Below are positions 1 through 64,000 of a stretch of 64,000 nucleotides of DNA, piece after piece; the first letter of the stretch is position 1, and each line of letters opens with the position of its first letter. The notes under the pieces were generated by a model. It was not told the origin of the DNA. It was given only the letters and a program-made list of their open reading frames with translations, and ran no database searches. A program made the translations under genes and the position numbers. Source of the DNA: Micrococcus flavus (GTDB lineage: Bacteria > Actinomycetota > Actinomycetes > Actinomycetales > Micrococcaceae); the NCBI RefSeq assembly GCF_014204815.1, contig NZ_JACHMC010000001.1, forward strand, positions 186,001-250,000, read 5' to 3'.

Positions 1-66
1 TTCGGCCGCGAGTTCGGCGAGCTGGGCCTGAAGGAGATGGCCGTGGCGAAGTCCATCAGCCTCTGA
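1..66 (+). CDS. C-terminal end of a probable aldehyde dehydrogenase (partial)
   Basis: Only the last 21 codons are present, ending in TGA at 64-66; the gene starts outside the window. The residues GREFGELGL followed eight residues later by a KS pair look like the closing segment of NAD(P)-dependent aldehyde dehydrogenases, where a G-R-E-x-G-x-x-G-L stretch precedes the last strand. Aromatic catabolism genes follow, so a role in oxidising an aromatic or semialdehyde substrate is possible. Twenty-one residues cannot settle the family or substrate. Confidence 0.4.
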   Translation, partial: FGREFGELGLKEMAVAKSISL

Positions 67-106
67 CTCCCGCGGCCGGCCCGTCGGGGCCGTCCCGCGC
101 ATCTTC

Positions 107-165
107 TGGTGAGGACTCACCCTCATCGGCCTCCGCAAGGGGCTGGTGAGGGTGAGTCCTCACCA
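107..165. terminator. Perfect 19-bp inverted repeat between convergent genes
   Basis: The arms at 107-125 and 147-165 are perfect reverse complements, separated by 21 nt. The hairpin sits between the dehydrogenase stop at 66 and the end of the flavin reductase gene at 187, so it is placed as a bidirectional terminator. It lacks the GACGACGGCGCC stem used by most other terminators here and has no T-tract. Confidence 0.55.
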
Positions 166-186
166 CGTCGTGGAGTGGGCGCGGGG

Positions 187-816
187 TCAGGCCCGCGGCC
201 GCCCCTGAGCGAACACGTCACCGAGCGTGCCCCACTCGTCCCGCCCGAGCCGGGCCACCGGGTCCAGCCGGGCCGGGTCGGGCAGGGTGCGGCCCCGTGC
301 GTCGGTCACCAGGGTGTCCTCCCGGACCGCCACATGCACCACCCGGCCGAGCACGCAGTGCCCGTCGCCCACGGGGACCACGCGCTCGAGGGTGCACTCC
401 AGCACGGCCGGGCTCGCGGCCACGCGCGGCGGCGCGACGACGGCGCTCGCCTCCTTCTCCAGTCCCGCCAGGACGAACTCGTCCACCTCGGGGCCCACCG
501 GCGCGGACGTGGTGTTGCAGGCCTCCGCGAGGGCCCGGTCCACGAGGGACACCGTGAACTGTCCGGTGGCCTCGACGTTCCGCAGGGTGTCCTTGCGGCC
601 GGTGGAGGAGAACATCACGATCGGCGGCGCCCCGGAGACCATCGTGAAGAAGGAGTGCGGCGCGAGGTTGGCGGCGCCGTCGTCGGCCACGGTGCCCACC
701 CACGCGATGGGCCGGGGGATCAGGACGGACTTGAGCAGCAGGGCGGTCTCGGCATCGCCGAGGTCGGCGGCGGAGAACTCGGTCCGGGCGGGGTCACGCG
801 GGGTGGTCTCGCTCAT
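187..816 (-). CDS. Flavin reductase family protein
   Basis: This 209-residue protein fits the FMN-binding split-barrel flavin reductase family, whose members reduce free FMN/FAD with NAD(P)H or bind flavin directly. The motif PRPIAWVGTV near residue 35 and the following segment with NLAPHSFF are typical of the family. The ATG at 816 is the only reasonable start, and CATACT lies 7 nt upstream of it, so the mRNA may be leaderless. In a neighbourhood degrading phenylacetate and hydroxyphenylacetate it could supply FADH2 to a two-component hydroxylase of HpaB type, but no HpaB is in the window. The HpaC assignment is inference. Confidence 0.75.
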   Translation of the reverse strand: MSETTPRDPARTEFSAADLGDAETALLLKSVLIPRPIAWVGTVADDGAANLAPHSFFTMVSGAPPIVMFSSTGRKDTLRNVEATGQFTVSLVDRALAEACNTTSAPVGPEVDEFVLAGLEKEASAVVAPPRVAASPAVLECTLERVVPVGDGHCVLGRVVHVAVREDTLVTDARGRTLPDPARLDPVARLGRDEWGTLGDVFAQGRPRA

Positions 817-871
817 GGCCGCCAGTATGCCGGAGCCCAGCTTGCCCCGGCCGTCCCTGCCGAAACCCGAG

Positions 872-910
872 CTTTCGAACGTCGTATAGGCCCTGTTCCA
901 CGTTCGAAAG
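872..910. promoter_or_regulatory. Inverted repeat upstream of the flavin reductase gene
   Basis: CTTTCGAACG at 872-881 and its exact reverse complement CGTTCGAAAG at 901-910 lie about 60-95 bp upstream of the flavin reductase start. A third partial copy, GCTCGAAAG, follows at 932-940. Each copy contains the palindrome TTCGAA. The spacing looks like a regulator site. No regulator for it is identifiable. Confidence 0.45.
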
Positions 911-976
911 TCTCCATTCGCCCGGAATCGCGCTCGAAAGTGAGGGGGTGCGGCGGGGGTGCGGTGGGGGCTGGGA

Positions 977-1020
977 CGACGACGGCGCCGCCCCCTTCGC
1001 AGGGGACGGCGCCGTCGTCG
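977..1020 (-). terminator. Rho-independent-type terminator of the MHS transporter gene
   Basis: A 14-bp perfect stem (977-990 with 1007-1020), plus five inner pairs, lies about 40 bp past the transporter stop codon. The stem is the GACGACGGCGCC type found repeatedly in this window. Confidence 0.7.
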
Positions 1021-1061
1021 AGGGGTGGGAGTGGCCGTCCGGCCGCCCACCGGAGGGTGGA

Positions 1062-2426
1062 TCAGTGGTGCGCCTTGGCGTCGGCGATCACGTCCACGCC
1101 GAGCTCGTCGTGCTCGTGGTCGTGCAGGTTCCGGTCCTGGATGCCCTTGGGGACCATGGAGACGGCCACCAGCGAGATCAGGGAGATGACGATCATGTAG
1201 CCGGCCACCCAGGTCCAGCCGTTCGGCAGGAGCAGGTCGGCGATCAGCGGGGCGAACGCGCCGCCGATGATGGCGCCGATCGCGTAGCCGATGGACACGC
1301 CGGAGAAGCGCACCTTGGCCGGGAACATCTCGGCGTACATGGCGGACTGCGGCCCGTACGACGGGCCGAGGCCGAGGGTGAGGACGAACAGGGCCGCGGC
1401 GAACAGCGGCAGCGAGGCGGTGTTCATCATCAGGAACATCGGGATGGACCAGATGATCAGGAACGCGTAGCCGAGCTGGAAGGTGAGACGGCGCCCGATC
1501 TTGTCCGAGATCCAGCCGCCGAACAGGGTGAACAGGAACCAGCCCGCGCCGCCCACGAGGGCCGCGGTCAGGGTCTCGGTGGGCTCCATGCCCAGGTTCT
1601 TCTGGCCGTACTTGGCGAACCAGGCGATCACGAGGTATCCCACCGCGTTGTTGGCGGCGAAGATGAGCGCGGCCAGGACCACGGTCCTGGTGTGGTTGCG
1701 GAACAGGTCGCCGAGCGGGGCGGACTCGTCCTTCTTCAGCTGCTGCATCTCCTTGAAGACCGGGGACTCCTCGACGGCCTTGCGGATGATGTGGCCCACG
1801 AGGATCAGGACCACGGAGAGCAGGAAGGGCACGCGCCAGCCCCACTCGAGGAAGGCCTCCGGGCTCATGGACGCGCGGACGGCGAACAGGACGCCCGTGG
1901 CCATCAGCATGCCGAGCGGCACGCCCACCTGCGGGGCGGAGCCGAAGAGGCCGCGCTTGCCGTGCGGGGCGTGCTCCACGGAGAGGAGGGCTGCGCCGCC
2001 CCACTCGCCGCCGGCGGAGAAGCCCTGCAGCAGGCGGAGCAGGACGAGGAGGATCGGGGCCCACACGCCGATCTGGGCGTAGGTGGGCAGCAGACCGATG
2101 AGGACGGTGGCCGCGCCCATGCCGATCAGGGTCATCGAGAGGACGATCTTGCGGCCGAACCGGTCGCCCATGTGACCGGCGACGATCGCGCCGAGCGGGC
2201 GGACGAGGAAGGAGATGCCGAGGGACGCCCACGAGGCGATCTGGGCACCCTGCGCGCCCATGGGTGCGAAGAACAGGGGGCCGAGGATGAGGGCGGCGGC
2301 CTGGGCGTAGATGAAGAAGTCGTACCACTCGATGGTGGTGCCGACGAGCGTGCCGGCGAGGACCTTGCGCTCCTCGCGGGGGTCGCGGGCGGCCGAGGTG
2401 GCCGGAGAGGCGACGGTGTGGCTCAT
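1062..2426 (-). CDS. MHS-family (metabolite:H+ symporter) MFS transporter
   Basis: This 454-residue protein has about 12 hydrophobic segments and the MHS hallmarks: an early WYDFF motif in TM1 and the MFS motif A forms GDRFGRK after TM2 and SDKIGRR in the second half. Relatives (ProP, KgtP, ShiA, benzoate and phenylacetate carriers) import organic acids with protons. The ATG at 2426 follows AGGAG at 5-nt spacing; in-frame codons further upstream have no such support. Its promoter carries both a PaaR-like dyad and the GTATAC operator of the homoprotocatechuate genes, so phenylacetate or hydroxyphenylacetate is the likely cargo. The substrate is inferred. Confidence 0.85.
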   Translation of the reverse strand: MSHTVASPATSAARDPREERKVLAGTLVGTTIEWYDFFIYAQAAALILGPLFFAPMGAQGAQIASWASLGISFLVRPLGAIVAGHMGDRFGRKIVLSMTLIGMGAATVLIGLLPTYAQIGVWAPILLVLLRLLQGFSAGGEWGGAALLSVEHAPHGKRGLFGSAPQVGVPLGMLMATGVLFAVRASMSPEAFLEWGWRVPFLLSVVLILVGHIIRKAVEESPVFKEMQQLKKDESAPLGDLFRNHTRTVVLAALIFAANNAVGYLVIAWFAKYGQKNLGMEPTETLTAALVGGAGWFLFTLFGGWISDKIGRRLTFQLGYAFLIIWSIPMFLMMNTASLPLFAAALFVLTLGLGPSYGPQSAMYAEMFPAKVRFSGVSIGYAIGAIIGGAFAPLIADLLLPNGWTWVAGYMIVISLISLVAVSMVPKGIQDRNLHDHEHDELGVDVIADAKAHH

Positions 2427-2485
2427 GGGTGCTCCTGGGGTGCGGGGCTTGATCGCGTGGCTCGAGACGGCGCGACGCGCGATGT

Positions 2486-2501
2486 GACCGACCGGTCGGT
2501 C
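2486..2501. promoter_or_regulatory. PaaR-like 16-bp palindrome in the transporter promoter
   Basis: GACCGACCGGTCGGTC is a perfect palindrome 60 bp upstream of the transporter start. It contains ACCG-N2-CG-N2-CGGT, which, as far as I recall, is the core of the TetR-family PaaR box described in corynebacteria. A one-sided form lies in the paa promoter at 7411-7432. Confidence 0.6.
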
Positions 2502-2519
2502 GGGAAGTGACACGGGTCA

Positions 2520-2529
2520 CCGTATACGA
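2520..2529. promoter_or_regulatory. GTATAC-type operator in the transporter promoter
   Basis: CCGTATACGA (minus strand TCGTATACGG) is nearly identical to palindromes at the hpaHI, hpaD and FAH-RraA promoters. It lies about 95 bp upstream of the start codon and 19 bp from the PaaR-like dyad. The candidate reader is the GntR protein at 27597-28286. Confidence 0.6.
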
Positions 2530-2612
2530 CTTCCTGTGACTCGCACCACGCGCCCAGGTCATGACGGGATTGTGACGCCCGGCGTCCGGACGGAGACGAC
2601 GACGGTGACACG

Positions 2613-2657
2613 ACGACGCCGCCCGCACCCTCGTGCGGAGGGTGCGGGCGGCGTCGT
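2613..2657 (-). terminator. Terminator of the paa operon
   Basis: A 19-bp perfect stem (2613-2631 with 2639-2657) and a 7-nt loop lie about 35 bp beyond the last paa-operon stop codon. Confidence 0.75.
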
Positions 2658-2690
2658 GGTGCGGTCCGGCGGACGGACCGGGAGGCGGGA

Positions 2691-3482
2691 TCAGCCGCGG
2701 CCGGTGAACTCGGGCTTGCGCTTCTCCTGGAAGGCCGTGAACCCCTCGGCGTAGTCGGCCGTGTCGCAGAGCTCGCCCTGGGCGACGTTCTCCGCGTCGA
2801 GGGACTCCCACAGGCCCACGCGCTGGTCGCGGATCTGCTGGACGAGCTCCTTGGAGGCCCGGAAGGCCAGGGTGGCGCCGGAGGCCACCTGCGCGGCCTT
2901 GGCGCGGGTGAACTCCAGCAGCTCCTCGGCCGGGACCGCGCGGGAGAACAGCCCCGCCTGCACGGCCTCGGCACCGGAGATCAGCTCGGCGGTGTAGATC
3001 AGGTCCAGGGTGCGGTGCGCGCCCAGCCGCTCGGTGAACAGCCAGTGGCCGCCCGAGTCCAGGGTGGCACCCAGGTTGGCGAACGGCGAGCCGATCTTGG
3101 CCTCCTCGGCCACGTAGACCACGTCCGTGGCGATCGCCAGGCCCAGGCCCACGCCCAGGCACGCGCCCTGCACGGCCGCGAACGTCGGGACGGGGCACTC
3201 GGACATGGCACGCAGCACCGGGGTGACCCGGTCGCGCAGGTAGGCGGTGGCGTCGTCGTCGGCGGGGACCACGCCGGAGATGTCCCGACCGGCGCAGAAG
3301 CCCCGGCCCTCGCCGCGCAGCAGCACCGCGCGGACCTCGCCGGTCTCGGCCCTGTCCGCGATCTCGGCGTACGCGGCGCCGAGGTCGGCCAGGGCCTGCT
3401 CGTCCAGGGAGTTCATCTTCTTCGGGGCGTTCAGCACCACCTCGGCGACGCCGCCGGCCACGGTCAGCTCGACCATGCTCAT
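2691..3482 (-). CDS. Enoyl-CoA hydratase/isomerase, last gene of the paa operon
   Basis: This 263-residue crotonase-family protein would hydrate or isomerise a CoA thioester in the lower phenylacetyl-CoA pathway. The crotonase oxyanion-hole segment GFCAGRDIS occurs near residue 65 and the second glycine-rich segment CLGVGLGLA near residue 115. The ATG at 3482 follows AGGAG; a second in-frame ATG lies two codons later. The gene starts 17 bp after paaE, so it is cotranscribed. PaaF (2,3-dehydroadipyl-CoA hydratase) and PaaG (epoxide isomerase) both belong to this fold, and the sequence alone does not tell me which. Confidence 0.85.
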   Translation of the reverse strand: MSMVELTVAGGVAEVVLNAPKKMNSLDEQALADLGAAYAEIADRAETGEVRAVLLRGEGRGFCAGRDISGVVPADDDATAYLRDRVTPVLRAMSECPVPTFAAVQGACLGVGLGLAIATDVVYVAEEAKIGSPFANLGATLDSGGHWLFTERLGAHRTLDLIYTAELISGAEAVQAGLFSRAVPAEELLEFTRAKAAQVASGATLAFRASKELVQQIRDQRVGLWESLDAENVAQGELCDTADYAEGFTAFQEKRKPEFTGRG

Positions 3483-3499
3483 CGGGTGCTCCTGGCCGC

Positions 3500-4660
3500 T
3501 CACGCGTCGAAGTCGACGGTGATGGCGTCGCCGGTGGGACGGGTCTGGCAAGTCAGGATGTACCCGTTGTCCACCTCGTCCTTCTCGAGCGCGTAGTTCT
3601 CCTCCATCGTGAACTCGCCCTCGGTGACCTTGGCGCGGCAGGTGCCGCACACGCCGCCGGCGCACGCGAACGGGACGTCGGAGCGCACGCGGAGGGCGGC
3701 GTTGAGGATCGTCTCGTGCGCGGACTTCGGGGACTCGACCTTGCCGGTGGTGCCGTCGAGGGTGAACTCGATGGTCACGTTGTCGCCCGAGGGGTCGGCC
3801 TCGATCGGGCGGCCCGCGTCGCCCTGCGGGCGCTCCGGACGGCCGGTGGTGAACAGCTCGAAGCGGACGTCGTCGTCGGCCACGCCGCGCTCGGAGAGCG
3901 TGTCCCGGGCCATCTGGACGAGCTCGAACGGGCCGCACAGGAACCACTCGTCCGTGTTCTCCACGTCGATCACGCGGTCCAGCAGCGTCTCGAGCTTCTC
4001 GGCGTCGATGCGCCCGGACAGCAGCGGGGCCACCCGCTGCTCGCGGGAGAGCACGTGGTAGACGGCGAAGCGGGACGGGTACTTGTCCTTGAGGTCGCCG
4101 ATCTCCTCCGCGAACATCACGTCCATGGCGGAGCGGTTCGCGTAGATGAGGCTGAAGCGGGCGGTCTCGGACGCGGCCAGCACCGACTTGGCGATCGCCA
4201 TGATCGGGGTGATGCCCGAGCCGGCGGCCAGGGCCACCAGGTCGACCTGGCCGTCCTTCACGGCCTGCGCCGCCACGGCGTCCGGGTTGTTCATGGAGGT
4301 GATGCCCGTGCGGGACGTGAACGCGCCCTGCGGGTTCATCACGTCGATCCTCTCGCCGACCTCGAGGCGCTCGTTGGCCCACGTGGAGAACTTGCCGCCG
4401 AGGTCCTTCTTCACGGCCACGCGGATCTCGCCGCGCTGCGGCACGGCGCAGATCGAGTAGGACCGGCGCAGCTCCTGGCCGTCGATCTCCTTGCGCAGGG
4501 CCACGTACTGGCCGGGGAGGTAGTCGTAGTCGTCCGCAAGCTCGTCGGGGACCGCGAAGGTCACCTCCACGGAGTCGTCGGTGAGCTTGCGCAGCTCGGA
4601 CACCTCGAGGGCGTTGAACGTCGCGCGGCGCTTGGCGGGGGCGGCGGTGGTCTCGGTCAT
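3500..4660 (-). CDS. paaE: Phenylacetyl-CoA 1,2-epoxidase reductase subunit PaaE
   Basis: This 386-residue reductase passes electrons from NADPH to the di-iron epoxidase PaaAC. The N-terminal half is an FNR-type FAD/NAD module: a flavin-binding RRSYSIC near residue 63 and a nucleotide-binding GSGITPIMAI near residue 147. The last 90 residues are a plant-type [2Fe-2S] ferredoxin with CAGGVCGTC and a fourth cysteine in LTCQT. The ATG at 4660 overlaps the paaD stop (TGATG), indicating translational coupling. Confidence 0.95.
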   Translation of the reverse strand: MTETTAAPAKRRATFNALEVSELRKLTDDSVEVTFAVPDELADDYDYLPGQYVALRKEIDGQELRRSYSICAVPQRGEIRVAVKKDLGGKFSTWANERLEVGERIDVMNPQGAFTSRTGITSMNNPDAVAAQAVKDGQVDLVALAAGSGITPIMAIAKSVLAASETARFSLIYANRSAMDVMFAEEIGDLKDKYPSRFAVYHVLSREQRVAPLLSGRIDAEKLETLLDRVIDVENTDEWFLCGPFELVQMARDTLSERGVADDDVRFELFTTGRPERPQGDAGRPIEADPSGDNVTIEFTLDGTTGKVESPKSAHETILNAALRVRSDVPFACAGGVCGTCRAKVTEGEFTMEENYALEKDEVDNGYILTCQTRPTGDAITVDFDA

Positions 4661-5169
4661 CAGTGCACCTTGAAGTAGTCGAAGGGCTCCAGGCACTCCC
4701 GGCACGTGTACAGCGCCTTGCAGGACGTGGAGCCGAAGCGGGTGATCTCACGGGTGTTCAGGGAGTGGCACCGGGGGCACTTCACGGCCAGGCCGATCCG
4801 CACGGGTCCGTCCACGGTGCGGGCCGCGGGCGGGGCGATCCCGTACTCGGCCAGCTTGGCCTTGCCCTCGTCCGTCATCCAGTCCGTGGTCCACGCCGGC
4901 TGGAGGACCAGCCGCACCTCGGACTCCTCGAACCCCGCGCCCTTCAGGGCGCGGGAGACGTCCGTGGTGATGGTGTCCATGGCGGGGCACCCGGAGTACG
5001 TGGGGGTGATGACGACGACGGCCTTGTCGCCCTCCGCGTGCGCGTCCCGGAGGATCCCCAGGTCCGCGATGGACAGCACGGGGATCTCCGGGTCGTGCAC
5101 GGTGGAGGCCGCATCCCAGACCCGCGCGTCGACGGGGTCGGCGGGGCGCAGCTTGCTGGCGGTGGTCAC
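4660..5169 (-). CDS. paaD: Phenylacetate pathway Fe-S assembly protein PaaD
   Basis: This 169-residue protein combines a DUF59/MIP18 domain (PEIPVLSIADLG near residue 28, GCPAMD near residue 60) with a C-terminal zinc ribbon built from CPRC and CREC pairs plus a cysteine between them. PaaD is thought to help assemble the Fe-S cluster of PaaE or mature the epoxidase. The start is GTG at 5169, overlapping the paaC stop as GTGA, which fits coupled translation; no good Shine-Dalgarno precedes it. Confidence 0.93.
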   Translation of the reverse strand: MTTASKLRPADPVDARVWDAASTVHDPEIPVLSIADLGILRDAHAEGDKAVVVITPTYSGCPAMDTITTDVSRALKGAGFEESEVRLVLQPAWTTDWMTDEGKAKLAEYGIAPPAARTVDGPVRIGLAVKCPRCHSLNTREITRFGSTSCKALYTCRECLEPFDYFKVH

Positions 5170-5999
5170 CAGGAGGCCCCCGGGTGACGACGGGCCAGGG
5201 ACTGCATCTCGGCGAGGATGTAGCCGCGGTACTCGCTCATCTCGCCGGAGCGGTCGCCGCCGCGGGCCACGCCCGTGTCGGGGACCTGCAGGCCGGCGGC
5301 CTCGATGGCCGCGCGGATGCGGGTCATCGTGGGCTCCTCGAGCGAGGACGGCAGGACGGCCACCCCCTGCTCCGCGAGGGGGCGGGTCACGTCGTCGTCG
5401 TGGAAGAGCTCGGGCAGGTAGGGCCACAGCTCGTCCAGGCCGCGCTGCATGCGGCGCTTGGACTCCTCGGTGCCCAGGCCCAGGCGGTTCACCCACTGCT
5501 CGGCGTGGTCCTGGTGGTACAGGACCTCCTTCAGGGCCTTGTCCGCGATCGCCGCGAGGGTGGCGTCCGTGGACTCGCGCAGCCGGGAGTACAGCTCGTA
5601 CGCGTAGAACGAGTAGTACAGCTGGCGGGCGATGGTCTTGCCGAAGTCGCCGTTCTCGGCCTCCACGAGGCGGACGGAGCGGAACTCCTCCTCGTCGCGG
5701 AAGTAGGCGAGGTCGTCCTCCGACGTGCCCCACGCCGTGCCGGCGTAGGACAGGAGGAAGCGGGCGTGGCCCACCAGGTCCAGGGCGATGTTGCCGAGCG
5801 CGATGTCCTCCTCGAGCTCGGGGGCCCGGGAGATCCACCAGGAGAGGCGCTGGCCGAGCATCAGGGCGTCGTCGCCGAGGTAGGTGGCGTAGCGTGCCAC
5901 CTCCTCGGAGGCCCTCTGGTCGCCCGAGGCGATCTCCTCGGCCGTGATGGCCACGCCGGCGGAGTGCTTGGTGGCCGTGTCGTTGGTCGCGAAGCTCAC
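5166..5999 (-). CDS. paaC: Phenylacetyl-CoA 1,2-epoxidase structural subunit PaaC
   Basis: This 277-residue protein is the ferritin-like structural partner of PaaA. LGDDALMLGQRLSWW near residue 42 and YHQDHAEQW in the middle are characteristic of PaaC. It stabilises PaaA but is not itself the catalytic di-iron subunit in studied systems. The GTG start at 5999 overlaps the paaB stop as GTGA. Confidence 0.95.
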   Translation of the reverse strand: MSFATNDTATKHSAGVAITAEEIASGDQRASEEVARYATYLGDDALMLGQRLSWWISRAPELEEDIALGNIALDLVGHARFLLSYAGTAWGTSEDDLAYFRDEEEFRSVRLVEAENGDFGKTIARQLYYSFYAYELYSRLRESTDATLAAIADKALKEVLYHQDHAEQWVNRLGLGTEESKRRMQRGLDELWPYLPELFHDDDVTRPLAEQGVAVLPSSLEEPTMTRIRAAIEAAGLQVPDTGVARGGDRSGEMSEYRGYILAEMQSLARRHPGASW

Positions 6000-6328
6000 A
6001 GGTGCGGCACCCCCTCGGACTTCTGGTAGTAGGTCGCGTGGCGGTAGGACTTGCCCTGCGGCGACTCGAAGAAGCCGCCCTTGGAGTCCGGATCGGACGC
6101 GGCCACGGCGTCCGCGGGGACGACCCACACGGAGGTGCCCTCGTTGCGGCGCGTGTACAGGTCGCGTGCGTTGCGCAGCGCCATGGTGGCGTCCGGGGCG
6201 TGCAGCGAGCCGGCGTGCACGTGGGAGAGGCCGCGGTTCGCGCGGACGAAGACCTCCCACAGCGGCCACTCGTTGTTCGCGGCGGTGTCGTCCTTGGCCG
6301 GCATCTGAGCCGCCTTGTTCTCGGTCAT
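5996..6328 (-). CDS. paaB: Phenylacetyl-CoA 1,2-epoxidase subunit PaaB
   Basis: This 110-residue protein matches PaaB: WPLWEVFVR near the N-terminus and a central AGSLHAPDA. PaaB bridges the catalytic PaaAC and the reductase PaaE in the multicomponent epoxidase. It starts three bases after the paaA stop codon and overlaps paaC by four bases. Confidence 0.95.
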   Translation of the reverse strand: MTENKAAQMPAKDDTAANNEWPLWEVFVRANRGLSHVHAGSLHAPDATMALRNARDLYTRRNEGTSVWVVPADAVAASDPDSKGGFFESPQGKSYRHATYYQKSEGVPHL

Positions 6329-6331
6329 GGC

Positions 6332-7339
6332 TCAGGCTCCGATCAGCTGGGTGTCGGCCGGGACGTGCTGCTCGGCCTGGCGGCGGGCGTAGGCGGCGGC
6401 GGCCTCGCGGACCCAGGCGCCCTCCTCGTGGGCCTGGATGCGGCGGGCCATGCGCTGGGCGTTCATGGGGCCGTTGCCCTTGATGACGTCCGTGAACTCG
6501 TCCCAGTCCAGCGGGCCGAAGTCGTAGTGGCCGCGCTCCTCGTTCCACTTCAGGTCGGGGTCGGGCAGGGTCAGGCCCAGGGCCTCGGCCTGCGGGACGA
6601 TCATGTCCACGAAGCGCTGGCGCAGCTCGTCGTTGGAGAAGCGCTTGACCTTCCAGGCCATGGACTGCTGGGAGTTCGGGGAGTCGGCGTCCGGCGGGCC
6701 GAACATCTGCAGGGCCGGGCCATAGGTGCGGTTCACCGCGTCCTGGGCCATCTGCTTCTGCTCCGGGGTGCCGTGGGAGAGCTCGAAGAGGATCTCCCAG
6801 CCCTGGCGCTGGTGGAAGGACTCCTCCTTGCAGATGCGCACCATGGCGCGGCCGTAGGGGCCGTAGGAGGCGCGGCACAGCGGGACCTGGTTGCAGATGG
6901 CGGCGCCGTCGACGAGCCAGCCGATCGCGCCCATGTCCGCCCAGGTGCGGGCCGGGTAGTTGAAGATGGAGGAGTACTTGGCCTTGCCCTCGAGCAGCTG
7001 GTCGTTCAGCACGTCGCGGGGGGTGCCGAGGGTCTCGGCGGCCGAGTACAGGTACAGGCCGTGGCCGGCCTCATCCTGGACCTTGGCCATGAGGATCGCC
7101 TTGCGCTTCAGCGAGGGGGCGCGGGTGATCCAGTTGGCCTCCGGCTGCATGCCGATGATCTCGGAGTGCGCGTGCTGGGAGACCTGGCGGGTCAGGGACT
7201 TGCGGTAGGCCTGCGGCATCCAGTCGCGGGGCTCGATGCGCGAGTCCTCGGCGATCAGGCGGTCGAAGTTCTCCTGGCCGGCCGCATCCTCGGGGGACGG
7301 CACGGACGCCAGGCTCGGGGAGCTGGTGGTCTGCGTCAT
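6332..7339 (-). CDS. paaA: Phenylacetyl-CoA 1,2-epoxidase catalytic subunit PaaA
   Basis: This 335-residue protein is the di-iron oxygenase subunit that epoxidises the ring of phenylacetyl-CoA. Two E-x-x-H-type ligand motifs are visible, [11 protein letters not shown] and [11 protein letters not shown], the usual PaaA pair. The ATG at 7339 follows GAGGTG at 6-nt spacing; a GTG three codons upstream overlaps that ribosome site and is less likely. This is the first gene of paaABCDE plus the hydratase, driven by the promoter at 7426-7454. No paaK (ligase), paaZ or thiolase is inside the window. Confidence 0.95.
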
Positions 7340-7410
7340 GGGGTTCACCTCACGCTGGTGCGGATGTTCGGATTTCAGGGCCAGGGGTCGCGCCGCCGGG
7401 GCGACGAATT

Positions 7411-7432
7411 ACTGACCGTTCGTTCAGGATAG
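7411..7432. promoter_or_regulatory. PaaR-like operator overlapping the paa -10 box
   Basis: ACTGACCGTTCGTTCAGGATAG matches the remembered PaaR consensus ACT-N-ACCG-N2-CG in its left half; the right half is degraded (CAGGATAG instead of CGGT-N-AGT). It covers the -10 box and probable start site, the position expected for a repressor. Confidence 0.55.
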
Positions 7433-7454
7433 GCACTGGTGTGAGCCCCGTCAA
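7426..7454 (-). promoter_or_regulatory. Promoter of the paa operon
   Basis: On the minus strand TTGACG (7454-7449) and TATCCT (7431-7426) are separated by 17 bp, a near-ideal sigma-70-type promoter. Transcription should begin near 7419, about 80 nt before paaA. Confidence 0.75.
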
Positions 7455-7574
7455 CACCCCCGCGGGCGGGTTCCCGGGGGCAGGGCCGGGCGTCCGGTCC
7501 TGCACAGGGGCCCTCCTGCCGTGCCCCGTCCACACCGCCCGCGCAAGCCCCTCGCCCCGGCCCTCCGGGCGGCC

Positions 7575-7580
7575 TAGCGT
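7575..7580 (+). promoter_or_regulatory. -10 box of a probable leaderless promoter
   Basis: TAGCGT ends exactly 7 nt before the ATG at 7588 and no Shine-Dalgarno precedes that ATG, so transcription probably starts at the start codon. Confidence 0.5.
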
Positions 7581-7587
7581 CGCGGCC

Positions 7588-8025
7588 ATGAGCCTTCCTC
7601 CCTCCATCGCGGCCCTGCTGGACGGCCTCGTGGCCGCCGGCCTGCACGACGACGCCGCGCGCCTCGGCGTCCGCCTCACCTCCGCCCACGCGGACCTGTC
7701 CGCGGCCCGGTCCGCCGAGGCCGCGCTGACCGTCCTGCAGGAGGAGCTGCGTCCGCTCTTCGCCGAGGCCCAGTCGCTGGCCGCCGGGGTGCGGGCCGGC
7801 GTGGACGTGGCGTGGCGCTCGGAGGCCGGGCGGCGCCACGCGGACACGGCCCGCGCCCTCCACGTGGCCGCCGAGGACCGTGTGGACGAGGTCCTCGAGT
7901 GGCTCGCCCTGCTCCAGGGCGCCCTGCACGAGGCCGGTCAGGCCCGCGCCGACGCGGAGGGCCGCGTCCGGCAGGCGGAGGAGACGGCCACGGTGGCCCT
8001 GCGCACGCTGGCGGCCGTGGCATGA
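7588..8025 (+). CDS. Small helical WXG100-like protein of unknown function
   Basis: I do not recognise a named family. The 145-residue, alanine-rich, cysteine-free protein is predicted to be almost all helix. A VAWRSEAG turn near residue 75, between two long helices, resembles the helix-WXG-helix hairpin of ESX/type VII substrates, although the glycine position holds a serine. It overlaps the downstream hydrolase by four bases (ATGA), a typical partner arrangement. The start is the ATG with a -10 box 7 nt upstream. The WXG100 similarity is an inference from pattern only. Confidence 0.6.
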   Translation: MSLPPSIAALLDGLVAAGLHDDAARLGVRLTSAHADLSAARSAEAALTVLQEELRPLFAEAQSLAAGVRAGVDVAWRSEAGRRHADTARALHVAAEDRVDEVLEWLALLQGALHEAGQARADAEGRVRQAEETATVALRTLAAVA

Positions 8026-9641
8026 CCGCCGCGTCCGTCCCCTCCCTGCCGCCCGCCGCCGCGCCTGCACCGCCCTTCCGGACCGTCGGCGGACCGGCGT
8101 CGGTCTTCGCCGACCTCGACGCCCTCGAGGCGCTCGCCGCCCGACGGCGCGACCAGGCGGGCGCCGCCCTCCGGATGGCCACCGACGTCCGCCGGCTCCT
8201 CGACGGGGTCGCACCGGCCGTGGCCGTGGCCCCGTCCGCCGCGCGGCTGTCGGTGCGCCTGCCCGAGGGCGACCGGGCCTGCCGCGCGCTGGCGGACCGG
8301 CTCGAGGCGGCGGGGAACGCCCTGGCCCGCGCGGCGGAGGGGTACCGTGCCGCCGAGCGGGGTGCCGCCGGCGTCATGGACGCCCAGGACCTCGGCGTCG
8401 AGGCGCTGACCGCGTGGATGTTCGACGCGGGACGGGACGGGGTCACGGCCTCGGACATGGAGTTCGCGCTGCGCCAGACGCCGGACGCCCTCCTGGAGCG
8501 GCTCGCGGGCGAGGAGCTGGCGGGCCCGGCCCGGGCGGCCCTCTCGCGGCTCCCCTGGATCGGCCCGTTCGTGGCGGTGGCCCAGCGGATCCCCGGGGTG
8601 CGCGGGGTGCTCGAGAGGGCGTTGACAAAAGCCCTCGAGGCGACGGCCGACGTCGTGCTGGACACGCCCGCCGGGGACCTGGTCGACCATTCCACGCTCT
8701 TCGGCCTCCTCGCCCGCGTGGTGGACGCGGACGAGAACGCGGATGTCCTGGCCGTGGCGGCGGAGCCGGCCGCCGCGCCCCCGCGCCTCGACGGGAGCGT
8801 GACGGACCTGCTCTCCCTGGTCCCCGGCGACGACGCCCCGCGCGGCGCCGTCACGGTCACGGCCGTGGTGGACCCGGACACCGGGGAGCGGACCTGGGTG
8901 GTCGGGCTGCCCGGGACCCAGGAACGGGAGACCGCCGAGGACGGCTCCACGAACTGGATGGACGTCTACGGCGTCGCGGACGCGTACGCCGGCGGCTCCG
9001 CCCGCGCGGGTGAGGGACTCGCGCAGGCGCTCGAGCTGGCGGGCGTGCCGGAGGGGGCCACGGTGGTGTTCGTCGGCTACTCGGCCGGCGGCATGCACGC
9101 GGTGAACATGACGGGCCACTCGGGCATCACCTCCCGGTGGCGGGTCGGGGGAGCGGTGACGGTCGGCGCACCCGGCGGCTCCCTGACCCCGCGTCCCGGC
9201 ACGCCCGTGCTCAGCCTGCAGCGGGAGGCGGACGTCATGACGGGACTGGACGGCGGTCCCAACGCGGCCTCGGCGGACTGGGCCACCGTGACCATGGCGG
9301 ACACCCGGCCCGAGGCGGTGCGGGAGGGGGCCGCGGAGGCGCTCTGGCACGCGATGGCCGAGGACCCCGAGGGGCAGGTGCGGGCGCTGCTCGCCGCACC
9401 GGACCGCTGGGTGGACGCGGTCGCCGGCGGCGGGAGCGAGCACTCCCTCGAGGCCTACCGCGCCGCCGCGGCCGAGTACGAGGCCGCCGACCCGGCCCTG
9501 CGCGTCCAGGAGCAGGGCATCCTGGCCGCCCTCGCCGGGCTGACCGCCGGGCGGGTCGAGTCCGCCACCCGGGTCACCCTGCGGCGACGGCGGCGGGCCA
9601 CCCGGGCGGACGTCGTCGGCCCCGACCGCTGGTACCCGTGA
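8022..9641 (+). CDS. Alpha/beta-hydrolase with N-terminal WXG-like helical domain
   Basis: This 539-residue protein has about 110 helical, alanine-rich residues at the N-terminus that resemble WXG100/LXG spacers. A central region of lower similarity follows. The C-terminal half is an alpha/beta-hydrolase with a nucleophile elbow GYSAGG (serine at residue 354). An aspartate and histidine to complete the triad may lie around QREADVMTG and GSEHSLEAY. No signal peptide or membrane segment is evident. Paired with the small helical protein upstream, it looks like a lipase/esterase-type effector or a cell-envelope enzyme. The substrate is unknown. Confidence 0.65.
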   Translation: MTAASVPSLPPAAAPAPPFRTVGGPASVFADLDALEALAARRRDQAGAALRMATDVRRLLDGVAPAVAVAPSAARLSVRLPEGDRACRALADRLEAAGNALARAAEGYRAAERGAAGVMDAQDLGVEALTAWMFDAGRDGVTASDMEFALRQTPDALLERLAGEELAGPARAALSRLPWIGPFVAVAQRIPGVRGVLERALTKALEATADVVLDTPAGDLVDHSTLFGLLARVVDADENADVLAVAAEPAAAPPRLDGSVTDLLSLVPGDDAPRGAVTVTAVVDPDTGERTWVVGLPGTQERETAEDGSTNWMDVYGVADAYAGGSARAGEGLAQALELAGVPEGATVVFVGYSAGGMHAVNMTGHSGITSRWRVGGAVTVGAPGGSLTPRPGTPVLSLQREADVMTGLDGGPNAASADWATVTMADTRPEAVREGAAEALWHAMAEDPEGQVRALLAAPDRWVDAVAGGGSEHSLEAYRAAAAEYEAADPALRVQEQGILAALAGLTAGRVESATRVTLRRRRRATRADVVGPDRWYP

Positions 9642-9676
9642 GCCGCCCCGCCCGGTCGCGCCCCTCCCCGGGGACG

Positions 9677-9715
9677 ACGACGGCGCCGCCCCCGTCCGGG
9701 GAGCGGCGCCGTCGT
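9677..9715. terminator. Bidirectional terminator between convergent genes
   Basis: A 13-bp perfect stem (9677-9689 with 9703-9715) of the ACGACGGCGCC type, with four further inner pairs, lies between the hydrolase stop and the end of the hydroxylase gene. Confidence 0.75.
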
Positions 9716-9745
9716 GGGGTCCGCACGAGGCGGGGGGCGCAGGGC

Positions 9746-11659
9746 TCAGCGGGCGTCGAGCAGCACGCCGGCGAAGAACGCGTTGAGGCGCTCCACCTCG
9801 TCCAGGCCGAAGACGCCGGAGACGTAGTGGTCCGGGCGGACCACCACCACGGCGCCGTCGCGGCTGATGCCGCGGGCGTCGAAGATGTCCTCGCCGTGCT
9901 TGGCCCGGCACGTGGCGAAGATGTTGTTCAGGTCGATCAGCCCCAGGGGCCCGGTGGTCGGGCGGAACACGGCCGGGACGTCCGGGTGGGCGAACTCGGT
10001 CTGCTTCTGCTGGTAGACCACCTTGATGTCGAACCGCGCGTCCTGGGGGCCGTCGGCCGGGGTGTGCCGGTTCCGGAAGGACTGCGGGTCCTCCTCGACC
10101 GCCTGCGCCCACGCGGCGACCTTCGAGTCCGCGTCCTGCGGGGCGGCGGCGTCGGCGAAGACGTACACGCGCCAGCGCCCGTCCGCCCGGTGCAGATGGC
10201 CCAGGTGCTTGACGTTGGTGTCGCACGAGCGCTCCACCAGGGCGGACGTGAAGCGCTTGCCGATCGGGAAGCCCGTGGCCAGCTCCTGGCCGGTGCCGTC
10301 CGTGGTGAGGAGGGAGGGCTGGTACTCGGTCATGAAGCCCGCGGGGAACTCGGCGGTCTTGGTGTAGAACTCCGCCACCTCGTTGGGATCGCCCAGCTCG
10401 GAGGTGGGCTTGGCCATGAGCGTCGACCACTCCTTGTCGAAGTCGATCAGGTTCTTGGCGATGTCCTTGCGCTCGTCGCCGTAGGTCGGCACCAGCTCGA
10501 CGGGTGCGATGCCGGAGAGCACCTGGCCCAGCTTCCAGCCCAGGTTCCAGCCGTCCTGCATGGACACGTTCATGCCCTGGCCGGCCTTGGCGGAGTGGGT
10601 GTGGCAGGCGTCGCCGAGCAGGAACACGTTCGGGCGGCCCACGCGCTCGCGGTTGTCGAACCCGGAGGTCAGGCGGTGGCCCACCTCGTACACCGAGTGC
10701 CAGGGCACCTCCTTCACGTCCAGCGTGTAGGGGTGGAGGATCTGCTGGGCCCGGCGGATGACCTCCTCCAGCGGGGTCTGGCGGACCTTGCCGCCGTCGT
10801 CCTCCGGGACCACGCCGAGGTCCACGTAGAGGCGGAACAGGTGGCCGCCCTCGCGGGGGATGAGCAGGATCGAGCCCTGGTTCGAGTGGATCGCGCACTT
10901 CGTCCGGATGTCCGGGAAGTCGGTCACCGCGAGGGTGTCCATGACGCCCCAGGCGTGGTTGGCGGCGTCGCCGGAGAGCGAATGGCCGATCGCCTTGCGC
11001 ACGCGCGAGCCCGCACCGTCCGCGCCCACCACGTACCGGGCGCGCACCTGACGGAGCTCGCCCTGCTGCGGGTCCTCGAGCGGGGCGCCCTCGGCGTCGA
11101 CGGTGCGGCGCAGGGTGACGGTCACGGGGTGCTCGCCCTCGCCGGAGTCGTCCAGGCCCTCGAAGGCCCAGCCGTAGTCCGGCCGGGCGCGGGTGGGGGA
11201 GTTCTCCATGTACTCGGCGAACCAGTCCAGGATCCGGGCCTGGTTCACGATCAGGTGGGGGAACTCGGAGATGCCCTCGGGGTCGTCCTCGGCGAGCTGC
11301 GTGCGGACGATGGTCGACGGGTTCTCCGGGTCCGGGTTCCAGAAGGCCATGGAGGTGAGGTCGAAGGCCTCGTCGATGATCTCGCTCGCGAAGCCGAACG
11401 CCTGGAAGGTCTCCACCGAGCGCGCCTGGATGCCGTCCGCCTGGCCGATCTCCAGGCGGTGGGGGCGGCGCTCCACGATGCGCGTGTGCACGTCCGGGAA
11501 CATGGCCAGCTGGGCGGCGGCGATCATGCCGGCCGGGCCGGTGCCGACGATCAGCACGTCCATCTCGTCCGGGAGCTCGGCGGGACGGTCCAGGCCCACG
11601 CCCGCGGCCGGGTGGATGCGGGGATCGGTGGAGACGTAGCCGTGGTGGTGGAAGAGCAT
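9746..11659 (-). CDS. FAD-dependent aromatic hydroxylase (3-hydroxybenzoate 4-monooxygenase / phenol 2-monooxygenase type)
   Basis: This 637-residue flavoprotein has the three class A monooxygenase fingerprints: GTGPAGMIAA near residue 40, the DG-containing segment VVGADGAGSRVRKAIG, and the GD motif VFLLGDACHTHSAKAGQGMN near residue 345. The long C-terminal thioredoxin-like domain and total length match MobA (3-hydroxybenzoate to protocatechuate) and phenol hydroxylases rather than the 400-residue p-hydroxybenzoate hydroxylase. The ATG at 11659 follows GAGAGG. It is divergent from an IclR regulator, with two matching dyads between them. Which phenolic acid it takes cannot be read from the sequence. 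Confidence 0.85.
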   Translation of the reverse strand: MLFHHHGYVSTDPRIHPAAGVGLDRPAELPDEMDVLIVGTGPAGMIAAAQLAMFPDVHTRIVERRPHRLEIGQADGIQARSVETFQAFGFASEIIDEAFDLTSMAFWNPDPENPSTIVRTQLAEDDPEGISEFPHLIVNQARILDWFAEYMENSPTRARPDYGWAFEGLDDSGEGEHPVTVTLRRTVDAEGAPLEDPQQGELRQVRARYVVGADGAGSRVRKAIGHSLSGDAANHAWGVMDTLAVTDFPDIRTKCAIHSNQGSILLIPREGGHLFRLYVDLGVVPEDDGGKVRQTPLEEVIRRAQQILHPYTLDVKEVPWHSVYEVGHRLTSGFDNRERVGRPNVFLLGDACHTHSAKAGQGMNVSMQDGWNLGWKLGQVLSGIAPVELVPTYGDERKDIAKNLIDFDKEWSTLMAKPTSELGDPNEVAEFYTKTAEFPAGFMTEYQPSLLTTDGTGQELATGFPIGKRFTSALVERSCDTNVKHLGHLHRADGRWRVYVFADAAAPQDADSKVAAWAQAVEEDPQSFRNRHTPADGPQDARFDIKVVYQQKQTEFAHPDVPAVFRPTTGPLGLIDLNNIFATCRAKHGEDIFDARGISRDGAVVVVRPDHYVSGVFGLDEVERLNAFFAGVLLDAR

Positions 11660-11698
11660 CGTGATCCTCTCCGGCCCGGGGCGGCGGGCGCGGGGTGT

Positions 11699-11733
11699 GT
11701 TCTCTCAGGGAACAGGGCGTTCGCAGAGGGAAC
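11699..11733. promoter_or_regulatory. Two tandem GTTC-N7-GAAC dyads in the divergent promoter
   Basis: GTTC-TCTCAGG-GAAC (11699-11713) and GTTC-GCAGAGG-GAAC (11719-11733) have centres 20 bp apart, two helical turns. The spacers share CAG/GCAG and AGG content. A further half site, GTTC, lies at 11768-11771. They sit between the hydroxylase and iclR-type genes and are the obvious operators of the IclR protein. Confidence 0.6.
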
Positions 11734-11795
11734 GCGCGTGTGCCAGACTCTACGCGGACGTGATCCCGTTCACAACAGCGCCGCCGAGGAGGAAC

Positions 11796-12560
11796 GTGCA
11801 GCCCGACCCGCAGGACGCCCCGCAGGCCCGCCCCGCCGGCGTCCGCCCCGACGCCCCCTCCCAGACGCTCTCCCGGGCCCTCACGATGCTCGAGGCGGTG
11901 GCCGAGCGCGAGACTCCGCCGAGCATCGCCGAACTCGCGGAGGCGGTGGACGTCCACCGCTCGGTGGCCTACCGGATGCTGCGGACCTTCGAGGTCCACG
12001 GGCTGCTGCGGCGCGACGCGGCCGGCCTGGTGCGCGGGGCCCCCGGCCTGGTCACCCTGGCCGGCGGCGTGGAGCAGGATCTGCGGGCGGCCGCCCTGCC
12101 GGAGCTCACGGCCGTCTCCGCGGACCTCGGCATGACCGCGTTCCTGGTGGTGTGGGACGGCCGGGACTGCCTGACCCTCACCACGGTGGAGCCGCCGCGC
12201 GGCAACCTCGTGACCCAGCGTCCCGGCACGCGTCATCCGCTGGGCGTCGGGGCGCCCGGCGTCGCGATCGCCGCGGCGCTGTCCGCGGAGGAGCGGGAGC
12301 GACTGGGACGCGCGGACGACGAGGCGGCCGGCCCGCTCACCGGCCCGAGGATCGAGGAGGCCCGCACGCGCGGCTGGGCGCAGTCCCGGGACGAGGTGAT
12401 CACCGGCGTCGGCTCGGTCGCCGCCCCCGTCCCGGCGCCCGGGCGCATGCCGGCCGCGCTCGCCGTCGTCTTCACGGCGCCCTCGGTGGACCATGGGGCG
12501 GTGGGCGAGCGGCTGACGGCCGCCGCGCAGCGGCTCTCGGCCGCCCTCGGGGAGATCTGA
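11796..12560 (+). CDS. IclR-family transcriptional regulator
   Basis: This 254-residue protein has an N-terminal winged helix-turn-helix (PSIAELAEAVDVHRSVAYR near residue 45) and a C-terminal effector domain. GTG at 11796 preceded by GAGGAGG is chosen over upstream codons, which would place the start inside the divergent promoter. IclR proteins next to aromatic hydroxylase genes usually respond to the substrate. It probably controls the divergent 637-residue hydroxylase through the dyads at 11699-11733. Confidence 0.85.
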   Translation: MQPDPQDAPQARPAGVRPDAPSQTLSRALTMLEAVAERETPPSIAELAEAVDVHRSVAYRMLRTFEVHGLLRRDAAGLVRGAPGLVTLAGGVEQDLRAAALPELTAVSADLGMTAFLVVWDGRDCLTLTTVEPPRGNLVTQRPGTRHPLGVGAPGVAIAAALSAEERERLGRADDEAAGPLTGPRIEEARTRGWAQSRDEVITGVGSVAAPVPAPGRMPAALAVVFTAPSVDHGAVGERLTAAAQRLSAALGEI

Positions 12561-12579
12561 GAGCGCTGTCACACTCACG

Positions 12580-12585
12580 TAACAT
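12580..12585 (+). promoter_or_regulatory. -10 box of a probable leaderless promoter
   Basis: TAACAT lies 7 nt before the aminotransferase ATG at 12593; there is no Shine-Dalgarno in between. Confidence 0.5.
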
Positions 12586-12592
12586 CGGGCCC

Positions 12593-13723
12593 ATGACTGA
12601 TGCCGCCGTCGTCCCCGCCGAGGTCCGCCCCCACGCCAAGGTGGGCCTGCTGCCGCCCTACGCCGCGGGCAAGCCCCCGGTCGCCGTGCCGGGCCTGGCC
12701 CCGTTCAAGCTGTCCTCGAACGAGAACCCGCACGCGCCCGTGCCGGCGGTCCTCGAGCGCATCCACGAGGTCGTCACGGGCGCCCCCGGTGCGGCGAGCC
12801 CCGTGTGCCGCTACCCCGACCCGCTCTCCACCGCCCTGCGTGAGCGCCTGGCGGCGCACCTGGAGGTCCCCGCGGACGACGTCGTCACGGGAGCGGGGTC
12901 CCTCGGCGCGCTCTCCCAGCTGATCACCGCGTTCGCCGGCGACGGCGGCGAGTCCGGCGCCCCGGACGAGGTCGTCTTCGCGTGGCGCAGCTTCGAGGCG
13001 TACCCGATCGTGGTCCGCTCCGCGGGCGCGAAGGACGTGCAGGTCCCGCTCACCGCGGACCACCGCCACGACCTGCCCGCCATGCTCGAGGCGATCACCG
13101 ACCGCACCCGCGTGGTGCTGCTGTGCACGCCGAACAACCCGACCGGCCCCGTCCTGACCACGGACGAGGTGGAGGACTTCCTCGGCAGGGTCCCCCCGCA
13201 CGTGCTCGTGGTGATCGACGAGGCCTACGTGGAGTTCGTGCGACACCCGCAGGCCGTGAGCGGCCTGGACATGTACCGCCGCCACGCCAACGTGGTGGTG
13301 CTGCGCACCTTCTCCAAGGCCCACGGCCTGGCCAACCTGCGCGTCGGCTACTCCGTGTCCCGCCCGGAGATCACGGCGGCCCTGCGCACCGTGGCCGTGC
13401 CGTTCGCGGTGTCCACCGTGGCCGAGCAGGCCGCGATCGCCTCGCTGGACCACCTCGACGACGTCCTCGCGGGCGTCCAGACCGTGGTGGACGAGCGCGA
13501 GCGCGTGGTGGCCGCCCTGGCCGAGGCCGGCTGGGACGTCCCCGAGACCCACGCGAACTTCGTGTGGCTGCCCCTCGGCGAGCGCGCGGCGGAGTTCGCC
13601 GCGGCCGCCGGGGAGAAGGCGCTCTCCGTCCGCGCCTTCGCCGGTGAGGGCGTGCGCGTGAGCATCGGCGAGCGCGAGGCCAACGACCGCTTCCTCGAGG
13701 TGGCCCGGGCCTTCGGGGTCTGA
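12593..13723 (+). CDS. Class I/II aminotransferase, HisC/aromatic aminotransferase type
   Basis: This 376-residue PLP enzyme shows the fold-type I pattern: SSNENPHAP near residue 42 (substrate side), TPNNPTGP in the middle, IDEAYVEF, and the PLP lysine in TFSKAHGLANLRVGY. This set is shared by histidinol-phosphate aminotransferase and actinobacterial aromatic aminotransferase Pat. No other his genes are nearby, and the neighbours are aromatic-compound enzymes, so Pat-like transamination of aromatic 2-oxo acids is favoured without proof. The ATG has a -10 box 7 nt upstream. Confidence 0.85.
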   Translation: MTDAAVVPAEVRPHAKVGLLPPYAAGKPPVAVPGLAPFKLSSNENPHAPVPAVLERIHEVVTGAPGAASPVCRYPDPLSTALRERLAAHLEVPADDVVTGAGSLGALSQLITAFAGDGGESGAPDEVVFAWRSFEAYPIVVRSAGAKDVQVPLTADHRHDLPAMLEAITDRTRVVLLCTPNNPTGPVLTTDEVEDFLGRVPPHVLVVIDEAYVEFVRHPQAVSGLDMYRRHANVVVLRTFSKAHGLANLRVGYSVSRPEITAALRTVAVPFAVSTVAEQAAIASLDHLDDVLAGVQTVVDERERVVAALAEAGWDVPETHANFVWLPLGERAAEFAAAAGEKALSVRAFAGEGVRVSIGEREANDRFLEVARAFGV

Positions 13724-13794
13724 CGCGGGGGCGGGGTGGGGCTCGGGTGCTACGGTCGGGCCGAGCCGCCCCACCCCCTCTCGGAAGGACACCC

Positions 13795-15147
13795 ATGCGT
13801 GAGCGCGTCGCCCTGATCGGAGCCGGCCCGTCCGGCATGTCCCTGCTGCGGGCCCTCGCCCTGGCCGAGGACGCGGGGGCGGCGGTCCCGGAGGTCGTGG
13901 CGTTCGAGCGCCAGGACGACTGGGGCGGCCAGTGGAACCTGGACTGGCGCACCGGCGCGGACCGCCACGGCGAGCCCGTGCACTCCGCCATGTACCGGGA
14001 CCTGTGGATCAACGGGCCCAAGGAGTGCATGGAGTACCCGGACTACCCGTTCGATGCGCATTTCGGCCGCGCCGTGTCCTCGTACCTCCCGCGGGAGGCC
14101 ATGCGGGACTACATCGTGGGCCGGGTGGCCGAGGTGGCCGGGCGCATCCGCCCGGAGATCCGGTTCGCCACGGCCGTCCGCTGGGTGCAGCCGCTCGAGG
14201 GCGGCGGGTTCGCGGTGACCTCGGAGGACCTGGTCACGCGCGAGGCCGTCACCGAGCGCTTCGACCGCGTCGTGGTGGCCACCGGGCACTTCCACACCCC
14301 GCACCTGCCGTCCTGGCCCGGCGTGGAGACCTTCCCCGGGCAGGTCCAGCACGCCCACGACTACCGAAGCCCGGAGCCGTACACGGGCCGTCGCGTGCTC
14401 GTGGTGGGCTCCTCCTACTCCGGGCAGGACCTGGCCCTGCAGCTGCACCGCGCCGGCGCCGCCCACGTGACCACCGCCTACCGTGCCCGCCCGCAGGACA
14501 TCGCGTGGCCGGCCGGCATGGACGAGGCCCCCGAGGTGCAGGGGTTCGACGGTGCGGAGGTCACCTTCGCGGACGGCTCCACCGCCGAGTACGACGCCGT
14601 GCTGCTGTGCACCGGCTACCGCCACCACTACCCCTTCCTGCCGCGCGAGCTGGCGCTGGCCGGCCCGAACCTGCTGGCCCCGTTCGGGCTGTGGAAGGGC
14701 GTGGTCTGGCACGCCGACCCGCGCGTGCTCTACCTGGGTGCCACCCAGCAGCTGTTCACCCTGACGCTCCTGGACGCGCAGGCCTTCTTCGCCCGCGACG
14801 TGCTGCTCGGCCGCGTCCCGGTGCCCGACGAGGAGGAGCGTCGGGCCGACATGGACGCCTGGTTCGAGCGGATGACGCGGATCGACGGGCCGCCGGCCGC
14901 GCTGGCCTACCAGGGCGCGTACATCCAGGACCTGTCCTCCCACACGGACTGCCCGGAGGTGGACGTCGAGGCGGTGGCCCGCACCTTCCTCGAGATGCGC
15001 GACGCCCGGATCGAGGACGTCCGGACGTTCCGCGACCGGCGGCACCGCTCGACCGTGACCGGCACGCTGGCCGCGGCGCACCCGGTGCCGTGGATGGACC
15101 GCCCGGACGACTCCCTTGAGGAGTACCTCCACCGCTTCCCGGCCTGA
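13795..15147 (+). CDS. Flavin-containing monooxygenase (trimethylamine monooxygenase-like)
   Basis: This 450-residue protein has an FAD Rossmann motif GAGPSGMS at residues 8-15, an NADPH Rossmann motif VVGSSYSGQD near residue 203, and the FMO region ATGHFHTP and HAHDYR between them, as in bacterial trimethylamine and related N- or S-monooxygenases. Length matches the family. The ATG follows GGAAGGA at 5-nt spacing. A TACGGT -10 box lies at 13751-13756. It is followed by a large hairpin and then a ferredoxin/reductase pair; whether these act together is unknown. Confidence 0.8.
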   Translation: MRERVALIGAGPSGMSLLRALALAEDAGAAVPEVVAFERQDDWGGQWNLDWRTGADRHGEPVHSAMYRDLWINGPKECMEYPDYPFDAHFGRAVSSYLPREAMRDYIVGRVAEVAGRIRPEIRFATAVRWVQPLEGGGFAVTSEDLVTREAVTERFDRVVVATGHFHTPHLPSWPGVETFPGQVQHAHDYRSPEPYTGRRVLVVGSSYSGQDLALQLHRAGAAHVTTAYRARPQDIAWPAGMDEAPEVQGFDGAEVTFADGSTAEYDAVLLCTGYRHHYPFLPRELALAGPNLLAPFGLWKGVVWHADPRVLYLGATQQLFTLTLLDAQAFFARDVLLGRVPVPDEEERRADMDAWFERMTRIDGPPAALAYQGAYIQDLSSHTDCPEVDVEAVARTFLEMRDARIEDVRTFRDRRHRSTVTGTLAAAHPVPWMDRPDDSLEEYLHRFPA

Positions 15148-15172
15148 CCCCCCACCCTGCCCTTCCCGTTCC

Positions 15173-15243
15173 GAATCCACTGCACTTCCGACCCTTCTGA
15201 GGTCCGGAACGACCGTCAGAAGGGTCAGAACTGCAGTCGATTC
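15173..15243. repeat. Long imperfect hairpin (28-bp arms)
   Basis: Arms 15173-15200 and 15216-15243 pair at 25 of 28 positions around a 15-nt loop. It lies 25 bp after the monooxygenase stop. It is AT-richer than the terminators of this window and could be a terminator or the relic of a small mobile palindrome. Confidence 0.6.
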
Positions 15244-15368
15244 GTGGGCCGGCGGCATTGCCGTCCGCATCCGGATCTCTGATTGACTGGTCGGGGCCGG
15301 GCGCCCCGGCCCCGACACGGCACCCGAGAACGACGGCGGCGCGCGCCGCGGAAGAAGAGGTCACCCCC

Positions 15369-15704
15369 ATGGCACGCGAGATCAACGTGGGACCGGCCTC
15401 GGCCGTCCCGGAGGGCGAGTCCCTGGTGGTCCCCAAGGAGACCACCGGCACGAAGGACCACATCGGCGTCTTCCACGGGGAGGACGGCGAGTTCTACGCG
15501 ATCGACAACACCTGTTCCCACCAGGACTACGCCCTGTCCGAGGGGTTCGTGGAGGGCGCCTGCGTCGAGTGCCCGCTCCACGGCGCGAGCTTCGACCTGC
15601 GCACCGGCGAGGCCCTGACCCTGCCCGCGACCACGCCCGTGGGCACCCACGCCGTGGAGGTCCGCGACGGCGACCTCTGGCTCACCGTGCAGGACGACGC
15701 GTGA
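15369..15704 (+). CDS. Rieske-type [2Fe-2S] ferredoxin
   Basis: This 111-residue ferredoxin carries the Rieske signature, with CSH and, 17 residues later, CPLH as the two Cys-His ligand pairs. Such proteins deliver electrons to ring-hydroxylating dioxygenases or other oxygenases. It overlaps the downstream reductase by four bases (GTGA), so the two form an electron-transfer pair. No terminal oxygenase alpha or beta subunit is adjacent. The ATG follows an AGAGGTCACCCCC leader with an AGAGG ribosome site. Confidence 0.9.
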   Translation: MAREINVGPASAVPEGESLVVPKETTGTKDHIGVFHGEDGEFYAIDNTCSHQDYALSEGFVEGACVECPLHGASFDLRTGEALTLPATTPVGTHAVEVRDGDLWLTVQDDA

Positions 15705-16975
15705 CCGACGCCGCCCGCCCGGGCTCCGTCCTCGTGGTGGGCGGAGGGGTGGCCGGGTTCGCCGCGGTGCGCGAGCTGCGCCGTCGGGGGTTCGAGGGCG
15801 AGCTGACCCTCGTGGACCCGGAGGGCCTGCCGTACGACCGCCCGCCGTTGTCCAAGGAGTTCCTCACCGGGGACGCGGACGCCCACCGCCTGCTCCTCGC
15901 CCCGCCGGCCTGGTTCGCCGAGCACCGCGTGGCGCTCGTGGCCCGCCGCGTCGAGCGACTCGAGCTCGACGACGACGCCCGCCCCCGCGCGGTCCTCGAC
16001 GACGGCGCGGTGCTCACCGCCGACGCCGTGGTGCTGGCCCCCGGCGGCCGCCCCCGACCCCTGGCCGTGCCCGGCGGAGACCACCTGGACGTGGCCGTGC
16101 TGCGCACCCGGGCCGACGCCGAGCGGCTCGCCGCGCGCCTGCACGTCGGGGCGCGCGTGACGGTGATCGGCGGCGGCTTCACGGGGGCCGAGGTGGCCTC
16201 CGCCGCGCGGGCCGCGCTCGCGGAGGTGACGCTGGTCAGCGCGTCCGCCGCGCCCGCGCTGGCCGCGGTCGGACCCGCGCTGGCCGCGCGCCTGCACGGC
16301 ATGCACGCCGCCCACGGCGTGGACGTGCTCGAGGGCGCCGTCACGGGGATCGACCATGCCGACGCTGCCGACTCCGCCGCCGACGTCCCCCACACCGTGC
16401 ACGTCCGCCGCCCGGACGGTTCCGAGACCTCCGTGACCGCGGACCTCGTGGTGGCCGCCGTCGGGATCGTCCCGGACACCGCCCTGGCGGAGGCGGCCGG
16501 GCTCGCGGTCGACGGCGGGATCCTCGTGGACGCGGCCGGCCGCACGTCCCACCCGGCGGTGTTCGCCGCCGGTGACGCGGTGCGCCGCCGGAGAACCGAC
16601 ACCGTCCCGGCCCACGCCGCCCGGCACTGGGAGCCGGCCCTCCACTCCGGCCAGGACGTCGCCGCGGCGATCCTCGGGGAGGACGTCTCCGACCGCGGGG
16701 CGCCGTGGTTCTGGTCCGACCGGCACGGCGTGCACGTGGAGGGCGTCGGCTTGATGCTCCCCGTCCCCGGCGGGCGGATCGTGGACCGCTCCGTGCGCGG
16801 CACCGTGGTGGCCAGCTTCGCCCTCGACGCGGCCGGCCGCATGACCGGCGCCGCCTCCGTGGACGACCCCATGGCCGTCAAGGCGGCCCGCCGGATCATC
16901 GACCGCGGGATCGTCGTGGACCCGGACCGCCTCGCCGACCCGGACGTGCCCGTCAAGGCGCTGCTGCGGGGCTGA
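15701..16975 (+). CDS. FAD-dependent ferredoxin reductase
   Basis: This 424-residue protein follows the BphA4/PdR family: GGGVAGFAA near residue 14 binds FAD, YDRPPLSKE near residue 44 is a family signature, VIGGGFTGAEVA near residue 150 binds NAD(P)H, and HPAVFAAGDA near residue 285 is the late FAD motif. A reductase C-terminal domain follows. The GTG start at 15701 overlaps the Rieske ferredoxin stop. It oxidises NAD(P)H to reduce that ferredoxin. Confidence 0.9.
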   Translation: MTDAARPGSVLVVGGGVAGFAAVRELRRRGFEGELTLVDPEGLPYDRPPLSKEFLTGDADAHRLLLAPPAWFAEHRVALVARRVERLELDDDARPRAVLDDGAVLTADAVVLAPGGRPRPLAVPGGDHLDVAVLRTRADAERLAARLHVGARVTVIGGGFTGAEVASAARAALAEVTLVSASAAPALAAVGPALAARLHGMHAAHGVDVLEGAVTGIDHADAADSAADVPHTVHVRRPDGSETSVTADLVVAAVGIVPDTALAEAAGLAVDGGILVDAAGRTSHPAVFAAGDAVRRRRTDTVPAHAARHWEPALHSGQDVAAAILGEDVSDRGAPWFWSDRHGVHVEGVGLMLPVPGGRIVDRSVRGTVVASFALDAAGRMTGAASVDDPMAVKAARRIIDRGIVVDPDRLADPDVPVKALLRG

Positions 16976-16985
16976 CCCGGCCCCA

Positions 16986-17029
16986 CGACGACGTCGGCCC
17001 CCTCCGGGCGGAGGGGGCCGCCGTCGTCG
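16986..17029. terminator. Bidirectional terminator between convergent genes
   Basis: Arms 16986-17005 and 17010-17029 pair with a single mismatch over 20 bp and a 4-nt loop. It separates the ferredoxin reductase and the amidase gene. Confidence 0.8.
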
Positions 17030-17053
17030 GACGGGCGGGGAGCCGCCGCGTGG

Positions 17054-18988
17054 TCAGCGGATGCGCAGCACCATGCCCGGGTGCAGCAGCGTGGAGGCGG
17101 TCATGCCGTTCAGGCGCTGCAGCTCGGTCATGGAGACACCGGTGCGCTGGGAGATGATCCACCAACCGTCGTCGGGCTGCACCGTGTAGGTGTCCGCCGA
17201 GGACACGGCGGAGGAGGTGCGCAGCACCATGCCCGGATGCAGCACGGTCTCCGCGGTCATGCCGTTCAGGCGCTGCAGCTCGGTCATGGACACCCCCGTG
17301 CGCTGGGCGATGATCCACCAGCCGTCGTTCGGCTGGACCGTGTAGGTGTCGGCAGGCGCAGGCGCAGGCGCAGGGGCGGGCGCGGGGGCGGGCCCGCTCT
17401 CGACGGTCACCAGGATCATCCCCGGGTGCAGCTCGGTGCTGGCGGTCATCCCGTTGAGGCGCTGCAGCTCGGCCATGGAGACGCCGGTGCGCTGGGCGAT
17501 GATCCACCAGCCGTCCCCGGGCTGCACCGTGTAGGTGTCCCCGGTGTACGGCACGGGCGAGGGGGCGGGGGCCGGCGTCGTCGTGCCCTCGGCCGCGGCG
17601 GCGATGCGCGCGGCGCCCTCGCGGATCTCGTCCAGGCGCGGCATCAGGTACTGCCCGGGGCACGCGGTGTACTTGGTGGCCCGGTGCGGGAAGATCGTGT
17701 CCAGCGTGACCTGGGACCCGGCCGGCCACATGTCGGTGCCGCCGGTGGTGAGGGTGACGGTGCCGTGCGCGTCGAGGCCGTCCCGGTACACGTAGTAGGC
17801 GGCGGCCCGGGCCATCGCGTCCACGGTCTCCTGCGAGGGGGCCACGACGTCGTAGTTGCCGATGGTGGAGATGCCCATGGTGCCCGTGTTGAAGCCGCCG
17901 GCATGGGTGCCCAACGGGTTCGAGGTCAGCGCGCCGCGGCGGCCCTCGTAGATGTTGCCGAACCGGTCCGTGATCAGGTGGTACGGGAAGTCGCCCCAGT
18001 CCAGGGTCTTCGTGTAGTACGCGTAGATGCCGCGCATCTGCTCCACGGCCTGCGCGCGGGTGTACCCGTTGGTGCCGGCCGTGTGGTGGATGGTCAGCGC
18101 CTTGACGGTGGAGAACTGGCTGGAGTCCCGCGCCCAGGACTCGTCCGCGCCCCACTGGGCGCGCGTGATGAGGTCCGGGAGGATCTTGGCGCGGGCGTCG
18201 GCGGCACTCGCCGCCGTGGTGGCCTGAGGGACGGACGACGACGGCGTCCCCGCCCCGTCCTGCGCGGCGCCCGGGTGGGCGGCGGCCTTCACCCCGTGGG
18301 GGAGGGCGGCGGTCTCGGCGACCTCGTCCAGGGTGGGGGTGGGCTGGGAGGCGACGGCCTCGTCCGTGGCGGAGGTTCCCGGGTCGATCAGGGAGAGCTC
18401 GAAGCCCGCGGGCGCGGCGCCGTCGGCGGTCACCACGCGGACCTGCGCCCCGGTGGCGCCGAACGCCACGAGCGGGTCCGTGCCGGTGCGCTCGCTCGGC
18501 ACGTCCTCGGTCCACACGGTGCGCTCGAGCTCCTGCCAGCCCGTCCAGGCGCCGTCCTGGTGCAGGCGGACCTGCACGGACTCGATGCCCTCGCCGGAGC
18601 CGGCCTCCCAGGCCGCGGCGACCACGGTGAACGGGGTGTCCGTGACCGGGGCGCTCAGCACGGCGAGGCGCTCGCGCTGGTCCGCGTCCAGGCCGGCCAG
18701 GGCGTGCTCGTCCCGGGCGGCGGAGTCCACCCCGGACAGGGCGATCTGCCGGCTGCTCTCGCCGCGGACCTCCGCGGCCGCGGCGGGGGCGTCCGCGGCG
18801 CGGGTCCCCGGCGTCGTGTCCGCCGCGGTGCGGCCGGCCCGGTCGGGCGCGGGGGCGGTGGCGGGGTCCTGCGGGGTCGGAGCGTGCGGCAGCAGGCCGC
18901 CGACGGCGGCGGACAGGACGGCCACCGCGAGGGCGGGGGCCAGGGCGCGATGCGGGCGGGCGCCGGGGCGCGGCGAGGACAGGTGCAT
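17054..18988 (-). CDS. Secreted N-acetylmuramoyl-L-alanine amidase with three LysM repeats
   Basis: This 644-residue protein starts with a basic stretch and a hydrophobic segment (about residues 18-42), a signal peptide. The middle holds an amidase_2/PGRP domain with zinc-ligand pattern TIHHTAG, FPYHLITD, GTHAGGFN and ACPGQYL. The C-terminus has three nearly identical LysM modules, each with DTYTVQP and WWII(A/S)QRTGVSM, for peptidoglycan binding; a Pro-Ala linker coded by 17350-17395 separates the first two. The ATG at 18988 follows AGAAGG. It should cleave the stem peptide from muramic acid during wall turnover. A -10-like TACGAT lies about 110 bp upstream. Confidence 0.9.
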   Translation of the reverse strand: MHLSSPRPGARPHRALAPALAVAVLSAAVGGLLPHAPTPQDPATAPAPDRAGRTAADTTPGTRAADAPAAAAEVRGESSRQIALSGVDSAARDEHALAGLDADQRERLAVLSAPVTDTPFTVVAAAWEAGSGEGIESVQVRLHQDGAWTGWQELERTVWTEDVPSERTGTDPLVAFGATGAQVRVVTADGAAPAGFELSLIDPGTSATDEAVASQPTPTLDEVAETAALPHGVKAAAHPGAAQDGAGTPSSSVPQATTAASAADARAKILPDLITRAQWGADESWARDSSQFSTVKALTIHHTAGTNGYTRAQAVEQMRGIYAYYTKTLDWGDFPYHLITDRFGNIYEGRRGALTSNPLGTHAGGFNTGTMGISTIGNYDVVAPSQETVDAMARAAAYYVYRDGLDAHGTVTLTTGGTDMWPAGSQVTLDTIFPHRATKYTACPGQYLMPRLDEIREGAARIAAAAEGTTTPAPAPSPVPYTGDTYTVQPGDGWWIIAQRTGVSMAELQRLNGMTASTELHPGMILVTVESGPAPAPAPAPAPAPADTYTVQPNDGWWIIAQRTGVSMTELQRLNGMTAETVLHPGMVLRTSSAVSSADTYTVQPDDGWWIISQRTGVSMTELQRLNGMTASTLLHPGMVLRIR

Positions 18989-19214
18989 GGGAAGCCTTCT
19001 GACGGACGGGCCGGGGGTGGAGTGCGAGGGGGTGACGGGGTGCCCGGTGCCCGGTGCGGCACGGGAGCCCGAGGGCGGCGCCGGGTGGGCGCCGTCCGTG
19101 ATCGTATCGTGATCTGCGCTACCCCGGACGTGCTTTCCGGCGTCGCTGGTCGGTTCAACCGATGGCCTCCGGATGTTCACCTTCCGGGACGGATCACCCT
19201 CTGGCCCGCACGGT

Positions 19215-20750
19215 TCAGGTCCCGCAGAACGTCACGAAGGGCCGCTCGTCGGCGCCGGAGGGGAGGGCGAGGTCGACGGCGTCGGGACGCGGCGTGAACG
19301 GGTCCCGCACGGCTGCGAGGATGCGCTCCACGGGGGCGAGGTCACCGCCCTCGGCGGCGTCCAGGGCCTCCTGGAGCGGGCGGTTGCGCGGGATGTGACG
19401 CGGATTGACGGCCCGCATCCGCTCCGGGTCCGGCGCGAGGGCGAGCCAGTCCTCCCGCCACGCCCTGACACCCGCGGAGTCCGGAAGCCCGGCCGGCGTC
19501 CCCGGCGTGGGGCTCGGCCCGGGCACGACGTCCGCCAGGTCCGTCCAGAACGTCGTCCAGTCGGCCCGCGCCTCGGCGAGCAGCCCGAGCAGGCGCGCGG
19601 CGACGTCGTCGGAGGCCCGGGTGCGGGGCACGCCGAGCTTCGCGGCCAGGCCGGACTGCCACGCGGCGTCGAACGCGGGCGCGAACCCCTCGAGGGCGGC
19701 CGTGGCGGCGGCGACGGCGTCGTTCGGATCCGCGGCCAGGTGGGGCAGGAGCGCCTCGGCGAGCCGGTTGAGGTTCCACAGGGCGATCTGCGGCTGGGCG
19801 CCGTACGCGTAGCGGCCCTGGCGGTCGATCGAGGAGAACACGGCGCGCGGGTCGAACGCGTCGAGGAAGGCGCACGGGCCGAAGTCGATGCTCTGGCCGG
19901 AGATCGTCACGTTGTCCGTGTTCATCACGCCGTGCACGAAGCCCACGAGCATCCAGCGGGCCGTGAGGTCCGCCTGCGCGGCGACCACGGCCTCGAGCAG
20001 GGCCAGGGCGGGGACGTCGGCGTCGACGCGGTCGGCGTGGTGGCGGGCCAGGGACTCGGCGACCAGGCGCGGAACGAGGTCCTCCGGCGCGTGCCCGCCC
20101 TCGACCAGTGCGGCGGCGTACTGGAACGTGCCCACGCGCAGGTGCGAGTCGGCGATGCGTGCCAGCACCGCTCCGGGCAGCGGCCGTTGGCGGCGCACCG
20201 TGCGCCCCGTGGCGACGACGGCGAGCGCCCGCGTGGTGGGGATCCCGAGGGCGTGGAGCGCCTCGGAGACCACGAGCTCGCGCAGCATCGGCCCGACCGC
20301 GGCCAGCCCGTCCGAGCCCTCCCGGGAGAACGGGGTGAGGCCGGAGCCCTTCAGATGCAGGTCGCGCAGGGCGGTGAGGTCGGGGGTGGACGTCGCGCCG
20401 GCGACGTCCCGGGCGGCGTCGGCGTCGTCGGCTCGTCCGGCGCCGGGCGCGGTGAGCTCGCCGAGCAGGAGGGCGCGGCCGTCGCCGAGCCGGGGCGAGT
20501 AGCCGCCGAACTGGTGGCCGGCGTACCCCTGGGCCACGGGCCGGGCGTCCGGGCCGGGGGCCTCACCGGTGAGGAACCGGACGCCGTCCGCCGAGCGCAG
20601 CCAGTCCTCGTCGAGGCCGAGCTCCGTGGCGAGCGCCGCGTTGAGGTGCAGCAGGCGCGGCTCGGGGGTCTGCCACGCGCGGGACGGGGCGGACAGCTCG
20701 GGGAACGCGTCCGCGAAGTGCGAGGTCAGGGCGGGGACGGGGGAGCTCAT
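19215..20750 (-). CDS. selO: Protein adenylyltransferase SelO (YdiU/UPF0061)
   Basis: This 511-residue pseudokinase-fold protein has the SelO landmarks: QGYAGHQFGGYSPRLGDGRA near residue 74, LKGSGLTPFSR near residue 134, VHGVMNTDNVTI and IDFGPCAFLD near residue 260. SelO AMPylates proteins on Ser/Thr/Tyr and is linked to redox stress. The C-terminus ends in CGT, the cysteine form without selenocysteine. The ATG at 20750 is preceded by TAGCGT at 6 nt, so the mRNA is probably leaderless. Confidence 0.93.
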   Translation of the reverse strand: MSSPVPALTSHFADAFPELSAPSRAWQTPEPRLLHLNAALATELGLDEDWLRSADGVRFLTGEAPGPDARPVAQGYAGHQFGGYSPRLGDGRALLLGELTAPGAGRADDADAARDVAGATSTPDLTALRDLHLKGSGLTPFSREGSDGLAAVGPMLRELVVSEALHALGIPTTRALAVVATGRTVRRQRPLPGAVLARIADSHLRVGTFQYAAALVEGGHAPEDLVPRLVAESLARHHADRVDADVPALALLEAVVAAQADLTARWMLVGFVHGVMNTDNVTISGQSIDFGPCAFLDAFDPRAVFSSIDRQGRYAYGAQPQIALWNLNRLAEALLPHLAADPNDAVAAATAALEGFAPAFDAAWQSGLAAKLGVPRTRASDDVAARLLGLLAEARADWTTFWTDLADVVPGPSPTPGTPAGLPDSAGVRAWREDWLALAPDPERMRAVNPRHIPRNRPLQEALDAAEGGDLAPVERILAAVRDPFTPRPDAVDLALPSGADERPFVTFCGT

Positions 20751-20756
20751 GTGCCC

Positions 20757-20762
20757 ACGCTA
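20757..20762 (-). promoter_or_regulatory. -10 box of a probable leaderless promoter (selO)
   Basis: On the minus strand TAGCGT is followed by 6 nt and the selO ATG. The box lies in the 27-bp gap after the HpaI stop codon. Confidence 0.45.
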
Positions 20763-20777
20763 CGGGGCACGCCGCGC

Positions 20778-21614
20778 TCAGTACGAGGCGCGCCCGCCGT
20801 CGTCGTCGCCCTCGGGCGCCGGGCACCACGTGTCCGCGAGGGCCTCGGCGGCCCGGGCCAGCAGGGCGACGTCGGCGCCCACGTTGACGAAGTCCGCGCC
20901 GGCCTCGGTGTACGCCCGCGCCTGCGCCTCGACGAACGCGTTGACGCCCACCACGGTGCCGACCTCGTTCGCCGCGCGGATGACCGACTCCACGGCGGCC
21001 ACCACGTCGGGGTGCGACTGCTGGCCGAGCAGACCCATCGAGGCGGACAGGTCCGAGGGGCCCACGAAGATCCCGTCCACGCCGGGCGTCTCCGCGATCG
21101 CGCGGGCGTTCTCCACGCCCGCCGCCGTCTCGATCTGCACGAACAGGCTCACGTGGCGGTCGGCATCGGCGAGGTAGCCGGGGATCCGGTTCCAGCGCCC
21201 CGAGCGGGCGAGGGCCGAGCCGACGCCGCGGACGCCGTGCGGCGGGTAGCGCACGGTGCGGACGGCCTCCGCGGCCTGGGCGGCGTCGTCGACCATGGGC
21301 ACGAGCAGGGTCTGCGCGCCGAGGTCGAGGAACTGCTTGATGAGCACCGGGTCCAGGGCGGGCACGCGCGTCATGGCGGGGACCCCGTACCCGGCGATCG
21401 TGCGCAGCTGCGCCAGCACGGACTCGAGCGAGAGGGGGGCGTGCTCGCCGTCGATCAGCAGGTAGTCGAGGCCCGCGCCGGCGCAGATCTCCGCGGCGGT
21501 GCAGTCGCCCGAGCTGAGGAACATGCCGGCGGCGGGGCGTCCGCCGCGGGCCGCGCGGGCCTCGGGTGTGAAGAGGTCGCGGACCAGGGGCTGGGGGTTC
21601 TGGCGGACGGGCAC
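20778..21614 (-). CDS. hpaI: HpcH/HpaI-family aldolase (4-hydroxy-2-oxoheptanedioate aldolase)
   Basis: This 278-residue class II metal aldolase would split 4-hydroxy-2-oxoheptane-1,7-dioate into pyruvate and succinic semialdehyde, the last step of homoprotocatechuate degradation. Family motifs are IDGEHAPLSLE near residue 53, PMVDDAAQA, the metal/substrate segment VQIETAAGVEN and GIFVGPSDLSASMG. It lies 20 bp after the hydratase gene, in one operon driven from the operator at 22511-22521. Confidence 0.9.
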   Translation of the reverse strand: MPVRQNPQPLVRDLFTPEARAARGGRPAAGMFLSSGDCTAAEICAGAGLDYLLIDGEHAPLSLESVLAQLRTIAGYGVPAMTRVPALDPVLIKQFLDLGAQTLLVPMVDDAAQAAEAVRTVRYPPHGVRGVGSALARSGRWNRIPGYLADADRHVSLFVQIETAAGVENARAIAETPGVDGIFVGPSDLSASMGLLGQQSHPDVVAAVESVIRAANEVGTVVGVNAFVEAQARAYTEAGADFVNVGADVALLARAAEALADTWCPAPEGDDDGGRASY

Positions 21615-21634
21615 GGCGGTTCCTCTCGGGCGGG

Positions 21635-22420
21635 TCAGGCGAAGAAGCAGGTGACGGTGCCGAGCGGCCCGTAGTCGGCGGTGACGGTGTCCCCGGCGGA
21701 CACGTGCATGGGGCGCGTGAAGGAGCCGGCCAGCACGATCTCCCCGGCGGCCAGCGCGTCGCCGTGGCCGGCCAGGCGGTTGGCGAGCCAGTGCACGCCG
21801 TTGCCGGGGTGGTTCAGCACGCCGGCGGCCACGCCGGTCTCCTCGATGGTCTGGTTGCGGGAGAGCGTGCCGGCCACCCAGCGCAGATCCACCGCGTCCG
21901 GGGCCACGGGGCGGCCGCCGAGCACCATGTACCCCAGCGCCGCGTTGTCCGAGATCGTGTCCACGATGGTCCGCCCCTCCAGCTCGATGTGCGCGTCCAG
22001 GACCTCGAGGGCCGGCACCACGTACTCGGTGGCGCGCAGGACGTCGAACAGGGTGACGCCCGGGCCGCGCAGCTCGTCCTTGAGGACGAACGCCAGCTCC
22101 ATCTCGATGCGCGGATTGGTGATGCGCGCGGTCTCGAACTCATGGCCGGACTCGACCACCTGGTCGTCGAAGATCACGCCGTAGTCCGGCTCGGTGATGC
22201 CCGTGGCCGCCTGCATGGCCTTGGACGTCAGGCCGATCTTGTGGCCGGCGACGCGGCGCCCGACCTCCACCTGGCGCTGCGCCCAGATGCGCTGGATCGC
22301 GTAGGAGTCCTCCACCTCCATGCCCTCGTAGCGGGCGGTGAGAAGCGGGACGGGCGTGCCGGTCCGGCCTGCCTCGTGCAGCTCGTCGGCGATCTTCTGG
22401 TGCGTGGCCTGGTCCAGCAT
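21635..22420 (-). CDS. hpaH: 2-oxo-hept-3-ene-1,7-dioate hydratase
   Basis: This 261-residue protein belongs to the FAH-related hydratase family (HpaH/HpcG, MhpD). GHKIGLTSKAMQ near residue 59, the metal-binding IEMELAFVL near residue 105 and DAHIELEGRTI follow the family order. It hydrates 2-oxohept-3-enedioate to the substrate of the adjacent aldolase. First gene of the hpaH-hpaI pair; its promoter region holds the GTATAC palindrome 91 bp upstream. Confidence 0.93.
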   Translation of the reverse strand: MLDQATHQKIADELHEAGRTGTPVPLLTARYEGMEVEDSYAIQRIWAQRQVEVGRRVAGHKIGLTSKAMQAATGITEPDYGVIFDDQVVESGHEFETARITNPRIEMELAFVLKDELRGPGVTLFDVLRATEYVVPALEVLDAHIELEGRTIVDTISDNAALGYMVLGGRPVAPDAVDLRWVAGTLSRNQTIEETGVAAGVLNHPGNGVHWLANRLAGHGDALAAGEIVLAGSFTRPMHVSAGDTVTADYGPLGTVTCFFA

Positions 22421-22510
22421 GGGGGCTCCTTCGACGGCGGGGCGGCCGGGCCGCGCGGCGCCGGCGTCGGAGTGTCAGCGGCGACATGCACGTGACCCAG
22501 GTCTCCCTGA

Positions 22511-22521
22511 ATCGTATACGA
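22511..22521. promoter_or_regulatory. GTATAC-type operator of hpaHI
   Basis: ATCGTATACGA is the same palindrome as at hpaD and the FAH-RraA gene. On the minus strand it contains the -10-like TACGAT, so a bound regulator would cover the promoter. Confidence 0.65.
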
Positions 22522-22620
22522 CGCCCCCGGGGCCGCCGAGAGTGCGGTGCCGCGCCCTTCCGTGCCGCGCCGCCCTCCCCTGCGCCGCCCGTCGTCCCTC
22601 CGGCCGAGTGCGCCGGAGCG

Positions 22621-23658
22621 TCAGCTCCCGGCGAGCATGTCCTTCACGAGGGGGACGACCTTCTCGCCGAACAGCTCCACGGAGCGGCGGTTGTGCTCGT
22701 GGGCGATCGGCCCGTGCTGCACCTTGAAGCTCACCCGGGAGGCGCCCAAGTCCTGGATGCCCCGGGCCACCTTCCGGGCCACGGTCTCGGGGGAGCCGAC
22801 GGCCATGAGCCCGTGGTCCAGCTCGCCCCGCAGCGCCTGGGGGGTCATGCGCGGCCAGCCGCGCTCGGCGCCGAGCCGCGCGTGGTGGGACAGGTACGGC
22901 TGGGCGAACTGCTGGAACGCCGCGTGGTCCGTCTCGGCCACATGCCCGATCATGTGGAAGCCGACGCGGGACTCACCCTCATGGCCGAACTTCTCCCGCG
23001 CGTCGCGGTAGAGCTGCGCGAAGGGCGCGAAGCGGGAGGACGGGCCGCCGATGATGGCCAGCATGAGCGGCAGATCGTGCCGCGCGGCGCGCACCACGGA
23101 CTGCGGCGAGCCGCCGACCGCCACCCACGTCCGCAGCGGCTCGCCGCCCTCGAGCGGCGGGTAGAGGGTGACGTCGTCGAGGTCCTGGGTGTGCCGGCCC
23201 GACCATGTCAGCGGCTGCTGCGTGCGCAGCTGCGCGAAGAGCTCGAGCTTCTCCTCGAACAGGTCCTCGTAGTCGTGCAGCGAGTAGCCGAACAGCGGGA
23301 AGGACTCGGTGAACGAGCCGCGGCCGAGCACGGCCTCGGCGCGGCCGGAGGAGAGGGCGTCGAGGGTGGCGAAGCGCTCGTGCACGCGCACGGGGTCGTC
23401 CGAGGAGAGCACGGTGACGGCGGTGCCGAGCCGGATCCGCTGGGTCCGGGCGGCGATGGCGGCCAGCACCATCTCGGGCGCGGAGACGGTGTAGTCGTCG
23501 CGGTGGTGCTCGCCGACGTTGAACGCGTTGAGGCCGGCCTGCTCGGCCGTCACGCCGAGGTCGACGACGTGCCGCACGCCCGCGGCGTGGGTCTCGAGCT
23601 CGCCGTCGGCATCCGCGGTCCGGTCGCCGAAGGTGTCGATGCCGAATTCCAGGTCCAT
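22621..23658 (-). CDS. LLM-class (luciferase-like) flavin-dependent oxidoreductase
   Basis: This 345-residue TIM-barrel protein carries luciferase-family motifs: GLNAFNVGEHH near residue 42, IRLGTAVTVLSSDDPVRV near residue 75 and GRAEAVLGRGSF near residue 108. Members use FMNH2 or F420H2 to oxidise or reduce varied substrates. The ATG at 23658 is preceded by GGAGGA. It is divergent from an F420-reductase-like gene, which hints at F420 chemistry but does not show it. It sits inside the homoprotocatechuate cluster without an obvious pathway step. Confidence 0.8.
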   Translation of the reverse strand: MDLEFGIDTFGDRTADADGELETHAAGVRHVVDLGVTAEQAGLNAFNVGEHHRDDYTVSAPEMVLAAIAARTQRIRLGTAVTVLSSDDPVRVHERFATLDALSSGRAEAVLGRGSFTESFPLFGYSLHDYEDLFEEKLELFAQLRTQQPLTWSGRHTQDLDDVTLYPPLEGGEPLRTWVAVGGSPQSVVRAARHDLPLMLAIIGGPSSRFAPFAQLYRDAREKFGHEGESRVGFHMIGHVAETDHAAFQQFAQPYLSHHARLGAERGWPRMTPQALRGELDHGLMAVGSPETVARKVARGIQDLGASRVSFKVQHGPIAHEHNRRSVELFGEKVVPLVKDMLAGS

Positions 23659-23731
23659 GGAGTCCTCCGAGGGGTGTGGGGTGGATCGTGTCACCGGGAA
23701 CAACGCCGGGCGCGCCTGAGTTATTTCAAAC

Positions 23732-24418
23732 ATGAAGAACCACCTCGCCAGCACCCCGAACGCCCCCGCCCTCGACGATGCCCACCCCGCTCCCGCCCCC
23801 GCGCGCCTGGCGGTCGGCCTGGTGGGGGTGGGCAAGCTCGGCGCCGTGGTCGGCCGGCTGGCCGCGGAGGCCGGCCACGAGCTGCTCGTGGCGGAGCGGC
23901 CGGGGAACCCGATGTTCGAGCTGGTCGTCGGCTCGATCCTTCCGTCCGCGCGGACCGTCCCCCTGGCCGAGCTACTGGCGCGGGCCGACGTCGTGGTCCT
24001 CGCGGTGCCCCAGCCCGCGCTCGCCGGCCTGGACCTCTCGGGCGTGCGCGGCGACGTCGTGGACGCGACCAACGCGTGGGACGCGGTGCCGGCCGAGGAC
24101 GAGGGCGTGGACGCCGACTGGTGGGCGCGGCGGCTGCCCGGGACGCCCGTGGTGAAGACGCTCAACCACGCCGCCTACGCGGAGCTGCTCGCCGACGCCC
24201 GACCGGCGGGCGACCCGGGGCGCAGGGCCGTGGCGGTGGCGGGGTCCGACGCGGACGCCGTGGACCGCGTGGTCGCGTTCGTGGACTCCCTCGGCTTCGA
24301 CGCCGTCCCCGCCCCGGCCGAGGCGGCGAGCCTGCTCGAGCCGGGGGCGCCCGTGTTCGGCGGCCGGTTCGACGCTGCCGGGATGCGCGAGGCGCTCGCG
24401 GGGGCGCCCGTCGACTGA
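23732..24418 (+). CDS. NADP-binding protein similar to NADPH-dependent F420 reductase
   Basis: This 228-residue protein has an N-terminal Rossmann motif GLVGVGKLGAVVG near residue 30, ADVVVLAVPQPAL near residue 88 and VVKTLNHAAY near residue 140. That order matches F420:NADP oxidoreductase (Fno) and related 6-phosphogluconate-like dehydrogenases. Fno proteins exchange hydride between F420 and NADP. An alternative is a generic ProC-like or DUF reductase. The start has no strong Shine-Dalgarno; TTATTT lies 5 nt upstream of the ATG. Confidence 0.65.
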   Translation: MKNHLASTPNAPALDDAHPAPAPARLAVGLVGVGKLGAVVGRLAAEAGHELLVAERPGNPMFELVVGSILPSARTVPLAELLARADVVVLAVPQPALAGLDLSGVRGDVVDATNAWDAVPAEDEGVDADWWARRLPGTPVVKTLNHAAYAELLADARPAGDPGRRAVAVAGSDADAVDRVVAFVDSLGFDAVPAPAEAASLLEPGAPVFGGRFDAAGMREALAGAPVD

Positions 24419-24457
24419 GCGACGGGCCCTGTCTGATGCTGCTCGGGGGAGGACGTC

Positions 24458-25624
24458 TCAGAGCTGGTTGCCCAGCTTGTACTCGCCCTTCTTGTACTCC
24501 GGCATGGAGTCCTCGCCCTCCTCGGCGCGGGTGTAGGAGAAGCCGTCGGCGCCGATGGTCACGGCCATCTCGGACTCGTCGGTGCGGGCCACGACCTCCT
24601 GGACGTTGCCGTCGAGGTCCAGCACGAGCGAGGCGTCCGTGTACCAGGACGGCACGACCGGGGTGCCCCACCAGTCGCGGCGCTGGTTGTCGTGCACGTC
24701 CCAGGTGACCACGGGGTTGTCCGGGTCGCCGGTGTAGTAGTCCTGGGTGTAGATCTCCACGCGGTGGCCGTCCGGGTCGCGCAGGTAGAGGTAGAAGGCG
24801 TTGGAGACGCCGTGGCGGCCGGGGCCGCGCTCGATCGCATCGGACATGCGCAGGGCGCCGAGCTTGTCGCAGATCGCCAGGATGTTGTGCTTCTCGTGGG
24901 TGGCGAAGGCGACGTGGTGCATGCGGGGGCCGTCGCCGCCCGTCATGGCGGTGTCGTGCACGGTGGGCTTGCGGCGCATCCACGCGGCGTACACGGTGCC
25001 GTTCTCGTCCTGGATGTCCTCGGTGACGCGGAAGCCCAGGTCCTGCATGTAGCGGGCGGCGCGCGGCACGTCCGGGGTCACCTGGTTGAAGTGGTCCAGG
25101 CGCACCAGGGCGCCGGGGGTGTACAGGTCGTAGCGCCAGGCCAGGCGCTCCACGTGCTCCACCTCGTGGAAGAACTCGTAGGGGAAGCCCAGCGGGTCCT
25201 CGACGCGCACCGAGTCGCCGACGCCCTTCACGAATCCGTTCTCGTTGCGTTCCACGCGGCAGCCGAGCTCCTCGTAGAAGGCCACGGCCTTGTCCAGGTC
25301 CTCGGGGGTGCGGACGCGGTAGGAGAACGCGGCCACGGCGGCCACGTCGCCCTTGCGCAGGATCAGGTTGTGGTGGATGAACTCCTCCATGGAGCGCAGG
25401 TACACCGTGTCCTCGTCCTCCTCGGTGACCACGAGGTCGAGCACGTCCACGTAGAACCGGCGCGAGGCCTCGAGGTCGGTGACCACCAGCTCCATGGACG
25501 CGCAGCGCAGCACGTCCGGGGCCTCGGCCTGCGGGGTGGGGATCGGGTTCTCCGTCTTCACGGGGCCCTCCTGGCCCACGTAGAAGCCGGAGGAGGTCTT
25601 CTGGCGGTTCTCGAGGTTGCTCAT
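24458..25624 (-). CDS. hpaD: 3,4-dihydroxyphenylacetate 2,3-dioxygenase
   Basis: This 388-residue type I extradiol dioxygenase opens the ring of homoprotocatechuate. The metal triad is H178, H237 and E290; the 59- and 53-residue gaps equal those of H155/H214/E267 in the Brevibacterium fuscum enzyme, and the Arthrobacter Mn-dependent enzyme is a close relative. N- and C-terminal glyoxalase-fold domains are evident (MELVVTDLEASRRFYVD and HHVAFATHEKHN). The ATG at 25624 follows AGGAG. The gene has its own operator at 25693-25706. Confidence 0.95.
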   Translation of the reverse strand: MSNLENRQKTSSGFYVGQEGPVKTENPIPTPQAEAPDVLRCASMELVVTDLEASRRFYVDVLDLVVTEEDEDTVYLRSMEEFIHHNLILRKGDVAAVAAFSYRVRTPEDLDKAVAFYEELGCRVERNENGFVKGVGDSVRVEDPLGFPYEFFHEVEHVERLAWRYDLYTPGALVRLDHFNQVTPDVPRAARYMQDLGFRVTEDIQDENGTVYAAWMRRKPTVHDTAMTGGDGPRMHHVAFATHEKHNILAICDKLGALRMSDAIERGPGRHGVSNAFYLYLRDPDGHRVEIYTQDYYTGDPDNPVVTWDVHDNQRRDWWGTPVVPSWYTDASLVLDLDGNVQEVVARTDESEMAVTIGADGFSYTRAEEGEDSMPEYKKGEYKLGNQL

Positions 25625-25692
25625 CGGTGCTCCTGGGTGATGGGCGGCCGCGCCGAGGCGGTCGATGTGGCCTGGGACACGGTCACGGGGTT

Positions 25693-25706
25693 GATCGTAT
25701 ACGATC
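25693..25706. promoter_or_regulatory. Perfect 14-bp GATCGTATACGATC operator of hpaD
   Basis: This is the most symmetrical copy of the motif shared by the homoprotocatechuate promoters. It lies 69 bp upstream of hpaD and contains TACGAT, a likely -10 box, on the minus strand. Confidence 0.7.
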
Positions 25707-25819
25707 CCCGGGCGCAGGGGGAAGTGGGTGCTGCGGGGCGCCGTCGGGGGGCGTGGGGCGGTGGCGTGGGGTGAGGCGAGGGGCGCAGGGACGCGACCGG
25801 GCCGGCCTCCGGCTCGTCT

Positions 25820-25869
25820 GGGCGCAGTACTGCCACGTAGACCGGGCTCGACGTGGCAGTGCTGCGCCC
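25820..25869. repeat. Long imperfect hairpin (19-bp arms)
   Basis: Arms 25820-25838 and 25851-25869 match at 18 of 19 positions around a 12-nt loop. It lies in the 415-bp gap between hpaD and hpaE, between the hpaD operator and the hpaE terminator. It resembles the hairpin at 15173-15243 in size but not in sequence. Confidence 0.6.
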
Positions 25870-25919
25870 ACGTGCGGTGCAGGCGCCCCGCGGAGAGCGT
25901 CGGTCCCTCCCCACCACGA

Positions 25920-25962
25920 CGACGGCGCCCGCACCCTCTCGGGGAGGGTGCGGGCGCCGTCG
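25920..25962 (-). terminator. Terminator downstream of hpaE
   Basis: A perfect 19-bp stem (25920-25938 with 25944-25962) and a 5-nt loop lie about 80 bp beyond the hpaE stop codon. The rest of the 25625-26039 gap holds the hpaD operator, the hairpin at 25820 and the repeat pair at 25981; I see no gene in it. Confidence 0.75.
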
Positions 25963-25980
25963 GGGTCGCCAGGGCCGGCC

Positions 25981-26034
25981 GCCGTCTCCCGAACGGAAGC
26001 GTCCGGGCAGCTGCCGTCTCCCGAACGACAACGC
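25981..26034 (-). repeat. Post-stop tandem repeat pair A (after hpaE)
   Basis: Two units at 25981-26001 and 26013-26034, 32 bp apart, begin six bases after the hpaE stop codon. Read in the hpaE direction each unit resembles GCGTTGTCGTTCGGGAGACGGC and can form a short hairpin. The same pair structure follows three other genes (53799, 53881 and 59957). Confidence 0.7.
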
Positions 26035-26039
26035 CGGGG

Positions 26040-27584
26040 TCAGCCGTCCATCTTCGCGGCGGCCTGCTCCTGCTTGCCGAACACCGGGTTGTGGACCTCG
26101 CCGAGGTTGATGTGCACGGCCTGCTGGTCGGTGTAGAAGTCGATCGAGCGGTAGCCGCCCTCGTGGCCCAGGCCGGAGGCCTTCACGCCGCCGAACGGGG
26201 TCCGCAGGTCGCGCACGTTGTTGGAGTTCAGCCACACCATGCCGGCCTCGACGTCCTGCGCGACGTTGTGGGCGCGCTTGAGGTCGTTGGTCCAGATGTA
26301 GGCGGCCAGGCCGTACTTGGTGTTGTTCGCCAGCTCGAGGGCCTCCTCGTCCGTGTCGAACGGGGTGATGGCCACGACCGGGCCGAAGATCTCCTCCTGG
26401 AAGATCCGCGCGTCGGGCTTGACGTCCGCGAACACAGTGGGGCGCACGAAGTTCCCCTCCGGGAACTCCTCCGGGCGGCCGCCGCCGGCCACGAGGCGGG
26501 CCTCGGACTTGCCGATCTCCACGTAGGACATGACCTTCTCGTAGTGCTCGGGGTGCACGATCGCGCCGACCTCGGTGGTCGGGTCGTTCGGCAGGCCGAC
26601 CTTCACGCGGTCCGCCTGGGCGGCGTAGCGCTCGACGAACTCGTCGTACACCTCGCGCTGGACGAGGATGCGCGAGCCGGCGGTGCAGCGCTCGCCGTTG
26701 AGGGAGAACACGCCGAAGATCGTGGCGTCGATCGCGGTGTCCAGGTCCGCGTCCGCGAAGACGACCGCCGGGGACTTGCCGCCGAGCTCCATGGACAGGC
26801 CCTTCAGGTGCGGGGCGGCGTTGGCGAAGATGATCTGGCCGGTGCGGGACTCGCCGGTGAAGGAGATCAGCGGCACGTCCGGGTGCTTCACGAGCGGGTC
26901 GCCCGCGAAGCCTTCCTCGCCGAAGCCGTGGACCATGTTGAACACGCCCTTCGGCAGGCCGGCGTCCTCGAAGATCTCCGGCCACAGGGACGCGGAGAGC
27001 GGGGTGAACTCGGCCGGCTTGAGCACCACGGAGTTGCCGGTGGCGATGGCCGGGGCCAGCTTCCAGGACTCGAGCATGAACGGGGTGTTCCAGGGGGTGA
27101 TCAGGCCCGCGACGCCGATCGGCTTGCGGTTGACGTAGTTGGCCTGGCGGCCGGGCACCTTGAAAGCGTCGTCGTGCTGGGCCACGATCAGGTCCGCGAA
27201 GAAGCGGAAGTTCTCCGCGGCGCGGGCGGCCTGGCCTCGGGCCTGCGCGATCGGCAGGCCGGTGTCGAAGCACTCCATGGCGGCCAGCTGGTCGCCGCGG
27301 GTCTCCATGATGTCGGCGATCCGGTGCAGCACGCGGGAGCGGGCGCGCGGCAGGGCCTGGGACCACTCGCCGCCCTCGAACGCGGCCTTCGCGGCGGCCA
27401 CGGCGCGGTCGATGTCCGCGGCCTTGCCGGAGGCGGCCTGGATGTACGGCTGGTTGGTCACCGGGTCGAGGACGTCGAACGTGTCGCCGTCGATCGAGTC
27501 GACGAGCTCGCCGTCGATGTAGTGGCGGATGACGTCGGGCAGGCCCTCGGGCGCGCGGGCCTCGATGCTGGTCTTCTCCGTCAT
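26040..27584 (-). CDS. hpaE: 5-carboxymethyl-2-hydroxymuconate semialdehyde dehydrogenase
   Basis: This 514-residue aldehyde dehydrogenase would oxidise the ring-cleavage product of HpaD with NAD+. It has FTGESRTGQI (NAD binding), ELGGKSPAVVF with the catalytic glutamate near residue 265, and NGERCTAGSRI with the catalytic cysteine near residue 300. Location in the hpa cluster identifies the substrate. It begins 12 bp after the GntR gene, with GAGAAGAGG as ribosome site, so it is the third gene of the FAH-RraA/gntR/hpaE operon. Confidence 0.92.
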   Translation of the reverse strand: MTEKTSIEARAPEGLPDVIRHYIDGELVDSIDGDTFDVLDPVTNQPYIQAASGKAADIDRAVAAAKAAFEGGEWSQALPRARSRVLHRIADIMETRGDQLAAMECFDTGLPIAQARGQAARAAENFRFFADLIVAQHDDAFKVPGRQANYVNRKPIGVAGLITPWNTPFMLESWKLAPAIATGNSVVLKPAEFTPLSASLWPEIFEDAGLPKGVFNMVHGFGEEGFAGDPLVKHPDVPLISFTGESRTGQIIFANAAPHLKGLSMELGGKSPAVVFADADLDTAIDATIFGVFSLNGERCTAGSRILVQREVYDEFVERYAAQADRVKVGLPNDPTTEVGAIVHPEHYEKVMSYVEIGKSEARLVAGGGRPEEFPEGNFVRPTVFADVKPDARIFQEEIFGPVVAITPFDTDEEALELANNTKYGLAAYIWTNDLKRAHNVAQDVEAGMVWLNSNNVRDLRTPFGGVKASGLGHEGGYRSIDFYTDQQAVHINLGEVHNPVFGKQEQAAAKMDG

Positions 27585-27596
27585 GGGGTCCTCTTC

Positions 27597-28286
27597 TCAG
27601 TTCTGGTGGTTGAGGTAGGCGTGCAGGGTGTTGAGTCGGTGGGCGCGGGCCGCGGCCTCGATCTCGGCGAACGGGGCGCCGGCCTCGATCAGCCGCAGCA
27701 GCTGCTCGTGCTCCTCCACGGAGGCGCGAGCTCGGCCGGGCACGTACGCGAACGTGGAGGAGCGCAGCGCGGCCAGGCGGGTCCAGCCGCGGTGCACGAG
27801 GTCGTGCACGTGCTCGTTCTGGTGGTGCTCGAACAGGATCGAGTGGAAGCGCCGGTTGAGCTCCGTGAAGGCCACCGGGTCCCACGTCTCGTCCGAGGCG
27901 GCCAGCTCCCGCATGGCCTGGTTCACCTCGCGGGCGGCCGCGATGTCCTGGGCGGTCACGTGCGGGGCGCACTGGGCGGTGGAGAAGCCCTCCACCAGCG
28001 CCAGCGTCTCCATGGTGTGGCGGTACTCGACCGGGTCGATCCCCACCACCGTGGCGCCCACGTTGCGCTCGTAGGCCACGAGCCTCTCGGACTGCAGGCG
28101 GCGGATGGCCTCGCGCACGGGGACCACGGACATGCCGAGCTCCGCGGCGATCTGGGAGAGCACCAGCCGGTCGCCCGGCTCGTGGCGCTGGTCCCGGATC
28201 CCCGCGAGGATCGCCTGGTAGGCGCGGTCCGCCTTGGAGGCGGTGGCGCCTCCCGGGCTCGCCTGTCCCGTGTCCGTGCGGGTCAT
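27597..28286 (-). CDS. GntR-family regulator (FCD type), probable regulator of the hpa genes
   Basis: This 229-residue protein has a winged helix-turn-helix (GDRLVLSQIAAELGMSVVPVREAIRRL near residues 40-66) and an all-helical FCD effector domain with the metal-binding D-x4-H, H-x3 and H pattern starting at NRRFHSILFEHH. The ATG overlaps the preceding stop codon (ATGA). It is encoded inside an operon whose promoter contains the ATCATATACGATC site, so autoregulation through that site and control of the other GTATAC promoters is the simplest model. Regulator and site have not been linked experimentally here. Confidence 0.88.
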   Translation of the reverse strand: MTRTDTGQASPGGATASKADRAYQAILAGIRDQRHEPGDRLVLSQIAAELGMSVVPVREAIRRLQSERLVAYERNVGATVVGIDPVEYRHTMETLALVEGFSTAQCAPHVTAQDIAAAREVNQAMRELAASDETWDPVAFTELNRRFHSILFEHHQNEHVHDLVHRGWTRLAALRSSTFAYVPGRARASVEEHEQLLRLIEAGAPFAEIEAAARAHRLNTLHAYLNHQN

Positions 28287-29923
28287 GCTCGCCCGTCGCC
28301 CGCCGGCTGCGGGGCCTCCGGCAGGGTCTTGCGGTACTCGTCGAACGTGGCCTTCCACTCGGCGTTCGGGGGGAACATCCCGTCCACCGGGTGGCCGGCC
28401 TTGACCTGCTCGTACGCCCAGGCGTCCTGGAGCTCCTGCTCGTAGGCGTCGTCCACGACCTCCTGGAGCAGGGACGGCGGGATGACGACGACGCCGTCGT
28501 CGTCACCGACGATGATGTCGCCGGGCTGCACGGTGGTGCCGCCGCAGGCGATGGTGCCGCCGACCTCCCAGGGGATGTGACGGCGGCCCAGCACGGCCGG
28601 GTGCGTGGCGCCGGCGTAGACCTGGAGGCCGACCTCGGCCACGGCGGCGGAGTCGCGGATGCCGCCGTCCGTGATCACGGCGTTCGCGCCGTTCACCTGG
28701 GCGCGCAGGGCCAGGACGTCCCCGAGGGTGCCGGTGCCGTGCTCGCCACGGGCCTCCATGACCACCACGTCGTCCGGCTGCACCGAGTCGATCGCCCGCT
28801 TCTGGGCGTTGAAGCCGCCGCCGAACTCCTTGAACAGGTCCTCGCGCTTCGGGACGTAGCGCAGGGTCTTCGCGTAGCCGAGGACGCGCCGACCCCGGTG
28901 GATCGGGCGCGGGCCGTCGATGGTCGCGTTCTGGATGCCGCGCTTCTGCAGCTGGGCGGTGAGGGTGGCCACCGCGATGGCGTCGATCTTGGCGCGCAGC
29001 TCCGGGGTGAGCAGCGTCCGGTCCGGCTGCGGCGCCGAGGGCACCCAGTGTCCGTCCGCGTCCACCGCCGAGGAGGCGGCGGGGGCGTCGTCGGACTTCG
29101 GAGCGAGGCCTGCGGCCTCAGCGCCGGCGGGCAGGAGGCCTGCGGCCTCGCGCGACCCCCAGGCCTCCTCGCGCTGGGTGTCGTCCACCTGCGGGCCGTG
29201 GCCGTAGTCGGCCATCGGGTGCTCGGACTCGGTCACGTGCGTCACCAGGCGGCCCGTGGAGGGCGCGCCGGGGGCGGTGGGGGCGTCCACCTCCACCTCG
29301 ACGACGTCGCCGGGCTGGGCCACGGACGAGCCGGCCGGGGTCCCGGTGAGGATGACGTCCCCCTCCTCGAGCGTCATGAGCTGGGAGAGGTCGGCCACGA
29401 GCTGGCCGAACGGGAAGACGAGTCCCTCGGTGGTGTCCTCCTGGACGACCTCCCCGTTGACCCACGTGCGCACGCGCAGCCCGGCGGGGTCCAGGTTCGC
29501 GGCCGCGATCACGGCCGGACCGAGCGGGGTGTAGCCGTCGCCGGACTTGTTCTTGACGTTCGAGCCCTTGTCTGCGTGGCGCAGGTCGTAGAGGCCCCAG
29601 TCGTTCGCGGCGGTGATCCCGGAGACGAACGACCAGCCCTCCTCGGGGCTGACCCGGCGGGCGGTGCGGCCGATGATCAGTGCGATCTCACCCTCGTAGG
29701 CCAGCAGCTCGGTGCCGGCGGGTCGCTCGACGGAGTCCCCGGAGCGGGCGATCGAGGTGCCGGCCTTGAGGAAGTAGCCGGGGAACTTCGGGGAGCGGCC
29801 GCGCTGGGCGATCCGGGAGGGGTAGTTCAGGTGCAGCGCCACGACCTTGCCTGGGCGGTTCTCACGGGCGGTGAAGTCCTGCTCGGTGACCGTGGGGGCG
29901 GCGGGCGATGTGCTCTGCGTCAT
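28283..29923 (-). CDS. Fusion of a fumarylacetoacetate hydrolase-type domain and an RraA-like aldolase/decarboxylase domain
   Basis: This 546-residue protein joins two domains. Residues about 1-225 are an FAH domain (YEGEIALIIGR, GITAANDWGLYD, GDVILTGTPAG), as in HpaG, which decarboxylates and isomerises the homoprotocatechuate intermediate. A low-complexity linker (about 225-315) leads to an RraA-like domain (320-520) with GDVLALRAQVNGA and TDGGIRD, the signature of the HMG/CHA aldolase-oxaloacetate decarboxylase family. E. coli HpaG instead has two FAH domains. The ATG at 29923 is chosen because TATGAT lies 7 nt upstream and overlaps the operator; an ATG at 29935 is inside the operator. Confidence 0.85.
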   Translation of the reverse strand: MTQSTSPAAPTVTEQDFTARENRPGKVVALHLNYPSRIAQRGRSPKFPGYFLKAGTSIARSGDSVERPAGTELLAYEGEIALIIGRTARRVSPEEGWSFVSGITAANDWGLYDLRHADKGSNVKNKSGDGYTPLGPAVIAAANLDPAGLRVRTWVNGEVVQEDTTEGLVFPFGQLVADLSQLMTLEEGDVILTGTPAGSSVAQPGDVVEVEVDAPTAPGAPSTGRLVTHVTESEHPMADYGHGPQVDDTQREEAWGSREAAGLLPAGAEAAGLAPKSDDAPAASSAVDADGHWVPSAPQPDRTLLTPELRAKIDAIAVATLTAQLQKRGIQNATIDGPRPIHRGRRVLGYAKTLRYVPKREDLFKEFGGGFNAQKRAIDSVQPDDVVVMEARGEHGTGTLGDVLALRAQVNGANAVITDGGIRDSAAVAEVGLQVYAGATHPAVLGRRHIPWEVGGTIACGGTTVQPGDIIVGDDDGVVVIPPSLLQEVVDDAYEQELQDAWAYEQVKAGHPVDGMFPPNAEWKATFDEYRKTLPEAPQPAGDGRA

Positions 29924-29928
29924 GCGGC

Positions 29929-29944
29929 GGATCATATACGATCC
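29929..29944. promoter_or_regulatory. Operator overlapping the -10 of the FAH-RraA/gntR/hpaE operon
   Basis: GGATCATATACGATCC is a palindrome with one mismatch pair, matching the hpaD operator. On the minus strand the -10 box TATGAT (29936-29931) lies inside it, 7 nt before the ATG, so binding would block a leaderless promoter directly. Confidence 0.7.
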
Positions 29945-30008
29945 GGTCGCGCGCGGGAAGGGGTCCCGGGCCGGCCTGTCAGCACCCGTCAGCGTCCGAC
30001 GGCGCCGT

Positions 30009-31100
30009 TCAGGGGGCGTCCGTCTCCGCTGCTCCGGTGTCGGCGTCGCCGGTGTCCGGGGCGTCGGTCTCTGCGCCGCCCGTGTCCGGGGTGGCGGTCC
30101 CGGCGTCGGCAGGGGGCGACATGTCGGACGTGTCCGTCGTGTCGACGTCGACCCCGTCGGGGTCGGGGACGGCGTCGAGGGGCGCGGTGGTGGCGGTGGC
30201 GTCCGCCCCGTTCCAGCCGGTGGAGACGTCCGTGGGCGGCTCGGGCGGGGTGGTGACCCGTCCCTCGTCGGCGTCGGCGCCGTCCCCGGTGGGCCCGGCC
30301 TCGCCCGTGGTGGGCGCGACCGTGGGCTCGGCGGTCTCCTCGGCGGACGGCGTGGGCTCCGGTTCCGGCGTGGGCTCCGGGCTCTCCTCGGGCGTGGGCT
30401 CGGCGCTCCACTCCGGCGTGGGTGTCGGCGTCGGGGCGGGCTCGGGGGTCGCCTCCGCGGTCGGCTCCGGCTCCGTGGACGACGCCGGCGCCCCGCCCCC
30501 GGCCGCCGGCTCGCCGAGCGCCAGCGGCGCCAGGCCGAGGACGTCGTCGAGGTCCCGCCCGTCCACCTCGAGACGGACCCGTGCGGCGTCCGTCTGGGAG
30601 CGGGCCGTCTCGGCCAGCTGGGCGCGGATGCGCTCGGCCGAGCACGCGTCGGCGGCGGTGACGGTGCCGGAGAACGTGAACACCTCCGTGTCGCCGTCGC
30701 GTCGGTGGCCGGTGGGGGTGAGGGTCTCGGAGGTGGCCTCGACCTCGTTCACGAGGGTCGGGTCGCCGTGCTCGCCCTGGTCCTCGTCGAAGAGGAGGTC
30801 CAGGGCGGCGTCCGCCCGGTCCACCCCGCCGGAGGGCACGGTCTGCACGGGCACGAGCAGGTCGCCGCAGCCGAACGCGCGGCCCTCGAAGGACGGGTCC
30901 GCCTCGTCCTGGGGCACCACGAGGTGCACGGTCAGCGGCGCCATGTCCGAGGTGTCGTGGCCCAGCAGGTCCACGGGGCCGTCCGAACCCCCCACGGACG
31001 GCTCTCCCCCGGAGGGGAGCAGGCCGCAGCCGCCCAGCAGGACGCCGCCGGCGGCGAGGGCGGCCGCCGTCGTCAGGGCGGAGGACGGGGAGCGGCGCAT
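30009..31100 (-). CDS. GerMN-domain lipoprotein with acidic Pro/Glu/Thr-rich tail
   Basis: This 363-residue protein starts with a signal peptide and lipobox LLGGC (cysteine at residue 25), so it should be anchored to the outer face of the membrane. Residues about 50-200 fit a GerMN (sporulation/germination) domain, which in non-sporulating actinobacteria occurs in envelope lipoproteins of unclear role. The last 160 residues are rich in P, E, T and D, including several PEPTPE-like units, and are probably disordered. No clear operon partner is seen. Confidence 0.75.
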   Translation of the reverse strand: MRRSPSSALTTAAALAAGGVLLGGCGLLPSGGEPSVGGSDGPVDLLGHDTSDMAPLTVHLVVPQDEADPSFEGRAFGCGDLLVPVQTVPSGGVDRADAALDLLFDEDQGEHGDPTLVNEVEATSETLTPTGHRRDGDTEVFTFSGTVTAADACSAERIRAQLAETARSQTDAARVRLEVDGRDLDDVLGLAPLALGEPAAGGGAPASSTEPEPTAEATPEPAPTPTPTPEWSAEPTPEESPEPTPEPEPTPSAEETAEPTVAPTTGEAGPTGDGADADEGRVTTPPEPPTDVSTGWNGADATATTAPLDAVPDPDGVDVDTTDTSDMSPPADAGTATPDTGGAETDAPDTGDADTGAAETDAP

Positions 31101-31209
31101 GGGGACCTCTCAGGGGGGCGGGGCGGACGCGGCGGCGGGGGAGCGGCCGCGCGGGGGCCGTGTGATGGCCCCCATGCTACGGTCCGCCCGCTCCGGAGGG
31201 ACCCCCGGA

Positions 31210-31215
31210 TAGCAT
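31210..31215 (+). promoter_or_regulatory. -10 box of a probable leaderless promoter
   Basis: TAGCAT lies 6 nt before the ATG of the CitE-like lyase at 31222. Confidence 0.45.
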
Positions 31216-31221
31216 GGAGCC

Positions 31222-32067
31222 ATGCCCCTGAGGAACCGCCGTGCCGCCGCGCTGCCCGCCAAGCTCAGCCGCACATGGCTGCTCGTCAACGCGGCGAAGC
31301 CCGAGGACTTCGCGCCCGGGCTCGCCTCCGAGGCGGACTCCGTGATCTTCGACCTCGAGGCCGCCGTGCCGGAGGACAAGAAGGACGAGGCGCGCCAGAA
31401 CGTCGTCGAGGCCCTGTCCGGCGGCATGACCGCGTGGGTGCGCATCGGGGCGACCTCCACCGACCACTGGGCCCGGGACCTCGAGGCGCTCCAGGGCGTC
31501 GACGGCGTGCGCGGCGTGGTGCTCGCGGAGACGGAGGAGCCGGAGCAGGTGACCTTCACCGCCATGCGTCTGCGCGCCGGCACGCCCGTGATCGCGCTGC
31601 TGGAGTCCGCCCTCGGGATCGAGAACGCCACGGCCGTGGCCAAGGCGCCCGGCACGTTCCGCCTGGCGTTCGGCGTCAACGACTTCCGCAAGGACGTCGG
31701 TGTGGGGGAGGACCCGCTGGCCATGGCCTACGCGCGCTCGCGCATGGTGATCGCCTCCCGCGTGGGCCGGCTGCCCGGCGCGGTGGACGGCCCGCCCGGT
31801 GCGGGCGACGACGAGGAGGCCGTGCAGGAGTCCTCACGGGTGACCAACTCCATGGGCATGACGGGCCGGCTCTGCCTCAACCGCGGCCAGGTCGAGTGGA
31901 TCAACCGGGGCCTGTCCCCGTCCGAGGACGAGGTGCGCTGGGCCCACGGCCTGCTGGACGAGCACGCCGCCGGCGCCACGGTGGGCGACGGCTCCTACCT
32001 CCCGCGCCTGCTCCGCGCCCAGAAGATCGCCGACCTCGCGGACTCGTACGGCCTCTGGAACGCCTGA
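31222..32067 (+). CDS. CitE/HpcH-type CoA ester lyase
   Basis: This 281-residue TIM-barrel protein has the CitE pattern VIFDLEAAVPEDKKDEAR near residue 42, IALLESALGIENA near residue 130 and a late VDDP-like region replaced by NRGQVEWINRG. Related enzymes cleave citramalyl-, malyl- or beta-methylmalyl-CoA. An insertion around GPPGAGDDEE is unusual for the family. The neighbourhood (glyoxylate shunt 2 kb away, aromatic catabolism upstream) would suit malyl-CoA or citramalyl-CoA cleavage, but the substrate is not determined. Confidence 0.75.
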   Translation: MPLRNRRAAALPAKLSRTWLLVNAAKPEDFAPGLASEADSVIFDLEAAVPEDKKDEARQNVVEALSGGMTAWVRIGATSTDHWARDLEALQGVDGVRGVVLAETEEPEQVTFTAMRLRAGTPVIALLESALGIENATAVAKAPGTFRLAFGVNDFRKDVGVGEDPLAMAYARSRMVIASRVGRLPGAVDGPPGAGDDEEAVQESSRVTNSMGMTGRLCLNRGQVEWINRGLSPSEDEVRWAHGLLDEHAAGATVGDGSYLPRLLRAQKIADLADSYGLWNA

Positions 32068-32178
32068 CCGGCGTGGCACCATAGACGGACCCCATCCCGA
32101 CGACGTCCCCCGGGCTGCGCGCGTGCGCGTGGCAGGAGCCGGCGTCGTGCTGTCCCCTCCCGACCACGAGGAACCCCC

Positions 32179-33123
32179 ATGAGCGACACCCCCGCGCAGT
32201 CCTTCTCCGCCTCCACCGCCGACGCCGCCGACGACGGCGCGCGCGGCACCGGCACCACCCGCGTGAAGCGCGGCCTGGCCGACATGCTCAAGGGCGGCGT
32301 CATCATGGACGTCGTCACCCCGGAACAGGCCCGGATCGCCGAGGACGCCGGCGCCGTCGCCGTGATGGCGCTCGAGCGCGTCCCCGCCGACATCCGCGCC
32401 CAGGGCGGCGTGGCCCGCATGTCCGACCCGGACCTGATCGACGGGATCGTGGAGGCCGTGTCCATCCCCGTGATGGCGAAGGCGCGCATCGGCCACTTCG
32501 TGGAGGCCCAGGTGCTGCAGGCGCTGAAGGTGGACTTCATCGACGAGTCCGAGGTGCTCTCCCCGGCGGACTACGTGAACCACATCGACAAGTGGGGCTT
32601 CGACGTGCCGTTCGTGTGCGGCGCCACCAACCTCGGCGAGGCGCTGCGCCGCATCACCGAGGGCGCGGCCATGATCCGCTCCAAGGGCGAGGCCGGCACC
32701 GGCGACGTCTCGGAGGCCATGAAGCACATCCGCACCATCCGCAAGGAGATCGCGCAGCTGCAGGGCCTGGCGAAGGACGAGCTGTACGTGGCCGCCAAGG
32801 AGCTCCAGGCCCCGTACGAGCTGGTCCGCGAGGTGGCCGAGACCGGCTCCCTGCCCGTGGTGATGTTCGTGGCCGGCGGCGTGGCCACCCCGGCCGACGC
32901 GGCCCTGATGATGCAGATGGGCGCCGACGGCGTGTTCGTGGGCTCCGGCATCTTCAAGTCCGGCGACCCGGCCGCGCGGGCGAAGGCGATCGTCAAGGCC
33001 ACGGCCCAGTTCGACGATCCGGCCGCGATCGCCGAGGCCTCCCGCGGCCTGGGCGAGGCCATGGTCGGCATCAACGTGGGCGACCTGCCCGCACCGCACC
33101 GCCTGGCCGAGCGCGGCTGGTGA
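32179..33123 (+). CDS. pdxS: Pyridoxal 5'-phosphate synthase subunit PdxS
   Basis: This 314-residue protein is the synthase subunit that makes PLP from ribose 5-phosphate, glyceraldehyde 3-phosphate and ammonia. [14 protein letters not shown] near the N-terminus, [14 protein letters not shown] with a catalytic lysine and [11 protein letters not shown] match the highly conserved PdxS family. The first 30 residues form a low-complexity extension. GAGGAA precedes the ATG. It overlaps pdxT by four bases (GTGA). No PdxR-type activator is adjacent. Confidence 0.97.
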
Positions 33124-33746
33124 GCACGGCGCCCGCCGTCGGCGTGTTCGCGCTCCAGGGCGACGTCCGGGAGCACGTGCACGTCCTCGAGGCGCTGGGC
33201 GCCCGCACCCGTCCCGTTCGGCGGGCCGCGGACCTCGCCGGGCTGGACGGGATCGTCCTGCCCGGCGGGGAGTCGTCCGTGATGGACCGCCTGGCCGGGA
33301 TCATGGGCCTCAAGGCGCCGCTCGCGGACGCGGTCCGCGGGGGACTGCCCGCCTACGGCACCTGCGCGGGGATGATCATGCTGGCCGCCGGCATCGAGAA
33401 CCCCGCTCCCGGGCAGGGCAGCCTGGGCGTGCTGGACGTGACCGTGCGCCGCAACGCGTTCGGCACCCAGGTGGACTCGTTCGAGGCGGACCTGGCCGTG
33501 CCCGCGGTGTCCGCGGACCCGGTGCACGCGGTCTTCATCCGTGCGCCCGCCGTCGTCCGCGTGGGAGCCGGCGTGGAGGTCCTCGCCGCGGTGCCGGCCT
33601 CCCGGGCCGCCGGGGCGGACGACGACGGCGCCCCCGCCGCGGACCTGCCCGTCGCCGTGCGCGCGGGGCACGTGACGGCCACGAGCTTCCACCCCGAGGT
33701 CACGGGCGACTGGTCCTTCCACCGGGAGTTCCTGCGCGGGCTCTGA
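33120..33746 (+). CDS. pdxT: Pyridoxal 5'-phosphate synthase glutaminase subunit PdxT
   Basis: This 208-residue class I glutamine amidotransferase supplies ammonia to Pdx[19 protein letters not shown], the nucleophile elbow GTCAGM and the catalytic SFHPE are all present in family order. The GTG start overlaps the pdxS stop. A 12-residue insert (near [12 protein letters not shown]) precedes the last strands. Confidence 0.95.
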
Positions 33747-33787
33747 CGGTCGGCGCGGACAGGACAAGCACCGCGCCAGCGCCCAGA

Positions 33788-33832
33788 CACCACGACGCCG
33801 CCCACCTCGTGGAGGTGGGCGGCGTCGTGGTG
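33788..33832. terminator. Bidirectional terminator between pdxT and aceB
   Basis: A perfect 21-bp stem (33788-33808 with 33812-33832) and a 3-nt loop lie between the convergent pdxT and aceB genes. Confidence 0.8.
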
Positions 33833-33861
33833 GTCACCGGAGCGGAGCTCCGGCCGCCGGA

Positions 33862-35538
33862 TCAGGCGTGGGCGAGGGCCGCGCGGCGGCGGGCCTCCGC
33901 GGACAGGAACCGCTCGTACGCCGGGAGGGTGAGGAAGTCCGGGAACTCCTGGGCGAGGGCCACCTCGGTGAAGATCTCCCGGGCGTCGTCGAACCGGTCG
34001 CCGTCGGCGCGCTCCAGCCCGGCGAACTCCTCCTCGGTCAGCTGCTCCACCCACGCGCGGGTCACGGTGCGCTCGCCGCCGTCGGCGGTCCTCGCCGTGG
34101 AGCCGGCGTCGATCCACTGCCAGATCTGCGAGCGGGAGATCTCGGCGGTGGCGGCGTCCTCCATGAGGTTGTGGATGGCGGCCGCGCCGTTGCCCCGCAG
34201 CCAGGACTCCACGTAGCGGATGCCGACCTCGATGTTCATGCGCAGACCCTGCTCCGTGATGGCGCCGGTGGTCGCCTTCACGTCCACCAGGGCGGCGGCG
34301 TCCGGCACCACGTCGTCGCGCCGGCGCGTGCGGATCTGGTTCGGCGCGTCCTGGAGGACGCCGTCGAACACCTCCATGGCCACCGGCACCAGGTCCGGGT
34401 GGGCCACCCACGAGCCGTCGAAGCCGTCCTCGGCCTCACGGGTCTTGTCCGCGCGGACCTTCGCCAGGGCGGCCTCGTTGGCCTCCGGGTCCCTGCGGTT
34501 CGGGATCTGAGCGGCCATGCCGCCGATCGCGGACGCGCAGCGGCGGTGGCACGTGCGCACCAGCAGCTCGGTGTAGGCCCGCATCATCGGCTGCGTCATC
34601 GTCACGTCCGCGCGGTCCGGCAGCACGAAGTCGGCGCCGCGGTCCCGGAAGACCTTGATGATGCTGAAGATGTAGTCCCAGCGCCCCGCGTTCAGGCCCG
34701 CGGCGTGGTTGCGCAGCTGGTAGAGGATCTCGTCCATCTCGAACGCGGCCGTGATGGTCTCGATCAGCACGGTCGCGCGGATGGTGCCCTGGGGGATCTC
34801 CAGGAGGTCCTGCGCCCTCACGAACAGGCAGTTCCACCACCGCGCCTCGAGGTGGGACTCGGTCTTGGGCAGGTAGAAGTAGGGGCCCCGGCCCCGGCGC
34901 AGCAGCTCCCGCGCGTTGTGGAAGAAGTACAGCGCGAAGTCCGCCAGGGCGCCGGACACTGGGGCGCCGTCCACCATGATGCGGTCCTCCATCAGGTGCA
35001 GGCCGCGCGGCCGCACGATGATGGTGGGGTGGTCCTCCAGCTCCGCGCCGGTGAGCCTGTACTCCCGGCCCTCCGGCGTGGTGAGGGAGATCGAGCCGCG
35101 GATGGCGTCCCGCAGGTTGACCTGGCCGGCGATCACGTTCTCCCAGGACGGCGTGGAGGAGTCCTCGAAGTCGGCGAGCCAGCACTTGGCCCCCGAGTTC
35201 ATGGCGTTGATGGTCATCTTCCGGTCCACCGGGCCGGTGATCTCCACCCGGCGGTCGCGCAGGCCGGGGGCCAGCGGGGCGACGTGCCAGGAGTCGTCCT
35301 CGCGGATCTTGCGGGTCGCTGCCAGGAAGGTGAGCGGCTCGCCGGCGGCGATCCGGGCGCGCCGGTCGACGCGCTCCTGCATCAGCTCGCGGCGCCGGGG
35401 CTCCATGGCCCGGTGCAGGGCCGCGAGGAACTCGAGGGCGTCACGGGTGAGGATCTCGTCCTGGCCGGGGACCGGCTCACCGAGGATCCGGACGCCGTTC
35501 ACGGTGGTGTCGCTGTGGGTGGTCTGCAGGGTCATCAT
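33862..35538 (-). CDS. aceB: Malate synthase A
   Basis: This 558-residue enzyme condenses glyoxylate with acetyl-CoA. RPRGLHLMEDRI, IETITAAFEMDEILYQL with catalytic acid residues, and the late region DGSWVAHPDLVPVA are typical of the plant/bacterial A isoform, and length matches it rather than the 720-residue G isoform. AAGGAG precedes a double ATG (35538 and 35535). It lies 49 bp downstream of aceA on the same strand, completing the glyoxylate shunt. Confidence 0.95.
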   Translation of the reverse strand: MMTLQTTHSDTTVNGVRILGEPVPGQDEILTRDALEFLAALHRAMEPRRRELMQERVDRRARIAAGEPLTFLAATRKIREDDSWHVAPLAPGLRDRRVEITGPVDRKMTINAMNSGAKCWLADFEDSSTPSWENVIAGQVNLRDAIRGSISLTTPEGREYRLTGAELEDHPTIIVRPRGLHLMEDRIMVDGAPVSGALADFALYFFHNARELLRRGRGPYFYLPKTESHLEARWWNCLFVRAQDLLEIPQGTIRATVLIETITAAFEMDEILYQLRNHAAGLNAGRWDYIFSIIKVFRDRGADFVLPDRADVTMTQPMMRAYTELLVRTCHRRCASAIGGMAAQIPNRRDPEANEAALAKVRADKTREAEDGFDGSWVAHPDLVPVAMEVFDGVLQDAPNQIRTRRRDDVVPDAAALVDVKATTGAITEQGLRMNIEVGIRYVESWLRGNGAAAIHNLMEDAATAEISRSQIWQWIDAGSTARTADGGERTVTRAWVEQLTEEEFAGLERADGDRFDDAREIFTEVALAQEFPDFLTLPAYERFLSAEARRRAALAHA

Positions 35539-35587
35539 GATGCGGACTCCTTCGTCTCGCAGAGGGGAGTGGGTCGACGTCGCCGGC

Positions 35588-36880
<1,293 letters not shown>

Positions 36881-37031
36881 GGTCCTGGTCCTCTCGGGAG
36901 CGGTGCCGGGGAGGTTCGCCGCGGTGCCGCTGCGGTGCCTCTCCGGTGGGGGTGGAACCACTCTGGACGCGCCCGGCGGTGTCCGGGACCTGGAGTTGCG
37001 GAAAAGATCGCGACCATCTTCCCGATCCGTC

Positions 37032-37047
37032 AAGAACGGTGATTCTT
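37032..37047. promoter_or_regulatory. Small inverted repeat in the aceA-ramB intergenic region
   Basis: AAGAA and TTCTT flank a 6-nt spacer between the divergent aceA and ramB-like genes. An AACTTT half site (minus strand, 37109-37104) also occurs, which is half of the corynebacterial RamB motif as I remember it. No complete RamB box is visible in 36881-37157. Confidence 0.3.
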
Positions 37048-37144
37048 CACGTCAGACCGCGCGCCGATGCGGCCTGCAGGTGCAGTTCTCCGACATCCCC
37101 GGGAAAGTTGACTCCGTCGCGCGGCGCGGGAGTGTGATCCCCGC

Positions 37145-37150
37145 TACCCT
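37145..37150 (+). promoter_or_regulatory. -10 box of a probable leaderless promoter
   Basis: TACCCT lies 7 nt before the ATG of the RamB-like gene at 37158. Confidence 0.45.
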
Positions 37151-37157
37151 CATCGCC

Positions 37158-38648
37158 ATGACCGCCCCCGCTGCCGCCACCCCCGAGGGCCCGCGCGTCG
37201 ACGCCCTCGTGCTCGGCCGCCGGCTGCGCCACCTGCGCCGGGCGTCCGGGGCCACCCTGTCCGACGTCTCCGAGAAGGTCGGGGTGACCGCGTCCCACCT
37301 GTCCCTCGTGGAGAACGGCCACCGCGAGCCGCGGCTGACCCTGCTCACCGCGCTGGCCGACCACTTCGGCGTCGAGGTGGAGGACCTGCTGACGCGGGAG
37401 GCTCCGAGCCGTCGGGCGTCCCTCGAGGTGGCCGTGGAGCGGGCCCAGCGCGGCCCGCTCTTCCAGCGGCTCGGTCTGCCCGCGCTGAAGGTCGGCCCCC
37501 GCATGCCGGACGAGGTCCTCGAGGTGATCGCAGGGCTGCAGGCCGAGCTCGACCGGCAGATGGCCGAGCGGGTGTCCACCCCGGAGGAGGCGCGTCGGGC
37601 CAACAGCGCGCTGCGCGAGGAGATGCGGGCGTGCGGGAACCACTACGCCGACCTCGAGCGCACCGCCCAGGACCTGCGCGAGGCGGTCGCCGCGCCGGAC
37701 GGCCCGTTGACCCACCACCACGTGTCCGTCCTGGCCGAGCATCTGGGGTTCGCCGTGCGCTTCGTGCCGGACCTCCCGCACTCGACGCGCTCGGTCACCG
37801 ACCTCAAGAACCGCCGCATCTACCTGGCCCGCTCGCGGCGCCCGGACCACGACCCCCGGGCGGTCCTGCTGCAGGCCGTCTGCTCCTCCGTGCTCGGCCA
37901 CGGGGAACCCGAGGACTACGCCGACTTCCTGCGCCAGCGGGTCCACACGAACTACCTCGCGGCGGCCATGATGATGCCCGAGGCCACCACCGTGAGCGTC
38001 CTGCAGGAGGCCAAGGAGCGCCGCGACCTCTCGGTGGACGACCTCCGGGACCGGTTCGGCGTCTCGTGGGAGTCCGCCGCGCACCGGTTCACCAACCTGG
38101 CCACCGAGCACCTGGGGTTGACGTGCCACTTCGCCAAGGTCCACGAGTCGGGGGTCTTCCACAAGGCGTACGAGAACGACGGCATCCCGTTCCCCACGGA
38201 CCACATCGGGGCCATCGAGGGGCAGACGGCGTGCCGCCACTGGACCAGCCGTCAGGTGTTCGGCGTCGCCGACCACCTCGGCGCGTTCCCCCAGTACACG
38301 GACACCCCGGCCGGCACGTACTGGTCCGCGGCGGTGGTCGAGCCGACGTCCACCGGCTTCTACTCGCTCACCGTGGGCGTGCCCTTCGAGGGCGCCCGGT
38401 GGTTCCGCGGGCGGGAGACCAGCGCACGCACCCGCAGCACCTGCCCGGACCCCGAGTGCTGCCGCCTCCCCTCCGCGGATCTGGAGGCGGCGTGGGGCGG
38501 TCAGGCCTGGCCTGCGGCCCGCGCCAACGCGCACCTGCTGGCGGCGATGCCCGGCGGCGCGTTCCCGGGCGTGGAGGAGGTCCAGGTGTTCGAGTTCCTG
38601 CAGACGCAGGAAGGCCGGTGGCCACCGGAGGGAACCGCGGCGGAGTGA
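37158..38648 (+). CDS. RamB-like short-chain fatty acyl transcriptional regulator (XRE type)
   Basis: This 496-residue protein has an N-terminal XRE helix-turn-helix (LGRRLRHLRRASGATLSDV near residue 16 and THLS-type SHLSLVENGHREP), an ImmA/IrrE-like central region and a C-terminal DUF2083 domain with cysteines in STCPDPECCRLP. That architecture is RamB/ScfR, regulators of acetate and short-chain fatty acid metabolism. Position opposite aceA supports control of the glyoxylate shunt. The start codon has a -10 box 7 nt upstream. Confidence 0.88.
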   Translation: MTAPAAATPEGPRVDALVLGRRLRHLRRASGATLSDVSEKVGVTASHLSLVENGHREPRLTLLTALADHFGVEVEDLLTREAPSRRASLEVAVERAQRGPLFQRLGLPALKVGPRMPDEVLEVIAGLQAELDRQMAERVSTPEEARRANSALREEMRACGNHYADLERTAQDLREAVAAPDGPLTHHHVSVLAEHLGFAVRFVPDLPHSTRSVTDLKNRRIYLARSRRPDHDPRAVLLQAVCSSVLGHGEPEDYADFLRQRVHTNYLAAAMMMPEATTVSVLQEAKERRDLSVDDLRDRFGVSWESAAHRFTNLATEHLGLTCHFAKVHESGVFHKAYENDGIPFPTDHIGAIEGQTACRHWTSRQVFGVADHLGAFPQYTDTPAGTYWSAAVVEPTSTGFYSLTVGVPFEGARWFRGRETSARTRSTCPDPECCRLPSADLEAAWGGQAWPAARANAHLLAAMPGGAFPGVEEVQVFEFLQTQEGRWPPEGTAAE

Positions 38649-38670
38649 CGGCGTCGCCCATACTGGGACC

Positions 38671-39171
38671 GTGACCCTCGCCGTGCTCGTCTCCGTCCTC
38701 GCCGTCCTGCTGCTGATCGTCGGCCTGGTCGGCACCGTCTACCCGATCCTGCCCGGCTCGATGCTGAACCTGGTCGTGTCCGTGGCCTGGGCGTGGATCC
38801 TGGGCTCCACCGCCTCGTGGACGTTCGGCCTCGTGGCCGCGGGCCTGTCGATCGCGGGCCTGAGCGCCTCGGCCGCCCTCACCGGGCGCCGGCTGGTACG
38901 GGAGCGCGTGCCGCGCGGGCCGATCCTCACCGGTGTCGTCGGCGCCGTGATCGGCTTCTTCGCCATCCCGATCGTGGGCCTGTTCATCGGCTTCGCGGTC
39001 GGCCTGTTCCTCGCCGAATGGCGCCGCCGCCGGGACGCCCGCGCCGCGCTGGCCTCCTCGTGGGGCGCCCTCAAGGCCATGGGCCTGGGCATGCTCGTGG
39101 AGTTCGTGTGCGCCATGGTGGCCCTCGCCGCGGTGGGCACGGGCATCCTGGTGCACTTCGCCACGGCCTGA
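38671..39171 (+). CDS. DUF456 membrane protein
   Basis: This 166-residue protein has about four hydrophobic segments. It has the family motif GTVYPILPGSMLN near residue 22 and the glycine-rich segment GAVIGFFAIPIVGLFIGF in the middle. No function is established for DUF456. The GTG start lies 22 bp after the regulator stop, with CATACT 6 nt upstream. Confidence 0.75.
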   Translation: MTLAVLVSVLAVLLLIVGLVGTVYPILPGSMLNLVVSVAWAWILGSTASWTFGLVAAGLSIAGLSASAALTGRRLVRERVPRGPILTGVVGAVIGFFAIPIVGLFIGFAVGLFLAEWRRRRDARAALASSWGALKAMGLGMLVEFVCAMVALAAVGTGILVHFATA

Positions 39172-39302
39172 CCCGGGAGGACGGCGACGCCGGCCCGCGA
39201 TGTTCACCGGCCCGTCACCCAGGCGGGGGTGAGCCGCACGCCCACTCCGGTCAGGCTGGAGCCGGGACCGGCCCCCCGCGGCCGTCCCGGAATCGAGGCG
39301 TC

Positions 39303-40120
39303 ATGCTCCCGTCCCCCGCCCCCTACCGCCGCGGCACGACCTCGACCCTGCTCTTGAGCGCCGCCCTCCTGCTGCTGGGCGGGCCGGCCCTCGTGATGGG
39401 CGGGGCGGTCCGCTGGCTCGGGTGCCTCACCCCCGACGTCTGGGCCGTGGCATGCCCCATGCACGACGACGCGCTCGGCGAGCTGCCCGGCATCGACCTC
39501 CCGGTGGCGGCCGGCTACGCGCTCGTCGGCGCGGCGGCGCTGCCCGCGTCGTTCGGGCTGCGGCCGGGTCGGGGCGCCCGCGGACGGTGGGCGCTGCCCG
39601 CGCTCGGGCAGGCGAGCTCCCTTCTCGTCCTGCTGGTGACCCGTGCTGAGCGTCACCGGCGCGGCATTGGTGACCCTCGGCCGGGACGACACCCCCGGCC
39701 GCCTGACCGCCCGGTGGACCCGGGGGGACCTTGGCCGCCGTGGATCTCGCCCGCGGCATCGTCCCGATTGTGGTGCTGATCGGCGTCTCGGGCTCCCACG
39801 ACGACCCTCCCGGCCTCTTCCTCCTTCCGGGGCTCGTCGCGCTGTTCCTGGCCGGCCTCCTGACAGCCGCCGCGGCTCGCGCCTCCCACCGGTGGAACCG
39901 GCGGGCACTGCCGGCGACGCTCGCCGGCGTCACCGCGGTCCTGGCCGCGGGCGCCGAGGCCGTCCTGGCCTCACGGGCGGGAACCGTCGTGCTCGCGGAG
40001 TCGGCCTTCGCCCTGGTCCTCGCCCTCCTCGGGATGGTCCTGGCCTGGCGGGCCGGTGTCAGCGGCCTGCACGGCTCCCGCGGATCTCAGTCCGCGAGGT
40101 CACCCGTCGCGAGTGCGTAG
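39303..40120 (+). pseudogene. Frameshifted membrane protein gene (two apparent +1 indels)
   Basis: Reading starts at the ATG at 39303 with about four hydrophobic segments. Between 39640 and 39726 the original frame suddenly has many A/T third positions, whereas the +1 frame has almost none and encodes a membrane-like stretch; from 39727 the next +1 frame continues (a TTG-started ORF 39731-40120). Removing one C from CCC at 39640-39642 and one G from the G6 run at 39722-39727 restores a continuous protein of about 271 residues. It could be a pseudogene, a sequencing artefact or, less likely, two overlapping genes (39303-39779 and 39731-40120). I do not recognise the family. Confidence 0.6.
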
Positions 40121-40827
40121 AAGCCCAGGATGTGCTCGCGCAGAGAGGCGGCGGCCAGCTCGCCGTCGCGCGCGTCGACCGCCGCGAGGATGCCGCGGTG
40201 CTCGTCCTGCAGCCGTCGGCGCACGGCGTCCCAGTCGGCCAGGGCACCCACAGCCTCGTGGACGTAGCCGACGACGGCCTGCCTCAGCGACGCCATGATG
40301 GTCTCCGTGACGACGTTGCCGCTCAGGGCGGCGAGGGTGATGTGGAACTGAGCGTCGAGCTCATGGAAGACGTCTCGTGGCAGGGCGGGGTCGTCCATGC
40401 GTTCCAGCAAGGTGGCCGCCTGGGCCATGGCGGCCCGTCGGGGGTCGTCGCCGAGCGCGGCGTCGCCGTGTCGGCTCGCGGCGAGGTGGGCCGCCTCGGT
40501 CTCGAGGAGCACGCGGGTGGCGACGATGTCCGAGACCGGAAGGGCCTGCGTGGCCACATGCATCCGCAGCGCCCATCCGAGGGCGGCCGAGGGCTCGGAG
40601 ATCACCACGGCACCGGCGGTGGGGCCGGAGCCGGTGCTCAAGCGGACGAGCCCCATCGCGTCCAGGATGCGGGTGGCCTCCCGCACGGAGGCCCGGGAGA
40701 TGCCGAAGCGTTCCGCCAGGGCACGCTCGCCGGGCAGCTTGACGCCCACCCGCACTCGGCCGCCGCGCAGCTCGTCCTCGACCCAATCGAGGATCACGGT
40801 GTGGGCGCGCGGGGCTGTGTCGGGCAC
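40087..40827 (-). CDS. lldR: LldR-like FadR/GntR-family regulator of lactate genes
   Basis: This 246-residue protein has an N-terminal GntR winged helix (LPGERALAERFGISRASVREATRIL) and a C-terminal FCD domain (FHELDAQFHITLAALSGN). GGAGGAG precedes the GTG start. Its place behind the lactate permease and next to lutABC, and the TGGTCTGACCA sites in the divergent region, match LldR-type lactate-responsive repressors. Its last 34 bp overlap the end of the frameshifted gene on the other strand. Confidence 0.85.
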   Translation of the reverse strand: MPDTAPRAHTVILDWVEDELRGGRVRVGVKLPGERALAERFGISRASVREATRILDAMGLVRLSTGSGPTAGAVVISEPSAALGWALRMHVATQALPVSDIVATRVLLETEAAHLAASRHGDAALGDDPRRAAMAQAATLLERMDDPALPRDVFHELDAQFHITLAALSGNVVTETIMASLRQAVVGYVHEAVGALADWDAVRRRLQDEHRGILAAVDARDGELAAASLREHILGFYALATGDLAD

Positions 40828-40898
40828 GGGTGTCTCCTCCGAGGCGGATGGTGGCGTGTACTGCCCATCCTCGGACTCCGCCTCGGAGGAGCCGTGCG

Positions 40899-42560
40899 TC
40901 ACGGAGCGGCGGGCAGCATCCAGGACAGGACCGTGGACTGCAGGTAGACGATCACGCACACGAGCAGCAGCAGGCCCACGGACCAGCCGACCACCCGGCG
41001 CAGGATCTCGCTCTCCCGGCCCTCCAGGGACACTGCGGTCGCGGCGATGGCCAGGGACTGCGGGGAGATCATCTTGCCCACCACGCCGCCGGAGGTGTTC
41101 GCAGCCACGAGCAGGGCCGGATCGGCGCCGATGTTGTGGGCGGCGGTCTGCTGGAGCTTGGCGAAGAGGGCGTTCGCGGAGGTGTCTGAGCCGGTGACGG
41201 CCGTGCCGAGCCATCCCAGCACCGGGGAGAGGAACACGAAGGCCGTGCCCAGGCCGGCCACCCATGTGCCCATGGCGATGGTCTGGCCCGAGAAGTTCAT
41301 CACGTAGGCCAGGGAGAGCACGGTCATGATGGTCAGGGCGGACCAGCGCATGCGCCAGAAGCTGCGGCCGATCTCGGCCACCGCGTCCCCCATGCCCAGC
41401 CGGTAGCGGCCGCCCTCGTCGAACACGGAGTAGACCACGGTCATCACCAGGCCGGCGAACAGCAGCAGGGTGCCGGGGGAGGCGAGCCACTCCGCCTTGT
41501 ACATGGTGTTGGCGATCGGGGCTCCCGCGGTGTCGACCAGACGGCCGTCCAGGCCCGGCCAGGGCGTGTTCGTGGTGGCGGAGGACAGAGCGGCCGTGAT
41601 CGGCGGGACCAGCTTGGCCAGGCCGAAGACGGTCACCACGACGATGTAGGGCAGCAGGGCCATCCACACGCGGACGGGGGTGAGGGTGGAGGCGGTCGGG
41701 GCGTCGGTGACACCCAGCCGGGCGCGCGCCTCGGCCGCGCCCTTGGGCCGCCAGAAGCGCAGCATGACGACGGCCGTGCCCATGGAGACCAGGGCCGCGA
41801 CCACGTCGGTGAGCTCGTAGGAGAAGTAGGTGGATGCGAACCAGATGGACAGGGCGAAGGCGGCGCCGATGACCAGCAGTGCCGGCCAGGTCTGACGGAC
41901 GCCGCGGGCTCCGTCGATGATCAGCACGAGCAGGAACGGGACGAGGATGGCCACGAACGGGGCCTGGTGGCCGACGATGGCGCCGATGTGCTCGGCGGGG
42001 ATGCCCGTGAGGGTGCCCGCGGTGGTGATCGGGATGCCGACGGCGCCGAACGCCACGGGCGCGGTGTTGGCCAGCAGCACGGCCGTGGCCGCGCGCAGCG
42101 GCGGGATGCCGAGCGCCAGGATCATGGTCGCCGTGATGGCCACGGGCGCGCCGAACCCGGCGAGCGCCTCGAGCAGGCCGCCGAAGCAGAAGGCGATGAG
42201 CACCGCCTGGATGCGGATGTCCCCGCCGCCGATCGAGTCGAAGATGGCCCGCATGTCCTCGAACCGCCCGGACAGCACCGTCACCTGGTAGAACCACAGC
42301 GCCATCACCACGATCCACACGATCGGGAACAGCCCGAAGGCGGCACCCTGGGTGGCGGACAACAGCGCGAGCTCGGCGGGCATGCCGAAGCCGACCACGG
42401 CCACGCCGAGGGCGACCGCCAGGGCGGCCAGGCCGGACTGCCACGCCTTGAGCTTGAGGAGCATGAGGGTGATGAAGAACGTCAGCAGGGGCAGGACCCC
42501 CAGCGCGGCGGACAGCCCGAGGCTGCCGGCGGCGTCGGGGACGGCGGAGTAGGTCTGCAC
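40899..42560 (-). CDS. lctP: L-lactate permease
   Basis: This 553-residue protein has 12 or more hydrophobic segments and the LctP signatures FCFGGLLEALAGFGAPVAI near residue 128, TWPGLDG-like PWPGLDGRLV, and AANTSGGVVGKMISPQ near the C-terminus. It takes up L-lactate (and often glycolate or D-lactate) with protons. The GTG start at 42560 follows GGAGGA. It is divergent from lutABC and followed by lldR. Confidence 0.93.
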   Translation of the reverse strand: MQTYSAVPDAAGSLGLSAALGVLPLLTFFITLMLLKLKAWQSGLAALAVALGVAVVGFGMPAELALLSATQGAAFGLFPIVWIVVMALWFYQVTVLSGRFEDMRAIFDSIGGGDIRIQAVLIAFCFGGLLEALAGFGAPVAITATMILALGIPPLRAATAVLLANTAPVAFGAVGIPITTAGTLTGIPAEHIGAIVGHQAPFVAILVPFLLVLIIDGARGVRQTWPALLVIGAAFALSIWFASTYFSYELTDVVAALVSMGTAVVMLRFWRPKGAAEARARLGVTDAPTASTLTPVRVWMALLPYIVVVTVFGLAKLVPPITAALSSATTNTPWPGLDGRLVDTAGAPIANTMYKAEWLASPGTLLLFAGLVMTVVYSVFDEGGRYRLGMGDAVAEIGRSFWRMRWSALTIMTVLSLAYVMNFSGQTIAMGTWVAGLGTAFVFLSPVLGWLGTAVTGSDTSANALFAKLQQTAAHNIGADPALLVAANTSGGVVGKMISPQSLAIAATAVSLEGRESEILRRVVGWSVGLLLLVCVIVYLQSTVLSWMLPAAP

Positions 42561-42638
42561 GGATCCTCCGGGAGGGTCGGCGGCGGGTGCCGGGGCGGGG
42601 CGGCGACGCGTCGGTTCACGGGTGGCCGGGAAGTCGTG

Positions 42639-42663
42639 TGGTCAGTCCACAGCGGTCTGACCA
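42639..42663. promoter_or_regulatory. Two LldR-type operators downstream of the lctP -10
   Basis: TGGTCAGTCCA (42639-42649) and CGGTCTGACCA (42653-42663) are 14 bp apart and match the perfect site TGGTCTGACCA at 42766-42776. They lie between the lctP -10 box and start codon. Confidence 0.65.
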
Positions 42664-42666
42664 CGG

Positions 42667-42695
42667 AGCCTACTGTGAGCGGTGTCACCCTGCAA
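42667..42695 (-). promoter_or_regulatory. Promoter of lctP
   Basis: On the minus strand TTGCAG (42695-42690) and TAGGCT (42672-42667) are separated by 17 bp. Confidence 0.6.
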
Positions 42696-42765
42696 GGCCG
42701 GCATGGGCCGCCGCGTCAGGGGATGTCACCCGGGGAGGGCTGTGATGGGCGCCACGCGACTGGTA

Positions 42766-42776
42766 TGGTCTGACCA
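42766..42776. promoter_or_regulatory. Perfect LldR-type operator at the lutABC promoter
   Basis: TGGTCTGACCA overlaps TATGGT (42764-42769), the likely -10 of lutABC, so a bound repressor would block that promoter. Confidence 0.65.
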
Positions 42777-42806
42777 CACGCCGCCCCCACTCCTCGAGGA
42801 GGACCC

Positions 42807-43664
42807 ATGCGGATCGCCCTGTTCGCCACGTGCATCGTGGACGCGATGTACCCCCGGGTGGCCCTGGCCACCGTGGAGGTCCTGGAGCGCCTCGGCCACG
42901 AGGTGGTCTTCCCCTCGGGGCAGGCCTGCTGCTCGCAGATGCACATCAACTCCGGCTACCTCGACGACGCGGTCCCCGTGGTCCGCAATCACGTGGAGAC
43001 CTTCATGGCGGCCGACTACGACGTCGCCGTCGCCCCCTCCGGCTCCTGCGTCGCCTCGCTGGGGCACCAGCAGCCGATGGTCGCCCGACGCGCGGGAGAC
43101 GAGGCCCTGGCCCGGGACGCCGAGACCGTGGCCGGCCGCACCCACGAGCTCTCCCAGCTGCTCACCGACGTCCTCGGTGTGACCGACGCCGCGGCGCAGC
43201 TGGGCTCCTGGTTCCCGCACACCGTCACGTACCACCCCTCCTGCCATGGCATGCGCCTGCTCCGTCTGGGCGACCGACAGCGGGACCTCGTGCGCACCAT
43301 CGGGGGGATCGACTACCGCGAACTGCCTGACGCCGAGGAGTGCTGCGGCTTCGGCGGGACCTTCTCGATGAAGCTCCCTGACGTCTCCGGTGCCATGGCG
43401 GACGAGAAGATCGACAACGTCCGGAGGACCGGGGCCGAGGTGCTCACCGGGGGCGACGCCTCATGCCTGCTGCACCTCGGCGGCGCCCTCTCCCGCCGGG
43501 GCACGGTGACCGACGAGGGCCGACCGGTGCGGACCGTCCACTTCGCCGAGCTCCTGGCCTCCACCCGGGAGCGACCGCTCGACGTGGACGGGCCCGTGGA
43601 GCTCAGCATCCCCGGGGGGCGTCGCCGTCCTGCCGCCTGCGCCGCCGAGGAGGTCTCCCGATGA
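42807..43664 (+). CDS. lutA: L-lactate dehydrogenase complex subunit LutA
   Basis: This 285-residue protein has two cysteine-rich CCG-type modules (QACCSQMHINSGY and EECCGFGGTFS) and a CHGMR segment, the heterodisulfide-reductase-like cluster domain of LutA/LldE. With LutB and LutC it oxidises L-lactate to pyruvate. GAGGAGGA precedes the ATG. It overlaps lutB by four bases. Confidence 0.94.
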   Translation: MRIALFATCIVDAMYPRVALATVEVLERLGHEVVFPSGQACCSQMHINSGYLDDAVPVVRNHVETFMAADYDVAVAPSGSCVASLGHQQPMVARRAGDEALARDAETVAGRTHELSQLLTDVLGVTDAAAQLGSWFPHTVTYHPSCHGMRLLRLGDRQRDLVRTIGGIDYRELPDAEECCGFGGTFSMKLPDVSGAMADEKIDNVRRTGAEVLTGGDASCLLHLGGALSRRGTVTDEGRPVRTVHFAELLASTRERPLDVDGPVELSIPGGRRRPAACAAEEVSR

Positions 43665-45274
43665 CCCGCACCGCCCTGGGGATCCCCACCGTCCGCCCCG
43701 TGCACGGCCACGGCGCGATCGTCCTGGACCAGCCGTTCCGGCAGTCCGCGCAGGAGCAGCTGGCCAACGGGCAGATGCGCGCCAACATCCGCCACGCCAC
43801 CCACACCATCCGGGGCAAGCGCGCCAGAGTGGTCGAGGAGCTGCCCGACTGGCAGGAGCTGCGCCGGGCGGGGTCGGCGCTGAAGCAGCAGGTCATGGCC
43901 GACCTGCCCGCCCTGCTTGAGCAGCTCGAGGCCAACGTCACCGCCCGCGGCGGCGTGGTCCACTGGGCACGGGACGCCTCCGAGGCCAACCGGATCATCA
44001 CGGAGCTGGTGAAGGCCAAGGGGGTGGACGAGGTCATCAAGGTGAAGTCCATGGCCACCCAGGAGATCGAGCTGGAGGAGGCGCTCAAGGCGGAGGGCGT
44101 CGCCGCCGTCGAGACCGACCTCGCCGAGCTCATCGTGCAGCTGGGGCACGACAAGCCGTCCCACATCCTCGTCCCCGCCATCCACAAGAACCGCGAGCAG
44201 ATCCGCGAGATCTTCGTGCGGGAGATGGCGGAGACGGACGAGACCCTGACCTCCGAGCCCCGCGACCTCGCCGAGGCCGCCCGGCGCCACCTGCGGGAGA
44301 AGTTCCTCTCCACCTCCGTGGCGATCTCGGGCGCCAACTTCGGGGTCGCGGAGACCGGCACCCTCGCCGTCGTCGAGTCCGAGGGCAACGGCCGCATGTG
44401 CCTGACGCTGCCGGAGACGCTCATCACCGTGATGGGCATCGAGAAGCTGGTGCCGACCTTCCAGGACCTCGAAGTGTTCCTGCAGCTGCTGCCGCGCTCC
44501 TCCACGGGTGAGCGCATGAACCCCTACACCTCGATGTGGACGGGGGTCACGGAGGGCGACGGCCCCCAGGAGTTCCACCTCGTGCTCTTGGACAACGGCC
44601 GGTCCGCGGTGCTGTCCGATCCGGAGGGCCGCTCGGCGCTCCACTGCATCCGCTGCTCGGCCTGCATGAACGTGTGCCCGGTCTACGAACAGACCGGCGG
44701 CCACGCCTATGGCTCCGTCTACCCGGGGCCGATCGGCGCGATCCTCTCCCCGCAGCTGACCGGTGTCGAGGAGGGGGCGAACGGCACTCTGCCGTACGCG
44801 TCCTCCCTGTGCGGGGCGTGCTACGACGTCTGCCCGGTGGCCATCGACATCCCCTCGATCCTCGTGCACCTCCGGGACGAGGAGGTCCAGGCCGCGCACG
44901 CCGCGAAGCGCGCGGCCGTCCGGGAGGCCGAGGGTCCCGTCGCCACGGCGCGGGCCGCCGTCCGGGCCGCGGTCCCGTCCCAGATGGACCTCATGATGGC
45001 GGGGGCGCGGACCGTGATGTCCTCCGGGGCGCGCATGGCCGCCGTCGAGCGGGGCCTGCCCGCCGGCCGCGCGGCGGCGGGGCCGGACCGTGTGCTCAGT
45101 TGGCTGCCCGGCATCGCGGGCGGATGGACGGATCAGCGGGACGTCCCCGCCCCGCCCCGGGAGTCCTTCCGGAACTGGTGGAGCCGCAACCGCGGGGCCG
45201 ACGGCGTGCCCGCCCCGGCCGCCCGATCCGTCGAGCCGGCTGACGTGTCCGAGCGCGAGGAGGAGGACAAGTGA
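43661..45274 (+). CDS. lutB: L-lactate dehydrogenase complex iron-sulfur subunit LutB
   Basis: This 537-residue protein has an N-terminal LutB/LUD domain (SGANFGVAETGTLAVVESEGN near residue 225) and two [4Fe-4S] motifs, CIRCSACMNVCP and CGACYDVCP, near residues 330-390. The C-terminal 130 residues beyond the family core are rich in Ala and charged residues. The ATG overlaps the lutA stop and its stop overlaps lutC. Confidence 0.94.
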   Translation: MTRTALGIPTVRPVHGHGAIVLDQPFRQSAQEQLANGQMRANIRHATHTIRGKRARVVEELPDWQELRRAGSALKQQVMADLPALLEQLEANVTARGGVVHWARDASEANRIITELVKAKGVDEVIKVKSMATQEIELEEALKAEGVAAVETDLAELIVQLGHDKPSHILVPAIHKNREQIREIFVREMAETDETLTSEPRDLAEAARRHLREKFLSTSVAISGANFGVAETGTLAVVESEGNGRMCLTLPETLITVMGIEKLVPTFQDLEVFLQLLPRSSTGERMNPYTSMWTGVTEGDGPQEFHLVLLDNGRSAVLSDPEGRSALHCIRCSACMNVCPVYEQTGGHAYGSVYPGPIGAILSPQLTGVEEGANGTLPYASSLCGACYDVCPVAIDIPSILVHLRDEEVQAAHAAKRAAVREAEGPVATARAAVRAAVPSQMDLMMAGARTVMSSGARMAAVERGLPAGRAAAGPDRVLSWLPGIAGGWTDQRDVPAPPRESFRNWWSRNRGADGVPAPAARSVEPADVSEREEEDK

Positions 45275-45993
45275 GCGAGGCCAAGGACGCGATCCTGAGC
45301 CGGGTGCGCGAGGCGCTCCAGGACCGGCCGGTCCCCGAGCCGGTCGCCCGGGGCTACCGACGTGAGTCCCTCCGGGACAGCGACGCGGTCGTCGAACAGC
45401 TCGTCGACCGGCTGGAGGACTACAAGGCGGCCGTGTTCCGCGAGGACCTGGCCACCGTGGCCGACCGGGTGGACGCCCTCCTCCGGCAGGCCCGCGCGTA
45501 CGTGGTGCCGCCGGGGCTGGACGAGGCCTGGCTGCCCGGGGACGCCTGCGTGAGCGCGGCGTCGGAGCTCGTGTCCGAGGACGCGGGGGAGTCCCCCCGG
45601 GAGGCCGCGCTCCCCGAACGGGAGGGCCGGTGGCGGATCACCGAGCCCACGGCCGGAGACCGCGGCGCCCTCGAGGTGCGGGTGCTGAACGCCGTCGACG
45701 CCGTGGTCACCTCTTCCACCGTGTCCTGCTCGGAGACGGGCACGATCTTCCTCTCCGGACGGCCGGACGAGGGGCGCCGGGCGATCTCCCTCGTGCCGGA
45801 CCACCATGTGTGCATCGTGCCGCTGGACACCGTGGTCGAGCTGGTGCCGGAGGCTCTGGCCCGGCTGGAGCCCACTGCCGCCATCACCATGATCTCGGGC
45901 CCGTCCGCCACCAGCGACATCGAGCTCGAGCGCGTGGAGGGCGTCCATGGGCCGCGGCGACTGGACGTCATCCTCCTGGACCGCGGACGCTGA
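45271..45993 (+). CDS. lutC: L-lactate dehydrogenase complex subunit LutC
   Basis: This 240-residue LUD-domain protein has the family end region VSCSETGTIFLSGRPDEGRR, VPDHHVCIV and ISGPSATSDIELERVEGVHGP. It starts with GTG overlapping the lutB stop. It is the third member of the lactate oxidase complex. Confidence 0.93.
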   Translation: MSEAKDAILSRVREALQDRPVPEPVARGYRRESLRDSDAVVEQLVDRLEDYKAAVFREDLATVADRVDALLRQARAYVVPPGLDEAWLPGDACVSAASELVSEDAGESPREAALPEREGRWRITEPTAGDRGALEVRVLNAVDAVVTSSTVSCSETGTIFLSGRPDEGRRAISLVPDHHVCIVPLDTVVELVPEALARLEPTAAITMISGPSATSDIELERVEGVHGPRRLDVILLDRGR

Positions 45994-46052
45994 GCGCCGG
46001 GCTCCGGGGCAGCGGCGGTCGACGCCGTCGCCCCGCCTGGCACCATGGACCG

Positions 46053-46457
46053 GTGCCCCGCCCCCTCACCGCCGCCCTGTTCGCCCTGAGCCTGGCCGCC
46101 CACCTGCTGGCGCTCTACCTGCCGGGCGACGACGTCCCGGACCCGGCCTTCGACGTCCCCGGCCTGGACAAGCTGGTCCACGTGGCGGCGTTCGGGGTCC
46201 CCGCTCTCCTGGCCGTGCTGCTGGTCCGCCGGCTGTGGCCGGCGCTCGTGCTGCTGATCCACGCCCCGGTCAGCGAGTCGCTCCAGACCGCCCTGGCCAA
46301 CGGCCGCTCGGGTGACCCGGCGGACGTGGTGGCCGACGTCGTCGGGGTGGCCCTCGGTGCGTGGCTCGGCCTGGTCCTCGCGCGCCGGGGCCGGCCTCGT
46401 CCTCCGCAGCGGCGCGAGGCCGGGACATTTGGTCCTGACCGCGGGGAGCGCGTATGA
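46053..46457 (+). CDS. VanZ-like membrane protein
   Basis: This 134-residue protein has three to four hydrophobic segments with the VanZ pattern: a conserved DKLVHVAAFGV near residue 39, SESLQTAL in the middle and DPADVVADVVGVALGAWLG near the end. Function is unknown in most bacteria. CACCAT lies 6 nt before the GTG start, suggesting a leaderless mRNA. The stop codon lies inside the -10 box of the tRNA promoter. Confidence 0.75.
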   Translation: MPRPLTAALFALSLAAHLLALYLPGDDVPDPAFDVPGLDKLVHVAAFGVPALLAVLLVRRLWPALVLLIHAPVSESLQTALANGRSGDPADVVADVVGVALGAWLGLVLARRGRPRPPQRREAGTFGPDRGERV

Positions 46458-46458
46458 T
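46429..46458 (+). promoter_or_regulatory. Promoter of tRNA-Ala
   Basis: TTGGTC (46429-46434) and TATGAT (46453-46458) are separated by 18 bp; the tRNA begins about 25 bp after the predicted start site. The promoter overlaps the end of the VanZ-like gene. Confidence 0.65.
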
Positions 46459-46489
46459 TCTGGGGTGCCGTCGGAGCGATCCGACGTCT

Positions 46490-46562
46490 GGGGCTATAGC
46501 TCAGTTGGTAGAGCGTTTCGTTCGCAATGAAAAGGTCAGGGGTTCAATTCCCCTTAGCTCCA
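46490..46562 (+). tRNA. tRNA-Ala (anticodon CGC)
   Basis: The 73-nt sequence folds as a full cloverleaf. The acceptor stem carries the G3-U70 pair that marks alanine tRNAs. The anticodon stem TTTCG/TGAAA closes the loop TTCGCAA, giving anticodon CGC, which reads GCG. The T-loop is TTCAATT. CCA is not encoded. Confidence 0.95.
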
Positions 46563-46571
46563 CAGCACGGC

Positions 46572-46597
46572 AGGCCCGGGCGGTTCCGCCCGGGCCT
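46572..46597 (+). terminator. Terminator of tRNA-Ala
   Basis: A 12-bp perfect stem (46572-46583 with 46586-46597) lies 10 nt past the tRNA end. Confidence 0.8.
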
Positions 46598-46792
46598 TCG
46601 TCGTCCCTCCACATGGCGGAGCGGGTCCGCCACGGGATCCGGCGTCTTCCCGACCCCCCGCCCCCGGCGTACAGTCGGCGGGTACCGCCGAACGCGGTCG
46701 CCCCAGGTCAACCCCTGGGCCCCCGTAGTCGTGACCGGTGGCACCCCGCCGGTCCGGCCTCCGACGCCCGCAGGGGCCGGAAAGGAGTCACC

Positions 46793-47875
46793 GTGCGCCT
46801 CGCCGTCGTCACCCATCCGCTGCATCCCATCCGATCGCCCTACGAGGGCGGTCTCGAGATGCACACCGCCATGACGGTCGAGCACCTCGTCCGCCAAGGC
46901 CACGAGGTGACGGTGTACGGGCGTGAGGGGACGGACCTGCCGGGTGCCGAGGTCGTGCCGATCCTGCCGCCCGAGGGCGCCGGCCCGGACGAGGCCGGAT
47001 TCGCCCTGCGGGAGCGGGCGCTCGCGGACGCGTGCGAGCGCATCCTCGTCTCGGACGTGGACGCCGTCCTCAACAACTCGCTCTCGCCCGCGCCGCTGCA
47101 GATGCTCGGCCCGCTGCCCATGCTGACGGTCCTGCACACCCCCGCCACCCTGGCCCCCGTCCTGGCCGTGACCGACGCCCCGGACTGGCACCCGCCCGTG
47201 CACCACCGCTGGGCCTCGGTGTCCATGTCCAACGCCATCGCGTGGCGGCACCGCCTGCCGCGCGTCGAGGTGGTGCCCAACGGGATCGACCTGGACCAGT
47301 GGGTCTCGGACGAGCGCCCCGTGCCGGGCCGCGCCGTGTGGTCCGGGCGGATCACCCAGGAGAAGGGCCTGCACGTGGCGATCGACGCCGCCCGGCAGGC
47401 CGGCATGGAGCTGCACGTGGCCGGGCCCGTGTCCGACCCGGCCTACATGGCGGACAGGATCCGCCCGCGCTTGGGCGACGACGTGGTGTACCACGGTCAC
47501 CTCGGGCACGACACGCTGCCGGACCTGCTGGCCACGGGCGAGGTGTTCCTCGCGACCCCGCTGTGGGCCGAGCCGTTCGGGCTGGCCACGGTGGAGGCCA
47601 TGGCCCTGGGCGTGCCCGTGGCGGCGCTGCTGACCGGGTCCATGGGGGAGATCGTGGCCCCGCAGGCCGGCGACCTCGCCGTGCACCACTCCGCCGAGGC
47701 GCTCGCCGAGTCCATCCGCCACGCCCGCCGCCGGGACCGCTCCCGCGTGGCCGCGTGGGCCCGCCGCTTCAGCGCGGACACCATGGTGGAGGGCTACCTC
47801 GCTCTGATCGAGCAGGCCTGCGAGGACCTGGAGGACGAGTCCGCCCGCGCCGCGGCGCCCGGGACCGCCGCGTGA
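46793..47875 (+). CDS. Glycosyltransferase family 4 protein
   Basis: This 360-residue GT-B enzyme has PNGIDLDQWV near residue 162, the SGRITQEKGLHVAIDAA donor-domain start near residue 183 and the E-x7-E-type AEPFGLATVEAMALGVPV near residue 262, as in retaining GT4 enzymes. The GTG at 46793 follows AAAGGAG at 5-nt spacing. A TACAGT -10 box at 46670 leaves a leader of about 110 nt. It overlaps the next glycosyltransferase by four bases. Confidence 0.88.
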   Translation: MRLAVVTHPLHPIRSPYEGGLEMHTAMTVEHLVRQGHEVTVYGREGTDLPGAEVVPILPPEGAGPDEAGFALRERALADACERILVSDVDAVLNNSLSPAPLQMLGPLPMLTVLHTPATLAPVLAVTDAPDWHPPVHHRWASVSMSNAIAWRHRLPRVEVVPNGIDLDQWVSDERPVPGRAVWSGRITQEKGLHVAIDAARQAGMELHVAGPVSDPAYMADRIRPRLGDDVVYHGHLGHDTLPDLLATGEVFLATPLWAEPFGLATVEAMALGVPVAALLTGSMGEIVAPQAGDLAVHHSAEALAESIRHARRRDRSRVAAWARRFSADTMVEGYLALIEQACEDLEDESARAAAPGTAA

Positions 47876-49002
47876 GCGGGGGCGCGCGCCCGCGCGTCCT
47901 GCACTACGCGCACCAGCACGGCTCGGGGCACGTCCGCCACGCCGCGAACCTGGTGCGGGCCGACGTCGCGGACGTCACCGTGGCCACCGCCCACCCGGAC
48001 GCCGCGGCGATGCTGCCGGCGGGCACGGAGACCGTGACCCTGCCCCCGGACCTCGTGGCCGGGCACGTCCAGCCGGCGCGCTCGCCCCTGCACTGGACGC
48101 CGGTGGCCCCCGCGATCCGGGACCGCTTCGCCGTCCTGCACGACGCCGCCCGCCGGGTCCGCCCGGACGTGTGCGTGGTCGACGTGTCCGTGGAGGCGGC
48201 GCTGTTCCTGCGGCTGGCCGGATTCCCGATGGCGCACCGGCGCATGCACGGCGACCGCACGGACGCCGCGCACCGGCTGGTGTACGCGGAGGCGGACGCC
48301 CTGTTCGCGCACTACCGCGAGCCCCTCGAGGACCCGGCATGGCAGGCGGAGTTCGGCGGGCGCACCGTGCACCTGGGCGTCCCGGACGTGGACGGCCGGC
48401 TCGGTCGGGCCGCGCGGCCCGCGCAGGAGGGGGTGGGCCTGGAGGCGGACGGGACGGCGTCCTCGGGCTCCGCCCCGCGGGTGGTGGCCGTCACCGGCAC
48501 CGGCGGGGGAGGGGTGGCCGTCGTGGACCTGGCCCGCGCCGCCCGGCAGACGCCCGACGCCGAGTGGCACGTGATCGGCCCGGTGCGGGACGCCCCGGAT
48601 CCCGACGCCGACGGCACCCCCGCGCTCCCGGCGAACCTCACGCTGCACGGGTGGACCGACGACGTCGCCACGGCCCTCGCCGGCGCGGACGCGGTGGTGG
48701 TCTCGGCCGGGCACAACGCCGCGGTGGACGCCGCCCGGTGCGGGCGGCCCGTGGTGCTGGCCCCGGAGACCCGGCCCTTCGCCGAGCAGCTCCGGTTCGC
48801 CGAGGCCGTGGAGCGGGCCGCGGGCGTGCCGTGGTGCGCGTGGGAGGACCCGGCGGCGGACTGGGCCGGCGCGCTCGGCCGGGCCCTGGGCGAGCCCGCC
48901 GCCGCGGACCGGATGGCCGCGGCGCTGCTCACCCCGCCGGCGGAGTACGCCCGCGCGTGGCGGCGCGTGCTCGAGACCGCCGCCGCGGCCGAGCGGCGCT
49001 GA
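47872..49002 (+). CDS. GT-B glycosyltransferase, MurG/GT28-like
   Basis: This 376-residue protein has an N-terminal HYAHQHGSGHVRHAANL and a donor-domain region with VTGTGGGG near residue 205 and VVSAGHNAAVDAARCGRPVVL near residue 285, which resembles the S-GHN/G-N motif of MurG and UDP-sugar transferases. The GTG start overlaps the upstream GT4 gene, so both are cotranslated. Acceptor and sugar are unknown. Confidence 0.75.
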   Translation: MSGGARPRVLHYAHQHGSGHVRHAANLVRADVADVTVATAHPDAAAMLPAGTETVTLPPDLVAGHVQPARSPLHWTPVAPAIRDRFAVLHDAARRVRPDVCVVDVSVEAALFLRLAGFPMAHRRMHGDRTDAAHRLVYAEADALFAHYREPLEDPAWQAEFGGRTVHLGVPDVDGRLGRAARPAQEGVGLEADGTASSGSAPRVVAVTGTGGGGVAVVDLARAARQTPDAEWHVIGPVRDAPDPDADGTPALPANLTLHGWTDDVATALAGADAVVVSAGHNAAVDAARCGRPVVLAPETRPFAEQLRFAEAVERAAGVPWCAWEDPAADWAGALGRALGEPAAADRMAAALLTPPAEYARAWRRVLETAAAAERR

Positions 49003-49036
49003 CCGGACCGGGCCCCGCCGCGGCCCTGACCGGGGC

Positions 49037-51058
49037 TCAGTAGGCGGCGTCCGCCACGCGGGCGGCGGCCACCTCCTCCTCGGTGGGCTCGCGCACCAGC
49101 TCGAGCCCGTCCCCGGCGGGGGTCCAGCGGATGAGACCGCGTTCGGCGAACGCGCCGAGCCAGCCCTCCATGGGCCACACCCCGTGCAGCTCGCGGAAGC
49201 GCCGGGCGTTCACCACGATGTCCGCCACGTGGTGCAGCGGCGGCCGGTGCACACCGTGGTGCTGGTGGAAGGCCTCGGCGGGGCTGACGCGCAGCTGCAG
49301 GCCGGCGTCGCGGGCGCGGAAGGCCAGGTCGGTGTCCTCGGCGCCGTAGCCGGAGAACCCCTCGTCGAACCCGCCGATCCGGGCCAGGTCCGCCCGGCCC
49401 ACGGCCATCACCAGGGTCCACACGAGGTGCCACTCGTCCGAGGGGCCGGGGCGCAGGTGCGCGCGGCCGGCGTGCGGCACGGAGCGGGTGCGCAGGTCCC
49501 CGTCCGTGGGGGCGCGGCCGGGCAGCTCCGGGTCGGCGGCCACGCCCGCGGCGGCGAGGGAGTCCAGCCAGTCCGGGGCCAGGTAGCGGGGCGTGCCCAT
49601 CACGAGCGCGCCGGGGTGCGCGGCGACCTCCGCGGCGAGGACCCCGACGGCGTCGGCGGCCGGGATGCAGTCCACGTCCAGGAACACGAGGACGTCCCCC
49701 GTGGCCAGGCGGGCGGCCTCGTTGCGGGCCGCGGCCAGCGGCAGGCCGTGCCCGGCGGGCACGTGGCCCACCGTGACGGGCAGGTCGGTGGCGGGGACGG
49801 CGCCGTCGGGCTGGCCCATGAACACCACCACCACCTGGTCCGGGCGGCGGAACGAGCGCTCGAGGCCCCGCAGCACGCGTGCCAGGTGGGCGTCCCGGTT
49901 CCCCGTGATGACCAGCGCGGACACCGTGGCGGCGTGGCCCCGGTGGCGGGCCAGGGCGGTGCGGTAGGCGGCCACGTGGGCGGCGGCCACCCGGCGGCGC
50001 TGCGCGGCCCGGTAGGCGGCGGGCGCCGAGCGCAGCCCCACCCGCGCCGCCACGAGACCCGACAGGGCGGCGGCCAGGGAGGAGGGCTCGGTCGGGTCGA
50101 ACACGGCCAGCACATCCGTGCGGCGCCACGCGCGCGCCTGGTCCGCGATGTGCCCCACGTCCGCCACGGCCACCGGCACGCCGAGGTCCCGGCACATCTC
50201 CACCCAGCCCGAGTGGGTGCCGATCCGGTACGGCAGCACGGAGACGTCCGCGGCGCGCAGCGCGTCGTGCAGCTCCTCGTCGGTGAGCCGGGCGTGACGC
50301 CACAGCGTGAAGCCGTGCTCGGCCGCACCGGCCTCGAGGGCCTCCAGCGCCGCCGCGTCCCGGACGCCGTCCTGGACGTCGATCACGATCTCCACGTCCG
50401 TGCCCGCCCCCTCCAGCTCCTCGATGGCGGCCGCGAGCACCGGCAGCAGGCCCACCGGGTCCACCTGCGCGCGCAGGTCCTTGGCGTGCACCAGGATCCG
50501 CGCCGGACGGTCGACGCCGGGCACCGGCTCCGGCGCGCGGGCGGGCTCGCCCTCGGCGGCTGCGTCGCCGTCGACGTCGAGGGCGGCGATGCGCTCCAGC
50601 GGCACGATGTGCGGGTGCGGCACCACGAGGGCGCGGACGCCGTAGTCGCGCGCCACGGCCTCCGCCGCTCCGGGGGTCAGCGTGAACACCGCGTCCGCGT
50701 GCTCCAGCAGCACCCGCAGCCGCTCCCGGTGCGGACCCTGGTCCGTCAGGTGCGGGTTCTCCAGGTCGTGCACCGTCACGGCCACGGCGCCGCCGTGCGC
50801 GTGCTGGGCCTCGAGCGCCTCGGCCAGCTCGGCGGACGTGAAGTGCTCGAACCCGAAGTGCACGTGCAGCACGTCCGGGCGGTGCTCCCGCAGCCAGTCC
50901 GCCGTCAGCGCCTGCGGCGGCCACCACCGGTGCGCGGGCGCGCCGGGCACGGGCGGGTCGGGCCAGAAGACGACGTCGCCGGCGGCCTGCTCCTCGAGGG
51001 GCCGGACCGAGCGCGGATACGGGTGTCCCGCGGGGACGTGCTGGACGGTGATGCTCAC
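49037..51058 (-). CDS. Two-domain glycosyltransferase (GT-B plus GT-A domains)
   Basis: This 673-residue protein appears to fuse two transferases. Residues about 1-365 look like a GT4-type GT-B fold (HVHFGFEHFTSAEL, VPHPHIVPLERI, HAKDLRAQVD). Residues about 370-670 are a GT2-type GT-A domain with ALVITGNRDAHL, the D-x-D metal site VFLDVDCIP and the acceptor-side GYGAEDTDLAFRARDAG with its ED pair. The GTG at 51058 is taken as start; no strong ribosome site precedes it. It is transcribed against its neighbours. The gene may add two sugars in sequence. Confidence 0.78.
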   Translation of the reverse strand: MSITVQHVPAGHPYPRSVRPLEEQAAGDVVFWPDPPVPGAPAHRWWPPQALTADWLREHRPDVLHVHFGFEHFTSAELAEALEAQHAHGGAVAVTVHDLENPHLTDQGPHRERLRVLLEHADAVFTLTPGAAEAVARDYGVRALVVPHPHIVPLERIAALDVDGDAAAEGEPARAPEPVPGVDRPARILVHAKDLRAQVDPVGLLPVLAAAIEELEGAGTDVEIVIDVQDGVRDAAALEALEAGAAEHGFTLWRHARLTDEELHDALRAADVSVLPYRIGTHSGWVEMCRDLGVPVAVADVGHIADQARAWRRTDVLAVFDPTEPSSLAAALSGLVAARVGLRSAPAAYRAAQRRRVAAAHVAAYRTALARHRGHAATVSALVITGNRDAHLARVLRGLERSFRRPDQVVVVFMGQPDGAVPATDLPVTVGHVPAGHGLPLAAARNEAARLATGDVLVFLDVDCIPAADAVGVLAAEVAAHPGALVMGTPRYLAPDWLDSLAAAGVAADPELPGRAPTDGDLRTRSVPHAGRAHLRPGPSDEWHLVWTLVMAVGRADLARIGGFDEGFSGYGAEDTDLAFRARDAGLQLRVSPAEAFHQHHGVHRPPLHHVADIVVNARRFRELHGVWPMEGWLGAFAERGLIRWTPAGDGLELVREPTEEEVAAARVADAAY

Positions 51059-51302
51059 AGGCGGTGCGGGCCTCTCAGGAGGGGACGGGACGGGGTGGTC
51101 GGGGCGGGGGACGACGCGGGCCGGCGCGGCCCGTCCGGACAGGATCGCACGGACCCGGCCCCAGGCGGGCCGGTCCGGCTCCGGCTCCGTGGCCCGCCGA
51201 CGCGCGGGCACGGGCCGCGGCGGTCTAGGCTGACAGGGAATGTCGCGCAGCACGAGGCCAGGCCCGAGCCGCGCACCGCAGCCGAGGGAAGGACGGGTCG
51301 GC

Positions 51303-52400
51303 ATGCCGCCACTCGAGCAGGGACGGGTGCTCTACCTGAGCGTCGGGCCGCAGGACCACGGGGTGGTCCGACACGGCCGGCAGACGGCGCAGGCGCTGGA
51401 GGACGTCGGCCTCGTGGTGGAGCCGCTGCACGCGGAGGACGCCACCGCGTTCGTCAGCCTCGCCCCCGCCCTGCAGCGGGCGCGCGACGAGGGCCGGGCC
51501 ATGCACCTGGACGTCACGGACGCCCTGTTCGGACCCACCCCCGCCGCCGCCGCGGACGCGCTCACCCGGACGCTGCCGGACTGCGCCACCGTCACCCTGC
51601 ACGACGTCCCCCAGCCGGCCGAGGGCCAGGCCCGCTTCGCGGCCCGCGCCGAGGCCTACGCGCGGCTCGCGCGGGAGGTGGCCGGCGTCGTCGTCTCCTC
51701 CGAGCACGAGCGCGCCCTGCTGCAGGACATCGTGGACGTGCCCGCCCACGTGGTGCCGCTGCCCGTGGAGGACCGCCGCACCGACGGCCCCGACACCTCC
51801 GAGCCCTTCCCGGAGGCCTACGCCGGGATCGAGGACGACGTGGTGATCTTCGGCCACCTCTACCCCGGCAAGGGCCATGCCGAGGCCATCGACGCCCTCG
51901 CCGAGCTGGACCGCCAGTGGGGCCCCGGCGCGGGCCACCCGCGGCGCGTCACCGCGCTCGGGCCCGTGGCGGCGCGCCACGAGGACCTCGTGGTGGAGCT
52001 GGCCGAGCGCGCCCGCGCCGCGGACCTGGACTTCCGCGTCACGGGGTTCGTCCCGGATGAGCTCATGGACCGGCTGCTGTGCGCCGCCGCCGTCCCCCTG
52101 GCCGCGCACCACAACGTCTCCGCCTCCGGCTCCCTGGCGTCCTGGATGTCCGTGGGACGCCGGCCGATCGTCCCCGCCGGCCGCTACAACGAGGAGATGG
52201 CGCGCCTGCGCCCGGGCACCCTGCGGATCGTCCCCGTGGGCCGCTCCGGGGTCGGGTTCGCCCTGGCCGAGGCGATCGCCGAGGCCCGCGAGCTGCCCGC
52301 CCGGACGTGGCAGGCCCCCGGCACCAGCCTCGAGCCCGGCCCGGCCGCGTGCGCATGGCTCCTGGCCCGCGTCCTCGCCGAGGTCCACGGGTGGCGGTGA
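51303..52400 (+). CDS. Glycosyltransferase (GT4-like)
   Basis: This 365-residue protein shows the GT-B pattern VVVSSEHERALLQ near residue 138, VIFGHLYPGKGHAEAIDAL near residue 181 and SASGSLASWMSVGRRPIVP near residue 275. The ATG at 51303 follows GAAGGA at 9-nt spacing. An alternative ATG at 51240, 8 nt after TAGGCT, would add 21 residues. The stop overlaps the next gene as GTGA. Confidence 0.78.
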   Translation: MPPLEQGRVLYLSVGPQDHGVVRHGRQTAQALEDVGLVVEPLHAEDATAFVSLAPALQRARDEGRAMHLDVTDALFGPTPAAAADALTRTLPDCATVTLHDVPQPAEGQARFAARAEAYARLAREVAGVVVSSEHERALLQDIVDVPAHVVPLPVEDRRTDGPDTSEPFPEAYAGIEDDVVIFGHLYPGKGHAEAIDALAELDRQWGPGAGHPRRVTALGPVAARHEDLVVELAERARAADLDFRVTGFVPDELMDRLLCAAAVPLAAHHNVSASGSLASWMSVGRRPIVPAGRYNEEMARLRPGTLRIVPVGRSGVGFALAEAIAEARELPARTWQAPGTSLEPGPAACAWLLARVLAEVHGWR

Positions 52401-53791
52401 GCGGGACCGGTCCCGTCGCCGGCGCCGCCGACGCCCCCGAGGTGTCCGTGGTGGTGCCCCACTACCGCGCCCAGGCGGACCTCGACCGGCTCGTGGCCGC
52501 GCTCGCGGCGCAGGACCACCCCGCCTCCCGCCTGCAGCTGGTGGTCGCCGACGACGGCTCGCCCGAGCCCCCCGTCCTGCCGGGCGACCTGCCGTTCGCC
52601 TCCGTGGTGGTGCGCCAGGAGGACCGCGGATTCCGCGCCTCCGCTGCCCGCGCGCTCGGCGTGCGCGCCGCGGAGGGACGGGTGCTGGCGTTCCTGGACG
52701 GGGACATGCTCCCCGAGCCCGGCTACCTGAGCGCCGCGTGCGCCGCGCCCGCGGCGAGCGCGGACGCGGTGGTGGTGGGCCGGCGTCGTCACCTGCGGCC
52801 CGAGGCCGTGGCCGCCGGCTGGCGACCCGGCGAGCCCGTGCCGGAGGCGGACCTGCTCGAGGAGCCGGCCTGGCTGCGCGGGGCCTACGCGGGCTCCGGG
52901 GACCTGGCGGTGACGGACGCGACCGCCTACCGGTTCGTGATCTCCGCCGTGCTCACCGTGGCGCGCGAGGTCTACGAGGACGCCGGCGGCTTCGACCCGG
53001 CGTTCGTGGGCTACGGCGGGGAGGACTGGGAGCTGGCGCACCGGCTCTGGCGCGTGGGTGGGGCGTTCCGGCACGAGCCGACCGCCGTGGCCTGGCAGGC
53101 CGGGGAGGACTTCGGCGGCCGCGAGGACCCGGCCGCCGCGCGCGCCGTGAAGCAGCGCGAGGCCCTGGTGCTCGCCTCCCGCATCACGGCGACGACGGCC
53201 CGCGGCCACGGGCTGGCCCTGGCCGGCCCGCAGCGGGTGGCCGTGCACGTGCGGGGACAGGAGGGCTGCGAGGCCGCGACGGTGGTCGGCGTGGACGCCG
53301 CCCTGCAGGCGGTCCCGGGCGCCCGGGTGGCGGTCACCGGGGTGGCCTCCGGCACCGCCCGGGCCGTGCTGGCCGACCCGCGGGTGCAGGTGGTCGACGG
53401 CGAGGCCGCCGGGTCCCAAACGTCTGAGGAGGTCCTGCCCGCGCCGCCCCCGCGCGGGGACCTGGCCGGCGTGCGTGCCGTGCCCGACTGGGACGTGGAC
53501 GTGCGCGTGCCCCTGCGCCCGGCGGGCCGCGGTGAGCGTCCCGATCCGGCCCGCGCTGCGGACTGGCTGCTGCGGATCGAGCGGGCCGAGGTGGAGCGGG
53601 TCGAGGTGCTCGGCGAGCCCGACGACGCCGCCCGCCCCGTCCTGGCGACGCTCACCTCCTCCCGCGCCCTCTGGCGGTCCCGCCGCGGCGGCGGACCGGG
53701 CCGCGTGTGGCGCGTGCCGGCGTTGCGCCTGGGCTGGGCCCCGGTCCCCGCGGACGTGGACCTCGAGGCCTGGTGGGGCGGCTGGGCCTGA
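52397..53791 (+). CDS. Glycosyltransferase family 2 protein
   Basis: This 464-residue protein has a GT-A N-terminus (VSVVVPHYRAQ near residue 18, ADDGSPEPP, and the D-x-D site FLDGDMLPEPGY near residue 98) and the ED-containing acceptor motif GYGGEDWELAHRLW near residue 208. The last 200 residues are not recognised. GTG at 52397 overlaps the previous stop; another in-frame GTG lies two codons upstream. The repeat pair at 53799-53850 follows immediately. Confidence 0.82.
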   Translation: MSGTGPVAGAADAPEVSVVVPHYRAQADLDRLVAALAAQDHPASRLQLVVADDGSPEPPVLPGDLPFASVVVRQEDRGFRASAARALGVRAAEGRVLAFLDGDMLPEPGYLSAACAAPAASADAVVVGRRRHLRPEAVAAGWRPGEPVPEADLLEEPAWLRGAYAGSGDLAVTDATAYRFVISAVLTVAREVYEDAGGFDPAFVGYGGEDWELAHRLWRVGGAFRHEPTAVAWQAGEDFGGREDPAAARAVKQREALVLASRITATTARGHGLALAGPQRVAVHVRGQEGCEAATVVGVDAALQAVPGARVAVTGVASGTARAVLADPRVQVVDGEAAGSQTSEEVLPAPPPRGDLAGVRAVPDWDVDVRVPLRPAGRGERPDPARAADWLLRIERAEVERVEVLGEPDDAARPVLATLTSSRALWRSRRGGGPGRVWRVPALRLGWAPVPADVDLEAWWGGWA

Positions 53792-53798
53792 CCCACCC

Positions 53799-53850
53799 CG
53801 TTTTCGTTCGGGAAACGGTCGCTCCGTACGCGTTTTCGTGTAAGAAACGG
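53799..53850 (+). repeat. Post-stop tandem repeat pair B1-B2 (after the GT2 gene)
   Basis: Two units, starting at 53799 and 53831 (32 bp apart), begin eight bases after the stop codon at 53789-53791. The first reads CGTTTTCGTTCGGGAAACGG and forms a 7-bp stem with a 5-nt loop; the second reads CGTTTTCGTGTAAGAAACGG. Confidence 0.7.
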
Positions 53851-53880
53851 TGACGCTGGCCCGCATCGCGCGGCCACGCC

Positions 53881-53935
53881 GCCGTTTCTTGCACGAAAGC
53901 ACCGGGGCGCCCCGCCGTTTCTTGCACGAAAGCGC
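53881..53935 (-). repeat. Post-stop tandem repeat pair B3-B4 (after ald)
   Basis: Two nearly identical units at 53881-53900 and 53914-53935 (33 bp apart) lie 15 bp beyond the ald stop codon. Read in the ald direction each is GCTTTCGTGCAAGAAACGGC. The orientation is opposite to the pair at 53799, so each convergent gene has its own pair. Confidence 0.7.
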
Positions 53936-53950
53936 CGGGGCGAGCCGTCG

Positions 53951-55084
53951 TCAGCCGGCGAGGACCTCGTCCGCCTCGCGCACGGTGACGTCGCCGAGCT
54001 CGCCCGCGAGCGCCTCGGCCACGGCGGGCTGGGTCAGCACGCCGGCGTGCGTGGACAGGCCGCCGGCGAACCCGGCGTCGGCGGCCAGGGCCTCGCGCCA
54101 GCCGCGGTCGACCAGGCGCAGCAGGTAGGGGAGCGTGGCGTTGGTGAGCGCCGCCGTCGAGGTCTGGGGGACCGCGCCGGGCATGTTGGTGACGCAGTAG
54201 TACACCTGCTCGCCGTCCGTGAAGGTCGGCTCCTGGTGCGTGGTGGGCTTCGAGCCCTCGAAGCAGCCACCCTGGTCGATCGCGATGTCCACGAGGACCG
54301 AGCCCGGCCGCATGGCCTGGGCCATCTCGCGCGTCACGAGCTTCGGGGCCGCAGCGCCCGGGATCAGCACGGAGCCGATCACCAAGTCCGCGTCCGCGAT
54401 CTGCTCGGTCAGGGTCAGCGCGTTGGAGGCGAGCGTGTCGATCCGGCCCTGGTGCACGGCGTCGATCTGCGCGAGGCGCTCCAGGTCCACGTCCAGCACG
54501 GTCACCCGCGCGCCCATGCCCGCGGCCACGACGGCCGCGTTCTCGCCCGCCACACCGCCGCCCACGACGACGACGCGCGCCTTGCGCGTGCCCGGCACCC
54601 CGCCGAGGAGCACGCCGGAGCCGTCCGGGGAGGCCAGCTGCTGGGCGCCGGCCAGCGGCGCGAGGCGCCCGGCCACCCGGGACATCGGGGCCAGCAGGGG
54701 CAGGCCGCGACCGCCGGGGGCGGTGACGGTCTCGTAGGCGATGGCGGTGGTGCCGGCGGCCAGCAGGGCGGAGGTGAGCTCCGGCTCGGCGGCGAGGTGG
54801 AGGTAGGTGAACAGCAGCTGGTCGCCGCGCAGGCGGGCGAGCTCGGGGCCCACCGGCTCCTTCACCTTCACGATCGTCTCGGCGCGCTCCCAGAGCGCGT
54901 CCGGGCCGTCGACGAGCTCGGCGCCGGCGGCGCGGTAGGCCTCATCCGTGACGCCGGAGCCGATGCCGGCGCCGGACTGGACCAGCACCTGGTGGCCGCG
55001 GCCGGTGAGCTCGGCGACGCCGGCGGCGGTCAGGCCGACGCGGCGCTCGTTGTTCTTGATCTCTGTGGGGACTCCGATGAGCAT
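53951..55084 (-). CDS. ald: Alanine dehydrogenase
   Basis: This 377-residue enzyme interconverts L-alanine and pyruvate with NAD(H). GVPTEIKNNERRVGL at the N-terminus, the catalytic KVKEPVGPE near residue 75, VVVVGGGVAGENAAVVA near residue 170 for NAD and the late NMPGAVPQTSTAALTNAT are diagnostic. The ATG at 55084 has TAGATT 7 nt upstream, so it is probably leaderless. It is divergent from an Lrp/AsnC regulator. Confidence 0.95.
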   Translation of the reverse strand: MLIGVPTEIKNNERRVGLTAAGVAELTGRGHQVLVQSGAGIGSGVTDEAYRAAGAELVDGPDALWERAETIVKVKEPVGPELARLRGDQLLFTYLHLAAEPELTSALLAAGTTAIAYETVTAPGGRGLPLLAPMSRVAGRLAPLAGAQQLASPDGSGVLLGGVPGTRKARVVVVGGGVAGENAAVVAAGMGARVTVLDVDLERLAQIDAVHQGRIDTLASNALTLTEQIADADLVIGSVLIPGAAAPKLVTREMAQAMRPGSVLVDIAIDQGGCFEGSKPTTHQEPTFTDGEQVYYCVTNMPGAVPQTSTAALTNATLPYLLRLVDRGWREALAADAGFAGGLSTHAGVLTQPAVAEALAGELGDVTVREADEVLAG

Positions 55085-55091
55085 GGCCCGG

Positions 55092-55097
55092 AATCTA
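55092..55097 (-). promoter_or_regulatory. -10 box of a probable leaderless promoter (ald)
   Basis: On the minus strand TAGATT is followed by 7 nt and the ald ATG. The ald-lrp gap also holds AGGATATTCT at 55131-55140, an imperfect dyad that could be a regulator site. Confidence 0.5.
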
Positions 55098-55199
55098 CGC
55101 GTTCTCTCGGCACATGTGGGCGGAGTCCGCAGGATATTCTGTCTGATCCGCCATACTGGACGTGATCGTCGGAACACACCTCACAGAACGGACCCCCGG

Positions 55200-55673
55200 A
55201 TGAAGCATCTTCACTCCTGGGATGCCACCGACCAGCGACTCGTCTGGCTGCTCGCCGCCGACGCCCGCCGGACGAACGCCTCCCTGGCCGAGGAGCTGGG
55301 CATCGCCCCGTCCACGTGCCTGGCCCGGCTGCGGGCGCTGCGGGAGGCCGGCGCCATCCAGCGCTTCACGGTGGAGGTGGACCCGGCGGTGCTCGGCCGC
55401 GGGCTCGTGGCCCTGATCTCGGTGCGCATCCGGCCGGGCGCCCGGGATCGGATGGCCGAGCTGTTCGACCGCATGCAGGCCATGCCCGGCGTCCTGCAGG
55501 TGTTCTTCCTGGGCGGCGAGGAGGACTTCCTCCTGCACGTGGCCGTCAAGGACACCGCGGAGGTGTCCCGGTTCGTCCTGGAGAACCTCTCGGCGGACCC
55601 GGCGGTGGCCTCGACCCGCACCGCCCTGGTGTTCCGGCACGAGCACGGCACCCAGCCCTGGCGCGTGGCCTGA
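55200..55673 (+). CDS. Lrp/AsnC-family regulator, probable regulator of ald
   Basis: This 157-residue protein has an N-terminal AsnC helix-turn-helix (NASLAEELGIAPSTCLARLRAL near residue 27) and a C-terminal RAM ligand-binding domain (GVLQVFFLGGEEDFLLHV near residue 98). The divergent ald gene makes it an AldR-type regulator responding to alanine. CATACT at 55152-55157 is the likely -10 box. Confidence 0.88.
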   Translation: MKHLHSWDATDQRLVWLLAADARRTNASLAEELGIAPSTCLARLRALREAGAIQRFTVEVDPAVLGRGLVALISVRIRPGARDRMAELFDRMQAMPGVLQVFFLGGEEDFLLHVAVKDTAEVSRFVLENLSADPAVASTRTALVFRHEHGTQPWRVA

Positions 55674-55735
55674 CCCCGCCCCGGCGAGGCCGCGCGTCGG
55701 TGACCGGCCGGCGTCGTCCGTGGTGGGATGGGGCC

Positions 55736-56917
55736 ATGACCGAGCGCACCACCCTGCCGCCCGACGACACCGACCAGACCGCCCCGCCCACCGGCACCGC
55801 GGCCCCCCACGAGGAGGACGCGCGCCCGCAGGGCGAGGGTGTCCCGGCTCCCGCGGACGCGGCCACGCCGACCCCCGCCCCCGCCGACGGACCCGCCCCG
55901 GCCCGGGGCGCCGCCGAGCGGGCGCCGTCCGAGGTGCGCGACGCGGACGAGGGCCGCCGCCGGCACTACGGGCACTTCTACGGACTCGAGCCGTTGCCGG
56001 AGGGGGACATCCTCACGGTGATGGGCGGCTGCCAGGCCGAGGCCACGCGCCGTCTGCTGTGCGGCGAGCCCGGCCAGGCGGAGGGCGGCACGCCCGCCTC
56101 GGTGCGCGTGCCCCCGATGTTCGAGCTCGGCCCGGACGACCTGCCCCACCTGCTGGCGCTGCTGGAGCGCACCACGGTGCTGGTGGTCAAGCCGGTCCGC
56201 GCGGACTACCAGGGGCTCCCGCTCGGCATCGACCAGCTGGAGTCGCTGATCCCGGACGGCGCCCGCTCGATCCGCGTGCCCGTCCTCTACGACACCTCCC
56301 GCTTCCCCTGGCAGGTCACCCTGCGCCACCCGCAGCGCCCGTGGGAGGACCCGCCCGTGGTCCCGTACCACGACCTCCGCACGGTGGCCGAGGCCGCCGC
56401 GCAGGAGGGCCTCATCCCGTGGCCGGCCGCGCTGCGCCGCCCGGGCCAGGACGACGACGCCGGCCCCCGCCTCCCGCTGTCCGCGGCGGCGATCCGCGGG
56501 TTCGCGGAGGAGTCCGTGCAGCGCCTGCGCGAGCGCGAGGAGCGGTTCGGCACCGTGGTGGTGTCTGACGCCGTGGCCGCCGAGCGCGGCGCCGGGTTCC
56601 ACTCGGCGAACCACCCGGACAACCCCCTGCTGGAGCAGCTGGCGCGCGCGGTGCTGGCCGAGCTCGGCGTGGCCAAGGAGGTGCGCGCACCGGACCGACT
56701 GCTGCTGGGCCACGTGCTCTCCCCGATCGAGGGCCAGATCGTGGACGCCCTCGGCCTGGACATCGAGCCGCGCGAACACTGGCTGGTGGGCGGCGAGCCC
56801 GTCTCCGACGCCGACGTGCGGGAGGCCCACCTCGGCTGGTTCCGCGACAACCCGGAGGCGCTGGCCCCGGGCCTCGAGCGCCACGGGGCGCTGATGCGGC
56901 AGCTCGGCCTCCTCTGA
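55736..56917 (+). CDS. WcbI-like polysaccharide biosynthesis protein
   Basis: This 393-residue protein has a disordered, Pro/Ala/acidic N-terminus (about 75 residues) and a WcbI-type domain: MGGCQAEATRRLL near residue 100, VVKPVRADYQGLPLGIDQL near residue 152 and RVPVLYDTSRFPW. WcbI is needed for capsule production in Burkholderia, with a biochemically unclear role. The glycosyltransferase cluster 2 kb upstream gives it a plausible context. Family assignment is from remembered motifs. Confidence 0.6.
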   Translation: MTERTTLPPDDTDQTAPPTGTAAPHEEDARPQGEGVPAPADAATPTPAPADGPAPARGAAERAPSEVRDADEGRRRHYGHFYGLEPLPEGDILTVMGGCQAEATRRLLCGEPGQAEGGTPASVRVPPMFELGPDDLPHLLALLERTTVLVVKPVRADYQGLPLGIDQLESLIPDGARSIRVPVLYDTSRFPWQVTLRHPQRPWEDPPVVPYHDLRTVAEAAAQEGLIPWPAALRRPGQDDDAGPRLPLSAAAIRGFAEESVQRLREREERFGTVVVSDAVAAERGAGFHSANHPDNPLLEQLARAVLAELGVAKEVRAPDRLLLGHVLSPIEGQIVDALGLDIEPREHWLVGGEPVSDADVREAHLGWFRDNPEALAPGLERHGALMRQLGLL

Positions 56918-56930
56918 CCTGCGGAAGAGC

Positions 56931-56960
56931 GCGCCCCCGGGATGTCCCCGGGGGTCGGCG
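56931..56960 (+). terminator. Terminator after the WcbI-like gene
   Basis: CCCCCGG (56934-56940) and CCGGGGG (56948-56954) form a GC stem with a 7-nt loop, within GCGC...GGCGC flanks, 14 bp past the stop. Confidence 0.55.
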
Positions 56961-57045
56961 CCCTCTAGTCTCAGCAGGAGGACTCGGCGCACCGGCCGAG
57001 CACCCGTCCCGGCCGCGCGCCGGGCCAGATCCGAAGGAGCTCCTC

Positions 57046-57336
57046 ATGGCCACCACGCCGAACGACCCCAGCCGCCCCGTCCGCCCGGGCGACGTGCCCT
57101 CCGGGGACACCGATCCCCAGGACCTCGCCGCCACCACCCGCGAGAGCACCGGCGCCGCGATCGACGGCGACACCCCGCCGGCCGAGGGCACCGGCGTGGG
57201 CCCCACGAACAACGCCATGGACCGTGAGCAGACCGGCGAGCGCTCCCTGGGCAAGATCCTCATCGGCCTGCTGGTCGTCCTCGTGGCGCTCGGCATCCTC
57301 CTGTTCGTCCTCGGCCGCATCCAGACGATCGGATGA
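57046..57336 (+). CDS. Small single-span membrane protein (DUF6480-like)
   Basis: This 96-residue protein has a polar N-terminus ending in VGPTNNAMD and one C-terminal membrane span (residues about 70-90). Actinobacterial DUF6480 proteins have this layout and no known function. AAGGAGCTCCTC precedes the ATG. It overlaps the permease gene by four bases. Confidence 0.7.
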   Translation: MATTPNDPSRPVRPGDVPSGDTDPQDLAATTRESTGAAIDGDTPPAEGTGVGPTNNAMDREQTGERSLGKILIGLLVVLVALGILLFVLGRIQTIG

Positions 57337-58739
57337 GCGTCCATCCCGCGGCGGACCCTGCGGGCTCCACGGCGGTCGGCGCGGCCCGCGCCGACCGCAC
57401 GCCCCTGAAGCGGTCCGTCACCACCACCGGCCTGTTCCTCTTCATCCTGGGCGACGTGCTCGGCGCGGGTGTGTACGTGCTCGCCGGCACGATCGCGGGC
57501 GCCTCCGGCGGGGCCGTCTGGGCGCCGCTGCTCATGGCGCTCGTCCTGGCGCTCTTCACGGCCGCCTCCTACGCGGAGCTGGCCACGAAGTACCCGCGCG
57601 CGGGCGGCTCCGCGCACTACACCACGCGGGCGTTCGGCCCGTTCGTGGGCTTTCTCGTGGGCTTCTGCATGCTCGCCGCCGGCATCGTCTCGGTGGGGGC
57701 GCTCGCCCTGGGCTTCGCCGGCGACTACCTGGGTGCGTTCGTCGACTGGCCGGTCGGCGTCGTCGTCACCGTGTTCCTGGCGCTGCTGGCCCTGCTGAAC
57801 ATGTGGGGCATCAGCCAGTCGCTGGCCGCGAACAAGGCCGCCACGATCATCGAGGTCGGCGGGCTCCTGCTGATCATCGCCCTCGGCGCGGTGCTGTTCG
57901 CGCGCGGTGCCGGCGACGTCGGGCGCCTCACCCAGGTCGGCACCCCGGAGAACGGGCCGGTCATGGCGCTGCTGGCCGGCGCCGTCCTCGCGTTCTACTC
58001 CTACGCCGGCTTCGAGACCAGCGCGAACGTGACCGAGGAGCTCAAGGACCCCACTCGCTCCTACCCGCGCGCGCTCTTCGGCGCGCTCGCGGTGGCGGGC
58101 GTCATCTACGCGCTCGTGGGCGCCGTGGCCTCCTACGCCGTCCCGACGGCGGAGCTCGCCGAGTCCTCCGCGCCCCTGCTGCAGGTGGTGCAGGCGACCG
58201 GGTTCGTCCCGCCGGTGCTGTTCAGCGTGATCGCGCTCGTGGCCGTGGCCAACGGCGCCCTACTCACGGGCATCATGAGCTCCCGCCTGACCTACGGCAT
58301 GGCCCGCGACGGCCTGCTGCCGGGGTTCCTGGGGAAGGTGCTGCCGGGCCGGCGGACGCCGTGGGTGGCGATCCTCGCGACCACGGCCCTCTCCCTGGTC
58401 CTCGCCCTCACGGGCACGCTCGCGGTGCTGGCCTCCACGATGGTCCTGCTGCTGCTCGTGGTGTTCCTGGGCGTCAACACCGCCGTGCTCGTGCTGCGCC
58501 GCGAGCGGGTGGAGCGCCGGCACTGGCGTGCGCCCACCGTGCTGCCCGTGCTCGGCATCCTCAGCTGCCTCGTGCTGGCCACCCAGATGGACCCCTCCGT
58601 GTGGACCGTGGGCGCCCCGTTCCTGGCGGTGGCCGCCGTGCTCGCGGGCCTCGCCGCCTGGCGCCACCGCGGCGGCCCGATGAAGGATGGCATGGATGCA
58701 ACCGAGAAGGACACGGCCGCCCCGGCCGCGCGCCTCTGA
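57333..58739 (+). CDS. APC-family amino acid permease
   Basis: This 468-residue protein has about 12 hydrophobic segments and the APC core motifs GDVLGAGVYVLAG in TM1, SYAELATKYPRAGGSAHY in TM2-3 and FYSYAGFETSANVTEELKDP in TM6-7. It should import an amino acid with a proton or cation; the substrate is not evident. The ATG overlaps the preceding stop (ATGA). Codons continue through a charged 30-residue tail. Confidence 0.88.
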   Translation: MSVHPAADPAGSTAVGAARADRTPLKRSVTTTGLFLFILGDVLGAGVYVLAGTIAGASGGAVWAPLLMALVLALFTAASYAELATKYPRAGGSAHYTTRAFGPFVGFLVGFCMLAAGIVSVGALALGFAGDYLGAFVDWPVGVVVTVFLALLALLNMWGISQSLAANKAATIIEVGGLLLIIALGAVLFARGAGDVGRLTQVGTPENGPVMALLAGAVLAFYSYAGFETSANVTEELKDPTRSYPRALFGALAVAGVIYALVGAVASYAVPTAELAESSAPLLQVVQATGFVPPVLFSVIALVAVANGALLTGIMSSRLTYGMARDGLLPGFLGKVLPGRRTPWVAILATTALSLVLALTGTLAVLASTMVLLLLVVFLGVNTAVLVLRRERVERRHWRAPTVLPVLGILSCLVLATQMDPSVWTVGAPFLAVAAVLAGLAAWRHRGGPMKDGMDATEKDTAAPAARL

Positions 58740-58769
58740 CCCCCTGCCCCACGCCCGATGGAGGACCCC

Positions 58770-59951
58770 GTGACCGAGCAGTACGACATCCTGATCGTCG
58801 GTGCCGGCAACGCCGGCATCTCCCTGGCCGCGAAGCTGGCGCGCGAGGGTGCGGGGCGGATCGGCGTCGCGGACGGCACGCAGCTGCACCGCTACCGGCC
58901 GATGCTGAACTACGCGGCGGGCGGCCAGGCGGACATGGCGGCGTTCGAGCGGCCGATGCGGGCCGTCATCCCGTACGGGGTCAAATGGATCCCGGACCAC
59001 GTCGTGGCCGTGGACGCCGAGGAACGGACCGCGGTGACGAGCACCGGGCTGACCGTAGGCTTCCGCCACCTGGTGCTATGCCCGGGGCTGACGCCGTGGT
59101 GGGGCGCGATCGACGGGCTGCGCGAGGCCTACGGCGCGGGCTGGGCGGCGAGCGCCCACGTGCCCGAGTACGTGGACTCCGCGCGCCGGCTCCTGGCGGG
59201 CGTGGCCGCGGGGGACCGCGTGGTGGCGAACGTGCCGCCCGAGCCGTCGTCGTGCGGCGGCACCGTGCTCAAGGCGCTGTTCCTGGCGTGTGCGGCGTGG
59301 GAGAGGGCCGGGATCCTCGGCGACGTGGACGTCCACCTGGTGACCCCGTACGCCCGGATCCTGGACCGCCCGACCATCGACGACGCCCTCGCCGCGGCCG
59401 CGGCGGAGTACGGGATCCACGTGCACGCCGGGGCCGAGGTGACCGCCGTGGACCACGAGGCCCACGAGGTGGTGCTGAGCACCGGCGAGCGGATCGACGA
59501 CGTGGCCGCCGCGTACGTCACGCCCGTGGTGCGTGCGCCGGAGTTCATCACCGAGGCGGGCCTCGAGGACGGCGGGGACGCCGGCCTGGTGGCCGTGGAC
59601 CCGGAGACCCTGCAGCACCGCGCGCACCCGCATGTGTGGGCCCTCGGCGACGCCGCGGCGCTGGACACCCGCCCCTCCGGTGGCGCGCTGCGCAAGCAGG
59701 TGAAGGTGATCGCGAAGAACATCCAGGCCGCGGACGCGGGGAAGCCGTTCCAGAAGTACGACGGCTACACCGTGATCCCCGTGATGGTCAGCCGCGACGA
59801 GCTGGTCCTGGATGAGCACGTCCGCGACGGCTCCGAGGACCGCTCGATTCCCGGCGTGGACGTGACGAAGCCGCGGAAGAGCCTGGCCGCCTTCGACCGC
59901 TTCGGCCAGCCCCGGATCTACTGGCACCGCCTGCTCAAGGGCAAGGTCTGA
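58770..59951 (+). CDS. NAD(P)/FAD-dependent oxidoreductase, sulfide:quinone reductase-like
   Basis: This 393-residue flavoprotein has GAGNAGISLAAKL near residue 11, HLVLCPGLTPWW near residue 92, PSSCGGTVLKALF near residue 150 and the late HVWALGDAAALD near residue 285. The cysteine in PSSCGG and the FAD layout match SQR-like proteins, though the second and third SQR cysteines are not evident. GTG at 58770 with GGAGG at 5-nt spacing is preferred over ATG at 58758, which overlaps that site. The repeat pair at 59957-60010 follows the stop. Confidence 0.78.
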   Translation: MTEQYDILIVGAGNAGISLAAKLAREGAGRIGVADGTQLHRYRPMLNYAAGGQADMAAFERPMRAVIPYGVKWIPDHVVAVDAEERTAVTSTGLTVGFRHLVLCPGLTPWWGAIDGLREAYGAGWAASAHVPEYVDSARRLLAGVAAGDRVVANVPPEPSSCGGTVLKALFLACAAWERAGILGDVDVHLVTPYARILDRPTIDDALAAAAAEYGIHVHAGAEVTAVDHEAHEVVLSTGERIDDVAAAYVTPVVRAPEFITEAGLEDGGDAGLVAVDPETLQHRAHPHVWALGDAAALDTRPSGGALRKQVKVIAKNIQAADAGKPFQKYDGYTVIPVMVSRDELVLDEHVRDGSEDRSIPGVDVTKPRKSLAAFDRFGQPRIYWHRLLKGKV

Positions 59952-59956
59952 CCCCA

Positions 59957-60010
59957 GCGTTGTCGTGCGGGAAACGGCGCCCCTCACAGCGCTTTCGTGC
60001 GGGAAACGGC
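59957..60010 (+). repeat. Post-stop tandem repeat pair C (after the SQR-like gene)
   Basis: Units at 59957-59978 and 59989-60010 are 32 bp apart and begin six bases after the stop codon. They read GCGTTGTCGTGCGGGAAACG and GCGCTTTCGTGCGGGAAACG, each with GC following. The gene converges on hipA. Confidence 0.7.
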
Positions 60011-60053
60011 ATGTCCTCCGCCGGCACCGCCTCTGACGACGACGCCGGCCGGC

Positions 60054-61250
60054 TCAGTTCCGCAGCTCGCCGCGCCGGTGGCGCAGCTCCCGTTCGGCGC
60101 CGTTCAGCGGGGAGCCGTCGAACGGCAGCGCGCTGAGGTCGACGCGGTCGGCAGCGGCGAGCGCCTTCGACATGGCTGCTCGTGCGGCCCGCTGGGGAAG
60201 GCCGATGGCGTCCGCGAGGGCCTCCCAGTGCCGGCGGCGCAGGCCCTTCACCCGGCCGTCCACCGTCAGGGCCATCGTCATGTCCCGGTAGAGGACGGTG
60301 CACGGCACGTCGTAGACGGGGGCCACCTGCCACCGTCCGTCCGAGCCCTGCAGCACGGACACGTTCTTCGCGTGCAGGTCGCCGTTGCCGGTGAGCCAGG
60401 CGTAGAGGAACTGCAGGTACAGGTTCCGGGCCGCCACCGGCTGCGCCGCCGTCAATCCCGCCAGCGCCAGGATGACCTCCTCGGTGGTCACCGCGTACTT
60501 CTGGGCGGGGTAGATGTCCAGCGCCTGGGCGGCGTCCTCCAGCGCCAGGCGACGGAAGGAGCCGTCCGCCTGGCGCTCACGGTCGACGCGGGTGACCAGG
60601 AGCCCCGCCCGCCCGTAGCGGTTGTGGACGACGGCATGGTCGGCCACCGGGATCCGCAGCGCCCGGGCCCCGGCCAGGTGGAGCGCCTCGTTCTCCACGA
60701 GGTGGGGGTGGTCCGGCGGGTCGATCTTCAGCAGGGCACGGCTGCCGCGCGTCGCCAGCGGGGTGTTCACCATGGAGGCCGAGGCCTTGGCCTGGACGCC
60801 GGGCAGCCCGTGGCGGTCGGGTAAGTCCATCAGGGCGGTGAAGTCCAGGCCGGTGGAGTCGTCGGACGCCAACGGCTGCGGGTCTTCCGGGGCGACGCCG
60901 GCCGGGGCCACCTGGACGTCCCCCGGCAGGTCGTCGCCGGTCGCCAGGAGCAGGGTGAGCTCGTCGTCGGACGAGGTCTTGGAGGCCCGCCGGAGCACCG
61001 TCAGCCGGTGCCCCTCGGGCAGCAGCCCCGCGAAGAAGGGCGGCAGTCCGCCGCCCGGGCGCGTCACCGGGTCGACGCCGACGGGCAGGGTGGATGCGAC
61101 GGCGTCGCCCCGGTGTCCGGGCAGGTAGGCGAAGGTGACTTCGCCCGTGGGGGAGCGGGTCAGGGTGGCCACGTGCGTGCCCGCCTTATGCACGTCCGCG
61201 GCGGTGACGCGCTTGAGCTGCGGCAGCGCGGGCAGGTCCGCGGCGCTCAC
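60054..61250 (-). CDS. hipA: HipA-family serine/threonine kinase toxin
   Basis: This 398-residue protein has the HipA order: a beta-rich N-domain, GLPGVQAKASASM near residue 150 (nucleotide and regulatory-serine loop), the catalytic GNGDLHAKN near residue 292 and a Mg2+-binding PVYDVPCT near residue 316. HipA kinases phosphorylate aminoacyl-tRNA synthetases to stop growth, and the partner HipB neutralises them. The GTG start at 61250 overlaps the hipB stop. Motif completeness suggests an active kinase. Confidence 0.9.
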   Translation of the reverse strand: MSAADLPALPQLKRVTAADVHKAGTHVATLTRSPTGEVTFAYLPGHRGDAVASTLPVGVDPVTRPGGGLPPFFAGLLPEGHRLTVLRRASKTSSDDELTLLLATGDDLPGDVQVAPAGVAPEDPQPLASDDSTGLDFTALMDLPDRHGLPGVQAKASASMVNTPLATRGSRALLKIDPPDHPHLVENEALHLAGARALRIPVADHAVVHNRYGRAGLLVTRVDRERQADGSFRRLALEDAAQALDIYPAQKYAVTTEEVILALAGLTAAQPVAARNLYLQFLYAWLTGNGDLHAKNVSVLQGSDGRWQVAPVYDVPCTVLYRDMTMALTVDGRVKGLRRRHWEALADAIGLPQRAARAAMSKALAAADRVDLSALPFDGSPLNGAERELRHRRGELRN

Positions 61251-61447
61251 CCGGTGACCTCCAGCCGCAGGCCGAGCACCGTGGCGACGGCGATGACCGC
61301 GCCGAGACTGGGGCTGCTGGAGCTCTTCTCGAGGTCCCGCACGGTGCGGTCGGACAGGCCGGCCAGGTCGGCGACCTCCTGCTGGGTCAGCCCGAGTCGG
61401 CGGCGAGCGGCGCGCAGCGCGGAGCCGATGTCAGAGGCGGTGGTCAT
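61247..61447 (-). CDS. hipB: HipB-like XRE antitoxin
   Basis: This 66-residue protein is almost entirely an XRE helix-turn-helix (LGLTQQEVADLAGLSDRTVRDLEK near residues 18-41). It precedes and overlaps hipA, as in known hipBA operons, and probably binds the repeats around 61452-61598. Confidence 0.9.
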   Translation of the reverse strand: MTTASDIGSALRAARRRLGLTQQEVADLAGLSDRTVRDLEKSSSSPSLGAVIAVATVLGLRLEVTG

Positions 61448-61451
61448 GGGC

Positions 61452-61598
61452 GGAAGGATCCTTCTGTCAGGTCGGCGTGGAGAGGTGAGTCGACCCCATG
61501 GTGCCGCCTGTTACCTGGTGAGCGGAAGCAATCTTCCGTTTCTCCCCAATCCCCCGGGGCGGCATGGCTGCTGCCCCTGTAACGGCAGAATCCTTCCG
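61452..61598. promoter_or_regulatory. Three 15-nt repeats upstream of hipBA (candidate HipB operators)
   Basis: GGAAGGATCCTTCTG (61452-61466), GGAAGCAATCTTCCG (61524-61538) and GGCAGAATCCTTCCG (61584-61598) share a GGAAG...CTTCCG dyad. The first contains a perfect 12-bp palindrome and the second a perfect 6-bp-arm dyad. The spacing is 72 and 60 bp, convenient for looping. The sites cover the divergent hipB/ATPase promoter region. Confidence 0.55.
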
Positions 61599-61697
61599 AA
61601 CTCCCATCCCGACGCCTCCAGCACCGCCTCGACGCGCGGTGAGGGTGCAGCCTCCGGGTGCCACGCTGGCTCCTGATCCAGCCGCACTCACGGAGGT

Positions 61698-61733
61698 TGC
61701 AAAACCTGCAAAACCTGCAAAACTCGCAAACGA
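61698..61733. repeat. 9-bp tandem repeat upstream of the AAA ATPase gene
   Basis: Three contiguous 9-bp units TGCAAAACC, TGCAAAACC, TGCAAAACT and a partial fourth CGCAAACGA lie 53-88 bp upstream of the ATPase start. The A-tracts recur every 9 bp. The period is also three codons: an upstream in-frame extension would read KPA-KPA-KLA. I see no gene elsewhere in 61448-61785. Confidence 0.6.
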
Positions 61734-61785
61734 GCGGGTGATCGGATCCCGCCGCGGCGTTGGGGTGCAGAGGGAAGGGGACCTG

Positions 61786-62961
61786 ATGGCGAACCCGTTC
61801 AAGCCGTCCGCCGGGACGCAGCCGCCCCTGCTCGTCGGTCGTCGCGACGTCCTCGACGAATTCACCGAGTCGCTGGAGGACGGCCCGGGTGCGCCCGGGC
61901 GGCTGGCCTTCGTCACGGGCGCTCGCGGCGTGGGAAAGACCGTCATGCTCACGAAGATCGGGCTGCTCGCCGAGCAGGCCGGCTGGGTCGTGATCGATGA
62001 GACCGCCACAGCGGGACTCCTCGACCGGCTCACGCGGTCCGTCCGTGCGCGGCGCATCGAGACGGGGGTGACGGACCGCTCGCGGACGAAGGCGCTCAAG
62101 GTCGGCATCGGGCGGGCGTTCGAAGTCACCAAGGAGTTCGCCGAACCGCCAGCTGACGCCTTGGACCTGCGTACGGAACTCGGGCGGCTCCTGGAGTCCC
62201 CGCTCATGTCCGACTACGGGGTGCTGATCACAGTGGACGAGATCCACACGATCAACACGGTGGAGCTCGAGCAGCTTGCCGCCGTGACCCAGCATCTGCT
62301 GCGAGAGGGCCGGAACATCGCCCTGGTGATGGCAGGCATCCCCCAAGCGGTGGACCAGCTGATCGCGGACAACGCCCAACGCCCCCGGGTCAGCACGTTC
62401 CTGCGGCGGGCCGAGCGGATGGAGCTGGGGGCCGTCGAGGTCGCCGACGTCGCCGCCTCCTTCATCCAGATCGCCTCCGAGGCGGGCGTGGAGTGGCCGG
62501 ATGACGTCGCCCAGGTCTGCGCCGCGGCGACGGGTGGCTACCCGTTCATGATCCAGTTGGTGGGGTACCACACCTGGCGTGCGGCGCGCGGCATGAAGGC
62601 GATTACCCGCGCCCACGCGGAAGCTGGGATCGCCGACGCCCGGCGCAAGATCGGCAATCTCGTTCATGCCCCCGCGTTGCAGGACCTGTCCGACGTCGAC
62701 CGGACCATCCTCCTGGCCATGGCTCAGGATGACGGGCCGAGTCGACCCAGGGAGATTGCCCAGCGCATCGGCCAGGGGACGAACTACGTGTCCGTCTATC
62801 GGCGTCGGCTGGAAAGCGCGGGCATGGTCGAGATCCGTCCCGACGGCCGGTGGGCTTTCGCCACTCCCGAACTGCGTGAATACCTGCGTGAGCATGGTGC
62901 TCACCTCGCTATGTCCGACTTCGACGCCGATCGCGACGCCGACCGGCCGTCGCTCTTCTGA
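61786..62961 (+). CDS. AAA+ ATPase with C-terminal winged helix
   Basis: This 391-residue P-loop protein has Walker A GARGVGKT at residues 45-52, Walker B LITVDEIH near residue 148 and a C-terminal winged helix (RPREIAQRIGQGTNYVSVYRRRL near residue 326), the Cdc6/ORC- or STAND-like arrangement. The ATG at 61786 follows AAGGGG; an upstream in-frame ATG at 61564 would add 74 residues, including the KPA repeats. It sits between hipBA and a type I methyltransferase gene, which suggests a defence-linked role. No named family is certain. Confidence 0.75.
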   Translation: MANPFKPSAGTQPPLLVGRRDVLDEFTESLEDGPGAPGRLAFVTGARGVGKTVMLTKIGLLAEQAGWVVIDETATAGLLDRLTRSVRARRIETGVTDRSRTKALKVGIGRAFEVTKEFAEPPADALDLRTELGRLLESPLMSDYGVLITVDEIHTINTVELEQLAAVTQHLLREGRNIALVMAGIPQAVDQLIADNAQRPRVSTFLRRAERMELGAVEVADVAASFIQIASEAGVEWPDDVAQVCAAATGGYPFMIQLVGYHTWRAARGMKAITRAHAEAGIADARRKIGNLVHAPALQDLSDVDRTILLAMAQDDGPSRPREIAQRIGQGTNYVSVYRRRLESAGMVEIRPDGRWAFATPELREYLREHGAHLAMSDFDADRDADRPSLF

Positions 62962-62970
62962 AAGGCCCTC

Positions 62971-64000
62971 ATGCCCGCCCCCGTTTCCACCACGCCCGCC
63001 TCCCTCGCCTCGTTCGTTTGGGGGATCGCGGACCAGCTGCGCGGGGTGTACAAGCCGAACCAGTACGGCATGGTGGTGCTCCCCCTGACGATCCTGCGGC
63101 GCATGGAGCAGCTCATGGCTCCGCACCGGCAGACCATGCGGGACCTTGCCACGACCGCCCCGCCGGCCATCCTCCCGAGCCTCATCCACGACCGCACGGG
63201 CCTGCTCTTCCACAACACCTCGCCCTATGACCTGCAGGGCATCCTCGAGGACCCCGACGCCGCCGCCCAGAACCTGCGTGCGTACGTCACGGGCTTCTCC
63301 CCGAACGTCGCTGACCTGTTCCAGCACTACGAGTTCGAGAAGACCGTGGACAAGCTGGAGGACCATGGCCGCCTGCTGCTGGTGCTCCAGCAGTTCGCGG
63401 CCATGGACCTCGGGCCGGAGGCCCTGTCCAACGCGGACATGGGCACCATGTTCGAGGACCTGATCCGCCGCTTCGCCGCCGCGTCCAACGAGACCGCCGG
63501 CGAGCACTTCACCCCGCGGGACGCCGTCGCGCTGCTGGTGGACCTACTGCTGGCCGAGCGCACGGAGGAGCTCGACGCCGGCCGCCACGCCATCCGGCAC
63601 GTCTACGACCCCACGGCCGGCACCGGCGGCATGCTCTCCATCCTGGAGGACCGCCTCACCGCGCGCTTCCCCAACGCGCGCACGGAGCTGTACGGGCAGG
63701 AGCTGAATGACCAGTCCTACGCCATCTGCAAGTCGGACCTGATCGGCCGCGGCAAGAACGCGGAGAACATCGCCCGCGGGGACACCCTCAAGGACGATCA
63801 CCACGCCGGCCACCGCTTCGACTACGTGCTCTCCAACCCGCCCTACGGCGGCGACTGGAAGGCCTCGCAGAAGGCCGTGCTGGAGGAGATCGCCCGCGGC
63901 GGGGCTGCCAACCGCTTCCCGGGCGGGGCGCCGGCCATCAGCGACGGGCAGATGCTGTTCCTGCAGCTGGTGGCCTCGAAGCTGCGCCTGCCCTCGCAGG
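62971..64000 (+). CDS. hsdM: Type I restriction-modification system DNA methyltransferase subunit (partial)
   Basis: The first 343 residues are present; the gene runs off the window. SAM-binding motif I DPTAGTGGML (residue 213 onwards) and the catalytic NPPY at residues 289-292 identify an N6-adenine methyltransferase. The N-terminal helical domain (VWGIADQLRG, PLTILRRM) is the HsdM form. GAAAGG precedes the ATG, 9 bp after the ATPase stop, so the two are probably cotranscribed. hsdS and hsdR would be expected to the right. Confidence 0.92.
   Translation, partial: MPAPVSTTPASLASFVWGIADQLRGVYKPNQYGMVVLPLTILRRMEQLMAPHRQTMRDLATTAPPAILPSLIHDRTGLLFHNTSPYDLQGILEDPDAAAQNLRAYVTGFSPNVADLFQHYEFEKTVDKLEDHGRLLLVLQQFAAMDLGPEALSNADMGTMFEDLIRRFAAASNETAGEHFTPRDAVALLVDLLLAERTEELDAGRHAIRHVYDPTAGTGGMLSILEDRLTARFPNARTELYGQELNDQSYAICKSDLIGRGKNAENIARGDTLKDDHHAGHRFDYVLSNPPYGGDWKASQKAVLEEIARGGAANRFPGGAPAISDGQMLFLQLVASKLRLPSQ

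Follow-up and report, generated by a model that had tools for sequence, protein, structure and literature searches.

A PaaR-type box and a GTATAC box before an MFS transporter gene of Micrococcus flavus, with a proposal for dual control

The PaaR regulons of B. cenocepacia, Corynebacterium glutamicum and Thermus thermophilus, as described in an excerpt of PMC9493321, resemble the set reported here in their operator, in a TetR gene within the paa cluster, and in having boxes upstream of paaA, paaZ and further paa genes. The excerpted text of PMC2770484 gives the B. cenocepacia paaA operator, which is necessary for negative control, as ACCGACCGGTCGGT. The set in our window (the whole stretch analysed, 64,000 nt of Micrococcus flavus, C1:186001-250000 of genome G000, where C1 is the contig) differs in adding an MFS importer with a second, unrelated operator. 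The C. glutamicum PaaR study reportedly found a longer motif and an additional input from GlxR.

The second operator also has described counterparts. Atu1419, an FCD repressor of Agrobacterium fabrum, binds ATGTATACAT over -10 boxes (excerpt of PMC7797058). It shares with the case below a short palindrome around GTATAC, an overlap with a -10 element and the FCD domain, but governs hydroxycinnamic acid genes, a different pathway from hpa. According to an excerpt of PMC4494728, the FadR-subfamily consensus, GTM-N0-1-KAC, admits GTATAC, and most sites have a 3-nt gap between GT and AC; GTATAC fits as one of the less frequent sites with a 2-nt gap. In Escherichia coli W and Yersinia pseudotuberculosis the hpa-meta genes have a local repressor, HpaR (PMC7180172, in part). 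HpaR is a MarR protein, whereas the local regulator in the window is of the GntR/FCD type. The permeases HpaX (for 4-hydroxyphenylacetate) and PaaL (for phenylacetate) have the same presumed task as the transporter studied here. Each is bound to one pathway, and they belong to other transporter groups.

PaaR regulons and FCD operators are already known kinds. A search of titles and the openings of abstracts, mainly in the open-access literature and so saying little, brought up no apparent paper on a shared importer or on dual control, and the word 'transporter' is absent from the main text of PMC13186573, on PaaR across actinomycetes, as far as the excerpt goes.

Two catabolic clusters and their boxes

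PaaA, PaaC, PaaE and PaaZ scored above their NCBIfam cut-offs, and PaaK fell just under (628 against 646). The paaJ product passed the general thiolase cut-off and stayed below that for 3-oxoadipyl-CoA thiolase; PaaB and PaaI had no model at E 1e-40 and were named by eye. Boxes of the CTGAMCGNNCGGTCAG type stood before paaA in 11/11, paaJ in 9/9 and paaZ in 8/8 genomes of the genus. These counts are of true orthologues: what matched paaZ in G005 and G010 (~30% identical) and seven of the eleven ALDH matches (~35%) are other dehydrogenases and were left out. A preliminary description of this DNA had given the paa promoter a half-site at 7411. What stands there is a near-perfect full palindrome, and the half-site reading was rejected on its palindromic consensus positions across the genus (Table 1).

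The same description had noted that the window holds no paaR gene, which is correct. A search of the rest of the genome located, 13.4 kb to the left of the window, a TetR gene that comes after paaK and has its end at C1:172578. Its product scored above the TetR_N cut-off, and the gene adjoins paaK in all seven genomes where the two could be compared; the paaR row of G002, which starts at a fragment end, was ignored. A GTG after GAAGGAG at C1:171967 is the likely start of the gene, and the family searches used C1:171928-172578. We regard its product as a candidate PaaR and the predicted reader of the paa-type boxes. At C1:169973, before a paaI-like thioesterase gene, there is a further box, CCTAATGATCGTTCAG (score 13.7), one half of which departs from the other paa boxes; G006 has similar letters, and G008 some of them.

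The second cluster encodes a homoprotocatechuate meta pathway, for which HpaD and HpaE scored above their cut-offs and HpaH (348 against 351.5) and HpaI (290 against 368.8) fell short. Its hpaG-like gene fuses an FAA hydrolase domain to an RraA-like domain. The GntR/FCD regulator has an orthologue in the 10 other genomes of the genus (74-94% identical), and hpaD is likewise present in 11/11. Eight genes between 20778 and 29923 were scanned and not one encodes a transporter, a point in favour of an importer shared with the paa side.

GTATAC-type boxes precede hpaH, hpaD and the hpaG-like gene, and the operon-internal genes (ECH, paaE, paaB, hpaE and gntR) reached at most 8 of the 12 box positions. 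The box of the hpaG-like gene has the position -19 or -20 relative to the ATG in 10 of 11 genomes; in the eleventh (G010) the start was extrapolated. Seven nt separate box and ATG in the window, and 7 or 8 nt do so in those 10 genomes. So short a distance points to a leaderless message whose operator is on the -10. The GntR/FCD protein is most likely the reader of the GTATAC box.

Table 1. Coordinates of genes, boxes and predicted promoter elements in the window
Feature	Position	Strand	Evidence or remark
MFS transporter gene (Sugar_tr/MFS_1)	1062..2426	minus	ATG at 2426; PF00083 and PF07690 over cut-off
PaaR-type operator upstream of transporter	2484..2503	none	candidate; conserved register GACCGNNCGGTC at 2490-2501
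CRP/GlxR-like palindrome GTGA-N6-TCAC, GTGACACGGGTCAC	2507..2520	none	between both boxes; putative label
GTATAC box ACCGTATACGAC	2519..2530	none	proposed operator of hpa GntR/FCD regulator; GTATAC core 2522-2527
-10 hexamer TATACG	2521..2526	minus	predicted; inside GTATAC box
-35 region GTGGTG with half-matching CRP-like GTGG-N6-TCAC	2536..2549	minus	predicted; -35 at 2544-2549
paaE	3500..4660	minus	TIGR02160 508 bits, cut-off 420.8
paaC	5169..6002	minus	TIGR02158 308 bits, cut-off 133; start tentative
paaA	6332..7339	minus	TIGR02156 494 bits, cut-off 280
PaaR box of paaA, CTGACCGTTCGTTCAG	7412..7427	none	13/14 consensus positions in 11/11 genomes
GTATAC box of hpaH	22511..22522	none	10 to 12 of 12 positions in 9/9 genomes with the promoter
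hpaD, 3,4-dihydroxyphenylacetate 2,3-dioxygenase	24458..25624	minus	TIGR02295 428 bits, cut-off 321
GTATAC box of hpaD, perfect ATCGTATACGAT	25694..25705	none	11 or 12 of 12 positions in 11/11 genomes
hpaE	26040..27584	minus	TIGR02299 659 bits, cut-off 638
GntR/FCD regulator of hpa cluster	27597..28286	minus	PF00392 and PF07729 over cut-off; proposed GTATAC reader
hpaG-like fused gene	28286..29923	minus	NF009399 841 bits, cut-off 444; PF01557 and PF03737 over cut-off
GTATAC-type box of hpaG-like gene, ATCATATACGAT (+ strand)	29931..29942		11 or 12 of 12 positions in 11/11 genomes

The transporter gene and its promoter

The transporter gene has a flavin reductase gene on one side and the paa genes on the other. 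Its product belongs to the MFS (PF07690 and PF00083) and scores below the cut-off of its best NCBIfam model, TIGR00883 (metabolite/H+ symporter), with 393 bits against 443.45. Its closest named relatives are from Kocuria and other Micrococcaceae, in a comparison from which records very near the window may have been omitted. Two solved relatives were matched, both too remote to fix its substrate. We consider it most likely to be a proton-coupled importer, with phenylacetate and hydroxylated phenylacetates as its presumed substrates.

The preliminary description had placed a perfect ACCG-N2-CG-N2-CGGT palindrome and a GTATAC site within 45 bp of this promoter, and both are there, at 2487-2500 and 2522-2527. 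The palindrome is perfect over 16 bp if one letter is added at each side (GACCGACCGGTCGGTC, 2486-2501), and the 14-mer at 2487-2500 is letter-for-letter identical to the tested B. cenocepacia paaA operator. The register conserved in the genus is centred 2 bp away from that palindrome: GACCGNNCGGTC stands exact before the transporter gene in 11/11 genomes, and another register, shifted by 4 bp, is exact only in G000 and G009. Across the 11 genomes the box matches 11 to 14 of the 14 consensus positions, and its common variant, CCGACCGNNCGGTCGG, recurs before paaZ in five genomes. Unrelated coding DNA reaches 11/14 as well, so we did not accept every row at 11 as a PaaR box, and the weight is carried by the exact core and the place. 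Counts in the window were also dropped as a yardstick for this box, as one exact match to ACCGNNCGNNCGGT against 0.42 expected is uninformative; with one mismatch allowed there were 11 against 13.3 expected. Loose matches to the pattern are many: with at most one mismatch, TGACCGNNCGGTC was counted 89 times per strand and the reversed control 46 times.

GTATAC occurs three times in the window against 0.60 expected, a count reached in 4 of 100 shuffles. The longer pattern TCGTATACGA, with at most one mismatch, occurs four times against 0.21 expected (reached in none of 100 shuffles), and these four sites are those of the transporter gene and the three hpa genes. In the whole genome (2.55 Mb; G+C of the window 73.8%) there are seven copies of CGTATACG, three of which lie in the transporter, hpaH and hpaD promoters. 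Two others (C1:353940 and C1:2407534) are inside frames of coding character, and the remaining two are at 1228953 and 1732505. The box precedes the transporter gene in 8/11 genomes of the genus and is absent there in G001, G002 and G005, though these three have hpaD and the regulator. Where both boxes occur, their centres, measured in the conserved register, are 29 bp apart in seven genomes and 31 bp apart in the eighth.

We then scored the promoter with a PaaR matrix built from 28 paa boxes and a GntR matrix built from 31 hpa boxes, with no transporter site in either training set. For each motif it ranked fourth in 100 kb, after the genome's own three training sites, and in 2 Mb of random sequence scores as high were reached four times (PaaR) and never (GntR). 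The transporter's PaaR box scored 15.9, below the 23.8-26.4 of the paa boxes. With the hpa matrix the transporter site scored 15.6. In the same 100 kb, the next site was ATCGTATTTGTT at C1:164762 (15.3), a strong match outside the known clusters that is unexplained. Judged by their place and conservation, and not by counts alone, both boxes are beyond chance.

The GTATAC box appears to overlap the -10 element of the transporter promoter. The geometry GTGN-N6-(T/C)CAC-N9-TA occurs in 10/11 genus promoters and 11/80 promoters of wider relatives against 7/4000 random windows, figures that are not blind, as the pattern was first spotted by eye on some of these promoters and then counted, and in which the genus promoters are not independent. 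A standard sigma-70 scan of 2400-2700, which demands T at the sixth -10 place, gave no promoter, so that the transcription start is uncertain. This outcome slightly lowers the odds of the favoured proposal below and of its three-input version. From the predicted start, the PaaR box would lie at about +12 to +31.

A CRP-like palindrome lies between the two boxes in 7/11 genomes of the genus. Exact GTGA-N6-TCAC occurred within 200 bp in 8/11 genus and 13/80 wider transporter promoters, against 23/4000 random windows of the genome and 22/4000 of the wider loci, and was absent from the corresponding rows of paaA (0/11), hpaD (0/11), paaJ (0/9) and paaZ (0/10). Two CRP-type HTH proteins in the genome exceeded the family cut-off. 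The motif is enriched before transporter genes in several genera, and the promoter may have a CRP/GlxR-type input at this palindrome. Its position near the predicted start is an unusual one for a textbook activator.

Transporter promoters in other genera

The wider set comprised the best 80 of 585 transporter relatives, with boxes counted at a matrix score of 12 or more. A PaaR box preceded the transporter gene in 42/80, compared with 19/1486 control windows from the same loci, and a GTATAC-type box in 9/80, compared with 4/1486; as both matrices were built from one genus, boxes of other genera may be undercounted. Both boxes were present in five of the 80: three Kocuria, one Rothia and one Microbacterium, the last with a poor GTATAC match.

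For 50 of these 80 loci we also searched the genomes. At E 1e-60 there was a paaA in 49/50 and an hpaD in 46/50, so that both pathways accompany the transporter. A GntR relative (47-72% identity) was present in 47/50; two Nocardiopsis had paaA, no hpaD and only distant GntR matches. With hpaD and the regulator also in 11/11 genomes of the genus, presence or absence of a pathway gives almost no contrast against which to set the need for a box. In the nine loci inspected in other genera, sites with at most two mismatches stood before hpaG in six. Within 10 kb of the transporter gene, Kocuria, Rothia, Microbacterium, Leucobacter and Brevibacterium have paa genes, and the loci L017, L025, L029, L032, L034, L065 and L072 have several hpa genes; the genera with hpa genes nearby are Cryobacterium, Nesterenkonia and some Arthrobacter. 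These neighbours, paa genes in many genera and hpa genes in some, support a carrier useful to both pathways and are no proof of its substrates.

The layout itself, judged by eye, varies between genera. In four Kocuria (L008, L009, L010 and L016) a GTATAC-type box lies upstream of a separate promoter with a PaaR-like box, which is weak in L016. In the two Rothia, TCGTATATGAT covers the probable -10, and a PaaR-like box, weak in L020, lies ~50 bp upstream. Kocuria palustris carries ATCGTATATGGT and lacks a PaaR box, and another Kocuria, L013, shows no GTATAC-type box. In Cryobacterium algoritolerans (L072 10001-13744) the transporter gene comes directly before hpaG and gntR and has a GTATAC-type box and no PaaR box, an arrangement that amounts to a natural rewiring.

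Proposed readings of the promoter

What could two boxes do on one promoter? We propose that the candidate PaaR, product of the TetR gene behind paaK, occupies 2484-2503 and would block transcription until released by phenylacetyl-CoA, an effector suggested by analogy with PaaR elsewhere. The GntR/FCD protein would bind 2519-2530 over the predicted -10 and block the polymerase, and might be released by an acid or intermediate of the 3,4-dihydroxyphenylacetate pathway. With both sites on one predicted promoter the response would be AND-like and multiplicative, and leaky with one inducer, as two repressors on one promoter imply that both inducers are needed for full expression. Dual control of this promoter, as a prediction from comparison of genomes, is well supported. 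The full proposal, of two real operators for PaaR and GntR/FCD repressors on one promoter, a multiplicative response and an importer of phenylacetates, we regard as somewhat probable.

The preliminary description had inferred one importer shared by the phenylacetate and hydroxyphenylacetate pathways and read by two regulators. The shared importer stands in so far as there are two operator types, each common to one cluster and each with a candidate regulator; 4-hydroxyphenylacetate as its second acid is weakened by the negative HpaB search described below. Reading by two regulators is favoured by the two box types kept across most of the genus and is questionable in its simple form, with both boxes on one promoter. 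Stacking two repressors is an odd way to control an importer, which speaks against the proposal, and an AND-like gate is awkward: repression may be leaky, the substrates may usually arrive together, or we may have misread the layout. Further points against it are the three genomes with hpa genes and no GTATAC box at the transporter gene, the GntR relatives in 47/50 wider genomes beside a box in 9/80 wider promoters, and the 14 TetR-type matches of the genome, any of which might read similar DNA.

If the proposal is true, it offers Actinobacteria a candidate importer of phenylacetate and hydroxyphenylacetate and a candidate local hpa repressor of the GntR/FCD rather than the MarR type. It would also provide a natural series in which one promoter has been rewired as AND-like, OR-like or single-input with its inputs constant.

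A more elaborate version, which we put forward tentatively and think rather unlikely, is a three-input promoter, in which the -10 is the hpa operator, PaaR sits downstream and a CRP-like site lies between them, forming an AND-like gate that would let in phenylacetate-type acids fully only with both pathways induced; related genera would retain both inputs and rebuild the layout. On this account the promoter would be tandem and OR-like in some Kocuria, would have its PaaR box upstream in Rothia, and would be hpa-only in Cryobacterium algoritolerans.

Alternatively, the gene may encode a phenylacetate importer under PaaR only, with GTATAC an unbound by-product of an AT-rich -10 in a GC-rich genome. 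An accidental GTATAC is indeed likelier at an AT-rich -10 hexamer, and the box coincides with the predicted one. The PaaR box is also the more constant of the two (11/11 against 8/11 genomes), the three genomes without GTATAC keep TAnnnT at roughly the same place (by eye), and most wider relatives have the regulator and no such box. Such a by-product, however, does not account for the TCG and G flanks, which are kept in the eight genomes while neighbouring spacer letters vary, or for the rarity of CGTATACG, with three of its few genomic copies in the transporter, hpaH and hpaD promoters. Nor does it fit the four Kocuria noted above, where the box is upstream of the predicted -35 and -10 (by eye). 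We judge this alternative unlikely.

Those Kocuria are also an argument for two operators on two tandem promoters, one per regulator, such that either inducer suffices (OR logic). There, by eye, a GntR-type box with a -10-like core lies upstream of a GTGAC-N17-TAnnnT promoter, which is followed by the PaaR box. In the 300 bp next to the gene in the window, however, the promoter geometry is matched only once, at a place upstream of the PaaR box, and no second promoter is evident by eye between the boxes and the gene. This single-promoter objection is itself weak, given the negative sigma-70 scan. For M. flavus we hold OR logic to be quite improbable. Some TetR protein other than PaaR as the reader of the TetR-type site seems very doubtful. 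In favour of it are the 14 TetR-type matches in the genome and the many loose matches to the DNA pattern; against it are the recurrence of this box type at paaA, paaJ and paaZ throughout the genus, a transporter gene adjoining paa genes in M. flavus, and the 14-mer identical to the tested PaaR operator.

Under the favoured two-operator proposal, the second inducer is the less certain. The HpaB hydroxylase family (PF03241) had no match in the genome, and as a positive control it was matched in 4/14 genomes. With HpaB not found, 3,4-dihydroxyphenylacetate may be the second inducer and is a safer guess than 4-hydroxyphenylacetate. An Arthrobacter relative grows on 4-hydroxyphenylacetate and homoprotocatechuate and not on phenylacetate, according to an excerpt of PMC3534580. 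At 9746-12560, beside the paa cluster, the genes for a phenol 2-monooxygenase family FAD enzyme and an IclR-like regulator are divergently oriented. This enzyme might be a source of hydroxylated phenylacetates without HpaB. Within the paa region at L002:8750-9982 there is also a cytochrome P450-looking gene, with weak NCBIfam matches only.
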